From: Flavobacteriales bacterium
GTDB lineage: Bacteria > Bacteroidota > Bacteroidia > Flavobacteriales_G > Salibacteraceae
Assembly: GCA_013204105.1 (NCBI GenBank)
Contig: JABMOM010000016.1
Location: forward strand, 1-50,773
Reading direction: 5' to 3'
DNA: 50,773 nucleotides
In this document: positions 1 through 50,773 of the stretch, piece by piece
Position numbering within the stretch: position 1 is the stretch's first letter
How the letters are laid out: each line of letters begins with the position of its first letter
Notes under the pieces: model-generated
What the model saw: the letters and a program-made list of their open reading frames with translations, nothing else
Database searches by the model: none
Told to the model about the DNA's origin: nothing
Position numbers and translations under genes: made by a program

Positions 1-370
1 AGCTCTAAGATTTTCGGAGCCAACTGAGCTATAGGACCAAAGTGACTTCAGGTTTCCCATCCATCTATCTAACAAATTCAGGTGCTCTAATCCCGACCTG
101 GACAAAATCTTTGATTTTATCCAGGTCGTGGACTCTCGAACCTCTAAGAGCAAAGCTCTAAGATTTTCGGAGCCAACTGAGCTATAGGACCAAAGTGACT
201 TCAGGTTTCCCATCCATCCATCTAACAAATTCAGGTGCTCTAATCCCGATATGGACAAAATCTTTGATTTTATCCAGGTCGTGGACTCTCGAACTTCTAA
301 GAGCATAGCTCTAAGATTTTCGGAGCCAACTGAGCTATAGGACCAAAGCGACTTCAGGTCGCCCCTCCAT
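1..370 (-). repeat. Tandem 153-bp repeats built from tRNA-like fragments
   Basis: Two full 153-bp units (1-153 and 154-306) and a third that diverges after about 355. By hand alignment units 1 and 2 differ at five positions. Read on the minus strand, each unit has a tRNA-like 5' end and D-arm (GGTCCTATAGCTCAGTTGG), then an insert, then TTAGAGC, a T-loop-like GTTCGAGAGTCC and CACGACC. The D-loop is interrupted and no proper anticodon arm fits, so I do not call a functional tRNA. A second tRNA-like piece (TTAGAGCACCTGA) follows. Each unit also carries a hairpin: GACCTGGA and TCCAGGTC arms with matching AAAATC/GATTTT inner stems, and a 3-nt loop in unit 1; its base is partly lost in unit 2. The array runs off the left edge, so the copy number is a minimum. 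It fills the whole gene-free stretch before 434 apart from about 60 bp. Confidence 0.8.
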
Positions 371-433
371 CTATTTTCAATTCCGCGGCCAAAAGTAAGC
401 ATCCGAACAATACGCAGATTGTACCTTTCAGGC

Positions 434-1069
434 ATGCAAATCAACTGGAATGATGTCCGTGCTGTAATCCTTGATCTTGGGGGTGTGATTCTCAACATAG
501 ACTACCAATTGACCATCGATGCTTTTCACGCCTTGGGGTTTGAATCCTTTGAGGAGCAGTATTCTAAGCTGCAGCAATCTGGATTGTTTGACGGTTTGGA
601 AACAGGCCAGATAAGCCGGTCAGCGTTCATCACTACCATTCAACAACAGGCGCCAGACGCCACAGCAGCTCAGGTCATCCATGCTTGGAATGCGCTTCTA
701 TTGGACTTTCCAGAAGGACGCATTGAAACCATTGAACAAATCGCTACTCGCTGGCCTACTTTCTTGCTCAGCAATACGAATGAGATCCATTACGAGGCAT
801 TCAACCAAACGTTCCAATCACAAACCGGCAGGACGGATATCAAACCCTTATTTCAAAAGGCGTATTTGTCCAGCGAGATCGGAATGCGGAAACCAGATGC
901 GGAGGCCTTTGAGATCATCTTGCATGAGAACGACCTAAAGGCAGAGCAGGTTTTGTTTGTCGATGATTCTCCCCAACACGTTGAAGGAGCTAAGAAACTT
1001 GGGATTCAGGGCTACCACTTAGTGGAACCAGAGCGACTGGAAGACTTATTCGCTGCGTTCTTGGCATAG
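434..1069 (+). CDS. HAD-superfamily hydrolase (YihX-like phosphatase)
   Basis: A 211-residue member of the haloacid dehalogenase superfamily, a cytoplasmic phosphatase of unknown substrate. All four HAD motifs are visible: motif I VILDLGGVILNID near the N-terminus (nucleophile Asp, with Gly where many relatives have Asp two positions on), motif II FLLSNTN, motif III Lys in GMRKPD, and motif IV VLFVDDSP. The helical cap between motifs I and II fits the subgroup that contains E. coli YihX and epoxide-hydrolase N-terminal domains. I chose ATG 434; an in-frame TTG at 419 would add five residues. The 3' end overlaps the convergent epimerase gene by 24 bp. Family is confident; substrate unknown. 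Confidence 0.88.
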   Translation: MQINWNDVRAVILDLGGVILNIDYQLTIDAFHALGFESFEEQYSKLQQSGLFDGLETGQISRSAFITTIQQQAPDATAAQVIHAWNALLLDFPEGRIETIEQIATRWPTFLLSNTNEIHYEAFNQTFQSQTGRTDIKPLFQKAYLSSEIGMRKPDAEAFEIILHENDLKAEQVLFVDDSPQHVEGAKKLGIQGYHLVEPERLEDLFAAFLA

Positions 1070-1447
1070 TTCTACCAGAACGCCATTGGCACTTTTCGGG
1101 TGAAAGAAGCACACCCATTTATTGTCGGCGCCTCGTTTGACCTCTCCGATGGCTTGAAAGCCCTCACCGATCAATCTTTCTCGCTCGGCATGAATGTCGG
1201 CAACGTCATAGGCAATGTGATGAATCCCCTCGCCTCGTTTTGAGATGTACTTGGCAATTGCGCTGTCCTCATTCGTCGCTTGGAGCAACTCGATCTTGGA
1301 TTCACCGATCATGAAAAAGGAGGTGCTCACGCCTTCGCTTTCTACCACTTCCATCTTATAAGGTGGCGCGTTGAAGAGTTTCGTGTACGTTTCGTTCGCC
1401 GCTTCAATATCAGTTACTGCGATGCCTATGTGTTCAATCTTTCTCAT
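1046..1447 (-). CDS. mce: Methylmalonyl-CoA epimerase
   Basis: A 133-residue single-module glyoxalase/VOC-fold enzyme that interconverts the 2R and 2S epimers of methylmalonyl-CoA in the propionyl-CoA/succinyl-CoA pathway. Length and sequence fit the family: N-terminal KIEHIGIAVTDIEAA with the first metal-binding His, GEGIHHIAYDVADI with the second His, and C-terminal GVLVELCQ with the Glu ligand. A carboxylase beta subunit of the same pathway lies at 18323. Only 7 bp separate the start codon from the T-tract of an upstream terminator-like hairpin, so transcription of this gene must be read through or start inside that hairpin region. The 3' end overlaps the HAD gene on the other strand. Confidence 0.92.
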   Translation of the reverse strand: MRKIEHIGIAVTDIEAANETYTKLFNAPPYKMEVVESEGVSTSFFMIGESKIELLQATNEDSAIAKYISKRGEGIHHIAYDVADIHAERERLIGEGFQAIGEVKRGADNKWVCFFHPKSANGVLVELCQERSE

Positions 1448-1454
1448 GGTCCGG

Positions 1455-1482
1455 AAATAAAAAACCCCTCACAAAGGAGGGG
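1455..1482 (-). terminator. Rho-independent terminator or attenuator before mce
   Basis: On the minus strand a 6-bp CCCCTC/GAGGGG stem with a 6-nt loop is followed by TTTTTTATTT. It lies downstream of the secreted-protein gene ending at 1508 and stops just 7 bp before the mce start codon. Confidence 0.7.
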
Positions 1483-1507
1483 AAAAAAGAAAACTTAGGT
1501 CAATGTC

Positions 1508-2299
1508 TTACTTCTTCTTCATGAACTCGCTGGTGGAGTTGTCAAAGTTGAGATAGTAAAGCCCTTTCTTCAAATTCGAAGCATCAATGTTTCCTGAGAA
1601 ACCCTTCTTCACGATGTTGCCGTGAATGTCGAATACCTCGAACATGGTCTCTGCAGTGAAAGTGATCTTGTCTTCAACGCCTTTCTTAGGATTGAAATCT
1701 ACCAATGCCATGTCAGACTGGTAAGTTGCCGTAGGCGAGTACCTAGGAACTGCCGTGTAGTCTACTTGCTTGACGCGAAATTTATTCTCACTTGAATGCG
1801 CGGTAATCATAAAGCTGTAATTGTTCGCTGTGCCGGTGCGGCCCGCTCCTTCAACCTCTCCTACGTACACCCACTTATTCCAACGGTACTGTTCTACGAT
1901 GTAGGTCAACACCCCTGCTTCATTCGTTGTAGACCACTTAAGGATGCCATCATTGGAAACCGCAATGCTCTGTGTTTCAAACGTACTTTGGGGATTAAGC
2001 ACCTCCGGATTGAGCACTTTTGGTGCGCAATCATCTTTATGCTTGATGACAACCACGATACGATCTCCTGGATCTAGGTTGTGCACAGAAAGGTCGACCT
2101 CAAAGGCGCTAGAGTTCCATTCGTCGGTAGTGACACTTCCGTTCACAGTGACTTCATACGTGCAAAAACCAACACCCGAACCGGCGAAAGGATTCCTGAC
2201 ATATAAATTCTTACCCTGGTAATTGCCTTCCAGTACAATGTTGCCTGCAAACGACAGGCCCGAACTGAGGATAAGAAGCAACGCTAGCAACAGTCTCAT
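1508..2299 (-). CDS. Secreted protein of unknown function with T9SS-like C-terminus
   Basis: I do not recognise a named family. The 263-residue product begins MRLLLALLLILSSGLSFAG, a clear Sec signal peptide cleaved after about residue 18. The middle is beta-rich, with FN3-like stretches (WSTTNEAG, FRVKQVDYTAVPRYS). The last 70 residues (FEVFDIHGNIVKKGF, then DASNLKKGLYYLNF, then a lysine-rich tail) resemble a shortened type A C-terminal sorting domain of T9SS substrates. The upstream in-frame ATGs at 2341 and 2350 lie at or before the expected transcription start of the promoter at 2350-2381, so the ATG at 2299 is preferred. Function is unknown; cell-surface or secreted location is inferred. 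Confidence 0.72.
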   Translation of the reverse strand: MRLLLALLLILSSGLSFAGNIVLEGNYQGKNLYVRNPFAGSGVGFCTYEVTVNGSVTTDEWNSSAFEVDLSVHNLDPGDRIVVVIKHKDDCAPKVLNPEVLNPQSTFETQSIAVSNDGILKWSTTNEAGVLTYIVEQYRWNKWVYVGEVEGAGRTGTANNYSFMITAHSSENKFRVKQVDYTAVPRYSPTATYQSDMALVDFNPKKGVEDKITFTAETMFEVFDIHGNIVKKGFSGNIDASNLKKGLYYLNFDNSTSEFMKKK

Positions 2300-2349
2300 C
2301 AAGGGTCTTCTTTCGGTTGATTGGTTAAGAAACGGGTTCATTCGATGCA

Positions 2350-2381
2350 CAAATTTAGCATTCCATTTAATCTAACATCAA
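2350..2381 (-). promoter_or_regulatory. Bacteroidota-type promoter for the secreted-protein gene
   Basis: TAAATTTG (2350-2357, minus strand) matches the -7 consensus TAnnTTTG, with TTG (2379-2381) 21 nt upstream. A start site about 7 nt downstream leaves a leader of roughly 45 nt before ATG 2299. Confidence 0.5.
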
Positions 2382-2929
2382 GATGCGGGACTATTTGGAG
2401 CAATATGATTCACACTTTCTATCATCAAGCGCACAATTGACTCGGCAAATGGGCCTTCATCCTTATTATCCTTGAACTCATAAGTCATGCCATTTACATC
2501 CTTCACCGCATAAAAATGGTACTCAGGATCCAAGGGTGAACCTTCGATCACGGACTTGTAAACGATAAAATCATCCCCTTCTTCCACAATTGTGTTTGTG
2601 AACATTAGGTCATCTGCCACTTCAGCCTTCTTTGTTGACATGTCTCCACCTTCCGCAATCGACATGTTAAACACTGTCCCGACACGCACAATGGTCTCAC
2701 CATAGCCCGTCTCCTCCACTTCGACCAATCCGCGCGAAGAATCTGGCACTAGCATGGTAAAAGGAAAGAATTGTTCTGAGAGGTTCAGTTCAACGGTGCC
2801 TCGGGCTAAAACAGCCGGCAATGCTTGAGCAGTGCTATCCACTGCAGTCGTTTCTCCTTCGGTACCGGATCCACAAGACTGCATAAATAGGGCAATAGCC
2901 GCCAAGGCGAGTAGGAATGTTCTTTTCAT
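2378..2929 (-). CDS. Predicted lipoprotein of unknown function
   Basis: A 183-residue protein with a lipoprotein signal peptide: a charged MKRT start, hydrophobic core, and lipobox FMQSC with the lipidated Cys at residue 19, followed by a flexible Gly/Ser/Thr/Glu-rich stretch. The mature part is acidic and mixed alpha/beta (ELNLSEQFFPFTMLVPDSS, EGSPLDPEYHFYAVKDVNG), which suggests a periplasmic or outer-membrane-anchored binding domain, but no catalytic motif is seen. It lies between the UbiA gene and the secreted-protein gene on the same strand, 46 bp after UbiA, so it could be the last gene of a metB-ubiA transcript or have its own promoter. No function can be assigned. Confidence 0.75.
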   Translation of the reverse strand: MKRTFLLALAAIALFMQSCGSGTEGETTAVDSTAQALPAVLARGTVELNLSEQFFPFTMLVPDSSRGLVEVEETGYGETIVRVGTVFNMSIAEGGDMSTKKAEVADDLMFTNTIVEEGDDFIVYKSVIEGSPLDPEYHFYAVKDVNGMTYEFKDNKDEGPFAESIVRLMIESVNHIAPNSPAS

Positions 2930-2975
2930 GGGGTAGAAATTGTGCGGAAAATTAATAGAAAATACTGAGTTGTGG

Positions 2976-3923
2976 TTAGAGCAATGTTTGAGGCAAGAAG
3001 AACAGTTGTAATAAACCGATCAGCATGAGCCATTTCAATCCTTTGCTCACACGACCTGCAGCCTTTCCTATTCCCATTCTTTGCATCCACCGAACGTATA
3101 TAAATAAAAGTCCGAAAATAACAACAGAAAACACAGACAGGGCCAAGGATCGAGGAAGCATTGCCACCAACGCGGTTTGCGCACACGCAATCATTAGCAC
3201 GTAAATGATCATCACGCTACTCGCTGCTGATAGCCCCCTTTTCAGTGGGAGCGTCTTTCCCTGGACCTCGCGGTCGCCTTCCAGGTCCTGCACGTCTTTT
3301 GCAAGTTCGCGCGCCATATTGGTGAAGAACATTAATCCCGCATAGCCTGCAAAGAGTTGAAAGACATCTCTAAAAATGCCCGGCTCATTGGTGTAAAGTG
3401 CTTCAATTGTTTCAGACTCCGCAACCAGCCAGAGCATAGGAAGCGCGGAGATCATAAAACTCACGAATGCATTCCCCCAAATTCCCCATCGTTTCCCGCG
3501 CCTAGCATAGAGATAAAGTCCGACGAGCGCGGAAGGGTAAAGCCAAACCCATTCGAGACGGTTAAGGAGGTATGCCAAGAGGATGGTGATGCTCAAGCCA
3601 ATTACAGACAAGACCAATGTCCATGAACGGACCTGGTGGATGAGGTTGGGCCTCAACACTAAAAAACGCTTTGGTCGATTGATCCGGTCCGCCTCCACAT
3701 CGCTCAGGTCGTTCATCCAATAGCCCATTACGGTAACGATCAGTACGTCTAGGATAAGCATGACTCTTGTAAACCCATCCAGGGCCGCACCTACGCCAAG
3801 TGCATTGCGCAGCCCACCAAACACTACTTGGTCAAACATCAACAGAAAGAGGGAAATCAACAACAGATTGGGCCATCGCAAGAACCTCAAGAGGTCAATG
3901 AGGGATGGCCGTTGCTCCGTCAT
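2976..3923 (-). CDS. UbiA-family prenyltransferase
   Basis: A 315-residue integral membrane protein with about eight to nine hydrophobic helices. Both Asp-rich motifs of the UbiA superfamily are present: NDLSDVEADRINRP at residues 71-84 and KDVQDLEGDREVQGKTLP around 209-226, which bind the Mg-diphosphate of the prenyl donor. Relatives include 4-hydroxybenzoate, geranylgeranylglyceryl-phosphate and chlorophyll prenyltransferases; the DLEGD form and context do not fix the acceptor. It starts 9 bp after the stop of the upstream cystathionine gamma-synthase-type gene, so the two are probably co-transcribed although the functions are not obviously linked. Family is firm; substrate is open (archaeal-type lipid or quinone acceptors both possible). 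Confidence 0.88.
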   Translation of the reverse strand: MTEQRPSLIDLLRFLRWPNLLLISLFLLMFDQVVFGGLRNALGVGAALDGFTRVMLILDVLIVTVMGYWMNDLSDVEADRINRPKRFLVLRPNLIHQVRSWTLVLSVIGLSITILLAYLLNRLEWVWLYPSALVGLYLYARRGKRWGIWGNAFVSFMISALPMLWLVAESETIEALYTNEPGIFRDVFQLFAGYAGLMFFTNMARELAKDVQDLEGDREVQGKTLPLKRGLSAASSVMIIYVLMIACAQTALVAMLPRSLALSVFSVVIFGLLFIYVRWMQRMGIGKAAGRVSKGLKWLMLIGLLQLFFLPQTLL

Positions 3924-3932
3924 TGTTGCTTG

Positions 3933-5072
3933 TCAAGAAAGGGCTTGCTCCAAGTCGCTGATGAGGTCATCGATGTCCTCTACTCCAACGCTCAGTCGGA
4001 TCAACGAGTCGGTAATGCCAATCTTCATTCTTTCTGGTTTTGGAATCGCCGCGTGGGTCATGCTTGCTGGGTGGCCAGCCAATGACTCAACGCCTCCGAG
4101 GGACTCCGCAAGGGTAAACACTTCCATCTTTGAGACCGCATCGAAGGCATCCTCCATGTTGTCGCCTTTCATTGTGAAGCTGATCATACCGCCAAAATCA
4201 CGCATTTGTCGTTTGGCTACGTCGTGGTTAATGTGCGATTCAAATCCTGGCCAGTAGACCTTCTCTACTTTTGGGTGTTGTTGCAACCACTTAGCTACGG
4301 CCGCTCCATTTTGACAATGCCGCTCCATCCGCAGGTGGAGGGTCTTGATACCACGCAACACGAGGAAGCTGTCCATAGGGCCAGGAACTGCCCCAACCGA
4401 GTTCTGTATGAAGGCCAGGTCCTCCCGCATCTTGTCGTCATTGAGGGCGAGGAAGCCCATGACCACGTCGCTGTGACCACCAATGTATTTTGTTACGCTG
4501 TGCATGACGATGTCAGCACCAAGGTCCAATGGATTCTGCAGGTAAGGCGAAGCAAAGGTGTTGTCCGCAACCAAAATCAACCCGTGCTCTTTCGCCACCT
4601 TGGCAAAGGCCTCAATGTCGATGATGTTCATCGTTGGGTTGGTCGGCGTCTCCACCCAGATCATCTTGGTATTCTCGTTGATGAGTCCCTTGATGTCGTC
4701 TGCAGATTGCATTCCTGTAAAGTGAAACTTCAAGCCGTAGCGTTCGTGCACTTTAGTAAAGAGTCGATACGTTCCTCCGTAGAGGTCATTCGTGCTGATC
4801 ACTTCATCTCCTGGGTTCAACAATCGAAGGCAGGCATCGATGGCTGCAAGGCCACTTCCAAAAGCAAGTCCGTACGTTGCATTCTCCAATGCGGCTAAAT
4901 TCTTTTCAAGCGCATCCCGAGTCGGGTTAAGGGTCCTACTGTATTCGTATCCCTTATGCACTCCCGGGCGGGGTTGTGCATAGGTCGATGTTTGGTAGAT
5001 CGGGGTCATGATTGCCCCTGTTGCAGGGTCTGGCTCTAGGCCCGCATGAATGGCTTTGGTGCCGAATTTCAT
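3933..5072 (-). CDS. metB: Cystathionine gamma-synthase/lyase-type PLP enzyme
   Basis: A 379-residue enzyme of the Cys/Met-metabolism PLP family (fold type I). Seen: N-terminal KFGTKAIHAG, ETPTNPTMNI around the cofactor phosphate site, VADNTFASPYLQNP, and SVTKYIGGHSDVVMG with the Schiff-base Lys at about residue 195. C-terminal SLGGVESLAGHPASMTHA is typical of gamma-synthases and gamma-lyases, which cannot be separated by eye; it would act in trans-sulfuration between homoserine esters, cystathionine and cysteine. ATG 5072 is preferred because relatives begin at MKFGTKAIHAG and the promoter at 5090-5119 would start transcription near the alternative ATG at 5084. It heads a likely operon with the UbiA gene. 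Confidence 0.88.
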   Translation of the reverse strand: MKFGTKAIHAGLEPDPATGAIMTPIYQTSTYAQPRPGVHKGYEYSRTLNPTRDALEKNLAALENATYGLAFGSGLAAIDACLRLLNPGDEVISTNDLYGGTYRLFTKVHERYGLKFHFTGMQSADDIKGLINENTKMIWVETPTNPTMNIIDIEAFAKVAKEHGLILVADNTFASPYLQNPLDLGADIVMHSVTKYIGGHSDVVMGFLALNDDKMREDLAFIQNSVGAVPGPMDSFLVLRGIKTLHLRMERHCQNGAAVAKWLQQHPKVEKVYWPGFESHINHDVAKRQMRDFGGMISFTMKGDNMEDAFDAVSKMEVFTLAESLGGVESLAGHPASMTHAAIPKPERMKIGITDSLIRLSVGVEDIDDLISDLEQALS

Positions 5073-5089
5073 TCCTTTCTTCATACGTG

Positions 5090-5119
5090 CGAAAGTATAT
5101 TCTTAACCTAGATTACCAA
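5090..5119 (-). promoter_or_regulatory. Promoter for the metB-like gene
   Basis: TTG (5117-5119) and TACTTTCG (5090-5097) are separated by 19 nt on the minus strand, one mismatch from the Bacteroidota consensus TTTG-N19-TAnnTTTG. Confidence 0.5.
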
Positions 5120-5189
5120 TGTTTTGAGGAGAGCGCGAGAATGTGCATTTTTAAATGGTGGATAGGGCGAATCGAAAATTCAAGGTGCT

Positions 5190-5627
5190 ATGAGCTACGA
5201 ACACTTCAGGCGACTCGAACGCATGTACTTGGGTGCCAACATCAACCGCGAAGTGTACAAAGGCACTTCGATCCATATCGAAGAAGGCAAGGCCGTCATC
5301 GAAGTTCCGATTTCCGAAACCTTCCATCACGCAGCCAATGCCATGCACGGATCCGTCTATTTTAAGATGCTGGATGACGCGGCGTACTTCGCTGCAGCGT
5401 CTCTAGCAGAAGATGTTTTTCTATTAACCACCCGCTTTCAAGTAGAGCTTAAGCGGCCCTTTATGAGGGGGGTGATTCGCTGTGAGGGTCGCTTAGAAGA
5501 GAAAAACGAAGACGGATTCCAAGGAAGCGCAATTCTTTGGAACGAAGACGGAAAGGTACTGGCTACAGGGTCTGGGACTTTCGTGCGGGGTCGTTCGGCG
5601 CTTACCCCGGCCATTGGATATGAGTAA
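5190..5627 (+). CDS. Hotdog-fold thioesterase (PaaI-like)
   Basis: A 145-residue single hotdog-domain protein. The segment FHHAANAMHGSVYFKMLDDA has the HG-x3-x3-D pattern of the PaaI/YbdB acyl-CoA thioesterase family, where the loop His-Gly and the Asp on the central helix form the active site; TTRFQVELKRPFMRGVIRCEG is the matching beta-sheet half. It probably hydrolyses small or aromatic acyl-CoA thioesters in the cytoplasm, but the substrate cannot be read from sequence. It is transcribed divergently from the metB-like gene across a 105-bp spacer, with the small secreted protein gene 54 bp downstream. Confidence 0.83.
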   Translation: MSYEHFRRLERMYLGANINREVYKGTSIHIEEGKAVIEVPISETFHHAANAMHGSVYFKMLDDAAYFAAASLAEDVFLLTTRFQVELKRPFMRGVIRCEGRLEEKNEDGFQGSAILWNEDGKVLATGSGTFVRGRSALTPAIGYE

Positions 5628-5681
5628 GTATGGCTATCGATTGGAGAACTTGCCGTAAATTGACCTCCAAATCCAATCCAA

Positions 5682-6065
5682 ATGAGAAGCGCTATCATCA
5701 TTCTATTTATTGCCTTGCTTCACCTCAACGGTCAAGCCCAAACAAACGAAGAACTCATCGGAGATTGGGCGATGGAATCCGCAGCAGATGTCGGAGAGAA
5801 TGTTACGGCGCAAGAAGACCCACATAATGAAAGATGGATACAATTTCAGTCAAACGGGTCATTTAAAAGCGATGGCAGGCCCGTCGGGAAGAGTGCTGGC
5901 CAATGGACCTACGATGTCCCATCGCATACTTTAGCGTTGAAAAGCAATTCAGGCGACAACGATAGCAAATGGCTGGTCCACTTTGAGGACGAAAAGATGT
6001 CTTGGCGAGGCTTAGGAGAAGGCAACAAAACGACCATGGTTGTCACCTACGTGCGCATGCCCTAG
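5682..6065 (+). CDS. Small secreted protein, lipocalin-like
   Basis: A 127-residue protein with a signal peptide (MRSAIIILFIALLHLNGQAQ, cleaved after about residue 20). The mature part begins ELIGDWAMES and continues with FQSNGSFKSDGR and GQWTYDVPSHTLALKS, the pattern of small lipocalin-like domains in Bacteroidota (a GxW start and strands rich in Gly/Trp). A ligand is not predictable. Its 3' end overlaps the convergent membrane-protein gene by 4 bp. Coding status is supported by the signal peptide and by position behind the thioesterase gene; function unknown. Confidence 0.68.
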   Translation: MRSAIIILFIALLHLNGQAQTNEELIGDWAMESAADVGENVTAQEDPHNERWIQFQSNGSFKSDGRPVGKSAGQWTYDVPSHTLALKSNSGDNDSKWLVHFEDEKMSWRGLGEGNKTTMVVTYVRMP

Positions 6066-7168
6066 CCCTGATCTTCCGGCGACTTAAACTTGATCAATTT
6101 CCGACCTAAGTATACCCGTTGAATCCATCTGGGCAGAATGATGGCGCCCAATACTAGGTATGGGTAATAGGAGATAATCCGCCAAATGACGCCGATGGAA
6201 ATGGCAAGTCCGGTTGGTGCAATGAACTCTTGTAGAAAACCTGAAAATGCCACTTCTGCTACCCCGCTTCCGCCGGGCGTGGGGGAGATGAGTAGAATGA
6301 CCCACATGACCAACTGGCGTGCATAGATCATGAAGTGATCGAGGAGTGAAAGGTCTGCCAAGGTGAAGGAAAGGATCAAAAAATTCACGACCCAAAATCG
6401 TGCAGTCCACGAAAGGAAGGTAGCGACGAAGGCCTTGACCCAAAAGCTGAATGGTTTTGACTTAAGCTCTACACTGGTGGTGATGAGATCGTTTCCAGTA
6501 TCCACGGCACCCCTTCTCCACTTCTTGAGGTAAGGAAGATTGAATACGGCTACGATCAAACGCTTGGCGGCGCTGGGAAAACGAAATATCCCCAACCATA
6601 TCAGCGTGATCAAGATGAGAATGAAGACATAACCTGCAATAAAGATCTCTCTCGCACCTAATGTGATGCCGAAGAAATCCTTTTGCAATGCCACAGGGAA
6701 CAACTCTTTCCAGCCGACAATGAGCAACAGCACGGGAACCATCAGTACGTAAAATAATTCATCAAGAAAGGCCGTGATCATAACCACCGCGGTACTTTTT
6801 CCAAGGGGGATGTTTTCGCGGTTCACGATGAAAATGGCCACGCTCGATCCTCCGACAATACTCGGAGTGACAGACGATGCGAATTCCCAAAGCATGATGA
6901 CATCAAAGGCTTGCCGCCAATTCAAGTGGTTATCCGTGAGGATGCGGATGCGGATCATATAACCGATGTCTCTGAGTGCGACCATGATCAACGCCACGCC
7001 AAACCACATAGTGGATTTCCAACTCCATTGAATCATGCTCAAAGCTTCCTTCTGGGCGTTGTAATCCCGGATCAGGAAGTACGCAACGATGGCCAAACCA
7101 ATGCCGATTGGAATGAACACCTTACTGGGTGAAAGCAATTGCCGTATGGGATTTACTCGCTTCGCCAT
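6062..7168 (-). CDS. Flippase-like membrane protein (LPG synthase TM / UPF0104 family)
   Basis: A 368-residue polytopic inner-membrane protein with about eight to nine helices, of the family related to the membrane half of lysylphosphatidylglycerol synthase (MprF-like, without the C-terminal aminoacyl-transferase domain). Family features seen are the early RDIGYMIRIRIL after the second helix, the conserved EFASSVTPSIVGGSSVA in the middle, and SPTPGGSGVAEVAF near the C-terminus. These proteins are thought to flip or transport lipids. ATG 7168 is preferred over a TTG 15 bp upstream. It is divergent from the ArsC-like gene. Confidence 0.83.
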   Translation of the reverse strand: MAKRVNPIRQLLSPSKVFIPIGIGLAIVAYFLIRDYNAQKEALSMIQWSWKSTMWFGVALIMVALRDIGYMIRIRILTDNHLNWRQAFDVIMLWEFASSVTPSIVGGSSVAIFIVNRENIPLGKSTAVVMITAFLDELFYVLMVPVLLLIVGWKELFPVALQKDFFGITLGAREIFIAGYVFILILITLIWLGIFRFPSAAKRLIVAVFNLPYLKKWRRGAVDTGNDLITTSVELKSKPFSFWVKAFVATFLSWTARFWVVNFLILSFTLADLSLLDHFMIYARQLVMWVILLISPTPGGSGVAEVAFSGFLQEFIAPTGLAISIGVIWRIISYYPYLVLGAIILPRWIQRVYLGRKLIKFKSPEDQG

Positions 7169-7257
7169 GGACGTAGGATGCAAAGAAAACCCTTATGAAA
7201 CAGGATTCGGATTCGAGGATGGATAATTTCCCTGCAATTCATCCAATCCCTTAGCCC

Positions 7258-7265
7258 TAACTTTG
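7258..7265 (+). promoter_or_regulatory. Promoter -7 box for the ArsC/Spx-like gene
   Basis: TAACTTTG matches TAnnTTTG exactly and ends 18 nt before ATG 7284. No TTG was found at the ideal -33 spacing. Confidence 0.45.
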
Positions 7266-7283
7266 ACCCCGAACAGCCTAGCG

Positions 7284-7634
7284 ATGAAGAAGATATTTTA
7301 CCTGAGCACTTGCGACACCTGCAAGAGGATCATGAACGAAACAGGCACGGAAGGATTTGAACTTCAGGATATAAAGCGTCAACACATCGATGCGGCTACG
7401 CTTGATCGCCTTCAAAAAGACCATGGCAGTTATGAGGCTTTATTGAATAAGCGCGCTGTAAAATACCGAGCCAACGGATTGAATGACAAGGAACTTAGCG
7501 AAGCGGACTACCGAAGTCTGATCTTGGGTGAATACACTTTTCTGAAACGACCCGTGTATATCATCGAGCAAGATTCGTTCGTGGGAAACAGCAAAAAAAC
7601 CGTTCAAGACATCAAGGATAGGCTAGGTGAATAA
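7284..7634 (+). CDS. ArsC/Spx-family thioredoxin-fold protein
   Basis: A 116-residue protein of the ArsC/Spx/YffB family. The N-terminus MKKIFYLSTCDTCKRI carries a CxxC redox pair (Cys10, Cys13) at the start of a thioredoxin-like fold; NKRAVKYRANGL and FLKRPVYIIEQ are the conserved middle and cis-Pro segments. Relatives are arsenate reductases and Spx-type regulators; with no ars genes nearby a general thiol-redox role is as likely as arsenate reduction. An in-frame TTG at 7263 lies inside the promoter -7 box, so ATG 7284 is used. The last 8 bp overlap the EamA transporter gene, so the two are probably translationally coupled. Confidence 0.82.
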   Translation: MKKIFYLSTCDTCKRIMNETGTEGFELQDIKRQHIDAATLDRLQKDHGSYEALLNKRAVKYRANGLNDKELSEADYRSLILGEYTFLKRPVYIIEQDSFVGNSKKTVQDIKDRLGE

Positions 7635-8541
7635 CGTCACCAAAGCGCATATCGCCCTTTTCATAGTCGGTGTATTCTACGCCATCAACTACATCGTAGC
7701 CAAGGGAATCATGCCTGATTACATCGGGCCTTCCGGTTTTATTTTCTACCGCGTCTTTGGAGCCACCTTTCTGTTCTGGGTCGTGCATCGCTTCATCTCG
7801 AAAGAGAAAATACGACGCGAAGATTATCCGCGCTTTATTCAAGCCGCCCTCTTCGGCGTAGCCATGAACCAACTCTTCTTCTTCAACGGGCTCAACATCA
7901 CCTCTCCGCTGAACGCAAGCGTTATCATGACATCCAATCCAATTTTGGTGCTCTTGGCAGCGGCCGTAATATTAAAGGAACGCATCACCCCCTTCAAAGT
8001 GGCGGGCATTTCCTTGGGAATGGTAGGTTCACTCTCGTTGATTGTACTTCCCGTGCTGCTAGGATACAGTGAAATAGAATGGCGGGCGGGCGACCCCATA
8101 GGCGATGGAATGATTCTCATCAATGCCCTGAGCTATGGCATCTACTTGGTGACCGTGAAGCCGCTGATGGCGAAGTATGAAGCCATGACCGTCATCAAAT
8201 GGGTGTTCACCTTTGGCTGCGTCATGGTCTTCCCGTTTGGCTATTCCCAGGCATTAGAAGTTGATTGGGCAAACATGCCAACAGATATATTTTTGGGGGT
8301 GATGTTCGTGATTGTAGGCGTCACTTTCCTGGTTTATTTCCTGAACGTATACGCGATGAAGACGGTAAGTCCATCCGTAGTGAGCGCCTACATTTATCTG
8401 CAGCCGGTTCTTGCTGGAACCATGAGCATCGCCTTCGGCATGGAAGAGATCCACTGGATCAAGATCATGGCCGCTGTGTTGATCTTCACTGGCGTTTACT
8501 TGGTCAGTATCCGAAAGCCAGCCCCGAAGCTTACTGAATGA
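7627..8541 (+). CDS. EamA/DMT-family transporter
   Basis: A 304-residue drug/metabolite transporter with about ten membrane helices in two EamA repeats. Repeat 1 ends with the typical NASVIMTSNPILVLLAA and the ILKERITPFKVAGI segment; repeat 2 ends with SPSVVSAYIYLQPVLAG, the GMEEIHWIKIMAAVLIF segment and a basic tail. The substrate is unknown; relatives export amino acids, nucleotide sugars or other metabolites. It starts at GTG 7627 inside the upstream ArsC-like gene (8-bp overlap). Its 3' end overlaps the convergent metalloprotease gene by 11 bp. Confidence 0.87.
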   Translation: MNNVTKAHIALFIVGVFYAINYIVAKGIMPDYIGPSGFIFYRVFGATFLFWVVHRFISKEKIRREDYPRFIQAALFGVAMNQLFFFNGLNITSPLNASVIMTSNPILVLLAAAVILKERITPFKVAGISLGMVGSLSLIVLPVLLGYSEIEWRAGDPIGDGMILINALSYGIYLVTVKPLMAKYEAMTVIKWVFTFGCVMVFPFGYSQALEVDWANMPTDIFLGVMFVIVGVTFLVYFLNVYAMKTVSPSVVSAYIYLQPVLAGTMSIAFGMEEIHWIKIMAAVLIFTGVYLVSIRKPAPKLTE

Positions 8542-10948
8542 TCAGTGGCTTCACGTAGACATCACTTCCGGCGGTAGTGACGCGCACGAAGTAAGTACCA
8601 GGCTGAAAAGCCGAAACGTTGATCGCCTCAATTGGATTTGAGGATGACCGATGTTCTACGCTGGCCAATCGCCCACTTATGTCTAATATCTCTATGGTTC
8701 GAATGGGTGCGTTAGCCTTCACGGTCACTCTATCCTGTGCTGGATTCGGAAAGACTTCAATGAAATCCTTGTTCATGGCTTCCTTAACGCCAACTCCTGT
8801 GTTGCTGATCCGGAAATTCCAATTGTCACTCCATTCGGTAACGACTCCGCCTTTGCTAGCACGCACCCTCCAATAGTACTTCGTGTCTATTGAAAGGTCC
8901 TCCAGCAACGCTTGCGTATCCTCATTCTCAGGAGAGGCATCAATGTAGTCTTTGGTCCCAGTGCGCAGTGCAGGCGTGTCATACGACGTCTCTGTATCGA
9001 TCTGGTATTCGTAGAAATCCACATCGCCCACAGCTTTCCAGTCTAAGGTCACATCCGTTGCTAAACCTAGTTTGCCATTCTTTGGCGAAACGAGGAACAC
9101 CTTGTTCTTGTACGTGCCTGAGATCTTCATGTCATCAAGGAAGAGGTTGTTTCCTCCATCACCATTGAATTGGAATTTGATCAGCGCTCCTTCGCGTTTG
9201 AAGGTATTGCTGACATTATAGCTATGCTCTTTCCACTCGCTGGTGTCAGCTGGTGTCCAGCTTCCGTTTTGTAGGTTCGTTACAGAAGCCAAGGTCGTTC
9301 CGCCAATGACTTTGACCAGGTCCCACGTTTCGCCGTAGTCTCGGCTCATCAGTACACGGATGAAATCATTATTGCTTGTAGTTCTGCGTGCGAAGGCTGC
9401 CTTGAACGTCAATGTAGCTTGAGAAAAAGGCTCGAGATCTAGCGTGCTCGAGGTCAATTCATCTTGCGTGGCTCCGCACAAGCCGAAGTTTTCGATCATC
9501 AAAGATTGGTCTCCGTCGAACGACGCATCAGAGGTCAAGACCCATGTGTTTCCGTCTTCATCCGTGTCATTAGAATACCAACGTTGTGCATCAAAGAGTT
9601 GTCCCTCTTCAAACGACTCAAGAAAGGGCACAGGCTCACCGCGCTCGGAAACCACTAGTACATCTTTCTGCGCCATCAAACTGTCCGCTCCGCTAAACAC
9701 AGTGAGGTTAACCGAAATGGGGCCTGTTTGAATGAAGGTCACTTCCGGCTCCTGAGCGGTAGACGTTGGTGGAAAAGTAGACGCACCAAAATCCCATTTC
9801 CAATCGTCCGACTCATAGCGTGTATTATCCTTAAATACCATAGGGCGATCCGCCACGACAATCTCATTCGAAGCCACAAAGTCCGCCTCCAAAAATCCTG
9901 CAACTCCCGTTGCTATTAAGTTATCCTCATCGACCAAGTCTTTGATCTTGTAAATACTCGTGGTCGTGGCTTGGGTCATTCTAGTGACCTGACCTTCTGT
10001 AAACACAGCCCTGCAGCTGCTGTAACTCATGATGTTCTCCATCATATCAGGTGGATCCGAAGCGTACGGCGAACCAGAACCTGCGAAAGAGCACGTATTG
10101 GCTGCGGGGGAGCAATCCCATCGAATCTGTCCTACTGGGGGGGTGTCACACACTTGATCCCCTGCGTTGCATGACATGTTGGATGAACAAGCAGATCCTC
10201 CCGCCTCAAGGGGGTAGAACGTATGCCAAAGATTGAAACAGTGTCCTACCTCGTGCGACAAGGTAGTCGCATCATTTCCTGCCGTTCCCATCGTGCCGAA
10301 ACGATCATGTCGGATGACCAAGCCCCACCTACTCCAATCAACGTTGCTCGCTGGAATCATACCGAAGCCATTGATTTGACCAGAAACTCCCAGGTTGATT
10401 TGTTCCACCACCCATATATGGAAGTACTTTGAGGCCGTAGGTGATGTCAAGCTACCCCATCGATAAATATTCCGAACATCGTTGCTGCTTGTATTTACAT
10501 TCAGCGAAATCGAGTTTTGATCTCTGTTGATGCCGTTCGTCGGGTTCCCTGAAGGATCGATCTGGGCCAACCTGAACTCAATGTCCATACTTCCCATATG
10601 GGGTTTGAACACCTCCCTAACCTCATCGGTATCGGGCAATTGTAGGTTGAAAGACTTGTTTAAGAATTCAATGCCGCTTTTGACCTGAGAAGTGGAGATA
10701 TTGGCCTCGCAGTTAAACCAGATCACATGCACTACTACAGGAACGATGATCTTACCTGTCCTCCGAGAGGCCTCGGATTGGCCAAATTCAGCTCGGATCA
10801 GGCTGTCTTGCACCCGCTGTTCTTCTAAGGCATTTGGGTTGTTCTGAAAGGCCTCCTTGATGGACAATTCTGTTCCACACTGGGAATGCTGGCCTAAGCC
10901 CATGGAAACGATCGCCATGAACATGGCGAAGACACTAATTTTCTTCAT
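8531..10948 (-). CDS. Secreted M43-type metalloprotease with T9SS sorting domain
   Basis: An 805-residue multidomain exoenzyme. Order: signal peptide (residues 1-19); propeptide-like region; M43/pappalysin-type zinc protease with the zinc site HEVGHCFNLWH (His232, Glu233, His236, His242) and a Met-turn NIMSYSSC; a PKD-like domain (WKWDFGAS); a jelly-roll domain (VPFLESFEEGQ, LFLDDMKISG); a fibronectin III-like domain (TDVTLDWKAV, YYWRVRASK); and a type A C-terminal T9SS domain (EVFPNPAQDRVTVKA, PGTYFVRV). The metzincin Gly at position 7 of HExxHxxGxxH is Asn here. Exported by Sec and then T9SS, it probably digests extracellular protein. It lies 21 bp downstream of a paralogue with the same architecture. 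Confidence 0.9.
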   Translation of the reverse strand: MKKISVFAMFMAIVSMGLGQHSQCGTELSIKEAFQNNPNALEEQRVQDSLIRAEFGQSEASRRTGKIIVPVVVHVIWFNCEANISTSQVKSGIEFLNKSFNLQLPDTDEVREVFKPHMGSMDIEFRLAQIDPSGNPTNGINRDQNSISLNVNTSSNDVRNIYRWGSLTSPTASKYFHIWVVEQINLGVSGQINGFGMIPASNVDWSRWGLVIRHDRFGTMGTAGNDATTLSHEVGHCFNLWHTFYPLEAGGSACSSNMSCNAGDQVCDTPPVGQIRWDCSPAANTCSFAGSGSPYASDPPDMMENIMSYSSCRAVFTEGQVTRMTQATTTSIYKIKDLVDEDNLIATGVAGFLEADFVASNEIVVADRPMVFKDNTRYESDDWKWDFGASTFPPTSTAQEPEVTFIQTGPISVNLTVFSGADSLMAQKDVLVVSERGEPVPFLESFEEGQLFDAQRWYSNDTDEDGNTWVLTSDASFDGDQSLMIENFGLCGATQDELTSSTLDLEPFSQATLTFKAAFARRTTSNNDFIRVLMSRDYGETWDLVKVIGGTTLASVTNLQNGSWTPADTSEWKEHSYNVSNTFKREGALIKFQFNGDGGNNLFLDDMKISGTYKNKVFLVSPKNGKLGLATDVTLDWKAVGDVDFYEYQIDTETSYDTPALRTGTKDYIDASPENEDTQALLEDLSIDTKYYWRVRASKGGVVTEWSDNWNFRISNTGVGVKEAMNKDFIEVFPNPAQDRVTVKANAPIRTIEILDISGRLASVEHRSSSNPIEAINVSAFQPGTYFVRVTTAGSDVYVKPLIIQ

Positions 10949-10969
10949 GTAATCTCTTTAACTAGGTTC

Positions 10970-13366
10970 TTAGCGGCTTATAGTAAACCGTTTATTCCAA
11001 CGCGCTCCGTCGTGCGTTGCTCGCAGGATGTAAATCCCGTTCGGTAAATCTTGGACGGATAGGCTGATCTCTTGGTTGGGCTGCACAGAGGTGATGGTTC
11101 GGCGATCGAGCAACTGTCCGCTTACAGCATAGATGTCTACATCCATTTCTTTCACTGCCGTTGGAAATCGAAGGTTAATCCGATCTGAGGCTGGATTTGG
11201 ATAGACCAACAGGCCTTGCTCAGATGCTTCCGCAATGCCCACTCCATCATCTGCAACGGTAAAGCTCCACTCCTCGCTCCAAGCCGTGCTGCTTCCGTTG
11301 ACCTTTGCTCGGACCCTCCAGAAATAGGTCTGGCCAAATTCAAGATCGCTGGTTTTAAAGCGCGTATCTCCTTGCTCAGAATCTTCGTCATCGATAACAT
11401 CCTGTGTTCCAGAAGCCACATTGGCGGTGAATCCGTCGTTCTTACTCAATTGAAACTCGTAGGCTTCTGCCCCAGGAACTGCCCTCCAGTCCAGCGAGAC
11501 ATCGCTGTTCATTTGAGCGGCATTGTCTGTGGGGTAAACGAGGAAAGGAACAATGGAATACTCTCCATCGATGTTGATGTTGTCTACGTACAGTTGATTT
11601 CCTCCTCCTGGTTCAAAATCAAATTTGATCAATGCGTCTTGTCCTAACCAGCTGGTGGGCACATTGGTGACCGTAAAGCTCTCCCATTCGCTTTGCGACT
11701 GAGGCTTAAAGATGCTCGTTGTCAAGGGTTTTCCACCGTTGAGCTGCACCGCTCCTGCTGTCCAAACTGACTTCCAACTTTCGCCGCAGTCATTGCTTAC
11801 CTGGACACTCAATTCGTCATTGTTGTCGCTGTTCAATCTTCCATAGGCCACTTTGAAGGAGATGTCCACTTGGGTCATCGAACGGAAGTCAACGCTTGCG
11901 AGGATCAACTCGTCGTGGTTCTTGTGCTCATTGCCGATGTTGTAGACCATGTACGATGCATCATCGTCGTAGCCTATGTCTGTCTTATACTGCCATTGAT
12001 ACTTGTCGTCTTCAATTCCCGTGTTCACTGTCACCCATCCTTCGGCGGGAGTGGAGAAGTCTTCTTGAAAGGGAACTGAATGTCCATAGACATCCGAAAC
12101 TACAAAGGCGTCCGCGTCGAGGATGGTTTTGGTGATCGACCCTTGGGTGACCGTTAACTCGACAGAGTAGGTTCCTGCCAAGCCAAAGGTGAACGTTGGG
12201 TTCTGCTCGGTAGACGTGAAGTTCTGTGGTCCGGTGATGCTCCATTCCCACGTTTCGGCATCATACCTCGAGTCGTCAAAAAACTGAACTGCCTCCCCGC
12301 GACAAGCATTATGTCGAGCAACGCGGTACGCCGCCATCGAGAGCTCGGTCACGCCAGTAGCCGCGTAATTCGCTTCGGTGTGTAAAGCCTTTCTAGCAGC
12401 ATATGCAGAATTCGTTGATTTATTCAGCGCTGACCTCATTTCCGCAACCTGACCTTCTGTGAACATAGCTTCGCACGACGCATAATCCATGTGGTTCTGC
12501 ACGTTATCCAAGGACCCGCAAGTAGTTTGGTTGAGGTTGCATGAAGAATTATCTACCCCCAAACAGTTGGGTGTATCGAAAATTCCATCATCCCCCAAAC
12601 AGTTGTTTACACCGAAGCAAGGATCATTGGGATTTGACGCTGAACCATCACAGCCAGGAAAATTGGTACTACCCCACGTGTGAAGCAAATCCAAAAAATG
12701 GCCCGTTTCATGCGGCAATGTTAAACCATCAGAAAACGCCGTTCCGATGGTGCCTAAATAGCGGTGATTGGCAATGATGCCATCCACCCCTGCTCCAGGA
12801 TTACTAAAAGGTCTGATTGCAAATGCCGAAGCACTTGCGCCTACGACTGTGATCACATCCGAGACCCAAACGTTCATGTACTTGGTTCGGGGCCAGCCTG
12901 AAATTTTGGAATCATTGTCTCCAGTATACGTCTCCACGGACTCAATGCGCTGAATTCCTGTGGTGAAATTTCCACTTGGATCTTTTGCGGCCAGTCTGAA
13001 TTCTATTTCTGCATCACCAATGATTCCTTGGAATGCGCTGATGACTTCATCCAATTGAGGATTCTCGGCATTGAACGCCTCGTTCAGGACGCGCAATGCG
13101 TCACGGACTTGGTCATCGATGATATGCTCTGGGCCGTTGTCGTGAAGGATGTTGAAAACAACTGGAACGATGATTTTCTCTGCTCTACCACTACGAACTT
13201 CCTCAAGCTGGGCCTCCACCAATGCCGGATCCAGTTGATCCAAAACAGACCTATTTGGCTGCTGAGACAGCCTATGATTTTCGAAAATTGCCGTCCCACA
13301 TTGATCTTGAGCGATGGTAAAAAAGGAAAAGCTCGCAAAAAGTAAACCCAGTAGATAATTCCTCAT
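10970..13366 (-). CDS. Secreted M43-type metalloprotease with T9SS sorting domain (paralogue)
   Basis: A 798-residue paralogue of the downstream protease with the same domain order: signal peptide (1-19), pro-region, M43-type catalytic domain with HETGHFLDLLH (His219, Glu220, His223, His229) and Met-turn NHMDYASC, PKD-like domain (WEWSITGP), jelly-roll domain (VPFQEDFSTP, LYVDNINIDG), fibronectin III-like domain (DVSLDWRAVPGAEAYEFQ), and T9SS type A tail (LVYPNPASDRINLRFP, PNGIYILRAT). Here Asp replaces the usual metzincin Gly. A Cys-rich insert between the zinc site and the Met-turn (CLGDDGIFDTPNC) probably forms disulfides. It is first in the pair, and the 21-bp gap suggests one transcript. 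The upstream region has repeated AACGAA motifs. Confidence 0.9.
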   Translation of the reverse strand: MRNYLLGLLFASFSFFTIAQDQCGTAIFENHRLSQQPNRSVLDQLDPALVEAQLEEVRSGRAEKIIVPVVFNILHDNGPEHIIDDQVRDALRVLNEAFNAENPQLDEVISAFQGIIGDAEIEFRLAAKDPSGNFTTGIQRIESVETYTGDNDSKISGWPRTKYMNVWVSDVITVVGASASAFAIRPFSNPGAGVDGIIANHRYLGTIGTAFSDGLTLPHETGHFLDLLHTWGSTNFPGCDGSASNPNDPCFGVNNCLGDDGIFDTPNCLGVDNSSCNLNQTTCGSLDNVQNHMDYASCEAMFTEGQVAEMRSALNKSTNSAYAARKALHTEANYAATGVTELSMAAYRVARHNACRGEAVQFFDDSRYDAETWEWSITGPQNFTSTEQNPTFTFGLAGTYSVELTVTQGSITKTILDADAFVVSDVYGHSVPFQEDFSTPAEGWVTVNTGIEDDKYQWQYKTDIGYDDDASYMVYNIGNEHKNHDELILASVDFRSMTQVDISFKVAYGRLNSDNNDELSVQVSNDCGESWKSVWTAGAVQLNGGKPLTTSIFKPQSQSEWESFTVTNVPTSWLGQDALIKFDFEPGGGNQLYVDNINIDGEYSIVPFLVYPTDNAAQMNSDVSLDWRAVPGAEAYEFQLSKNDGFTANVASGTQDVIDDEDSEQGDTRFKTSDLEFGQTYFWRVRAKVNGSSTAWSEEWSFTVADDGVGIAEASEQGLLVYPNPASDRINLRFPTAVKEMDVDIYAVSGQLLDRRTITSVQPNQEISLSVQDLPNGIYILRATHDGARWNKRFTISR

Positions 13367-13449
13367 GTTGTTTTCGTTAGGGCGAACGAAATTAACGAAT
13401 AGGAATTTGAAAGTCGGAGCGAATTGGCTCGTAGCGTGGTGCCCTAAGC

Positions 13450-14142
13450 CTAGCAGTTGATATCCGTGAACCGTTGGATGTCCTTGACCAAACCAAAGAC
13501 CATCAGCGTATCGTTCTCCGTGATGGTGGTCTTGGAGGAAGGAACACCGAGCACGTGTTGTTCGGTGACCTGCTGACCATTCTTGTCTTCGTGAAACTCG
13601 CGTTTGATTGTAATCACGGTCAACTTGTACTTGTCGCGCAGGCCGATGTCTTCCAAGGAACGGTTGATGATGCCTTTTGGCGCCTTGATTTCAACAATCT
13701 CATAGCTGTCCGGCAATTCGAGGTAGCTCAAAATGTTCGGATTGAGCAAGCGCTCTGCGACGATCTTTCCTACTTCGTCTTCCGGGGAGAGGATCTCGCT
13801 AACGCCTATTCTCTCAAGTATCATACGTTGATGCTGGCCGTGTGCACGAGCGATGATGCGCTTCACGTCTAGTTCTAATAAGTGGGCGGCGCAAAGCAAA
13901 AGCGCTTCGAAGTCCTTTCCGATCGCCAATACAACCGCGTCCACCTCATGCACGCCTTGAGACATCAAGGCCTTTTTGTCGGTAGCATCCATCGTAATGG
14001 CGTGGGCTACGTCGTCTTTGATCGATTCGATGTGCACCGGATTATTATCCAAGGCAATGACTTCAGCGCCCTTCCCAGCCAGCACGGAAGCGATCGCCCT
14101 TCCAAATTGTCCCAGCCCTATTACCGCATACCTTTTTGACAT
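13450..14142 (-). CDS. TrkA/KtrA-type potassium uptake regulatory protein
   Basis: A 230-residue cytoplasmic RCK protein. The N-terminal TrkA-N Rossmann domain has YAVIGLGQFGRAIASVLAG (GxGxxG dinucleotide site) with acidic IALDNNP at the end of the second strand; the C-terminal TrkA-C domain covers about residues 140-225 (YEIVEIKAPKGIINRSLEDI). Such proteins gate TrkH/KtrB potassium channels on binding nucleotide. No channel gene is in the window: its neighbours are the proteases downstream and the ECF sigma gene divergently upstream. Length matches KtrA rather than the duplicated TrkA. Confidence 0.88.
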   Translation of the reverse strand: MSKRYAVIGLGQFGRAIASVLAGKGAEVIALDNNPVHIESIKDDVAHAITMDATDKKALMSQGVHEVDAVVLAIGKDFEALLLCAAHLLELDVKRIIARAHGQHQRMILERIGVSEILSPEDEVGKIVAERLLNPNILSYLELPDSYEIVEIKAPKGIINRSLEDIGLRDKYKLTVITIKREFHEDKNGQQVTEQHVLGVPSSKTTITENDTLMVFGLVKDIQRFTDINC

Positions 14143-14161
14143 AGCTCATCTTTAGAGAGAA

Positions 14162-14169
14162 CAAACATA
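14162..14169 (-). promoter_or_regulatory. Promoter -7 box for the TrkA/KtrA gene
   Basis: On the minus strand TATGTTTG matches TAnnTTTG exactly, 19 nt before the start codon at 14142. No -33 TTG at the normal spacing. Confidence 0.45.
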
Positions 14170-14212
14170 AACAGGATAGTTGGACGGCTTTTTCAAAAAA
14201 CTTTCATTCTGC

Positions 14213-14238
14213 TGTAACTTTACCCCGTTGTCGCCGTC
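14213..14238 (+). promoter_or_regulatory. ECF-sigma-type promoter of the sigma factor operon
   Basis: TGTAAC (14213-14218), 16-nt spacer, CGTC (14235-14238), about 18 nt before ATG 14257. The AAC -35 core, CGTC -10 core and 16-nt gap are those of ECF promoters such as SigW/SigM sites of Bacillus. The same TGTAACTT-N13-CCGTC string recurs before the outer-membrane gene at 15810-15835, which makes autoregulation likely. Confidence 0.72.
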
Positions 14239-14256
14239 TCACCCACAGCAACCTTG

Positions 14257-14745
14257 ATGACCTTGACCGTAAAAGAGTACAATAAGATCGTAGATCAATG
14301 GGCCGATGGCCTTTTCAGATTTGCCATGTCTATGTGCAAGGACGAGGATGTATCAAAGGATGCCGTGCAGGACGCGTTCGTTAAGTTATGGGAGCGTAGG
14401 GATCAAGTGGACCCGACCAAGGTGAAAAGCTATCTCTTCACGACGGTCAACCACAAGATCATCGATGGATTTAGAAGAGACAAAAAATATGAAGCCATCG
14501 ACGAAACACCCATCAATGATGCGACGCACCAGGAAAGTCACGATTTGCAGGAAATACTGCACGAAGCGCTCAACACGCTTCCAGAGATTCAGCGAAGCGT
14601 GATCCTTCTCCGCGACTATGAAGGATATAATTACGACGAGATAGCAGACATTACGGGCCTTACACTTTCGCAAGTGAAGGTCTACATCTTCCGAGGACGA
14701 CAGAAATTGAAACAATACATCGGAAGCATCGAAGCAGTACTATGA
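14257..14745 (+). CDS. ECF-family RNA polymerase sigma factor
   Basis: A 162-residue group 4 sigma factor. Region 2 spans about residues 15-75 (LFRFAMSMCKDEDVSKDAVQDA, split as LFRFAMSMCKDED and DAVQDAFVKLWERR, with KSYLFTTVNHKIIDGFRR for DNA melting); region 4 spans about 108-155 (TLPEIQRSVILLRDYEGYNY, then YDEIADITGLTLSQVKVYIF recognition helix). There is no region 1 or 3, as expected for ECF factors. ATG 14257 is used; the TTG just before is less likely. Its stop overlaps the start of the anti-sigma gene by 4 bp (ATGA), a usual sign of coupled expression of a sigma/anti-sigma pair. An ECF-type promoter lies just upstream. Confidence 0.93.
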   Translation: MTLTVKEYNKIVDQWADGLFRFAMSMCKDEDVSKDAVQDAFVKLWERRDQVDPTKVKSYLFTTVNHKIIDGFRRDKKYEAIDETPINDATHQESHDLQEILHEALNTLPEIQRSVILLRDYEGYNYDEIADITGLTLSQVKVYIFRGRQKLKQYIGSIEAVL

Positions 14746-15797
14746 GCCAAAAGATCGACATATCGAACTACGAACTACACGCCCTTGATTACATCGAGGG
14801 AACGCTGAGTCCGGCTCTTCATGACGCCTTCGAAGCTTTCCTTTTAGCCCACCCAGATGTATCAGAAGAAATCGAAGGCCTTCGAGAGGTGGAAGCCCTC
14901 ATCCCATTGGAAGGCTCCTTCGATAAAGCATCTCTTAAAATCAACGTGGCCGCTACGCCCTCAATCGACGCTTCAAACTATGAATCCTATTTCATTCATG
15001 ATGTAGAGGAGACATTAGATCAAGATGGGCAAGAAGAACTAGCACTTTTCCTAGACAAGAATCCGGCTCTCGTTCAGGACCACGCTCTTTATCAAAAGAC
15101 ACGACTTGCTTCGGACGTGAACGTAGTCTACCCTGAGCAGGCTGCATTGAAGCGCGCCATTCCACTTTGGGAAAACGCACGTGTGTACGCTTATCGAGCC
15201 GCTGCGATAGTGGTGCTTGCACTTGGAGGCATGACCGTACTCAATATGCTCAACGATGAGGTTTACATCCCCAGGGATCAGTCCATGGGCTACTCACTGA
15301 TGGAAGACCTTTCACCAACTGGCTCTGAAAAGACCTTTGCACCTATTCATGAGCGCTTCGACAATGATGAGCAAAGCACGATTTTAGCCACTTCCGCTGC
15401 AACCGCGGCACCTTCGCAACTGGAGCGTGAGAAATCACCAGAGAAATTGCCATCGCTCGTGCCACAACTCGGGGTCGATGCTACGGCAGCTTTCGAAGAG
15501 CGGGACTTGATGGCCTACAATCCAACGATTTCGACATGGTCCAGTGAGGAAGTGTACGCGCAGCAGGAACCAACCCGTGGTCAGGCGATGAACCTCAATC
15601 AACTCATCGGTAAGCGCCTCTTCGGCTTGGAGCCCAAGAATACCTCAACCACCAAAGACCTGATTCGTGAGGGATTTGTGAAGACGGTCGACGACCGAGA
15701 TGCCCTTGCGCTCAATACTTCAGACCCCGGCGATGACAAGCGCTCACTAGAGTTTATGGCCGGCAACTTTGGGTTCAAACGGGTGAATTACAAATAA
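14742..15797 (+). CDS. Probable transmembrane anti-sigma factor
   Basis: A 351-residue protein with one membrane helix at about residues 149-168 (AYRAAAIVVLALGGMTVLNM). The cytoplasmic half holds two similar copies of an acidic helical segment: residues 7-45 (ISNYELHALDYIEGTLSP, FLLAHPDV) and 76-112 (ASNYESYFIHDVEETLDQ, LFLDKNPAL). This is the look of an anti-sigma N-terminal domain, but the zinc ligands (HxxxCxxC) of ZAS-type anti-sigmas are absent. The remaining 180 residues are periplasmic, low-complexity and with no recognised domain. Overlap with the ECF sigma gene and position support the role; binding is inferred. The periplasmic part may be the signal receiver. Confidence 0.75.
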   Translation: MSQKIDISNYELHALDYIEGTLSPALHDAFEAFLLAHPDVSEEIEGLREVEALIPLEGSFDKASLKINVAATPSIDASNYESYFIHDVEETLDQDGQEELALFLDKNPALVQDHALYQKTRLASDVNVVYPEQAALKRAIPLWENARVYAYRAAAIVVLALGGMTVLNMLNDEVYIPRDQSMGYSLMEDLSPTGSEKTFAPIHERFDNDEQSTILATSAATAAPSQLEREKSPEKLPSLVPQLGVDATAAFEERDLMAYNPTISTWSSEEVYAQQEPTRGQAMNLNQLIGKRLFGLEPKNTSTTKDLIREGFVKTVDDRDALALNTSDPGDDKRSLEFMAGNFGFKRVNYK

Positions 15798-15809
15798 TTT
15801 TTCCCTCCC

Positions 15810-15835
15810 TGTAACTTCTTTGGACCGCCACCGTC
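15810..15835 (+). promoter_or_regulatory. ECF-sigma-type promoter before the outer-membrane gene
   Basis: TGTAAC (15810-15815), 16-nt spacer, CGTC (15832-15835), about 25 nt before ATG 15861. Sequence and spacing copy the site at 14213-14238, so the same sigma factor probably reads both. It lies 12 bp after the anti-sigma stop codon. An AGGA ribosome-binding-like string follows at about 15851. Confidence 0.7.
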
Positions 15836-15860
15836 CTACACCAAACAACTAGGAATTATC

Positions 15861-16760
15861 ATGAAAACTACAGCAACAATAACACTGATCTTGAGCCTCT
15901 TGGTCTCCGTGACCTTCGCTCAAAACGACTCAGTAACAACTCAAGGATCAGACACCGGCGACGTCGAGGTTGTGATCTCACCCAAGAAAGGACAAGACTC
16001 AACCATCGTCAATGTTGCAGGAATGAAGATCATCGTTCTCAGCAACAACGACAAAGGATCAGATCGCATCATCGTAGACGGTGAAGAAGTCGACACCGAA
16101 GATTGGGAAGATGAAGACGAGGATAAAAAAGACGACCCCGTGAGCCACTGGGCTGGAATTAGAGTCGGTGTAAACGGCTTTCTCCATAACGATGGTCTTT
16201 GGATCCCATCCGCCGATCAAAACATGGAGCTCGATTACGGCAGAAGCGTAAGCTGGGATTTGAACCTTATTGAAAAGGATTTCAAACTCTACAAGCAATA
16301 CATCGAATTGGTGACGGGACTTGGATTGCACTTCGCGAACTATACGTTCAATAGCCAATACACCACTCTTCGCCCAACGGTGCCTTTCTCTTACAACACG
16401 GATAGCACGCGCCTATTCGACAAGAACAAGCTCAAGGCAACGTACTTGACTGCGCCTTTGATGATTGGATTCAGCACGCATAAGAAGGAAGAAAAGGCAT
16501 TCCGTTTCGCTGCAGGCGGCCAAGTATCTTGGAGAATGGGCTCAAGATTGAAGCAGCGATACAGTGAAAACGGCGACAACAACACGCTGAAGTACAAGAG
16601 CGATTTTGACCTGAACCCCTTCCTCTTCCATGCCACAGCGAGCATCGGATATGGACCCGTGAATGTGTATGCTAATTACGGCTTGAATTCACTCTTTCAA
16701 AATGGAAGAACCTCAGGTGAACTCAGACCATTCGACATGGGTGTCCAGCTTATGTTCTAA
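15861..16760 (+). CDS. Outer-membrane beta-barrel protein (PorT-like), ECF target
   Basis: A 299-residue protein with a signal peptide (cleaved after VTFAQ, about residue 21). The N-terminal third of the mature protein is a soluble segment with a very acidic run around residues 78-92 (DTEDWEDEDEDKKDDP), followed by alternating amphipathic strands (YIELVTGLGLHFANYTF, FRFAAGGQVSWRMGS, ASIGYGPVNVYANYGL) and a C-terminal Phe (DMGVQLMF) as in outer-membrane barrels. It resembles the PorT/outer-membrane beta-barrel domain of Bacteroidota. It is the third gene of the ECF cassette, has its own ECF-type promoter, and is followed by a strong terminator. Function is unknown; a role in envelope-stress repair is inferred. 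Confidence 0.82.
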   Translation: MKTTATITLILSLLVSVTFAQNDSVTTQGSDTGDVEVVISPKKGQDSTIVNVAGMKIIVLSNNDKGSDRIIVDGEEVDTEDWEDEDEDKKDDPVSHWAGIRVGVNGFLHNDGLWIPSADQNMELDYGRSVSWDLNLIEKDFKLYKQYIELVTGLGLHFANYTFNSQYTTLRPTVPFSYNTDSTRLFDKNKLKATYLTAPLMIGFSTHKKEEKAFRFAAGGQVSWRMGSRLKQRYSENGDNNTLKYKSDFDLNPFLFHATASIGYGPVNVYANYGLNSLFQNGRTSGELRPFDMGVQLMF

Positions 16761-16785
16761 AGACAACTCTGTTTAGTTAGGTTGC

Positions 16786-16824
16786 AAGAAGGTTCCGTAG
16801 TTCGCTATCGGGACCTTCTTTTTT
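16786..16824 (+). terminator. Rho-independent terminator of the ECF cassette
   Basis: An 11-bp stem (AAGAAGGTTCC with GGGACCTTCTT, one G-T pair) and a 14-nt loop, followed by T's, 25 bp after the outer-membrane gene. The T-tract overlaps the stop codon of the convergent glycosyltransferase gene. Confidence 0.85.
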
Positions 16825-18226
16825 ATGCCCCTTTCTTGTATAGGTAGGTGTCCGAAACAGGGAAGTACTTGAGCAACACGACCTCTTTGTCTTGCACACA
16901 AGCAATGTCTTTTGCGAATAGATAATAGAATGGTGTCTTACCCGCCTCATCACAAAATTCTAACCCTGCCGGCTCAATTTGACGTACATCCAATTGCTTC
17001 TTATAAAACATGATGGTGGCATTCATATAGGTTGATTTACCCACATGAAAAGAGGAATCTTCAGACGCCAATTCTTGAATCAGGCTCACTGCTTCTCGTG
17101 TATCAGCGTGTTCAATAAAATCCAATTGATACGTCGTATTTAAACTAACCGAGAGGTTTACAATGCTCACCCCTACCAACAAGAGACCGATGCGCCATTT
17201 CCACGGCGAAAATTCATAGCTGAAGATTAGCCAACACACGCTTAAGATCAACAGCGGCAGCAAAAACAAGGCAGTTCGGTCGATCAAGAAGGGGGATCCC
17301 ATGATGTAGTGTTGCAGAATACTCCCGATCGATGTCGCCAAGAGGATCCATGTGCTCCAAAATCCAGCCTGCTTCCACGTTCCTCTTCCTATGTTGATCA
17401 AAAGCCATCCTCCCGACAAGATCAAAACCAAGCCAAAAAACGCGGCCAAATAGACTCCTTCAAAACGGTTGTATAACGCTCTGTTCGCAAGGGAAAGCAA
17501 GGTGTCCGAATAAAATCCGGCATCGCCGCCGTAATAAAGCTCTTGTGCTGCTATCAGTCGAGCGATGGGGTACCCGCTCAGCGCTACAGCGATCAATGTC
17601 ACACCCACCAACGGCCCGAGCAGTTTCCTCCATTTTTTGCTGTGGAACATGACAAAAACGACGGCCAGTGCAACGCTGCAAAAAATCAGTAAGTAGGTGA
17701 AGTTTGAATAGGCGGCGAGGAAAGCCAATCCCAGCGCCAACCAAGCATCAAAAGGACGCTGTCTGCGCACCAATCTGTCCAAGTAATACACAGCCCCCAG
17801 CGTAAAGGCGAGCGCCAAAGCGTATCCACGAGCGGTCGCGAAGTAGTCTAGCAAATACGGCTGATACAGCACAGCGATATAGCCTACCCACCAAAGTTTC
17901 TTGAGCATGCTCCACGTCACTTTAAAGAGGTAGGTCATAAAGAGAAGCATTCCGGCCAGGGCCGGAATCCGCAGGGCGTATTCTGATGTGCCAAACAGTC
18001 CGGCAGACAGTTTCATCATCAGTGAATGCAAAACATGATTGTTGGCGGCTGGATAGTGATTGGTGACGATGCTCCAAACGTCGGCCGAAGCGTAACCGAG
18101 GAAGGTCCAGCACTCATCGTAAGTAAACGCCAGCGCTGCGGCCCGGTAGTGCACATAGAACAACACAGGTATTGACACCAGGATCGCCGCATACGAAGGT
18201 CGAATGTGGATGTCTGAAATGCGCAT
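16823..18226 (-). CDS. Polytopic membrane glycosyltransferase-like protein (GT39/ArnT-like)
   Basis: A 467-residue membrane protein with about eleven helices, then a soluble C-terminal part of about 90 residues. The first periplasmic loop has FTYDECWTF with the acidic pair typical of GT-C transferases, followed by HYPAANNHVLHSL and EYALRIPALAG; YFATARGYALALA is the next conserved loop. This is the topology of lipid-linked sugar transferases of the PMT/ArnT (GT39/GT83) group. Acceptor and donor are unknown. ATG 18226 is preferred to a TTG at 18241. It is transcribed toward the ECF terminator and divergent from the acyl-CoA carboxylase gene. Confidence 0.75.
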   Translation of the reverse strand: MRISDIHIRPSYAAILVSIPVLFYVHYRAAALAFTYDECWTFLGYASADVWSIVTNHYPAANNHVLHSLMMKLSAGLFGTSEYALRIPALAGMLLFMTYLFKVTWSMLKKLWWVGYIAVLYQPYLLDYFATARGYALALAFTLGAVYYLDRLVRRQRPFDAWLALGLAFLAAYSNFTYLLIFCSVALAVVFVMFHSKKWRKLLGPLVGVTLIAVALSGYPIARLIAAQELYYGGDAGFYSDTLLSLANRALYNRFEGVYLAAFFGLVLILSGGWLLINIGRGTWKQAGFWSTWILLATSIGSILQHYIMGSPFLIDRTALFLLPLLILSVCWLIFSYEFSPWKWRIGLLLVGVSIVNLSVSLNTTYQLDFIEHADTREAVSLIQELASEDSSFHVGKSTYMNATIMFYKKQLDVRQIEPAGLEFCDEAGKTPFYYLFAKDIACVQDKEVVLLKYFPVSDTYLYKKGA

Positions 18227-18268
18227 AGGTAGTTGATTCAAGTGCAGAACAATACCATCAAGTTTAAT

Positions 18269-18276
18269 TAGTTTTG
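18269..18276 (+). promoter_or_regulatory. Promoter -7 box for the carboxylase gene
   Basis: TAGTTTTG matches TAnnTTTG exactly, with a 46-nt distance to ATG 18323. No TTG at the -33 spacing. Confidence 0.42.
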
Positions 18277-18322
18277 GCCGCCATCTGCAAGGTACTGTAC
18301 CTAAAACCTAAGATCACAAGGC

Positions 18323-19864
18323 ATGAGAGAAAAGTTTGAACGACTGGAAGCGAAAAAGTCCGAGGCAATCCTCGGGGGTGGAGAAAAGCGCATTGAAGCA
18401 CAGCATAAAAAAGGAAAGCTCACGGCAAGAGAGCGCATTGAACTCCTTTTCGACAAAGGGACTTTTGAAGAGATCGGAATGCTCGTCACCCACCGCAGTA
18501 CCAACTTTGGACTGGACAAACAAAAGTTCTTGGGAGATGGTGTGGTCACGGGTTATGGAAAGATAAATGGCCGTATGGTCTATGCCTTTTCGCAAGACTT
18601 TACCGTGCTCGGAGGTTCGCTTGCTGAAGCACATGCAGAGAAGATCGTCAACATAATGGACCTCGCCATGAAGAACGGTGCACCGGTCATCGGCTTGAAC
18701 GATTCTGGTGGGGCACGCATCCAAGAAGGTGTAGTTTCCCTGGGTGGGTATGCCGATATATTCTACCGCAACACCCGCTCTAGCGGGGTGATCCCGCAGA
18801 TCAGTGCGATCATGGGCCCGTGTGCCGGTGGAGCCGTTTACTCGCCTGCGCTTACAGACTTCATTTTAATGGTTGAGCATACAAGTTACATGTTCGTCAC
18901 CGGCCCGAACGTTGTGAAGACCGTTACCAATGAAGACGTGACCGCAGAAGAATTGGGAGGTGCTGACACGCATGCATCTAAGTCAGGGGTTACGCATTTC
19001 GCTTGCGAAAATGAGGTTGAAGCGCTTGAGCGTATCAAGCAACTTTTGAGTTACATGCCCTCCAATTGCGAGGATGAGCCACCCATGCTTCCGTATGAAC
19101 TGGGAAATGAAAGTCGCCCTGCACTCAATGAGATCATTCCAGATAATCCAAATCAGCCCTATGACATTCGTTCTGTCATCGACGGTACGGTAGACGAGGA
19201 CAGCTTTCTTGAAGTACATAAAGACTACGCGGAAAACATAGTGGTAGGTTTTGCCCGTCTCGCCGGCCGAAGCATCGGTGTGGTAGCCAACCAACCCCAG
19301 GTACTTGCCGGGGTGCTCGACGTGAATTCATCGAAAAAAGGTGCTCGCTTTGTGCGCTTTTGCGATTGCTTCAACATTCCGCTCTTGGTCTTCGAGGATG
19401 TCCCTGGATTCCTTCCTGGTACCGATCAAGAATGGAATGCGATCATCACAAACGGGGCGAAATTACTTTATGCATTCAGCGAAGCCACCGTGCCTAGGGT
19501 GACGGTAATCACGAGGAAGGCATATGGAGGAGCGTATGATGTCATGAATTCAAAACACATCGGAGCCGACATGAACTTTGCTTGGCCAAGTGCGGAGATC
19601 GCTGTGATGGGGGCTAAGGGAGCCGCTGAAATCATCTTCAGGAAGGAGATCTCAGAGGCAAGTGATCCAGCCGCTAAATTGAAGGAGAAAGAAGACGAGT
19701 ACGCCGAACTCTTCGCCCACCCCTACAATGCTGCAGCACGCGGGTATATTGACGAAATTATCCTGCCTGAAAAAACACGTGAAAAGTTGATCCGGGCCTT
19801 CGAAATGCTCGAGAATAAAGTGGAAACATTACCTAAAAAGAAGCACGGAAACATTCCGCTCTGA
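18323..19864 (+). CDS. pccB: Acyl-CoA carboxylase beta subunit (propionyl-CoA type)
   Basis: A 513-residue carboxyltransferase subunit, which transfers carboxyl from biotin to acyl-CoA, normally propionyl-CoA to give methylmalonyl-CoA. Two crotonase-like halves are seen: N-terminal [54 protein letters not shown] and the oxyanion-hole-like [17 protein letters not shown]-terminal [26 protein letters not shown] and [17 protein letters not shown]. The alternative in this family is a sodium-pumping methylmalonyl-CoA decarboxylase subunit. No biotin carboxylase or biotin carrier gene is beside it. With the epimerase at 1046 it points to an active methylmalonyl-CoA pathway. Convergent with a small gene 7 bp away. 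Confidence 0.9.
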
Positions 19865-19871
19865 TGCGCGA

Positions 19872-20273
19872 TTAATTGGCAGAGGCATCAATAAAAAAGG
19901 TGCCGTCGCGATTAAAAAGCGGCTTCTGTTCAAGGGAACAACCCCCAGTCAATACGCGCTCATAACCAGTTGCCACTGTTGCGTCTAGGAAGTGCGTGAT
20001 CCCTGTAGGCTCGAAGCGAATGATGAACATCTCCTCATGATCAGCGCGGCTGTACAGGCGTCGGTAAGTGAATTCCATTCCCTTGAAGTTAGCGCTTTGT
20101 CCAGGCTCAAGTGGAACCAGTTCCGTGATGGAGTATTCGCCCATCACATCTCCCTCTGAAACGGCATAAGCTACTTGAACTTGGCATTTGGTCTGATCGC
20201 TGCTTGTCACGGTCTGTGCATCGGCAAAGGATAGCATTAGAACAAGCGATAATGAGGTCAATAGGTGTCTCAT
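19872..20273 (-). CDS. Small secreted protein of unknown function
   Basis: A 133-residue protein with a signal peptide (MRHLLTSLSLVLMLSFADAQ, cleaved after about residue 19). The mature part contains two Cys residues (TKCQVQVAY and GGCSLEQ) that may form a disulfide, and short beta-rich segments (FKGMEFTYRRLYSR). I recognise no family. It has a well-placed promoter 21 nt upstream, which supports it as a real gene. It ends 7 bp from the convergent carboxylase gene. Periplasmic location is inferred from the signal peptide. Confidence 0.68.
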   Translation of the reverse strand: MRHLLTSLSLVLMLSFADAQTVTSSDQTKCQVQVAYAVSEGDVMGEYSITELVPLEPGQSANFKGMEFTYRRLYSRADHEEMFIIRFEPTGITHFLDATVATGYERVLTGGCSLEQKPLFNRDGTFFIDASAN

Positions 20274-20294
20274 AGATGTTGGGTCGGTTCAAAC

Positions 20295-20325
20295 CAAATA
20301 TTGTCTTTTCCGAAACAAATCCAAA
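20295..20325 (-). promoter_or_regulatory. Promoter for the small secreted-protein gene
   Basis: On the minus strand TTTG (20322-20325), a 19-nt gap, and AATATTTG (20295-20302), one base off TAnnTTTG, ending 21 nt before ATG 20273. It is one of the best full matches in the window. Confidence 0.58.
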
Positions 20326-20358
20326 ACATAGCTCGCATTATTCCTGCGAAACCACAGC

Positions 20359-21057
20359 TCAAATGAAGAGAACGCGCAGAAAGTTCAATCCTTCCCTCAG
20401 GATCACTTTCACGCCCATCTTACTGAATGTCACATCCTTGCGAAGCTTGACGACGACTGGTTCGAGTGTCAATTCCACGTTTCGAACGGCTAGCTTGATG
20501 AATTCCATGTCCACCAAGAATCGATCGATTCGCGTAGCTAAAAAAACTTGCGCGCCCTTTTGGTTCATTCCCTTGAGTCCGCATTGCGTATCGGTGATCG
20601 GAAAACGGAGGATGCGCCTGAGTAGAAAGCGAAACGCCTCGCTCATCCCTTTTCGAAACCAAGGTACGCTGGCGTAATAGTCCTGCTCACGATAGCCCAA
20701 GGCGATATCCACTCCTTTTTCCAGCGCACGGATCACAGCAACCATGCTGTCGATGGTATAGGGGAAATCTGCGTCTGTAAACAAGATCAATTCACCCTTT
20801 GCACTGCCAATGCCAGCCCTGAGGGCAGCTCCCTTCCCCGTGTTCTGTGCAAGGTGAATGACTTCTATCGAAGGATCATCGGCTTCCATACGCAGAAATG
20901 CAGCGTGGTCTTTCGTCCCATCGTTCACAACGATAAGTCCCACGTTTCTGCCTGACCTCAGCTCAAGTTCGCGCTTGCTTGCAAGCGTATCCTCCACCCA
21001 AGTTTGGGAAGGGTTCAAGACAGGAAGTACGAGATCAATGGAGGGCTGGGCAGTCAC
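20359..21057 (-). CDS. Family 2 glycosyltransferase (dolichyl-phosphate-mannose-synthase-like)
   Basis: A 232-residue GT-A glycosyltransferase. Visible: N-terminal DLVLPVLNPSQTW, GLIVVNDGTKD with the nucleotide-binding Asp, NTGKGAALRAGIGSAKGELI, the DxD metal site in LFTDADFPYT, and TQCGLKGMNQKGAQ toward the C-terminus, a pattern shared with polyprenyl-phosphate mannosyl/glucosyl transferases. No membrane helices are evident. It starts at GTG 21057. It probably makes a lipid-linked sugar donor of the kind used by membrane GT-C enzymes such as those at 16823 and 25751; this partnership is inference only. It follows radA by 29 bp on the same strand. Confidence 0.86.
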   Translation of the reverse strand: MTAQPSIDLVLPVLNPSQTWVEDTLASKRELELRSGRNVGLIVVNDGTKDHAAFLRMEADDPSIEVIHLAQNTGKGAALRAGIGSAKGELILFTDADFPYTIDSMVAVIRALEKGVDIALGYREQDYYASVPWFRKGMSEAFRFLLRRILRFPITDTQCGLKGMNQKGAQVFLATRIDRFLVDMEFIKLAVRNVELTLEPVVVKLRKDVTFSKMGVKVILREGLNFLRVLFI

Positions 21058-21086
21058 GGGTCAAATGTAGGAATGTAGGCCTTGCG

Positions 21087-22454
21087 CTATCCGAATAGGC
21101 GCGTGAACACTTCGTCAACACGCTTCACGGGATGGATCGAGATGCCGAAAGCCTTGGTATCCAAGCCTTTTAGTCCATAGCCCGAGATGAAGATCTCTTC
21201 GAACCCAAGCTTTTCCGCTTCGCGAATGCGTTGTTCGATGCGCGTTACGGGTCGGATTTCTCCGCTGAGGCCAACCTCCCCAGCAAAACAAGTCTGACCA
21301 GGAATAGGGTAATCCTCCGAACTCGACAGGGCCGAGCAAACGACCGCAAGATCTATCGCTGGATCATCCACTCGAATACCGCCGGCCATGTTTACGAAGA
21401 CATCGAATTTTCCAATGGCCAGTCCACACCGCTTTTCTAATACGGCAAGCAACATGTGCAAGCGCCGCTGATCGAAGCCCGTGGTAGTCCGCTGAGGCGT
21501 GCCGTAAGCCGCCGTACTCACCAGGCTTTGAACCTCGATCATCATGGGCCGTGCGCCTTCCATACTCGCGGCAATGGCGGATCCACTTAAGCCTTCATCG
21601 CGCTGAGAGAGCAATACCTGGGATGGGTTATCTACTTCCTTCAATCCGCTGCCTTGCATTTCATAGATGCCGAGCTCATTGGTCGATCCAAAGCGGTTTT
21701 TTGAGGAGCGCAATAAGCGATAGAGGTGTTGACGATCCCCTTCAAATTGAAGGACCACATCCACCATATGTTCCATCACCTTTGGGCCAGCGATGTTGCC
21801 CTCTTTGGTGATATGTCCAATCAGAATTACAGGTGTTTCAGATTCCTTGGCAAACTGGATCAATTCACCGGTACATTCACGTATTTGCGCAACCGAACCT
21901 GGGACAGAATCAATCTCTGGGCTTTGCAGGGTCTGGATAGAATCAATGATGACCAGATCAGGTTCCGTCTCATCGATCCGCTCCATGACCCGCTCTAAAG
22001 ATGTATCGGTAAGCAGGAGCAATTTATCGTGCAGATCACCAATGCGCTCTGCACGCATTTTAATTTGATTCGCGCTCTCCTCCCCGGATACGTAAAGAGT
22101 CTTTGCATTCTTGAATCGCAATCCGAGCTGTAAGAGCAAGGTAGATTTTCCTATGCCCGGGTCACCGCCGATAAGGGTGACGCTGCCTGGAACGAGGCCG
22201 CCTCCCAGAACGCGACTCAATTCGCCATCTGGAATGGGAATCCGTTCCGCGGTGTCAGAACTAACCTCGGTGATCGGAACGGGTTTCTTAGGGAGGTGAT
22301 CGGCATAGTTCCGTTTCAATCCCGTCTTGGATTCCTTGTAAATGACTTCCTCTATCAGTGTATTCCACTCGTTGCAAGACGAGCATTTGCCCATCCACTT
22401 AGGGAAGTTGGTGCCACAATTTTGGCAAACGAATGCGGTTTTAGTCTTGGCCAT
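21087..22454 (-). CDS. radA: DNA repair protein RadA
   Basis: A 455-residue protein matching RadA/Sms in length and domains. Four Cys zinc finger (Cys10, Cys13, Cys24, Cys27), Walker A GGDPGIGKST at residues 96-105, Walker B LVIIDSIQTL, the RadA-specific KNRFGSTNELG, and a C-terminal Lon-like domain (FDVFVNMAGGIRVDDPAIDLA). It helps branch migration of recombination intermediates in the cytoplasm. It lies 51 bp after sufS on the same strand, and the GT2 gene follows 29 bp later, so a run of co-transcription from suf is possible but not shown. Confidence 0.95.
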   Translation of the reverse strand: MAKTKTAFVCQNCGTNFPKWMGKCSSCNEWNTLIEEVIYKESKTGLKRNYADHLPKKPVPITEVSSDTAERIPIPDGELSRVLGGGLVPGSVTLIGGDPGIGKSTLLLQLGLRFKNAKTLYVSGEESANQIKMRAERIGDLHDKLLLLTDTSLERVMERIDETEPDLVIIDSIQTLQSPEIDSVPGSVAQIRECTGELIQFAKESETPVILIGHITKEGNIAGPKVMEHMVDVVLQFEGDRQHLYRLLRSSKNRFGSTNELGIYEMQGSGLKEVDNPSQVLLSQRDEGLSGSAIAASMEGARPMMIEVQSLVSTAAYGTPQRTTTGFDQRRLHMLLAVLEKRCGLAIGKFDVFVNMAGGIRVDDPAIDLAVVCSALSSSEDYPIPGQTCFAGEVGLSGEIRPVTRIEQRIREAEKLGFEEIFISGYGLKGLDTKAFGISIHPVKRVDEVFTRLFG

Positions 22455-22505
22455 GATGCGAGGCGAAAGATGCGAATTTCAGATGAGTTGAACTCGCGCT
22501 AAATC

Positions 22506-23723
22506 TTAGGAAAGCATCGTTACAGCCTTCTTCAATGCTGCAATGAACAGGTCGATCTCATGCTTGGTATTGTACACGGCAAATGAAGCCCTGACCGTTC
22601 CTGGAATCTCAAACCGATCCATCAATGGCTGGGTGCAGTGGTGTCCAGTTCGGACCGCGATGCCTTGTTGGTCTAGTATGGTGCCTATGTCATAGGGATG
22701 TGTACCGTCGACGAGGAAGGAAATGACACCGGCTTTCTTCTTTGCAGTTCCAACAAATTTGATTCCAGGGACGTCCATCATCTTGTCTACGGCGTAATTA
22801 TGTAGCTCCATTTCCCAATGGGCGATCTCCTCGATTCCGATCTCCATCATGAAATCCATTGCCTCACCAAAGGCAATCGTGTCGGCGATGTTAGGAGTAC
22901 CCGCTTCAAATTTGAAGGGTAAAGCATTGTAGGTCGTCTCCTCGAAGGTGACCGTCTCAATCATCTCTCCACCTCCTTGATAGGGAGGCATATCATTTAG
23001 CCATATCTCCTTGCCGTACAAGAATCCAATCCCTGTTGGACCGTACATCTTATGGCCGGAAACACAGTAAAAATCAGCGTCGAGTTCCTGCACATCGATC
23101 TGCATATGCGGAGCACTCTGCGCTCCGTCGATCAACACGGCGGCGCCCACCTTGTGTGCCTTGGTGATGATCTCTTCGATCGGGTTGATGGTTCCCAGTG
23201 TATTGCTGACGTGATTAATCGCCACCATCCTGGTTTTTCCAGAGAGCAGAAGATCGAATTGGTCCATGATGATCTCTCCGCTCTCGTCGATGGGGATGAC
23301 CTTGAGCTCGGCACCCCAGTCTTGACACAGCATCTGCCATGGAACGATGTTGCTATGATGCTCCATGGTAGAGATGAGTATTTCATCTCCTTCCTCAATG
23401 AATGCCTTACCAAAGGAGGTAGCCACCAAGTTGATCGCCTCGGTTGTGCCGCGCGTAAAGATGATCTCGTGGTCGTGCTTCGCGTTTACAAAAGCCTGTG
23501 CCTTGCGTCGTACTTCTTCGAACTTATCGGTCGCTTGCTGACTCAAGAAATGCACTCCACGGTGGACATTCGAGTGTTCCTTCGTGTAGTAACGTTCGAG
23601 CGATTCCACCACCCGCATAGGCTTCTGAGAGGACGCAGCATTGTCAAAATACACCAGTGGCCTCCCATGCACTTCCTGATGTAGGATGGGGAATTGTTTT
23701 CGTATGCTTTCGATGTCAAGCAT
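22506..23723 (-). CDS. sufS: Cysteine desulfurase SufS
   Basis: A 405-residue PLP cysteine desulfurase that supplies sulfur for Fe-S assembly. Visible: VYFDNAASSQKP near the N-terminus, EHHSNIVPWQ around the cofactor, SGHKMYGPTGIGFLYG with the Schiff-base Lys at about 225, and RTGHHCTQPLMDRF with the active-site Cys at about 363, the SufS-class form. ATG 23723 is chosen because the upstream TTG is weak; the gene then overlaps the end of sufD by 8 bp. Last gene of the suf operon. No SufE gene is seen in the window. Confidence 0.95.
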   Translation of the reverse strand: MLDIESIRKQFPILHQEVHGRPLVYFDNAASSQKPMRVVESLERYYTKEHSNVHRGVHFLSQQATDKFEEVRRKAQAFVNAKHDHEIIFTRGTTEAINLVATSFGKAFIEEGDEILISTMEHHSNIVPWQMLCQDWGAELKVIPIDESGEIIMDQFDLLLSGKTRMVAINHVSNTLGTINPIEEIITKAHKVGAAVLIDGAQSAPHMQIDVQELDADFYCVSGHKMYGPTGIGFLYGKEIWLNDMPPYQGGGEMIETVTFEETTYNALPFKFEAGTPNIADTIAFGEAMDFMMEIGIEEIAHWEMELHNYAVDKMMDVPGIKFVGTAKKKAGVISFLVDGTHPYDIGTILDQQGIAVRTGHHCTQPLMDRFEIPGTVRASFAVYNTKHEIDLFIAALKKAVTMLS

Positions 23724-24984
23724 CTTGGTCTTCAAATTTCTGATGAAGGAATCCTTCTACCATATCGCGGAGTGCATCGTTGGTGATCTGGGCGGTCACA
23801 TCTCCGGAAAATGCTTGAACCAAGAGTTTGGCTGCTGCAGCTTTACCAAGACCGCGGGTCTGCAGATAGAACATGGCTTCTTCGTCCAACTGTCCGATCG
23901 TACACCCATGGGAGCATTTTACGTCATCCGCATAGATCTCTAGTTCTGGCTTCGTGTTGATCGTTGCCCTCTCCGAGAGTAAAATATTCTGATTGCTTTG
24001 GAAGGCATTGGTCTGTTGCGCATCTCGATGCACCATGATCTTTCCGTTGAAGACGCCGGTAGATCGATCGCTCATGACGCCTTTGTATAGCTCATTGCTG
24101 TTGCAATTCGGAACAAGGTGATCCACATAGGTGTGGTTGTCTACATGTTGCTTGTCGCTCGTGAAATAGACGCCGTACATGTTGCTTTCACAGCCCTGGC
24201 CAGCCACGGTGAAGTTGAGGTTATTGCGCACCAATTTCCCCGTTCTTGTAATCGTTACGACCTTGCTTTGGCTGTCCTTTTCTTGCACCACTTGAATGGC
24301 GTTGATGTGCGCACTTTCTGGCCCATCGTTTTGGATCAAGTACAGTGATGCATCCCCTCCTTGTTCGACTTTCAATTCAGTAACCGCGTTGGTAAACGAC
24401 CCCTCGTTTTCATGGCCTTCATGCAGGCTAATGAATTCAGCCTTTGCCATCTCACCGACTACGATGAGGTTGCGAATGTTGTTTGCCTGTCGTTTGCCTG
24501 CACAGATGTTCAAGATGCAGATAGGTTTGGACAGAGAGGTGTTCTTCTCAACCGTGATGAAAGAGCCATCTAAGAAGTAACTGGTATTCAATGCGTGAAA
24601 CGCTTGGGTCTCACTGTCGATGTACTGGTCGAGGTGTTGGAGCATTTGCTGCTTTCGTTCCCCTTCAGCCAAGCGCATAGAAGTCACTTCTACCCCTTCA
24701 ATATGCTCTGTATCAGAGAACTTTTTCGAGTATTCGCCGTTGACGAAAACGAGGTATTGGGCGTCTAGTCCCGGTACACGAAATGCATCGATGGAATCAA
24801 TATTCGGCACATTGCGAACGTATTCGGATTCAACCAGAGACGTTACGCGTGTGTACTTCCAATATTCATCCCTCGTCGTTGGAAAGTCCAAGCCGTTGTG
24901 GATCACTGCACGGGCATTTCCTTGGACCGGAAATAAGGCCGTGAGCTGATCGAACTGCTTGAGAAAATCAAGTTTGTTTGCCAT
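23716..24984 (-). CDS. sufD: Fe-S assembly scaffold protein SufD
   Basis: A 422-residue SufD, part of the SufBCD scaffold on which Fe-S clusters are built. Its beta-helix core ends in the conserved segment of SufB/SufD: GKIMVHRDAQQTNAFQSN, LSERATINTKPELEIYADDV and KCSHGCTIGQLDEEAMFYLQ, the last with the conserved Cys/His. ATG 24984 is preferred to GTG 24993 because it lies 9 bp after sufC's stop. Overlaps sufS by 8 bp. Confidence 0.93.
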   Translation of the reverse strand: MANKLDFLKQFDQLTALFPVQGNARAVIHNGLDFPTTRDEYWKYTRVTSLVESEYVRNVPNIDSIDAFRVPGLDAQYLVFVNGEYSKKFSDTEHIEGVEVTSMRLAEGERKQQMLQHLDQYIDSETQAFHALNTSYFLDGSFITVEKNTSLSKPICILNICAGKRQANNIRNLIVVGEMAKAEFISLHEGHENEGSFTNAVTELKVEQGGDASLYLIQNDGPESAHINAIQVVQEKDSQSKVVTITRTGKLVRNNLNFTVAGQGCESNMYGVYFTSDKQHVDNHTYVDHLVPNCNSNELYKGVMSDRSTGVFNGKIMVHRDAQQTNAFQSNQNILLSERATINTKPELEIYADDVKCSHGCTIGQLDEEAMFYLQTRGLGKAAAAKLLVQAFSGDVTAQITNDALRDMVEGFLHQKFEDQDA

Positions 24985-24993
24985 AGTGTTCAC

Positions 24994-25758
24994 TTAAACT
25001 GCCTCCACTTCGTTGATGATCCAATCGTAGCCTTTCTCTTCCAATTCAAGGGCGAGTGACTTATCTCCTGATTTGACAATTTTGCCGTTGTACAAGACAT
25101 GAACAAAGTCTGGAACGATGTAGTTCAGCAGCCGCTGATAGTGCGTGATGAGGATGAATGAATTATCCTTTGACTTGAGTTTATTGACCCCGTTGGCCAC
25201 AATCTTCAGCGCATCGATGTCGAGGCCCGAGTCCGTTTCATCAAGGATACCCAAGCGGGGTTCGAGCATTGCCATTTGGAAGATCTCGTTGCGCTTTTTC
25301 TCCCCTCCGGAAAATCCTTCGTTGACCGAACGATTGGCAAGCGACTGCTTCAGCTCAACGAGTGCCTGCTTCTCTTTGACCATGACCATGAAATCCTTGG
25401 CGGTAATGTCTGCCAAGCCTTGGTGATGTCGCTTGGCATTGATCGCCGCCTTTAAGAAGTTGATGTTGCTCACTCCGGGAATCTCCACCGGGTATTGAAA
25501 AGCAAGAAACAACCCCTCTCTTGCACGCTCCTCTGGGGCCATCTCTAACAATTCCTTTCCTAAGAAGGTAACCTCATCTGCCTCTACTTCGTAGTCCTCA
25601 CGGCCCGCTAGCACCGAGGACAAGGTGCTCTTACCACTTCCGTTGGGGCCCATGATCGCATGCACTTCACCGGGGTTGACTTCGAGGTCGATCCCTTTTA
25701 GGATCTGATTGCCTTCAATGGAGGCTCTTAGGTTTTTAACCCTTAAAAAATCACTCAT
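24994..25758 (-). CDS. sufC: SufC ATPase of the SufBCD complex
   Basis: A 254-residue ABC-type ATPase with Walker A GPNGSGKST (residues 37-45), Q-loop region LFLAFQYPVEIPGV, signature FSGGEKKRNEI, Walker B LGILDETDSGLD and switch His in LITHYQRLLNYI. SufC drives conformational change of the SufB-SufD pair. Its start lies 8 bp inside the 3' end of the membrane glycosyltransferase gene, so it is translationally coupled to a gene foreign to the pathway. The sequence itself looks typical. Confidence 0.95.
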   Translation of the reverse strand: MSDFLRVKNLRASIEGNQILKGIDLEVNPGEVHAIMGPNGSGKSTLSSVLAGREDYEVEADEVTFLGKELLEMAPEERAREGLFLAFQYPVEIPGVSNINFLKAAINAKRHHQGLADITAKDFMVMVKEKQALVELKQSLANRSVNEGFSGGEKKRNEIFQMAMLEPRLGILDETDSGLDIDALKIVANGVNKLKSKDNSFILITHYQRLLNYIVPDFVHVLYNGKIVKSGDKSLALELEEKGYDWIINEVEAV

Positions 25759-27187
25759 CTCTTTTCGCTTTTATCTGATATACAATAGCATTCTCTAACT
25801 GATCGATCGTGTCGACTATAAATGTCGTCGCGATTTGTTCTTTTAATTTATCCGAATTAACCAAAGCCCTGTCGCCTATTTCAAGCTCGACGTTGTTCTG
25901 CAAATTGATGTGCTGTCCAATCTCCTTAAACTTGTATTTGTAGAACAGGAGTGCCCCGTCAAAGTGGTCATGGACGACATTCAATCCATCTAGATTCTTT
26001 CCTTGGTGGTATGCATCGAAGAGGTACTGCTCCTCCATTTCGTAATACTTCGACCAGTAGTCAATGACATTGCTCTGTGTTTTTCTGAACATAACCTGCA
26101 TCGGAAACGCAATAAAGACCACCACAGCCAATCCCTGTTTCCAACCCGGCATCTCCTTCAATAGGGATCCAAGCCCAAATCCTACCAGGGCTGCACTTAG
26201 CGGGTAGACCGGCATTACGTACCATTCCAATTTGCTGCGTGCGATGCTGATGAGAAGAAAGTAGGACAGCGACAATACAGCGGCGAATCGAGCAGGACGG
26301 AATGACTCCGACTTGAAGAGGAACGGAAGAATATGAGCAAGTAAAACCAATGGAAGGTACAACCTGAGGCGCTCATCCTTCAATCGGTTATAGTAATAGT
26401 CAAAGGGCTGATCGTGTCCCACATCATTGACCAAGCGACCGGCTTGTTTTTCTAAAAGGAATGCCATATGACCCGGTTGAGCGATCTCACGAAAGAGCAA
26501 GTAACTCAAGCCGCCCAATATGCCTACCCCCAAAATAATGTACGTCTCTTTCTGCTTGACAGCCTCCATTAAGCGGTCTCGCTCGTACATCAGCATGTAG
26601 ATGAGCAAGCCCGGAAGCATCATGAATCCCGCAACGTTCTTCACCCAAAAGGAGAGGGCAATCATCGCGGCCAATGCCCAGAGGTCTTTGTTACGTTTTG
26701 ACCCCAACCACTCCCAGAAGAAATATACCTGGGCGATGATGGTGAGTGTCAATAATGCATCGGCTTCAGCGCCTCTTGCAGAGTGAAAATGGACAAAGCC
26801 ATCCATGGTAAGCAATACCAAGGCAGCAATCCACGCCATGACCTCAGAAGAAGTCTTGCGCACCCAATGAAAGATCAGAAGCACCGTCAATCCAGCGGCG
26901 ATGGCACTCGGCAATCTCACAGCAAGTTCGTTGTAGCCGAGGGTCTTGATGAAAATCATTTGTAACCACGTCTGCACCGGCGGCTTGCTTCCGTAGAAGA
27001 CCTCCTGCCCATTATAAAATGGGACTAACAAGGAGCCTTTCTCCAACATTTCATAGGCGTGCACTACGAACCACCCTTCATCCCACAATCGAATGTGAAA
27101 TGCCCCAAGCTTAACAAAGAGGAAGACATAAATCGGGATGAGAAGGAAGACCCAACTCAAGTGGCGGTATTTCGACAAAAACTCCAT
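25751..27187 (-). CDS. Membrane glycosyltransferase (ArnT/PMT-like) inside the suf operon
   Basis: A 478-residue GT-C-type membrane protein with about ten to eleven helices and a C-terminal soluble tail of about 100 residues. Conserved loop 1 has IRLWDEGWFVVHAYEM with the acidic catalytic-type pair, then YGSKPPVQTWLQ and AVRLPSAIAAG; HSARGAEADALLTL is the second loop. Same architecture as lipid A aminoarabinose transferases and protein mannosyl transferases, with unknown sugar and acceptor. It sits between sufB (6 bp upstream) and sufC (8-bp overlap), so it must be co-transcribed with suf genes. No other envelope genes are beside it. Substrate not predictable. Confidence 0.85.
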   Translation of the reverse strand: MEFLSKYRHLSWVFLLIPIYVFLFVKLGAFHIRLWDEGWFVVHAYEMLEKGSLLVPFYNGQEVFYGSKPPVQTWLQMIFIKTLGYNELAVRLPSAIAAGLTVLLIFHWVRKTSSEVMAWIAALVLLTMDGFVHFHSARGAEADALLTLTIIAQVYFFWEWLGSKRNKDLWALAAMIALSFWVKNVAGFMMLPGLLIYMLMYERDRLMEAVKQKETYIILGVGILGGLSYLLFREIAQPGHMAFLLEKQAGRLVNDVGHDQPFDYYYNRLKDERLRLYLPLVLLAHILPFLFKSESFRPARFAAVLSLSYFLLISIARSKLEWYVMPVYPLSAALVGFGLGSLLKEMPGWKQGLAVVVFIAFPMQVMFRKTQSNVIDYWSKYYEMEEQYLFDAYHQGKNLDGLNVVHDHFDGALLFYKYKFKEIGQHINLQNNVELEIGDRALVNSDKLKEQIATTFIVDTIDQLENAIVYQIKAKRDE

Positions 27188-27193
27188 GGATGC

Positions 27194-28642
27194 TTATCCT
27201 ACGCTTCCTTCCAGCGAAATGCTCAATAGTTTTTGTGCTTCTATGGCAAATTCCATAGGAAGTTTATTCAATACTTCCTTCGCGTAACCATTGACAATCA
27301 AGCTTACAGCCTTCTCTTGATCAATGCCTCGTTGCAAGCAATAGAAAATCTGATCCTCACCTATCTTGGAGGTGGTGGCTTCATGTTCGATTTTCGAAGT
27401 ACTGTTTTGCGCCTCTATGTACGGGAAGGTGTGCGCTCCGCATTCGCTTCCGAGAAGCAGCGAATCACATTGGCTAAAGTTACGGGCATTGCTGGCCTTG
27501 GGCAGCACTTTGACCAATCCTCGGTAGCTGTTGTTGCTCTTTCCAGCCGAGATGCCTTTTGAAATGATGGTGCTCTTCGTGTTTTTTCCGATGTGTACCA
27601 TCTTGGTTCCCGTATCCGCCTGTTGGTAATTGTTGGTGACAGCCACCGAATAGAATTCTCCAATGGAATTATCTCCCTTTAGAATGCAGCTCGGGTACTT
27701 CCACGTAATGGCGGATCCTGTTTCCACTTGCGTCCAGCTAATCTTTGAATTCTTCCCTTCGCACATCCCGCGCTTCGTCACGAAATTGTAGATGCCTCCC
27801 TTGCCTTCCTCGTTTCCGGGGTACCAGTTCTGAACTGTGCTGTACTTGATCTCTGCATCGTCAAGCGCGATCAACTCGACCACCGCTGCGTGCAATTGAT
27901 TTTCGTCTCGCTGTGGTGCGGTGCATCCTTCTAGGTAGCTAACAGAGCTTCCTTGATCGGCAACTACCAGTGTCCTTTCAAACTGGCCGGTCTGGGCTTC
28001 ATTGATCCGGAAGTAGGTGCTCAGTTCCATGGGACAACGGACGCCTTTTGGTATATAGCAAAACGAGCCATCTGTGAAAACAGCGGCGTTCAGCGCAGCA
28101 TAGAAATTATCGTTGGATGGCACTACTGTTCCTAAGTACTTCTTGACGAGTTCTGGGTGCTCTTGAACTGCTTCCGAGAAGGAGCAAAAGATAATGCCCA
28201 GCTCACCCAATTTCTCTTTGAACGAAGTCTCAACGCTCACGCTATCGATCACCACATCCACAGCAACTCCTACCAAGCGCTTTTGTTCTTCGGTGCTGAT
28301 GCCCAAGCGATCGTACATGCTCTTTAGCTCTGGATCGACTTCGTCCAGACTGTTCAATTTTTTCTTGGTTTTGGGAGCGGAGTAGTAGTAAATATCTTGA
28401 AAATCCACCTGCGGATAGTGCACATGCGCCCAGGTGGGCTCAATCATTTCTTGCCAGCCCTTGAAGGCCTTCAAGCGGTATTCAAGCATCCATTCCGGCT
28501 CATTCTTCTTCGCCGAAATCAAGCGAATGATGTCTTCGTTGAGCCCTTTTGGCGCCTTGTCTGACGCAAAGTTTGATACGAATCCAAATTCGTATTTCTG
28601 CTGCTTTAAGTCTTTTGCTAATTCTTCTTCTGTGTATGCCAT
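27194..28642 (-). CDS. sufB: Fe-S assembly scaffold protein SufB
   Basis: A 482-residue SufB. Visible: [38 protein letters not shown] and [20 protein letters not shown] with the Cys and His conserved in SufB. It forms the scaffold with SufC and SufD. The ATG at 28642 is used; 14 residues further upstream would overlap the sufA end. It lies 17 bp after sufA. Confidence 0.95.
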
Positions 28643-28659
28643 CCTGGTTTCTTGGTGGT

Positions 28660-28986
28660 TCAAATAGAAAAACTCTCTCCGCAACCGCAGGTGCGATTTG
28701 CATTGGGGTTGATGAAAGAAAAGCCCTTGCCATTCAGTCCTCCTGCAAAGTCCAATTCCGTTCCAATGAGGTAGAGAAAACTCTTCTTGTCGACGACAAT
28801 TTTTACTCCTTTGTCTTCAAATACCTTGTCATCATCCTTCAATTCGGTATCGAAGTCCATGAGGTAGGTAAGCCCAGAGCAACCTCCACCTTTTACTCCA
28901 ACACGAATGAATGCATCCTGGGTAACTTCCTGATCCGCCTTCAACTTGAAGACTTGATCTTTTGCGCTATCGCTAACATTAATCAT
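28660..28986 (-). CDS. sufA: A-type Fe-S carrier protein (SufA/ErpA-like)
   Basis: A 108-residue A-type carrier that receives and passes on Fe-S clusters. Conserved cysteines: [13 protein letters not shown] and C-terminal RTCGCGESF, the pattern CxnCxC of the HesB/IscA family. It is the first gene of the suf operon. ATG 28986 is chosen over a TTG 9 bp upstream. Upstream is a palindrome and a likely promoter. SufA, IscA and ErpA cannot be told apart by sequence alone; the operon supports SufA. Confidence 0.92.
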
Positions 28987-29024
28987 ACGGTTCAAACAGT
29001 TTGTTTACCAATTGGTTTCGAGTC

Positions 29025-29045
29025 TATTTAGATTAATTCTAAATA
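29025..29045. promoter_or_regulatory. Palindromic candidate operator upstream of sufA
   Basis: TATTTAGA-TTAAT-TCTAAATA is a perfect 8-bp inverted repeat with a 5-bp centre, 39 bp upstream of ATG 28986 and just downstream of the predicted promoter. Position and symmetry fit a repressor site for an iron or Fe-S responsive regulator; the TTAG...CTAA frame looks more like a DtxR-type box than an IscR type 2 site. Assignment is inference. Confidence 0.5.
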
Positions 29046-29061
29046 AAAACCTAAATCACCG

Positions 29062-29092
29062 CGAAAATACCGCAAATAGGGGAAGGAAGCAA
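29062..29092 (-). promoter_or_regulatory. Putative suf operon promoter
   Basis: On the minus strand TTG (29090-29092), a 20-nt gap and TATTTTCG (29062-29069), one mismatch from TAnnTTTG. It would start transcription near 29055, directly before the palindrome. Confidence 0.42.
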
Positions 29093-29124
29093 GGTGTTGT
29101 CAGGATTATTGTTGCGTCGAGCGC

Positions 29125-29805
29125 CTAAGCGTTGACCTCTTGGGCGAACTTGAGTTTAAGACGCTTACGAATGAGCCACGTAAAGGCGTAGAGCAGTGGC
29201 GTATCGACCAAGGCGGCCAAGGCTTTGAACATCCAGCCATCTCGTATGAAGTTGCCGATCTGATCCCAAGACAGGCTTCCAACAAATAGCACGCATACTA
29301 CGAGGGTCGTGTCAACCAGCTGGGATACGATGGTGGATGCATTGTTCCGCAACCAGAGGTGCTTGCCTCCAGTGAGGTCTTTCCAGAAGTGAAAGAGGCG
29401 TACATCCACTAGCTGAGCGATGATGTACGCGACCATGGATGACATGATGACACGCCATGAATTACCATAGGCCGTTTGGTAGAGGGCATCAGAGACGGGG
29501 GAGTCTTCAATGGAGGGAAACACACTCCCCAACCAGAGGATCAACAAGGTGAAAATCAGGGCAGCGAAACCCATCATCACGACATGATTGGTCCTTTTCC
29601 GACCATAGATTTCAGAAAGGATATCGGTGACCAGAAAGGTGATCGGATAAGGAAGCACCCCCGCTGAGAGAATAAAGGTTTTGAATCCGAGGTCAACGGT
29701 CACGAACTTGTTCGCGATCAAGTTGCATACGATCAAAGCCGTAATGAACATGGAGGCTAAAAACAAATACAGCGCATCGGCCTTTTTTCGTGTCGCACGA
29801 TTCAT
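29125..29805 (-). CDS. VUT-family queuosine-precursor transporter (YhhQ-like)
   Basis: A 226-residue membrane protein with about six helices. The segment VLPYPITFLVTDILSEIYGR is the hallmark of the VUT/YhhQ family, and SWRVIMSSMVAYIIAQLVDV and NNASTIVSQLVDTTLVV are its other conserved helices. Family members import queuosine precursors such as preQ0/preQ1. ATG 29805 is preferred over a start 45 bp upstream. It is 138 bp from sufA on the same strand, with suf promoter elements in the gap, so it is likely its own unit. Confidence 0.88.
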   Translation of the reverse strand: MNRATRKKADALYLFLASMFITALIVCNLIANKFVTVDLGFKTFILSAGVLPYPITFLVTDILSEIYGRKRTNHVVMMGFAALIFTLLILWLGSVFPSIEDSPVSDALYQTAYGNSWRVIMSSMVAYIIAQLVDVRLFHFWKDLTGGKHLWLRNNASTIVSQLVDTTLVVCVLFVGSLSWDQIGNFIRDGWMFKALAALVDTPLLYAFTWLIRKRLKLKFAQEVNA

Positions 29806-29910
29806 GAAGGCAAATGAAGTCAATTTCAAGGATTGACACCCCACCACCACTGCGTCAAAGCTTTCTCGTTACTGCCAGTACACACCCTCTAAAACTGTGA
29901 GACACTAGTT

Positions 29911-29922
29911 CTGCATATGCAG
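29911..29922. other. Perfect 12-bp palindrome CTGCATATGCAG
   Basis: Fully symmetric and located 44 bp before the GTG start of the sensor kinase gene; followed at 29926 by a related ATGCAT. It may be a binding site; nothing else supports a role. Confidence 0.35.
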
Positions 29923-29965
29923 TGAATGCATACCTTGGCACGACCAATCGCCCTGTGCAACCTCC

Positions 29966-31144
29966 GTGAAGCGGCTCATACTTTTCATATCGATCATCGC
30001 ACTGACCCTTGGGGGTTTTGCGCAGAACCCAGAACTAGATTCTCTGCGCAAGCGAATGCATGAGACCCCAGAAGTCAAAATGTTCGAATGCGAAATGTGC
30101 GAGGCATTTGCGCGGTACACCATGCTCGACAGTGCTCGCCATTGTTTGGAACAATCGCGCGCTAAGAAGACCCCCTCCAATGAAATCAAGATCCGATGGG
30201 AACTCACCGACGCTTCTGTGGACATCGTCACAAATAACTACGAGGCCGCCAAGGTTCATTATGACAGTGCGTTCAAAATCATTCGAACATTTCAACCTTC
30301 CCTCCGCATAGCGCAGCGCGCGTATTTGAAGGTCATGACTCACAGCGCGTTTTTTGGGGACTGCACCTACGGGCTTGGACTGGCCGATGAGTTCATCCAA
30401 TTGTGCAAGCAAAACGAAGACGACTCCCTTCTCATGGAAGGCTTGATCTACAAGGCTCGATTCCTCGAGTGCATCGACGAGAATGATTCGACGCATCTCG
30501 CGCTTTTCGAACGGGCGGAAATGCTCTGTTTAAAGAATCCGGCTTTGTATGGACCTTACTATGAGTTCTTGGGAAATTACCATTACTATTTTGACCGCTT
30601 GCCGAAGGCAATTGAATACTGTTTGCTAGCTGAAAACGCCTACAAGGAAAGCGGTGATATGCAGCGCTTAGAAGGCCATTATCTCACCTTCTCAAGTGCC
30701 TACGAATCCATGTCTGACTTTGAGCGCGCGCTCGAATATGCGATGATTGTTCAACCGCTTATAGACGAAACCGTAGATGAGACATGGGATGAATTTTACA
30801 ACACCCTTGGTTGGATCTATTACAGAAACGGAGAGGTCGACAGTGCGCTATCTGCCATTCGACGTTCTGTACTTTACCATCAAAAGCTCACTCCTGGTAA
30901 TCCGGAGATTGCTTACCCAATCGGCAACCTTGCCCTGATTTTCAAACAGATCGGTGAACTCGATAGTGCCAAGATCTATTCCACACAGGCGGTGGCCTTG
31001 TTTCATAAGCTGAACCATGAGCTCGGAGTGGCCGAGGCCTTCAATAACCTTGGGCTGGTCGCCATGGAAGAGGGAAAGCGCGATTCGGCGATTCTCTATT
31101 TTGAACTCCCTCCGCATGGTAGAAGGTGGTTTAGACGAGTATGA
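29966..31144 (+). CDS. TPR sensor histidine kinase, N-terminal part (frameshifted)
   Basis: A 392-residue reading frame with an N-terminal signal peptide (MKRLILFISIIALTLGGFAQ) and tetratricopeptide-like helical repeats through about residue 380 (for example IYSTQAVALFHKLNHELGVA and NNLGLVAMEEGKRDSAILYF). It ends in the middle of a TPR helix and continues in the +1 frame from about 31110 as the sensor kinase half at 31017-32177. A single-base excess in the CCC run at 31108-31110 explains the shift: with one C fewer the frame reads E-L-L-R-M-V-E across the junction. So I treat this as one gene with a frameshift, not two. TPR repeats would sit in the periplasm. Start is GTG. Confidence 0.72.
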   Translation: MKRLILFISIIALTLGGFAQNPELDSLRKRMHETPEVKMFECEMCEAFARYTMLDSARHCLEQSRAKKTPSNEIKIRWELTDASVDIVTNNYEAAKVHYDSAFKIIRTFQPSLRIAQRAYLKVMTHSAFFGDCTYGLGLADEFIQLCKQNEDDSLLMEGLIYKARFLECIDENDSTHLALFERAEMLCLKNPALYGPYYEFLGNYHYYFDRLPKAIEYCLLAENAYKESGDMQRLEGHYLTFSSAYESMSDFERALEYAMIVQPLIDETVDETWDEFYNTLGWIYYRNGEVDSALSAIRRSVLYHQKLTPGNPEIAYPIGNLALIFKQIGELDSAKIYSTQAVALFHKLNHELGVAEAFNNLGLVAMEEGKRDSAILYFELPPHGRRWFRRV

Positions 31145-32177
31145 GGAAATGATTTCCCTTGAGGGACTCTATAAGTCCTTACAAGAACATGAACCCAAGC
31201 GTGCCATCGCTTATTTCCAGCGCTTCTCTGAATTAAAAATCAATCGCCTGAGCAAAGAAGAGACGCTGAAAGCGCTGCAGTTGGAAGCTGAATTTTACCA
31301 AGATCGAAACGAGGACCGCATCCGCCAATTGAAATATGAATCCCAGCTAAAATCACTGGAGATTGAGCAACAAAACAACCGAATACTCCTCACATCTTTC
31401 GCGTTGATCATCATGGTTTTTGTGGCCGGGCTGATCTTCTTCTATTGGCTCCAGCGCAAGCGTATGACCGGATCGCTCGAAGAGTCGAATGAAATCAATC
31501 AACGCATCATTTCGATGATCAGTCATGATTTTCGCGGACCCTTGAACAACGTCAAACTGACATTGGAGCTCTTACAATCTTCTGACATTGAGATGAGTGA
31601 ATTCATGATCCTCTCCAAAGATCTATACCGGCAAAGCTCAGACCTCTCTTTGATGTTCGACTCCTTCGTCGGATGGGCCATCTCACAGCGCGATGGCTAC
31701 GTACCTGCAAAAATTCCGTTCAAATGGTCAGACGTGGTCGAAGAAGTGATCAGCATCTCACAGCCACTAGCAAAACTCAAGAACATACGCATTCAACTGA
31801 AGGTCCACTCCAGTGTGCAGCTCGAAACAGATCGAATGGCCTCCTCACTCATCCTGAGAAACCTGATCTCCAATGCGATCAAATACTCCCACCACGACTC
31901 ATCGATTGAGATCGAATACATTCAAGAAAAAGATGCAGTGCACACCACCATCCGAGATTACGGCATCGGTATTTCTCAGGAAAAACTACACCGCATCATG
32001 ACCACAGGAGATGGCTCACTATTGGGAACCAACAACGAATATGGAGCCGGACTCGGCTTGCGCATGGTCATCAAATATGTCAAAGGCATTGGCGGAAGCA
32101 TTAAAGCAGAAAGTGAAGAAGGAAAGGGAACCCGTTTCAATATCACTATACCGGTAAACTTAGATCGTTCCCACTAG
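31017..32177 (+). CDS. TPR sensor histidine kinase, kinase part (frameshifted)
   Basis: The downstream frame, 386 residues from its first ATG; true coding starts around 31110. It holds the end of the TPR region, a coiled coil (about residues 80-120), one membrane helix (ILLTSFALIIMVFVAGLIFF), and a full kinase core: H-box MISHDFRGPLNN with phosphoacceptor His170, N-box LILRNLISNAIKYS, G1 RDYGIGISQEK and G2 NEYGAGLGLRMV. No receiver domain and no response-regulator gene is adjacent. TPR-TM-HisKA-HATPase is common in Bacteroidota. The kinase half looks intact. The first 31 codons overlap the N-terminal half and are probably not real. Its 3' end overlaps the convergent gene by 18 bp. Confidence 0.72.
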   Translation: MSSEWPRPSITLGWSPWKRESAIRRFSILNSLRMVEGGLDEYEEMISLEGLYKSLQEHEPKRAIAYFQRFSELKINRLSKEETLKALQLEAEFYQDRNEDRIRQLKYESQLKSLEIEQQNNRILLTSFALIIMVFVAGLIFFYWLQRKRMTGSLEESNEINQRIISMISHDFRGPLNNVKLTLELLQSSDIEMSEFMILSKDLYRQSSDLSLMFDSFVGWAISQRDGYVPAKIPFKWSDVVEEVISISQPLAKLKNIRIQLKVHSSVQLETDRMASSLILRNLISNAIKYSHHDSSIEIEYIQEKDAVHTTIRDYGIGISQEKLHRIMTTGDGSLLGTNNEYGAGLGLRMVIKYVKGIGGSIKAESEEGKGTRFNITIPVNLDRSH

Positions 32178-32726
32178 TCGAAAATAGTCCTTCAACGCAG
32201 TGCGCAAGACCTTCCGTTGCCATTCCGTTTTCCAAATCTCCTCGCGTTTCCCTTGGTATACGGCATAAAACTTCAGTTCTTGGTCGTAGAAGTTCTCAAA
32301 CAATGAAGCCGCAATGCTTGCATGCGCAGCGACGCCTCCTACCTCGAAGGTGAATTTGATCTTTTCTACCCCGTTTTGGACTTCAATAAAAAGAGAATCA
32401 CGAAGGGGTTCATCTTCCCATTCCAACATCACATAAGCTTCGTCGAAACGAGGATTCGAGACAATTGTAAAAAAAGGGCCTGAAGCCATTCCGTCTGAAG
32501 CCCTCCAACGGTCTTTGTGCCGCAGCATTTCAAACCCTGCATCTTCACGCAATTCAACTTGATAGTACGCTTTTCTGAGGTTCTTGAAGTACAGTTCATC
32601 TGACTCGAGAACACCTGCTTCAATGCTTTCAGAATTCACCTTTGGATGATCAGGTGCAGTGGCCCAAGCAAGGAAAACCAATCCTGCTAGCGTCAGTACA
32701 AATGCTGTCTTTAGTTTCGGATGCAC
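32160..32726 (-). CDS. Hypothetical membrane-anchored protein
   Basis: A 188-residue protein of unrecognised family with one N-terminal hydrophobic helix (TAFVLTLAGLVFLAWATA), either a signal peptide or an anchor. The rest is mixed and soluble, with segments such as RAYYQVELREDAGFEML (residue 1 altered in frame) and GPFFTIVSNPRFDEAYVMLE. There is no ATG in a good position: GTG 32726 is chosen, while TTG 32741 or 32765 would give longer forms, the last one overlapping the carotenoid operon promoter. The tail overlaps the convergent kinase gene. Function unknown. Confidence 0.6.
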   Translation of the reverse strand: MHPKLKTAFVLTLAGLVFLAWATAPDHPKVNSESIEAGVLESDELYFKNLRKAYYQVELREDAGFEMLRHKDRWRASDGMASGPFFTIVSNPRFDEAYVMLEWEDEPLRDSLFIEVQNGVEKIKFTFEVGGVAAHASIAASLFENFYDQELKFYAVYQGKREEIWKTEWQRKVLRTALKDYFRLVGTI

Positions 32727-32752
32727 GAGGGAAGAACAATTCAAGGTAAGCG

Positions 32753-32760
32753 TATGTTTG
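32753..32760 (+). promoter_or_regulatory. Promoter -7 box for the carotenoid operon
   Basis: TATGTTTG matches TAnnTTTG exactly and ends 25 nt before ATG 32786. No clear -33 TTG. Confidence 0.5.
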
Positions 32761-32785
32761 AACAAACCGTTCTACAAGTCCACCC

Positions 32786-34243
32786 ATGCACGTAGCCATC
32801 ATAGGATCTGGCATTGCCGCGTTAGGCACTGCAATACGCTTAAGAGCGAAGGGTATGGACGTTTCGGTATTCGAAGCCAACGACACTCCAGGTGGAAAGC
32901 TGCATTCCTTCGAATTGGGAGCCTTTCGTTTTGATGGCGGTCCATCCCTTTTCACGATGCCCCACTTTGTGGATGAACTCTTCACCATTGCAGGTCGTGA
33001 CCCGAAAGAATACTTCAACTATGTACGATCAGCAGAGGCCTGCCGATATTTCTGGCAGGATGGCAAGCAGATCTACGCATCATCGGATCCAACGAAATTT
33101 GCAAGCGATGCAGAGCGGATCTTTCGATTTCCAGCGACAGATTTGCTCGAGTACTTTGATCATGTCAAGAACATCTATGATCGTTCCGCGCGCATCTTTC
33201 TTGAACGCTCACTCCACAAGGCTTCGACTTGGCTGAGTTCGGATACGCTGCGGGCCCTATCTCAGATCAGAAAGTATGACCTCTTCCATTCTATGCACCG
33301 AGCCAATACGATCCGAATTGGCGAACCCCACTTGGTTCAACTCTTTGATCGATTTGCAACCTATAACGGCTCAAACCCCTACAAGGCACCAGGTATATTG
33401 AACGTTATTCCATGGCTAGAACACGGATTTGGGACCTTTTTTCCGAAAGGTGGAATGTCCGAAATCCCTCGATCGCTGCACCGATTAGCTACCGACATGG
33501 GGGTGCAATTTCACTTCGGACAAAAAGTGGAACGCATCGTCGTGAAAGGGGGGCACGTAAAAGGAATCATGGTTAGAGGTCAGCATATAGCTACGGACAG
33601 GGTGGTGAGCAATATGGATGTATTCCACACCTATCGCAAGTTGATGCCCGACCAAAAAGCGCCAGAGCGCATCCTCAGCCAAGAGCGATCCTCGTCTGCC
33701 TTGGTTTTCTATTGGGGAATAAACGGCTCGTTTGAAGAGACGGGCTTGCACAACATCTTCTTTGGCAAGGATTACAAAGAAGAGTTCGGCGCACTGTTCG
33801 ATAGAAAGGACATCAGCGAAGACCCTACGATTTACGTGAACGTATCCTCGAAACTAGAACCGAATGACGCCCCCGCGGGAAAAGAAAATTGGTTCGTGAT
33901 GGTCAATGCTCCGAGTGACGATGGCCAGGACTGGAAAAACATTACGCAGCGCGTGAGGAAAACCGTGATTCAAAAACTTTCTGAACGTTTGGGGAAAGAC
34001 ATCGGTCCCTTGATCATTGAAGAGAAGATTTGGGATCCCAGCGGAATAGCAGCCGACACCCTGAGCTATCAAGGTGCGCTCTACGGCAATAGTTCCAACG
34101 ACCAATTCGCCGCATTCTTGAGGCACCCGAATTTCAGTCGAAGGATAGAGGGAATGTATTTCTGCGGTGGTAGCGTGCATCCTGGAGGTGGCATACCTTT
34201 AGCTTTGCTTTCAGGAAAAATCACCGCTGAGTTGATGCATTGA
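32786..34243 (+). CDS. crtD: Carotenoid desaturase, CrtD-like
   Basis: A 485-residue FAD-dependent desaturase/isomerase-type protein. N-terminal VAIIGSGIAALGTAIRL dinucleotide fold with acidic VFEANDTPGGKLHSF, then FRFDGGPSLFTMPHFVDELF, as in flavobacterial CrtD; C-terminal YFCGGSVHPGGGIPLALLSG binds the cofactor. CrtD introduces the 3',4' double bond in 1-hydroxycarotenoids such as precursors of saproxanthin and myxol. CrtI phytoene desaturase is the main alternative; the FDGGPSLFTMP segment and the cruF and crtZ neighbours favour CrtD. The gene opens a four-gene operon with 4-5 bp spacing or overlap. Confidence 0.8.
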   Translation: MHVAIIGSGIAALGTAIRLRAKGMDVSVFEANDTPGGKLHSFELGAFRFDGGPSLFTMPHFVDELFTIAGRDPKEYFNYVRSAEACRYFWQDGKQIYASSDPTKFASDAERIFRFPATDLLEYFDHVKNIYDRSARIFLERSLHKASTWLSSDTLRALSQIRKYDLFHSMHRANTIRIGEPHLVQLFDRFATYNGSNPYKAPGILNVIPWLEHGFGTFFPKGGMSEIPRSLHRLATDMGVQFHFGQKVERIVVKGGHVKGIMVRGQHIATDRVVSNMDVFHTYRKLMPDQKAPERILSQERSSSALVFYWGINGSFEETGLHNIFFGKDYKEEFGALFDRKDISEDPTIYVNVSSKLEPNDAPAGKENWFVMVNAPSDDGQDWKNITQRVRKTVIQKLSERLGKDIGPLIIEEKIWDPSGIAADTLSYQGALYGNSSNDQFAAFLRHPNFSRRIEGMYFCGGSVHPGGGIPLALLSGKITAELMH

Positions 34244-34248
34244 TTGGG

Positions 34249-34869
34249 ATGAAAAGCAGACAAAACATATCGATTGCGGTACTGATCATCTTTCATGGAG
34301 TAGGGATAGGTGGTATCCTGCTAGGCGATCCGGATCAATTTCTCCAATTGACGCCGATCAATCTCTTGCTCACCTTGGCCATTGTCCTATTCAACCATGT
34401 GGATTGGCAACGTGCTTGGATCCTTTGGCTAACGATGGGCTTGGGTTTTCTGATTGAAGTAATGGGTGTCCACACGGGCTTCCCTTTTGGCACATATTCC
34501 TATGGGGAGGTCTTGGGGATCAAGCTATGGTCTACGCCACTGATCATCGGGGTGAACTGGCTGATCCTCCTCTACGGCGCCAATGCGATGGCTAAAAAGT
34601 TTGCCATGACTCCTTGGGCTCAAGCCTTGGTGGCCGCCGGTTTAATGGTGGTGCTGGACTATTTGATTGAACCGGTCGCCATCCGCTTTGATCTTTGGAG
34701 TTGGGAAGGAGGAGTACCCCCTTTGATGAATTACATGGGGTGGTTTGGAAGTGCATTATTGCTCTCGCTCCTTTGGCAATATGGAAAGCTTCGTTTGAAC
34801 ACAACCATAGCTACCGCTGTTTATGCCACCGAGTTGATTTTCTTCGGAGTCGTCAATCTAATACCATGA
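34249..34869 (+). CDS. cruF: Carotenoid 1'-hydroxylase-like membrane protein (CruF)
   Basis: A 206-residue integral membrane protein of about six to seven helices. Conserved segments for the COG2324/CruF group: LGFLIEVMGVHTGFPFGTYS, VNWLILLYGANAMA, VVLDYLIEPVAIRFDLWSWE and GWFGSALLLSLL. CruF hydrates the psi end of gamma-carotene or lycopene at C-1'. ATG 34249 lies 5 bp after the crtD stop; the TTG upstream is weak. The stop overlaps crtZ by 4 bp (ATGA). Confidence 0.8.
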   Translation: MKSRQNISIAVLIIFHGVGIGGILLGDPDQFLQLTPINLLLTLAIVLFNHVDWQRAWILWLTMGLGFLIEVMGVHTGFPFGTYSYGEVLGIKLWSTPLIIGVNWLILLYGANAMAKKFAMTPWAQALVAAGLMVVLDYLIEPVAIRFDLWSWEGGVPPLMNYMGWFGSALLLSLLWQYGKLRLNTTIATAVYATELIFFGVVNLIP

Positions 34870-35327
34870 CCTTTTTCATCCAATTTTCCATCGTTGCTGC
34901 TACGTTCTTCTTCATGGAGTTCATGGCCTGGTCGATGCATAAATATGTGATGCACGGCCTGGGCTGGTATTTCCACCGTGACCATCACCAGCACAAACCG
35001 GGCTACTTCGAAAAGAATGACGTCTTCTTTTTGATTTTCGCCATTCCTAGTTGGTTGTTCATTATGACGGGGATGATGGGTGGAAATGACTGGCGTGTTT
35101 GGGTGGGCTTAGGCATCGCCCTTTATGGACTCGCCTACTTTTTAGTCCATGACGTGTTCATTCATCAACGCCTTCCTTGGTTCAGGCGAACAGATAACCT
35201 CTATTTTAGAGCCATCAGAAAAGCCCATAAGGTGCACCATAAGCATTTAGGCAAAGAAGAGGGCGAATGTTTTGGCATGCTCCTCGTACCGGTGAAATAC
35301 TTTAAAGAGGCCATGCGTTCCCGATGA
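34866..35327 (+). CDS. crtZ: Beta-carotene hydroxylase CrtZ
   Basis: A 153-residue membrane di-iron hydroxylase. All histidine boxes are seen: HKYVMH (25, 30), HRDHH (37, 40, 41), HDVFIH (95, 100), HKVHH (121, 124, 125). The reaction adds a 3-hydroxyl to the beta ring (zeaxanthin type, or saproxanthin/myxol ring). The start ATG overlaps the previous stop by 4 bp and the stop overlaps the cyclase start by 4 bp, a tight operon. Confidence 0.92.
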   Translation: MTFFIQFSIVAATFFFMEFMAWSMHKYVMHGLGWYFHRDHHQHKPGYFEKNDVFFLIFAIPSWLFIMTGMMGGNDWRVWVGLGIALYGLAYFLVHDVFIHQRLPWFRRTDNLYFRAIRKAHKVHHKHLGKEEGECFGMLLVPVKYFKEAMRSR

Positions 35328-36028
35328 TCCCAGACCACTACCACTACCTTCTGATCAATTTGCTTACGGTGGCATACCCACTAGCTCAAAGCTATGAGCG
35401 AAGGATTCGCTTCCTCCGTAATTGGCGTGCTATCTTGACCGGAATTGCTGTGGCTGGGGCTATTTACCTGGCTTGGGATGAACTCTTCACCGCCTTGGGA
35501 GTTTGGGGTTTCAACGAGCGCTATCTCCTCGGAATCTATATAGGCAGACTCCCTTTAGAAGAATACAATTTCTTTCTGACCGTGCCTTTCGCATGTTTGT
35601 TCATTTATGAGGTCCTCAACCACTTCATCAAAAAGGACCCCTTGTATGATCATCACCAAATGATCACCTTTTTCGTCTTGCTGTGCACCTTGTTCCTAGG
35701 TGTCTATTTCTATCCGAGGCTCTACACCAGCGCTTGCTTCTTTCTGACCGCGATCCTTATGTCGCTTCAGTTTTTTGTTTTTCGCTTTCGATGGATGGGC
35801 CGCTTCTACGCAGGCTATTTCGTCGCACTGGTGCCCTTCCTATTGATGAACGGATGGCTCACTGGAGCTTTTACTGATGAGCCCATTGTCTGGTATAACG
35901 ACTTGGAAAATATGGGTTTACGCATCTTCAGCATCCCTGCCGAAGACTCGATGTACTTGTTGAGTTATCTCTTTTTAGCGACCATCTTCTACGAACGAAC
36001 CAAGCTCAAATCGCCTGCCATCCGCTGA
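35324..36028 (+). CDS. Lycopene cyclase (CrtYcd-type membrane enzyme)
   Basis: A 234-residue membrane protein with about seven helices and a two-repeat layout. Repeat 1 has WDELFTALGVWGFNERYLLG and IGRLPLEEYNFFLTVPFACL; repeat 2 repeats the IVWYNDLENMGLRIFSIPAED pattern (residues before the last helix), as in fused CrtYc-CrtYd lycopene beta-cyclases. It would make one or two beta rings from lycopene. Together with crtZ, cruF and crtD this gives a route to gamma-carotene-derived monocyclic pigments. Phytoene synthase and phytoene desaturase genes are not in the window. Confidence 0.85.
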   Translation: MIPDHYHYLLINLLTVAYPLAQSYERRIRFLRNWRAILTGIAVAGAIYLAWDELFTALGVWGFNERYLLGIYIGRLPLEEYNFFLTVPFACLFIYEVLNHFIKKDPLYDHHQMITFFVLLCTLFLGVYFYPRLYTSACFFLTAILMSLQFFVFRFRWMGRFYAGYFVALVPFLLMNGWLTGAFTDEPIVWYNDLENMGLRIFSIPAEDSMYLLSYLFLATIFYERTKLKSPAIR

Positions 36029-36046
36029 GCGTCAGGGGGAAGTAGC

Positions 36047-36054
36047 TATCTTTG
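36047..36054 (+). promoter_or_regulatory. Promoter -7 box for the small secreted gene at 36076
   Basis: TATCTTTG matches TAnnTTTG exactly and ends 21 nt before ATG 36076. It suggests the next gene is not simply the end of the carotenoid operon. Confidence 0.45.
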
Positions 36055-36075
36055 AGTGCCTAGACTAAATTGGCC

Positions 36076-36471
36076 ATGAAAGTTTTAGCAAGCTTCATTC
36101 TTTCCCTGTGCATGTTGACGTTGAGTGCTCAAGACAGCGTTCATCGCTTTCAGGCGTCCAAGGTGAACCTCAATAAAAAAGGGGAGAAAATCGAAACCTC
36201 GACGGTGGAACCCTGCGTGATTACCGTTGATTTGGGAGCCAGCACCGTTACCGTCGAAACGGGAAATGTGGATATTCGAGAGCTGTTTAGGGAGAAAATG
36301 GTCCTGAACATCGACCGTCAAATGGGTGATATCGGCCCCCAGTATAGCCTGCAACTTGATCAATTCATCTTCGCGCATTTCTACCTGAACATGGGTATGA
36401 TCATATTCACACGCAACGACATCCACCCGCTGGAGTGGGGTGTGCAGTTCCTGGAAATTCAAAAGCTTTAG
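36076..36471 (+). CDS. Small secreted protein of unknown function
   Basis: A 131-residue protein with a signal peptide (MKVLASFILSLCMLTLSAQ, cleaved after about residue 19). The mature part is short, beta-rich (EPCVITVDLGASTVTVE) and has a single Cys. No family is recognised. It has its own promoter box 21 nt upstream and converges with the membrane-protein gene 3 bp away. Coding status rests on the signal peptide and promoter; start ATG chosen over a TTG 6 bp before. Confidence 0.65.
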   Translation: MKVLASFILSLCMLTLSAQDSVHRFQASKVNLNKKGEKIETSTVEPCVITVDLGASTVTVETGNVDIRELFREKMVLNIDRQMGDIGPQYSLQLDQFIFAHFYLNMGMIIFTRNDIHPLEWGVQFLEIQKL

Positions 36472-36474
36472 GAA

Positions 36475-37089
36475 TCAACCCCAATTGAGGATCAACGGCA
36501 GGTACACTGCCAAGAATCCCGTTCCCCATCCGAGATAGATTTGTCGCAAATCGTGCGACTCCAGAATGTAGCGAGCGCTACCTACCAAGCCGCTGACGAT
36601 GATGCTCAGCATGATCAATCCGACAATTGGAAGGTCGTAGGTTTGACCTATTCCATAAAGCGCAGCTGTCAAGCCTCCCATTCCGATCATATGTATGCTG
36701 ATCTTGGTAAAGAAGGTGAAAGCAAATGCCGCTAAGACGGCCAAGCTACTGCCGAAAAAAATCGAGTATAAAATCTCCGGTAATGGCACATCCCGCATGA
36801 GGTAATAATTCATGAAGTACAAGATCATCGCAAAAGCGAAAGGCACCAATCTATCCTTTCTCGAATGCAATTGGATCGAGTCAACCAGGTTCCTCCATCT
36901 CAAGAAAAGGGTAAAGAGCAAGGGAATAACGACCGTATTGATGAATATCCAAACGATTACAAAAAATTGTTTGGGCAAAGGCGTAGTCTGTGCGATGTAG
37001 GTATTCAAACTGAATACGAACATCAATCCTGCCGTCGGTAAAAAGATCGGATGAAAAACATACGAAGTAATAAGGGCTGCTTTCCTCAT
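36475..37089 (-). CDS. Polytopic membrane protein, PAP2-like C-terminus
   Basis: A 204-residue protein with about six helices. C-terminal motifs KISIHMIGMGGLTAALYGI and GSARYILESHDLRQIYLGWG recall the later motifs of the PAP2 phosphatase family (SR-x5-H-x3-D, G/H spacing), and FSLNTYIAQTTPLPKQF precedes helix 2, but the first phosphatase motif (KxxxxxxRP) is not clearly seen. It may be a degraded or distant member, or unrelated; catalytic activity is not supported. Its start overlaps the stop of rpoN by 4 bp, so it is coupled to that gene. Confidence 0.62.
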   Translation of the reverse strand: MRKAALITSYVFHPIFLPTAGLMFVFSLNTYIAQTTPLPKQFFVIVWIFINTVVIPLLFTLFLRWRNLVDSIQLHSRKDRLVPFAFAMILYFMNYYLMRDVPLPEILYSIFFGSSLAVLAAFAFTFFTKISIHMIGMGGLTAALYGIGQTYDLPIVGLIMLSIIVSGLVGSARYILESHDLRQIYLGWGTGFLAVYLPLILNWG

Positions 37090-38546
37090 AGTTCCTTGCG
37101 CAGTCGGGCCACCGGAATGTCCAATTGTTCACGATATTTCGCGACCGTCCGCCGTGCGATATTATACCCTTTTGCCTTTAATTCTTTGGCCAGACGCTCA
37201 TCGGTTAACGGCTTACGCTTATCCTCGACGCCAAGCAACTCTTCCAAGATCTTTTTGACTTCTCGTGTACTCACTTCTTCTCCCTCGTCATTGGTCAGAG
37301 ATTCGGAGAAAAAGTACTTCAGTGCCTGTGTGCCATAGGAAGACTGGACATATTTACTGTTGGAAACGCGACTTATGGTGCTGATATCCATGCGGACAAT
37401 CTCGGCGATATCCTTGAGGATCATCGGCTTTAACTTGGTTTCATCGCCGGTTTCGAAATAGGCTTTCTGATACATGACAATCGCCTCCATGGTCCGAATC
37501 AACGTGTTTTGGCGCTGCTTGATGGCATCTACAAACCACTTGGCACTATCTAGTTTCTGCTTGACAAACATCATTGCTTCCTTCTGAGCCTTGTTGGGCT
37601 GACCCTTGATTTGCGAGAATTCTTCCAGCATGTCTGAGTACTTCCTCGACAGGCGAAGTTCAGGTGCGTTGCGTCCATTGAGCAGTACTTGGATCTTATC
37701 CCCTTCGTGCACCAAGGTGAAGTCGGGAATTACCTGTTCTACCGGTCTGGACGATTCATTCAATGATCCGCCGGGCTTTGGATTGAGATGTGTGATCTCA
37801 TCGATCGCCTCACGCAAGTCGTCATCGCTGATCTCTAGTTTGTGCGTGATCTTGTCGTAGTGCTTCTTGACAAAGGCGGTATAGTTATGCTCGAGAATCA
37901 CAAGTGCCGTCTTCACGGTAACCGTCGGTTCCTGCCTCCGCATTTGCACCAACAGACATTCCTGCAGATCCCTGGCGCCTACCCCTGCTGGCTCAAGGTC
38001 ATGCACGCAAGTCGTCAGCAACCGTTCTACCTCCTCCTCACTGGTCATAATGCCCTGTGAAAAAGCCAGATCATCCACCACGGCAATGAGCTCCCGCCGC
38101 AGGTAACCGCTATCATCCAAGCTGCCTATGAGGTGCTCGCAGATGAGGTACTCATGCTCGCTCATAGATCTTAGATGCAACTGATCTAGCAGCCGTTCAT
38201 GAAAAGTGGTGGTTATTCCTATAGGGATGGTCCTTTCCTCATCATCGGAGGAATAATTGTTGGCCTGATAGCGATACTCTGGTGTGGCATCATCGTCCAT
38301 GTAATCGCTGAAGTCGAATTCCTTCTCCGCATCGCTGATCTCATCTCCATAGTCATCCTCTTGAGGATCATCGTAGTCTTCATCCTTGTCTTCCTTTCCC
38401 TCTTCTAACGCCGGATTAGATTCAATCTCTTCCTTGATCCGTGCTTCCAACGCGATGGTGGGGAGCTGGAGCATCTTCATCAGCTGAATCTGCTGCGGAC
38501 TCAGCTTTTGGAGGAGTTTCTGTTGTAAGGATTGTTTCAGTGCCAT
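37086..38546 (-). CDS. rpoN: RNA polymerase sigma-54 factor RpoN
   Basis: A 486-residue sigma-54. N-terminal Gln-rich activator-binding region (LQQKLLQKLSPQQIQLMKML), an acidic linker (residues 52-100), core-binding domain, helix-turn-helix DNA-binding part, and the C-terminal RpoN box ARRTVAKYRE that reads the -24 element. It is the sigma factor for activator-dependent promoters. Upstream, between 38571 and 38596, CGATCAT and ATGATCG form a 7-bp inverted repeat with a 12-bp gap. The downstream membrane-protein gene overlaps by 4 bp. Confidence 0.94.
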   Translation of the reverse strand: MALKQSLQQKLLQKLSPQQIQLMKMLQLPTIALEARIKEEIESNPALEEGKEDKDEDYDDPQEDDYGDEISDAEKEFDFSDYMDDDATPEYRYQANNYSSDDEERTIPIGITTTFHERLLDQLHLRSMSEHEYLICEHLIGSLDDSGYLRRELIAVVDDLAFSQGIMTSEEEVERLLTTCVHDLEPAGVGARDLQECLLVQMRRQEPTVTVKTALVILEHNYTAFVKKHYDKITHKLEISDDDLREAIDEITHLNPKPGGSLNESSRPVEQVIPDFTLVHEGDKIQVLLNGRNAPELRLSRKYSDMLEEFSQIKGQPNKAQKEAMMFVKQKLDSAKWFVDAIKQRQNTLIRTMEAIVMYQKAYFETGDETKLKPMILKDIAEIVRMDISTISRVSNSKYVQSSYGTQALKYFFSESLTNDEGEEVSTREVKKILEELLGVEDKRKPLTDERLAKELKAKGYNIARRTVAKYREQLDIPVARLRKEL

Positions 38547-38632
38547 GACTCAGGGGCGCAAGGGTCGAACCGATCATCCATCAATATGAATGATCGAAAC
38601 TATTACCCTTCAAATTTGAGAAAAAGAAACCG

Positions 38633-40054
38633 TTAGAACTCTGCATTTTTCGGTGACCTCGGAAACGGGATCACATCTCGGATATTCGTCATCCCTGTAA
38701 TGAAATTCATCAACCGTTCAAAACCCAATCCAAATCCGCTGTGCACGCACGTTCCAAACTTTCGGGTCTGGAGATACCACCATAAGGATTCTTCGTCGAT
38801 GCCGAATTCCGCGATCTTTTGTTTGAGAACGTCGAAACGTTCTTCTCGCTGAGACCCTCCAACGATCTCACCAATACCAGGAAAGAGAATATCCATGGCG
38901 CGTACGGTCTTGCCATCCTCGTTCAGACGCATGTAAAATGCTTTGATGTTCGCCGGATAGTCGTACAAGATTACTGGCTTACCAAAATGCTTTTCAACCA
39001 GGAATCGCTCATGCTCGCTTTGAAGGTCCGCCCCCCACTCATCGATGAGGTATTTGAATTTCTTCTTTTTATTGGGCTTAGAGTTTCGGAGGATATCAAT
39101 GGCTTCGGTATAGCTACATCGCACGAATTCATTGTCGGTCGCAAACGCCAATTTCTCTAGGAGTGGCATGGCTCTCTTATCTTGCGGCAAGCTCTTCTCC
39201 TCTTCTTGCTGACGATCGTGGAGCAGTTGCAGGTCGTCCTTGCAGTGCTCCATCACGTATCGAATAACGTATTTCAAACAATCTTCCGCCAATTCCATGT
39301 TGTCAAACAAATCGTTGAACGCCACTTCCGGTTCGATCATCCAGAATTCGGCGAGGTGACGGGTGGTATTGGAGTTCTCCGCACGAAAGGTGGGTCCAAA
39401 GGTGTACACCTTTCCAAGCCCTAATGCAAAGAGCTCGGCTTCCAATTGACCAGAAACGGTCAAGTTGGTTTCCTTGCCGAAGAAGTCTTCTTTCCAATTC
39501 AATTCGCCTTTGTCATTCAAGGGCGGAGTTTTCGGGTCTAACGTGGAAACACGGAACATTTCGCCGGCACCTTCCGCATCCGACCCTGTGATGATCGGCG
39601 TGTGTACCATGAAAAATCCATTGTCGTTGAAATACTTGTGTATCGCGAATTGCAACCCGTGGCGTAAACGAAAGACGGCTCCAAAGGTCTGAGTACGTGG
39701 GCGTAAATGAGCGTTTTCACGAAGGAACTCCATCGAGTGCTTCTTTGGTTGTAATGGGTACTCCTCGGCATCCGCATCTCCTAGCACTTCGATCTCTGTG
39801 GCCATCAGCTCCACCTTTTGCCCTTTGCCTTGGGATTCCACCAAATCTCCCTTGATGCGCAAGCATGCTCCGGTGGTGATGCGCCGAAGCAAGGCTTCGC
39901 TCTCGCGTTCGAAATCCACCACCACTTGTAGGTTCTGAGAGGTCGACCCATCGTTCAAGGCGATGAAACGATTGCTTCTGAATGTCCTTACCCAAGCTCT
40001 GACCTCCAAAGACTGGCCCGTTGGTTCGGCGGCTACAATTTGCTTAATGTCCAT
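38633..40054 (-). CDS. asnS: Asparaginyl-tRNA synthetase
   Basis: A 473-residue class IIb synthetase. N-terminal OB-fold anticodon-binding domain ([20 protein letters not shown]), motif 2 loop [20 protein letters not shown], Asn-specific [18 protein letters not shown] and motif 3 [15 protein letters not shown]. It charges tRNA-Asn in the cytoplasm. Length is normal for AsnRS; the alternative AspRS has a larger insertion. It lies 86 bp upstream of rpoN on the same strand. Confidence 0.94.
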
Positions 40055-40199
40055 CTAGCGTGCTGTTTTACAGAGGTGCAAAAGAACAAACAATGCGCGA
40101 ATGAACGATCCTCTACATGAATTGTTTGAAGTAGTGAACCAGGCAACGATGCCTCAAATCCCCAACCAGTCATCCAAGATGGGAACCACTCAACACATT

Positions 40200-40227
40200 G
40201 GAAACATTTTATTCGCTTTTTGTTTCC
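40200..40227. promoter_or_regulatory. Inverted repeat, candidate TetR operator
   Basis: GGAAACA (40200-40206) and TGTTTCC (40221-40227), separated by 14 bp, 33 bp upstream of ATG 40261. The half-site spacing of two helical turns and position suit an autoregulatory operator for the TetR repressor of the efflux operon. A TAnnTTTG-like TACATTCG follows at 40245-40252. Confidence 0.45.
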
Positions 40228-40260
40228 GACATTGCAATTGTATTTACATTCGCCCCCCGA

Positions 40261-40896
40261 ATGAAAGAAGACACTATGGAAGAACGTTGCTTGGAATTAT
40301 TGGGTAAGACAGCGCAGCTGTTCATGCGCAATGGAATCAAGAGCATGACGATGGATGACATTGCACGTCAGCTCGGGGTTTCCAAAAAGACACTCTATCT
40401 CTATGTCTCCGACAAGAACGATCTCGTGATCAAGGTAATGCAGCAGATCGTAGAGCACGAAATGCTGCTTGCCAACCAGATGTGCCAAACCTTTGAGAAT
40501 GCGATCGACATGCTTTTTGAATTGAGCAAGGATGTCAGTCAGAAGTTTGGACAGGTTCACCCTTCCATTAACTATGACATGCAGAAGTACCATCCAGAAG
40601 CCTGGGTGGTATTCGAGGAATTCAGGACGGTCTTCATCGCGGATTGCATTCAACAAAACATCGAAAAAGGAATTGAGCAAGGGCTTTATCGGGAGAACCT
40701 CGATCCCTACATCATTTCGAGGATGTATTCTGCCAAGATGGACATGTGCACAGATGGTGAGGTCTTCCCTCCCGACAGATATAACTTCAAAACCATTCAC
40801 ATGGAGCTGATGCGCTACCACATAAGGGGCATCGCCAGTGAAGCGGGATTGAAGTATTTAAAAGCCAAAGTCAAACAAGAAAACATCGAATTATAA
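40261..40896 (+). CDS. TetR/AcrR-family regulator of the efflux operon
   Basis: A 211-residue TetR protein. The N-terminal helix-turn-helix MTMDDIARQLGVSKKTLYLY is clear; the C-terminal ligand domain (residues about 65-205) is less conserved, as usual. It probably represses its own operon and releases on binding a substrate. ATG 40261 is used; an ATG 15 bp downstream (40276) is possible because the -7-like box ends only 8 nt before 40261. It is followed by tolC after 2 bp, so it is the first gene of the operon. The inverted repeat at 40200-40227 is a likely operator. Confidence 0.9.
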   Translation: MKEDTMEERCLELLGKTAQLFMRNGIKSMTMDDIARQLGVSKKTLYLYVSDKNDLVIKVMQQIVEHEMLLANQMCQTFENAIDMLFELSKDVSQKFGQVHPSINYDMQKYHPEAWVVFEEFRTVFIADCIQQNIEKGIEQGLYRENLDPYIISRMYSAKMDMCTDGEVFPPDRYNFKTIHMELMRYHIRGIASEAGLKYLKAKVKQENIEL

Positions 40897-40898
40897 CC

Positions 40899-42230
40899 AT
40901 GAAAAACCAACTGATGCTCCTGCTGTTGGGCGCCTTAGCGTTCAGCAGTTTGGCCCAGTCGAGCTATACCCTTGACGAGGCGATAAGTTCCGCTCTCAAG
41001 AACAATGAGCTCGTCAAGCAAGCCGACATAGACGTCGAGATCTCACGCGCCAAGGTCAAGGAAACTACCGCGATCGGTTTGCCACAAGTTTCTGGTGAAG
41101 CGTCGCTGAACTATTTCGCCGACATCCCCACGCAAGTGGCTCCTGCTAATGTTTTTGAACCCTCCGCGCCGGCAGACATTCTCGTTCCGCTTCAATTCGG
41201 ATTGCCGTATTCAACCAGCGCGGGGCTAACCGCATCTCAGCTCATCTTCGACGGTTCGTACTTCGTCGGACTGCGTGCGTCAAAAGCATACCTCAACTAC
41301 ACCTTACTGGGGAGGGAAAGAACTCAAATCGAAGTTCGTGAGCAAGTGTCGCAACTCTATTTTGCGGTGATTGCACTCAACGAATCCTTGGAGTCGCTTG
41401 AAAAGAACATGGCGAACATGGAGAAAAGCGCAAACGACGCCAAAGCCATGGCTGAAGTAGGTTTCATGGAACAGCAAGACGCGGATCAGATGAAGCTAGC
41501 TCAATCCAACCTGACGTACCAGATTGACATGGCGACTCGACAGAAGGACAACCTTATGAGCTTGCTGAAATTTCAGATGGGCGTTCCGGTTGACCAAGAG
41601 ATCGAACTCGCCGACAGCTTCGAGGCACTCCTTGGAGATCCAACTGAAGAAGTAGCATTGGATCCACAATTCGCCTTAGAACGGCACATCGATTTTCGGA
41701 CCGTAGATCAAGGGGAAGAGTTGTCAAAGCTCTCCTTGGCAAATCAACGCGCCAAATACTACCCACAGGTAGCCGGATTCTTCACTCATAGCCAGAATGG
41801 ATTTGGACAGGACTTTGGGAAATTGTTCAGCAATGATTTCTATCCGACAACCATTCTCGGGCTTCAGCTGAACGTGCCGATTTTTAGTTCTGGAATGCGC
41901 TACTACCAAACCAAGCAGGCGAAATTGGAATTGGAAAAGACGCAAAGTCAAAAGCAAATGGTGATGCAAAACCTGCAATTGCAAGCCATGAATGCCCGAC
42001 GAGATTACATGAGCGCATCTGAGAACCTCCAGCTTGTGGATGAAAACCTAAAGTTGGCTGAGCGCATTAAAATCAGCACAGAGAAAAAGTACGAAGAAGG
42101 AGTTGTTTCAAGCCTTGAGTACACCCAATCAGAATCACAATACCTACAGACCTTGGCGACTTACATCAGCACCGCCCAGGAGGTATTCAATGCCAAACTC
42201 GCTTTGAATAAAGCACTAGGAATCCAGTAA
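40899..42230 (+). CDS. TolC-family outer-membrane efflux channel
   Basis: A 443-residue outer-membrane factor with a signal peptide (MKNQLMLLLLGALAFSSLAQ). Two TolC repeats are seen, each with long coiled-coil helices (YTLDEAISSALKNNELVKQA; ENLQLVDENLKLAERIKIST) and porin strands (LTASQLIFDGSYFVGL; LQLNVPIFSSGMRYYQTKQA). It is the outer duct of a tripartite pump, coupled to the adaptor and RND genes downstream. Start codon 2 bp after the tetR stop. Confidence 0.92.
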   Translation: MKNQLMLLLLGALAFSSLAQSSYTLDEAISSALKNNELVKQADIDVEISRAKVKETTAIGLPQVSGEASLNYFADIPTQVAPANVFEPSAPADILVPLQFGLPYSTSAGLTASQLIFDGSYFVGLRASKAYLNYTLLGRERTQIEVREQVSQLYFAVIALNESLESLEKNMANMEKSANDAKAMAEVGFMEQQDADQMKLAQSNLTYQIDMATRQKDNLMSLLKFQMGVPVDQEIELADSFEALLGDPTEEVALDPQFALERHIDFRTVDQGEELSKLSLANQRAKYYPQVAGFFTHSQNGFGQDFGKLFSNDFYPTTILGLQLNVPIFSSGMRYYQTKQAKLELEKTQSQKQMVMQNLQLQAMNARRDYMSASENLQLVDENLKLAERIKISTEKKYEEGVVSSLEYTQSESQYLQTLATYISTAQEVFNAKLALNKALGIQ

Positions 42231-42231
42231 C

Positions 42232-43392
42232 ATGAAAACAAAAAACCAACGATACACAACTACGATGAGACCCTTGATTCAATTGTTCGCCCTAGCATTA
42301 GTGCTGTCGGCTTGCTCGCAGCCATCTAGCTCAGAAGATCTTGACAAACTCAAGACTGAGCGGGATTCTCTCAAATCAATGCGCACGGAACTCACTGATG
42401 AGCTCAATGCACTGGAATCGAAAATCGACGCTTTGGATACCAATAAACTGTTGCGCGTAACCAACGTGACGACCGTCGAAGTACAGCCATCGCGCTTCGA
42501 GCATTTCTTCACCGTTCAAGGATCTGTTGAAACGGACCAGAACGCACTGCTTTATCCTGAGGCTGCTGGAAGGGTCACAGCCATCTGGATTCAAGAAGGA
42601 AAAAAGGTCACCAAGGGTCAAAAGTTATTGACCTTGGACAACAGCATCATCACCCAACAAATGCAAGAACTGCAGTCGCGGCTCACCTTAGTGGAGACCG
42701 TATTCAAGAAGCAGGAAAAGCTATGGGAACAAAAAGTAGGATCTGAGATTCAATACCTAGAAGCCAAGAACAACTATGAATCGCTCAAGCAAAACTTAGA
42801 GACCTTGATGGCGCAGAATGACATGTACGTCATCACCGCTCCTTTCAATGGGGTGATCGACGAGGTCAACATTAAGGAAGGCGAAATGGCCGCTCCACAG
42901 ATACCTGCCCTGCGCCTTGTGAATCTAGACAAGGTGTATATCAAATCCGATGTGACCGAGCGCTACTTAGGTAAGATCAAAGCGGGTGATTCGGTAAAGG
43001 TTTTATTTCCCAGCATTGATGAAATGCATGGCACGACCATCTCAAGAATGGGAGAGTTTATAAATCCCGACAACCGCACATTCAAGGTGCGCCTTGAGTT
43101 GGAGAATAAGAAGGGGACGCTGAAGCCAAACCTACTCGGAGAACTCAACATCCGAGACTACGTCAACGACAACGCTTTGGTCATTCCAACATCCTTGATT
43201 CAAATGACTCCTTCCGGCGAATCATTCGTGTATCTGTTGGAAAATGGAGCCGCGAAAAAGACCGAAGTCACCACGGGCATGTCCTACGATGATGAGGTAG
43301 TAGTGCTCACTGGGCTCTCTGCAGGTGCGGTGATGATTGACAAAGGTGCCCGTTCGATCAAGGATGGAGATTCAGTAAACGTGATCCGATAG
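42232..43392 (+). CDS. RND efflux periplasmic adaptor (membrane fusion lipoprotein)
   Basis: A 386-residue adaptor with a lipoprotein signal (LIQLFALALVLSACSQ; lipidated Cys at residue 29 from this start). An N-terminal coiled coil (residues 36-65, LKTERDSLKSMRTELTDELN), barrel-sandwich hybrid (EAAGRVTAIWIQEGKKVTKG, VITAPFNGVIDEVNIKEGE), then beta-barrel and membrane-proximal domains (LLGELNIRDYVND, VVVLTGLSAGAVMIDKG) are visible. It links the RND pump to TolC. ATG 42232 is used; ATG 42265 would give a shorter signal. Confidence 0.93.
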   Translation: MKTKNQRYTTTMRPLIQLFALALVLSACSQPSSSEDLDKLKTERDSLKSMRTELTDELNALESKIDALDTNKLLRVTNVTTVEVQPSRFEHFFTVQGSVETDQNALLYPEAAGRVTAIWIQEGKKVTKGQKLLTLDNSIITQQMQELQSRLTLVETVFKKQEKLWEQKVGSEIQYLEAKNNYESLKQNLETLMAQNDMYVITAPFNGVIDEVNIKEGEMAAPQIPALRLVNLDKVYIKSDVTERYLGKIKAGDSVKVLFPSIDEMHGTTISRMGEFINPDNRTFKVRLELENKKGTLKPNLLGELNIRDYVNDNALVIPTSLIQMTPSGESFVYLLENGAAKKTEVTTGMSYDDEVVVLTGLSAGAVMIDKGARSIKDGDSVNVIR

Positions 43393-43416
43393 ATCAATCA
43401 ATAAGACAAGAGCCAA

Positions 43417-46400
43417 ATGGAACAAAAAAAGAATAAACACATGCGCCAATTCGGGCTGAGTACAGCGAGTATTCAGAATCGGATGACGGTGATCGTGGTG
43501 CTCATCATCATGGTGATCGCAGGATTGATTTCCTATATCAACATGCCCCGTGAAGCCTTTCCGGAGGTCGTCGTACCGCAGATTTACGTAGGAACGCCTT
43601 ACCCTGGGAACTCTCCCGTAGACATTGAAAAGTTCGTCACTCGTCCACTTGAAAAAGAGATTGGAGCCATTTCGGGAATCGATAAGATGACCTCTACGTC
43701 GGTAGAGGGGTATTCGACCATCTTCGTTGAATTTGACTTCAGCGTAACACCTGAGGAAGCCCTCAGCAAGGTGAAAGACAAGGTCGATATCGCCATGGGA
43801 GATCCTGAATTCCCTCGAGACCTGCCGGCTGATCCTAACGTATTCGAGTTGAACATCTCCGAACTGAGTCCGATCATGAACATCAACCTGAGCGGTGATT
43901 TCTCGGTAGAACAGTTGAATGAGTATGCAGAATACCTCGAAGAAAGGATTGAAAAACTTCCTGAAATCACCGAGGTAGACATTCGTGGGGTTCAGGAAAA
44001 GGAAATGAAAGTGAACGTAGACCTCTTCCAAATGCAAGCGAATGAGATCAACTTCAACGACATTTCAAGTGCGATCAGTTCTGAGAACTTAACGATCTCC
44101 GCTGGAAGCATTCTTCAAAATGACATGCGCCGAACCGTACGAGTGGTGGGAGATATTAAAAGCGCAGACGAACTCGGCAACGTAATCGTAAAGCGCGAAA
44201 AAGGAAACATCGTTTACCTGAGAGATATCGCCGATGTAGTCTTTGAATACGAGGAGCCTGAAAGTTATGCACGTGAAAGCTCTGCTACGGTGGTGATGGT
44301 TGACGTGAAGAAGCGCGCTGGTGAGAACTTGATCAACGCTTCTGACCAGATCCAAGACATATTGGTTAAAGCGAGGAAAGAAGTGTTTCCAGAGAATCTA
44401 GATGTGACCATTACAGGTGACATGTCCAAGCAAACCCGAACACAAGTAAACGAGCTAGAAAACAGCATCATTTTCGGAATGATCCTCGTGATCACCGTAT
44501 TGCTTTTCTTCCTTGGCTTGCGCAACGCTTTGTTCGTTGGAACAGCGATTCCGCTCTCCATGTTCATCGCATTCTTTGTGCTCAGCATCATGGGCGTGAC
44601 CCTCAACATGATGGTCCTCTTTTCCCTTGTTCTGGCGCTTGGAATGTTGGTAGACAACGGCATCGTCGTCGTGGAAAACATTTACCGCCTGATGGATGAA
44701 GGCATGGATGCTACTGACGCTGCAAAATATGGCGTAGGCGAGGTCGCTTGGCCCATCATTGCCTCCACAGCGACGACCCTTGCCGCCTTCACTCCGCTCA
44801 TGGTATGGCCAGGGCTGATGGGTGAGTTCATGTTTTACCTTCCTACAACGTTGATGATCGTGCTAGGATCGTCATTGTTCGTGGCCTTAGTGATCAATCC
44901 GGTATTGACCTCCATGTACATGAAGTTGGAAGAAAAAGAAATGAATCCGCGCAGAGCGGTTTCTTTGGGAATGCTGTTCATCACCATCGGCATCGCCCTC
45001 TCCTTTGCAGTGGTTTGGCTGGGTAACCTGGTTATCATCGCTGGCGTATTGGTCATGACGACCAAGTTCATTCTTACCCCAGGCACCAAGTACTTCCAAG
45101 GCAAATTACTTCCCTGGATGGAAGCCTTGTACGAACGCACGTTGCGACACGTATTTCGGCGAAAAAACCCGATTGCCTATTTCATCGGAACCTTTGTCAT
45201 GCTCTTTGTTTCGTTCGGTCTTTTGGGCGCATTCATGCCCAAGATCGTTTTCTTCCCATCCAACATGCCGAACTATGTGAACGTATTTATTGAAGCGCCC
45301 ATCGGCACCGACATTGAGGAGATAAATGATATCACCAAGCAAATCGAGACAGACATCATTGAATACGCCAAACGATTCGAGGTTACGGAAGAAGACCAAG
45401 GATTAACATACAAGTACAACTACTTGATTGAGTCTATCATAGCACAAGTAGGCGCCGGCACGAGTGATCCGAATGAAGGGCCCTCGATGGCTGCCACTCC
45501 GCACAAAGCTCGTATCACCGTTTCTTTCGTGCAATTCCAACATCGAAAAGGTACCAGTACAGCGGTCGTTATGGAGGACATCCGCTCATTGTTAGCTGGA
45601 GTTCCTGGTGTTCAGATTACGGTCGACAAGGATCCTGCTGGACCACCACAAGCGAAACCCATCAACATCGAGGTCTCAGGAGATGACTATGAACTTCTAC
45701 TCGCTGAAGCACAGGAGGTCAAGGAGTTCATCGAAGACAAGAACATCCGAGGAATCGAAGAATTGAAATTGGACGTCGAACTTGGAAAGCCTGAGATGCC
45801 CATTATCATAGACCGAGCAAAGGCGCGGCGATACAACCTATCGACGGCGCAAATTGGCCAAACGCTTCGGAACTCATTGTTTGGCCTTGAAGTGAACAGC
45901 TTCAAGTCGGGCGAGGACGACTATCCGATCATGATCCGATTGCAGGATAAATACCGATACGATGAAGACGCGATGATGAATCAGCTCATCACCTTCCGCG
46001 ACCAAACGAATGGTAAGATCCAGCAGGTACCGATCTCCTCAGTGGCAACCGCTGAGAATTCGACAACCTTTAGTGCCGTGAAGAGAAAAGATCAAACGCG
46101 TCTCATTACCATTTCTTCGAATGTGCTAGAAAATGCCAATCCAAACGAAGTCGTGGAAGAGATCAAAGACGCGTTGGATGGATATGAAATGCCGGAAGAT
46201 GTTACGTTAAAGTTCACCGGCCAGCAAGAGGATCAAGCCAAGGAGATGGCCTTTCTGAGCACTGCATTGATGATCGCGGTCTTTTTGATTTTCTTGATCT
46301 TGGTGGCTCAATTCAACTCCGCCCTTACTCCTTTCATCATTGTGGGGTCCGTGGTCCTTAGTTTGATAGGCGTTTTCTTAGGCCTAGTAATCTTCCAAAT

Positions 46401-46869
46401 GGATTTCGTGATCATCATGACGATGATCGGCATCATCTCTCTTGCGGGTATCGTAGTGAACAATGCAATTGTATTGATCGACTATACCAAGCTGATCATC
46501 GACCGAAAACGCGAAGACCTAGGCCTTGCTGAGAACACCAAACTGCCCATTCCAGTGCTGATTGAGTGCATGGTGGAAGGTGGAAAGACGCGACTTCGTC
46601 CTGTACTTCTCACAGCAATTACTACGGTACTAGGATTGATTCCATTGGCCATCGGACTCAACATCGATTTTATCTCTTTACTGACAGAATACGATCCAAA
46701 GATTTACGTCGGTGGAGATAACGTTATGTTCTGGGGGCCGATGAGTTGGACCGTGATTTTCGGTCTTTCATTCGCCACGTTTCTAACGCTGGTGATCGTG
46801 CCGGTCATGTACTATCTCAAAACGCGCTTCGCCTATCGCCTTGCTGGTGACAGAGAAATGAATATCTAA
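43417..46869 (+). CDS. RND efflux permease (HAE1/AcrB-like)
   Basis: An 1150-residue inner-membrane RND transporter, the proton-driven pump of the operon. It has the normal pattern of one helix, periplasmic porter domain, a six-helix block, second porter domain and a final block. Landmark segments: MPREAFPEVVVPQIYVGTPY at the porter start, LGMLVDNGIVVVENIYRLMD in helix 4 with the proton-relay Asp, and the late IGIISLAGIVVNNAIVLIDY. It is about 100 residues longer than AcrB; residues about 519-550 add a hydrophobic hairpin between the usual helices 6 and 7. The substrate is unknown. Terminator follows 30 bp later. Confidence 0.93.
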   Translation: MEQKKNKHMRQFGLSTASIQNRMTVIVVLIIMVIAGLISYINMPREAFPEVVVPQIYVGTPYPGNSPVDIEKFVTRPLEKEIGAISGIDKMTSTSVEGYSTIFVEFDFSVTPEEALSKVKDKVDIAMGDPEFPRDLPADPNVFELNISELSPIMNINLSGDFSVEQLNEYAEYLEERIEKLPEITEVDIRGVQEKEMKVNVDLFQMQANEINFNDISSAISSENLTISAGSILQNDMRRTVRVVGDIKSADELGNVIVKREKGNIVYLRDIADVVFEYEEPESYARESSATVVMVDVKKRAGENLINASDQIQDILVKARKEVFPENLDVTITGDMSKQTRTQVNELENSIIFGMILVITVLLFFLGLRNALFVGTAIPLSMFIAFFVLSIMGVTLNMMVLFSLVLALGMLVDNGIVVVENIYRLMDEGMDATDAAKYGVGEVAWPIIASTATTLAAFTPLMVWPGLMGEFMFYLPTTLMIVLGSSLFVALVINPVLTSMYMKLEEKEMNPRRAVSLGMLFITIGIALSFAVVWLGNLVIIAGVLVMTTKFILTPGTKYFQGKLLPWMEALYERTLRHVFRRKNPIAYFIGTFVMLFVSFGLLGAFMPKIVFFPSNMPNYVNVFIEAPIGTDIEEINDITKQIETDIIEYAKRFEVTEEDQGLTYKYNYLIESIIAQVGAGTSDPNEGPSMAATPHKARITVSFVQFQHRKGTSTAVVMEDIRSLLAGVPGVQITVDKDPAGPPQAKPINIEVSGDDYELLLAEAQEVKEFIEDKNIRGIEELKLDVELGKPEMPIIIDRAKARRYNLSTAQIGQTLRNSLFGLEVNSFKSGEDDYPIMIRLQDKYRYDEDAMMNQLITFRDQTNGKIQQVPISSVATAENSTTFSAVKRKDQTRLITISSNVLENANPNEVVEEIKDALDGYEMPEDVTLKFTGQQEDQAKEMAFLSTALMIAVFLIFLILVAQFNSALTPFIIVGSVVLSLIGVFLGLVIFQMDFVIIMTMIGIISLAGIVVNNAIVLIDYTKLIIDRKREDLGLAENTKLPIPVLIECMVEGGKTRLRPVLLTAITTVLGLIPLAIGLNIDFISLLTEYDPKIYVGGDNVMFWGPMSWTVIFGLSFATFLTLVIVPVMYYLKTRFAYRLAGDREMNI

Positions 46870-46898
46870 ACATATTAAAAGCCATAGGTAGTAGGTTG

Positions 46899-46936
46899 AA
46901 AAGGCGGTGACCCAAAGGCGTGGTCTCGCCTTTTTT
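46899..46936 (+). terminator. Rho-independent terminator of the efflux operon
   Basis: Stem AAAAGGCG with CGCCTTTT, extended by GACC/GGTC around a bulge, followed by T's. It lies 30 bp after the RND stop. Confidence 0.8.
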
Positions 46937-47038
46937 CCTTTGCCTATCGGGTCAATTCTTGTAAGGAACTGGTTACCTTGACGTCGTTAAGAATCCAAAC
47001 TGAGCCGTTCCTTACATCCGTCAACCGCGGCCTTTCAT

Positions 47039-47046
47039 TATTTTTG
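47039..47046 (+). promoter_or_regulatory. Promoter -7 box for the DsbD-like gene
   Basis: TATTTTTG matches TAnnTTTG exactly and ends 21 nt before ATG 47068. No clear -33 TTG. Confidence 0.48.
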
Positions 47047-47067
47047 TGCGCTTACAAATTCAAGCAA

Positions 47068-49623
47068 ATGAAGCTTAGGTCCATACTGTTTTTCACTTTA
47101 CTGCTCACAGCCCTTCAAGGTTTCGGTCAGATTTACAACCCCGTTAAGTGGACATTTGACTACGTTTTAGACGGCGATGAGCATGCGATTCTGAACTTCA
47201 CAGCAGCCATCGAAGATGGATGGCACGTTTACGCGACCAAGCTAGAGAATGACGGCCCCATCCCAACAGAGATTGTATTCGACGATGTTGAAGGGGCGGA
47301 ATTAGTGGGTGGAATTGAGGAGCCTAAACCTCACAAAGAGTACGATCCGAACTTTGACATGGAACTTTCTTGGTTCGATAAAAAAGTCACACTTCGTCAG
47401 CGGGTGAAACTCACCGCACCAATGGCTACCGTTACTGGTGAATTGACCTACATGACGTGCGACGATTCAAAATGCCTCCCCCCTGAGTACATCGACTTTC
47501 GTTTTGACGTTGAGGCAGCTATCAAGCCCAGCGGTGGGGGTACAGCTAAGAATGCTGCCGCGCAGACCAATGAGATTGTTCCTGTCGCTGAGGTTGCCCA
47601 GGTGAATGGAGAAGACCCAGATGTTGAAATGGCGCCTATGGAAACGCGCGACAGTTCTGGAGATAGTGATGAGATTTTTGAACCAGTATCATGGGAATTC
47701 ACATCGAGGACAAACGAAAATGGCACCGTTACCATCATTGCAACCGCGACGATCGATGACCATTGGCACGTCTACTCCAAAGACCTCCCGAATGAAGATG
47801 GCCCAATCGCAACGGAGTTTAACTTGCTTTCAGGGAGCTATGAGATTGCTGGAGAAGTCAGGGAGCTAGGCGAACTCATCTCTGAGTACGATCCGAACTT
47901 CATGATGGATCTGAATTACTTCTCTCACAAGATGGTCATCGAACAAGACATCGTGGTCACTGGAGACCAAGAGATAGAAGGAGAAGTCTATTTCATGACC
48001 TGTGACGAACAGCGTTGCCTACCGCCCGAATCCGCCACATTCATCTATGACCCCTCTTTGGGTCAGATCGTTACCGCCGAAGAATCGGCAAGATCAGAGA
48101 CGACAACGGTCGATAAACTGACCTCATTGAAGATCAGCTCGATTGATTTAGATCATCCAAAAAACAACTGTGGGGAAGAAGGAAGCACTGGCACTGAAAA
48201 GAAAGGATTCCTTTCCATTTTCTTGCTTGGGTTCCTTGGTGGGTTAGTGGCGCTGCTTACGCCTTGCGTATTTCCCATGATTCCCTTGACCGTTAGCTTC
48301 TTCACCAAAGGGAGCGAGAACAGAACGAAAGGATTGATGAACGCCTTCCTCTATGGGCTTTCGATCTTTCTGATTTATGTGATCCTGTCACTTCCATTTC
48401 ACTTCTTAGACAGCCTCAATCCTGAGATCCTGAACACCATTTCCACGAATGTCTGGCTCAACGTCTCGTTCTTTGTAATCTTCGTCGTATTTGCGATTTC
48501 TTTCTTTGGCTACTTTGAACTGACGCTTCCAAGTGGTGTTGCCAACAAGGTTGATTCCGCCTCCAGTATCGGAGGCTTGTTGGGTATCTTCTTTATGGCC
48601 TTGACATTGGCGATCGTATCCTTCAGCTGCACCGGCCCGATCCTGGGCTCCCTGCTTGCTGGATCGCTTACTTCTAGCGGCGGCGCCATGCAATTGACCG
48701 TTGGGATGGGAGGATTTGGTTTGGCCTTGGCCCTTCCATTCGGTCTATTCGCAGCGTTCCCAGGATGGTTAAACTCTTTGCCTCGTTCTGGTTCTTGGCT
48801 CAACACGGTCAAGGTTGTTCTTGGCTTTGTAGAACTGGCACTTGCCGTAAAATTCCTTTCCAATGCAGACCTTGTGGAACACTGGGGATTGCTTAAGCGC
48901 GAGATATTCTTTGGGCTATGGGTCATCATCGGAACGGGCCTCGCCTTGTACTTGCTTGGTTTGATCAAGTTCCCGCACGACAATCCGAATGAAAACATCG
49001 GAATTGGCAGAAAAGGCCTTGCTGCGGTGGTCATTGCATTTGTGTTGTACCTGATTCCTGGACTCACAAATACGAAGTATGCGAACCTGCAATTGTTGAG
49101 TGGATTCCCACCACCCCTGTTCTATTCCGTTTATGAGAAGGATTCGAACTGTCCACTCGATATCAACTGCTTCAAAGATTACGAAGCGGGTCTGGCATAC
49201 GCAAAAGCCAATAACAAGCCAATCATGATCGACTTCACCGGCTGGGCTTGCGTGAATTGTCGGCGTATGGAGGAAAATGTTTGGGTCAAACCAGAGATAT
49301 ACGAGCGCCTCAACAACGACTTTGTTTTGATCAGTCTTTACGTGGACGACCGCAAAGAACTCCCTGTCGGAGAGCAATTTGAATACACAACAGAAGATGG
49401 TCGAAAGAAAAAGATCAAAACAGTAGGAAACAAATGGGCTACGCTTCAGAGCGAGACGTTTAAGAACAACAGCCAGCCCTATTACGCGCTGATGAGTCCA
49501 AATGAAGAGCTGCTAACACCACCCGTTGGGTACACGCCTGATGTGGAGGAATACAAGGCTTTCCTTGATTGTGGACTGAATGCATTCGAGGCCAAGGCAG
49601 ACCCATCATCCGCAGCCGATTGA
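47068..49623 (+). CDS. dsbD: DsbD-like thiol:disulfide reductase with two N-terminal sensor domains
   Basis: An 851-residue protein. Signal peptide 1-21. Two copies of the DsbD alpha domain follow: residues 22-160 (WHVYATKLENDGPIPTE, CDDSKCLPPEYI) and about 210-350 (WHVYSKDLPNEDGPIATE, CDEQRCLPPESA), each with the CxxxxC pair. Then an eight-helix CcdA-like domain (TPCVFPMIPLTVSF, SCTGPILGSLLAGS with the membrane Cys residues) and a C-terminal thioredoxin domain with WACVNCRR (Cys728, Cys731). It passes electrons from cytoplasmic thioredoxin to periplasmic proteins. One alpha domain is usual, so the duplication is notable. ATG 47068 is chosen because MKLRSILFF begins the signal peptide. Confidence 0.92.
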   Translation: MKLRSILFFTLLLTALQGFGQIYNPVKWTFDYVLDGDEHAILNFTAAIEDGWHVYATKLENDGPIPTEIVFDDVEGAELVGGIEEPKPHKEYDPNFDMELSWFDKKVTLRQRVKLTAPMATVTGELTYMTCDDSKCLPPEYIDFRFDVEAAIKPSGGGTAKNAAAQTNEIVPVAEVAQVNGEDPDVEMAPMETRDSSGDSDEIFEPVSWEFTSRTNENGTVTIIATATIDDHWHVYSKDLPNEDGPIATEFNLLSGSYEIAGEVRELGELISEYDPNFMMDLNYFSHKMVIEQDIVVTGDQEIEGEVYFMTCDEQRCLPPESATFIYDPSLGQIVTAEESARSETTTVDKLTSLKISSIDLDHPKNNCGEEGSTGTEKKGFLSIFLLGFLGGLVALLTPCVFPMIPLTVSFFTKGSENRTKGLMNAFLYGLSIFLIYVILSLPFHFLDSLNPEILNTISTNVWLNVSFFVIFVVFAISFFGYFELTLPSGVANKVDSASSIGGLLGIFFMALTLAIVSFSCTGPILGSLLAGSLTSSGGAMQLTVGMGGFGLALALPFGLFAAFPGWLNSLPRSGSWLNTVKVVLGFVELALAVKFLSNADLVEHWGLLKREIFFGLWVIIGTGLALYLLGLIKFPHDNPNENIGIGRKGLAAVVIAFVLYLIPGLTNTKYANLQLLSGFPPPLFYSVYEKDSNCPLDINCFKDYEAGLAYAKANNKPIMIDFTGWACVNCRRMEENVWVKPEIYERLNNDFVLISLYVDDRKELPVGEQFEYTTEDGRKKKIKTVGNKWATLQSETFKNNSQPYYALMSPNEELLTPPVGYTPDVEEYKAFLDCGLNAFEAKADPSSAAD

Positions 49624-49795
49624 GCTAGATTTCCCTCCTTTCAAGAGCTCCCTTCCATTGGACGCACGCGTTTCGGTATGTATTTACGCGCCCGTCACTG
49701 ACAATTGCAATTCTTACAATATCAGCTTGCAGTTTCTGCATGCAACCTAGGCGTTACTTCTGACATATTTGAGCCTTTCAAAAACCACAATTGAA
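49624..49795. other. Intergenic region before the YifB gene
   Basis: 172 bp without a gene. It contains AATTGCAATT, a 10-bp palindrome followed by TTACA (about 49710-49725), similar to ATTGCAATTGTATTTACA upstream of the TetR gene (about 40231-40248), and a TTTCTGCATGCAAC string near 49735. No terminator and no exact TAnnTTTG box; CATATTTG (49764-49771) is one base off. Confidence 0.4.
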
Positions 49796-50773
49796 ATGCT
49801 CATTAAAACGTATGGCAGCGCCGTCCAGGGAGTAGATGCGACCACCATTACCATAGAGGTGAACATTGACAAAGGAATCACCTGGTCATTGGTGGGTTTG
49901 CCGGATAGCGCGGTGAAGGAAAGTCAACAGCGCATAGATGCGGCACTTTCAAATACCGGATATAAAATTCCAGGGAAAAAGATCACGATTAATATGGCGC
50001 CCGCGAATATTCGCAAGGAAGGTTCGGCCTATGACTTGACGATTGCCATGGGAATCTTGGCCGCTTCTGGACAAATCGCCTCGGACCGTGTTGGCGAGTA
50101 TGTCATCATGGGAGAACTCGCACTTGACGGTGAGCTTCGCCCGGTAAAAGGCATCCTACCCATTGCCATCCAAGCTCGAAAAGAACAGTTCAAAGGCATC
50201 ATTCTTCCCAAACAGAATGCGATGGAGGCGGCGATTGTCAGCGACCTTCACATCCTCGGAGCTTCCAATATTTCGGAGGTAATTGCACACTTCGACGGCC
50301 ATCAAATGATTGAACCTACCGTTTTCGACACCCGTGCTGCCTTCAACAATGCGATTGACGCATTTGAAGTCGATTTCAGCGACGTGAAAGGCCAAGAAAA
50401 CATTAAACGCGCCCTCGAAATTGCCGCCTCTGGTGGGCACAACGTTATCCTCATCGGACCGCCAGGAGCCGGCAAGACCATGCTCGCCAAACGACTACCG
50501 ACCATCCTGCCATCGATGAACCTCAACGAAGCGCTCGAAACTACCAAGATTCATTCGGTGGCTGGAAAAACGAACGAAGGCACGGGTTTGATTACCGCGC
50601 GTCCCTTTCGATCCCCCCATCACACTATTTCCGACGTCGCACTTGTTGGCGGCGGTGGTTTTCCGCAACCCGGAGAAATCTCACTGGCCCACAATGGGGT
50701 CCTCTTCCTCGACGAGCTTCCAGAATTCAAACGGACTGTGCTCGAAGTAATGCGTCAACCCATGGAGGAGAGA
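49796..50773 (+). CDS. YifB/ComM-family Mg-chelatase-like AAA ATPase (partial)
   Basis: The first 326 residues of an open frame that runs off the window. Start [19 protein letters not shown], then the YifB N-terminal domain ([34 protein letters not shown]), followed by a linker and an AAA module with Walker [17 protein letters not shown] and Walker B-like [18 protein letters not shown], with [15 protein letters not shown] between them. The family includes ComM of Haemophilus, a helicase used in natural transformation. ATG 49796 is the first plausible start; the right end is cut. Confidence 0.93.

Follow-up and report, generated by a model that had tools for sequence, protein, structure and literature searches.

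The window, by which we mean the whole 50,773-nucleotide stretch analysed here, is one contig of a draft genome of 3.1 Mb and carries a three-gene cassette that encodes an ECF sigma factor, an anti-sigma factor and an outer-membrane barrel protein, with a short promoter-like sequence in front of the first and the third gene (Table 1). In the 162-residue sigma protein a Pfam search finds sigma regions 2 and 4 and no other domain (PF04542 and PF08281); its gene has a TTG at 14254 as an alternative start. The same kind of search leaves the anti-sigma protein without a family, and PF13490 is reached at E 0.01 by only three of the 63 rows of the anti-sigma alignment. Comparison of the two N-terminal domain copies with hhalign gave a probability of 99.1 and identifies them as a tandem repeat, which among the chosen alignment rows occurs as two copies in 54 of 63, three in eight and one in a single row. 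The AlphaFold model built from these 63 rows (pLDDT 72.4, pTM 0.39) contains helices within residues 10-119, a long helix at 142-171 and a disordered stretch of about 110 residues (172-284, block pLDDT 42-57) between the membrane helix and the C-terminal fold, and shows no C-terminal barrel on the same polypeptide; a hydrophobic peak near the place of the membrane helix is found in most of the orthologs listed.

Foldseek returned no match at E <= 0.001 for either the anti-sigma or the barrel protein. When Foldseek's own list was re-aligned, a comparison limited to the families on that list, the best structural match of domain copy 1 was the M. tuberculosis anti-sigma factor RslA (3hug; Z 6.1, rmsd 2.7, 54 of 56 residues, next row at 3.6), a modest score that fits an anti-sigma role. 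The barrel model (46 rows, pLDDT 79.8) shows about 98 loosely folded residues followed by a small barrel, and its Foldseek matches, all above the E-value limit given above, include the Ail and OmpA barrels with probabilities of up to 1.00; PF13568 is found in 40 and DUF2807 in six of the 46 chosen barrel rows. At the 19 Sigma70_r2 loci of the genome, the anti-sigma domain of the window occurs only at the window locus. The cassette is flanked upstream by a divergent TrkA-like gene (13450-14142) and downstream by a frame at 18323-19864 that we take, from reading its sequence, to be acyl-CoA carboxylase-like and that follows the cassette in six of the relatives' loci listed as well. A longer domain array was seen in one further genome (L303:2560-4533, minus strand), where an anti-sigma protein encoded beside its sigma gene has the N-terminal double domain followed by four more domain matches in a row.

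Table 1. Features of the cassette in the window and of the fused relatives; positions are those of the window unless a locus is named.
Feature	Position	Strand	Basis or remark
Putative ECF-type promoter 1, TGTAACTT-N14-CGTC	14213..14238 (as CGTCTCA up to 14241)	+	Before the sigma gene; exact match, site in 86/106 non-redundant loci
ECF sigma factor gene, 162 aa, regions 2 and 4	14257..14745	+	PF04542 and PF08281 above cut-off
Anti-sigma factor gene, 351 aa	14742..15797	+	4 bp overlap with sigma stop (ATGA); AlphaFold model
Putative anti-sigma domain copy 1, residues 1-68	14742..14945	+	Own repeat model, E 5.8e-19
Putative anti-sigma domain copy 2, residues 74-138	14961..15155	+	Own repeat model, E 2.4e-22
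Predicted membrane helix, residues 142-171	15165..15254	+	AlphaFold helix
Predicted small C-terminal fold, two helices and three strands, residues 285-350	15594..15791	+	AlphaFold block pLDDT 55-78, low to moderate confidence; C-terminal ends aligned
Putative ECF-type promoter 2, TGTAACTT-N14-CGTC	15810..15835 (as CGTCCTA up to 15838)	+	Exact match; 12 bp 3' of the anti-sigma stop
Outer-membrane barrel protein gene, 299 aa	15861..16760	+	PF13568, E 2.5e-10; signal-like helix, N-terminal part of about 98 residues, barrel of about eight strands
Anti-sigma fused to PorP/SprF barrel	L124:2368-4032, L300:1023-2690, L301:2374-4050	-	Three genomes, one genus

A sequence-only reading of the window had pointed to the pattern TGTAACTT-N13-CCGTC as occurring twice, and this is exactly what was found: two copies, both intergenic and on the plus strand, where 100 dinucleotide shuffles of the window contain none. 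The looser pattern TGTAAC-N15-17-CGTC returns the same two matches against 0.16 expected from shuffles. The first copy starts 44 bp and ends 18 bp before the ATG of the sigma gene, so that a promoter-like sequence with an AAC -35 and a CGT -10 element stands before the sigma factor's own gene, and the second ends 25 bp before the ATG of the barrel gene. The extra C in front of CGTC had to be dropped from the motif, as this base is not conserved among 87 sigma promoters of orthologous loci; the improved motif is TGTAACTTT...CGTCNYA.

In order to follow the two sites across related loci, the sigma gene was traced in 60 genomes including its own, 33 of which gave a match at E <= 1e-25, and in a second sample of one genome per species that comprised the best 80 of at least 579 confirmed. 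Many of the sampled genomes are metagenome assemblies, and the closest named relatives of the window's sigma factor among the matches listed are metagenome genomes labelled Salibacteraceae or Flavobacteriales. The 116 sigma records were reduced to 108 by removal of exact duplicates of a 140-base stretch, and 106 of these have 200 bp of upstream sequence. TGTAAC-N15-17-CGT lies within this distance before the sigma gene in 86 of the 106 loci, compared with none on the reverse strand and a mean of 0.23 (maximum 1) in 30 dinucleotide shuffles. At 87 sigma sites the gap between TGTAAC and CGT, searched from 15 to 17, is either 16 (56 sites) or 17 (31 sites), and columns outside the search pattern are conserved too: the two T following TGTAAC in 75 and 76 sites, the C after CGT in 82 and the A of CGTCNYA in all 87.

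Many Bacteroidota share the gene order of ECF sigma factor, anti-sigma factor and outer-membrane barrel. Where 3 kb of downstream sequence was available (92 loci), the frame after the sigma gene encodes an anti-sigma protein at 87 loci, and 64 of the 92 include a barrel of the window's family, as judged with models built partly from the loci they scanned. The site stands at the barrel start in 50 of the 64 loci with a barrel and in none on the reverse strand. A strict site is missing from 20 of the 106 sigma genes and 14 of the 64 barrels, several of which have a one-letter variant. As the loci are akin to one another, all these conservation counts are non-independent draws. In genome G038 the cassette stretch has no barrel, and a barrel homolog that shares 76% identity with the barrel in the cassette of G036, a genome of the same genus, sits on another contig, still preceded by TGTAACTT...CGTC. 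The alignments behind the models and domain counts were assembled as follows: the sigma alignment has 17 rows and leaves out interrupted genes and further relatives; the anti-sigma alignment took 62 of 77 listed frames, three being of another or unsure kind and twelve more being omitted by hand for size; the barrel alignment took 45 of 58 next-gene frames, the 13 omitted having been judged by eye as unsure or not this barrel. Counts drawn from the latter two rest on chosen rows.

The sigma gene is disrupted in five of twelve relatives of the same genus (L091, L094, L100, L102 and L103). In G009 and G007 it contains an in-frame TAG, with both promoters, the anti-sigma gene and the barrel gene kept; in G011 its start is blocked and one stretch is aberrant, in G001 a deletion joins it to the barrel, and in G010 it is truncated with an unrelated frame downstream. 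Reassignment of the stop codon was considered for the TAG in G009 and G007 and is unlikely, since other long frames there end in TAG. It seems that the circuit is dispensable in these relatives or that some of the assemblies are wrong.

The conserved position, spacing and strand strongly support the view that one kind of ECF promoter autoregulates the sigma operon and controls the barrel gene, as far as sequence can tell. Both sites are very probably promoters of a single ECF sigma factor, serving the sigma operon and the barrel gene, with the sigma factor held by the anti-sigma protein until an envelope signal arrives. The autoregulated circuit with a barrel target that the sequence-only reading had put forward is borne out in the placement of its promoters (86/106 and 50/64 loci); that the cassette sigma reads both of them, and more generally which sigma reads which site, we infer. 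Promoter 1 would drive the overlapping sigma and anti-sigma pair, and since the two genes share it, active sigma would raise both itself and its inhibitor, while promoter 2 would give the barrel gene a start of its own besides any read-through. At rest, the tandem cytoplasmic domains of the anti-sigma protein would hold the sigma factor at the inner membrane; a presumed envelope signal, passed through the disordered periplasmic tether and the C-terminal fold, would free it, and freed sigma would transcribe its own operon and the barrel gene. The result is probably a small self-controlling circuit that watches the cell surface, in which the signal, the release of sigma and a sensing role of the barrel are presumed.

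Cell-surface signalling of the FecI/FecR/FecA type likewise combines a sigma factor, a membrane anti-sigma factor and an outer-membrane protein. The cassette shares these three components and differs in that Pfam finds neither a FecR domain nor a TonB-dependent receptor in the window's anti-sigma and barrel proteins at E 0.1. The best NCBIfam match of the sigma factor is the GFO_1088/PG0214 family (NF058625), which is matched at E <= 1e-20 by each of the 17 sigma alignment rows, although the window protein, at 124.3 bits, stays just below the curated cut-off of 130 and so is not assigned to the family. At the promoter level, the sites resemble the SM6 promoters of Flavobacterium psychrophilum, whose CGT box at -10 is ascribed to ECF sigma factors in the part of that study consulted (PMC9723704). 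One SM6 promoter stands before a gene pair for an ECF sigma and an anti-sigma factor, whereas the SM6 genes, unlike those of the window cassette, include type IX secretion components (PMC9723704); the comparison covers the -10 part. The type of circuit is already known, because AAC and CGT boxes are usual for studied ECF sigma factors and are named, together with positive autoregulation, as their hallmarks in the consulted part of a further source (PMC8103513); the newer part is the split, tandem-domain layout and its breadth. A literature search by title and abstract for the motif, the cassette and the anti-sigma with PorP and SprF found no description of them, and the portions seen of five papers (PMC7366714, PMC4800418, PMC5607195, PMC12596196, PMC8999054) contain no matching promoter or cassette.

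The closest known design is that of the Dma/Das dual membrane-spanning anti-sigma systems of Bacteroides (Dma1/Das1 and Dma2/Das2), in which, according to the part of the report available to us, an ECF sigma factor is encoded beside a protein with an N-terminal anti-sigma domain and a barrel in the same chain, and das2 and its operon neighbours rise in a dma2 mutant (PMC13088901). Like these, the window cassette pairs a Bacteroidota ECF sigma with an anti-sigma protein that has a putative N-terminal anti-sigma domain, and it has a predicted membrane helix and long disordered tether (in a model of pTM 0.39) with a barrel at the outer-membrane end. Unlike the Dma proteins as described there, the window has its barrel in a separate gene with its own sigma-type promoter, two putative tandem anti-sigma domains and a small predicted C-terminal fold in place of the barrel.

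The one-chain arrangement was also found among relatives of the cassette. In G051, G131 and G163, which belong to one genus, the gene after a related sigma gene encodes a protein of 555-559 residues with a C-terminal PorP/SprF barrel (E 5e-30, 1e-28 and 2e-25). The N-terminal anti-sigma domain is present as one copy in G131 and G163, and the G051 protein matches the anti-sigma model. Their sigma factors group beside 53 other cassette sigmas in the sampled tree, whose deep forks are partly open, and the sites upstream of their genes have TGTAAC with a TGT-type -10 box. Mainly because the order within the fused chain, in a sister lineage, matches the Dma design, analogy suggests that the anti-sigma and barrel proteins of the cassette work together.

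The cassette looks like a split counterpart of the Dma/Das trans-envelope systems, with a sensing role assigned by analogy. Carried further, it may be a two-gene trans-envelope sensor in which the anti-sigma protein spans the periplasm, its C-terminal fold docks on the separate barrel and the same-sigma promoter closes a loop of barrel supply or assembly, a split Dma form that would be widespread in the window's class; we regard this fuller model as possible though doubtful. The tandem anti-sigma domains may set how much sigma one inhibitor holds. A competing account, in which the barrel takes no part in sensing and is an output only, such as an envelope-repair protein, and the anti-sigma protein answers another periplasmic cue, falls somewhat short of an even chance. 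It draws on the 28 of 92 loci that have no barrel of the window's family in the stretch covered, at least 23 of which keep the anti-sigma gene, and is opposed by three genomes of a single genus in which a related anti-sigma is fused to a PorP/SprF barrel, by the same one-chain order in the Dma proteins (PMC13088901, as seen in part) and by the C-terminal fold predicted beyond the disordered tether.

Class I anti-sigma domains are reported near only 6% of Bacteroidetes ECF sigma factors, compared with an average of 32% (PMC7406223, in the part consulted). Part of this gap may be a problem of detection, because 87/92 loci have, behind the sigma gene, an anti-sigma protein gene without a Pfam name, and a model of this protein found matches in 79 of the 149 genomes sampled from the window's class. 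One likely direct target, the outer-membrane barrel, is marked out by the conserved promoter pair, which also opens to testing in cultured species whether an outer-membrane protein reports its own supply or assembly through an anti-sigma factor. Among cultured carriers, the two sites are present together in the cassette of Draconibacterium orientale, Prolixibacter bellariivorans, Labilibaculum filiforme, Marinifilum caeruleilacunae and Alkaliflexus imshenetskii, none of which is known to be pathogenic.

To assess how far the regulon reaches, we searched the whole genome with TGTAAC-N15-17-CGTC, which gave 15 matches against 26 for the reversed pattern; the shuffle expectation for the window, scaled to 3.1 Mb, is about 10. 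A strict search with TGTAACTT-N13-15-CGTC in 25 genomes returned 41 matches and 74 for its reverse, so that the number of matches was rejected as proof of a regulon, and only position before genes separates the motif from its control. Eight of the 15 matches, and none of the 26 controls, lie outside coding frames and within 60 bp before a gene (Fisher p 7e-5, in a test designed after a first look at the data); the window's barrel site was assigned separately, since the scanned stretch ended inside the barrel gene. The idea that the motif would lead to the rest of the regulon through its occurrence near gene starts is weakly supported. A match on contig C38 was considered as a third sigma promoter and rejected, as it lies inside the upstream frame, presumably thiolase-like from its sequence.

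The eight gene-proximal sites are the window pair, two before tandem genes for 102-residue secreted proteins on contig C6, two on contig C17 (one at a second ECF sigma gene, one at the gene divergent from it), and one each before an ABC-transporter ATPase gene and a gene for a 497-residue secreted protein. Only the window and C6 pairs combine the TT with the CGTCNYA tail. The 41 strict matches in 25 genomes divide into 25 in the cassette, five before C6-type genes and 11 others, three of which precede frames with signal-like starts by a first classifier, among them the off-cassette barrel homolog of G038; a second look added two in G003, one of them preceding the orthologous ABC-transporter ATPase gene and the other a small frame with a signal. 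Judged by this distribution, the conserved regulon is essentially the cassette with its barrel, and other members would be lineage-specific or belong to other sigma factors.

The ABC-transporter ATPase is a candidate for a conserved member. Among its 14 matches, the gene is preceded by a strict site in three genomes (the window's own, G003 and G046) and by a one-letter variant in a fourth, G015; the -10 box is gone from the G009 copy, and G046 has no cassette-sigma match at E 1e-25. For the small secreted proteins of C6 and their orthologs in G009 and G001, control by the cassette sigma is plausible from their sites, a conclusion we hold back because that sigma is disrupted in both of these genomes. 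At C6 itself (L001:6671-7987) the two secreted paralogs each have TGTAACTTTTTA...GGGCGTCATA 26 bp before the start, and this type of site is kept in two G009 copies and one distant G001 copy; further upstream the pair shows a repeated GTACTTTGTATTGCATAGTA-like stretch, and nearby lies a regulator gene that we take, by reading, to be PadR-like.

On C17 (L002:1456-2467) the second ECF sigma gene and a divergent gene for a 110-residue membrane protein lie back to back, each behind its own TGTAACCGAT...GCGTCAAA site of the form TGTAAC-N16-CGTC, which looks like another autoregulated ECF circuit with shifted specificity. It is unlikely, as we see it, that the cassette sites are read mainly or also by another ECF sigma with a TGTAAC/CGTC core, which would make an overlapping ECF network of what we take to be a closed loop. 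Cross-talk is conceivable from the TGTAACCG...CGTCAAA sites of the C17 pair, and G001 and G009 keep intact TGTAACTT sites before small secreted-protein genes despite a truncated or interrupted cassette sigma; the F. psychrophilum study, in the part seen, also leaves room for several ECF sigmas sharing one CGT-box motif (PMC9723704). However, the C17 sites differ in the two bases after TGTAAC and have AAA rather than NYA as the -10 tail, and in the sampled tree the cassette sigmas stand apart from the five other ECF sigmas of the genome that were included, although these have long branches. That the two window sequences are alike merely by chance can be dismissed as negligibly probable, for despite a loose motif no commoner genome-wide than its reverse, dozens of loci in different genomes keep the position, strand and spacing of the sites and the own-genome matches, in the test set after a first look, concentrate directly before genes. 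The closed loop of cassette and barrel remains our preferred reading.

An arrangement that recalls the C6 pair was seen in G015, where around position 2037 of L243 two small frames with signal-like starts each follow a TGTAAC...CGTC site of their own.
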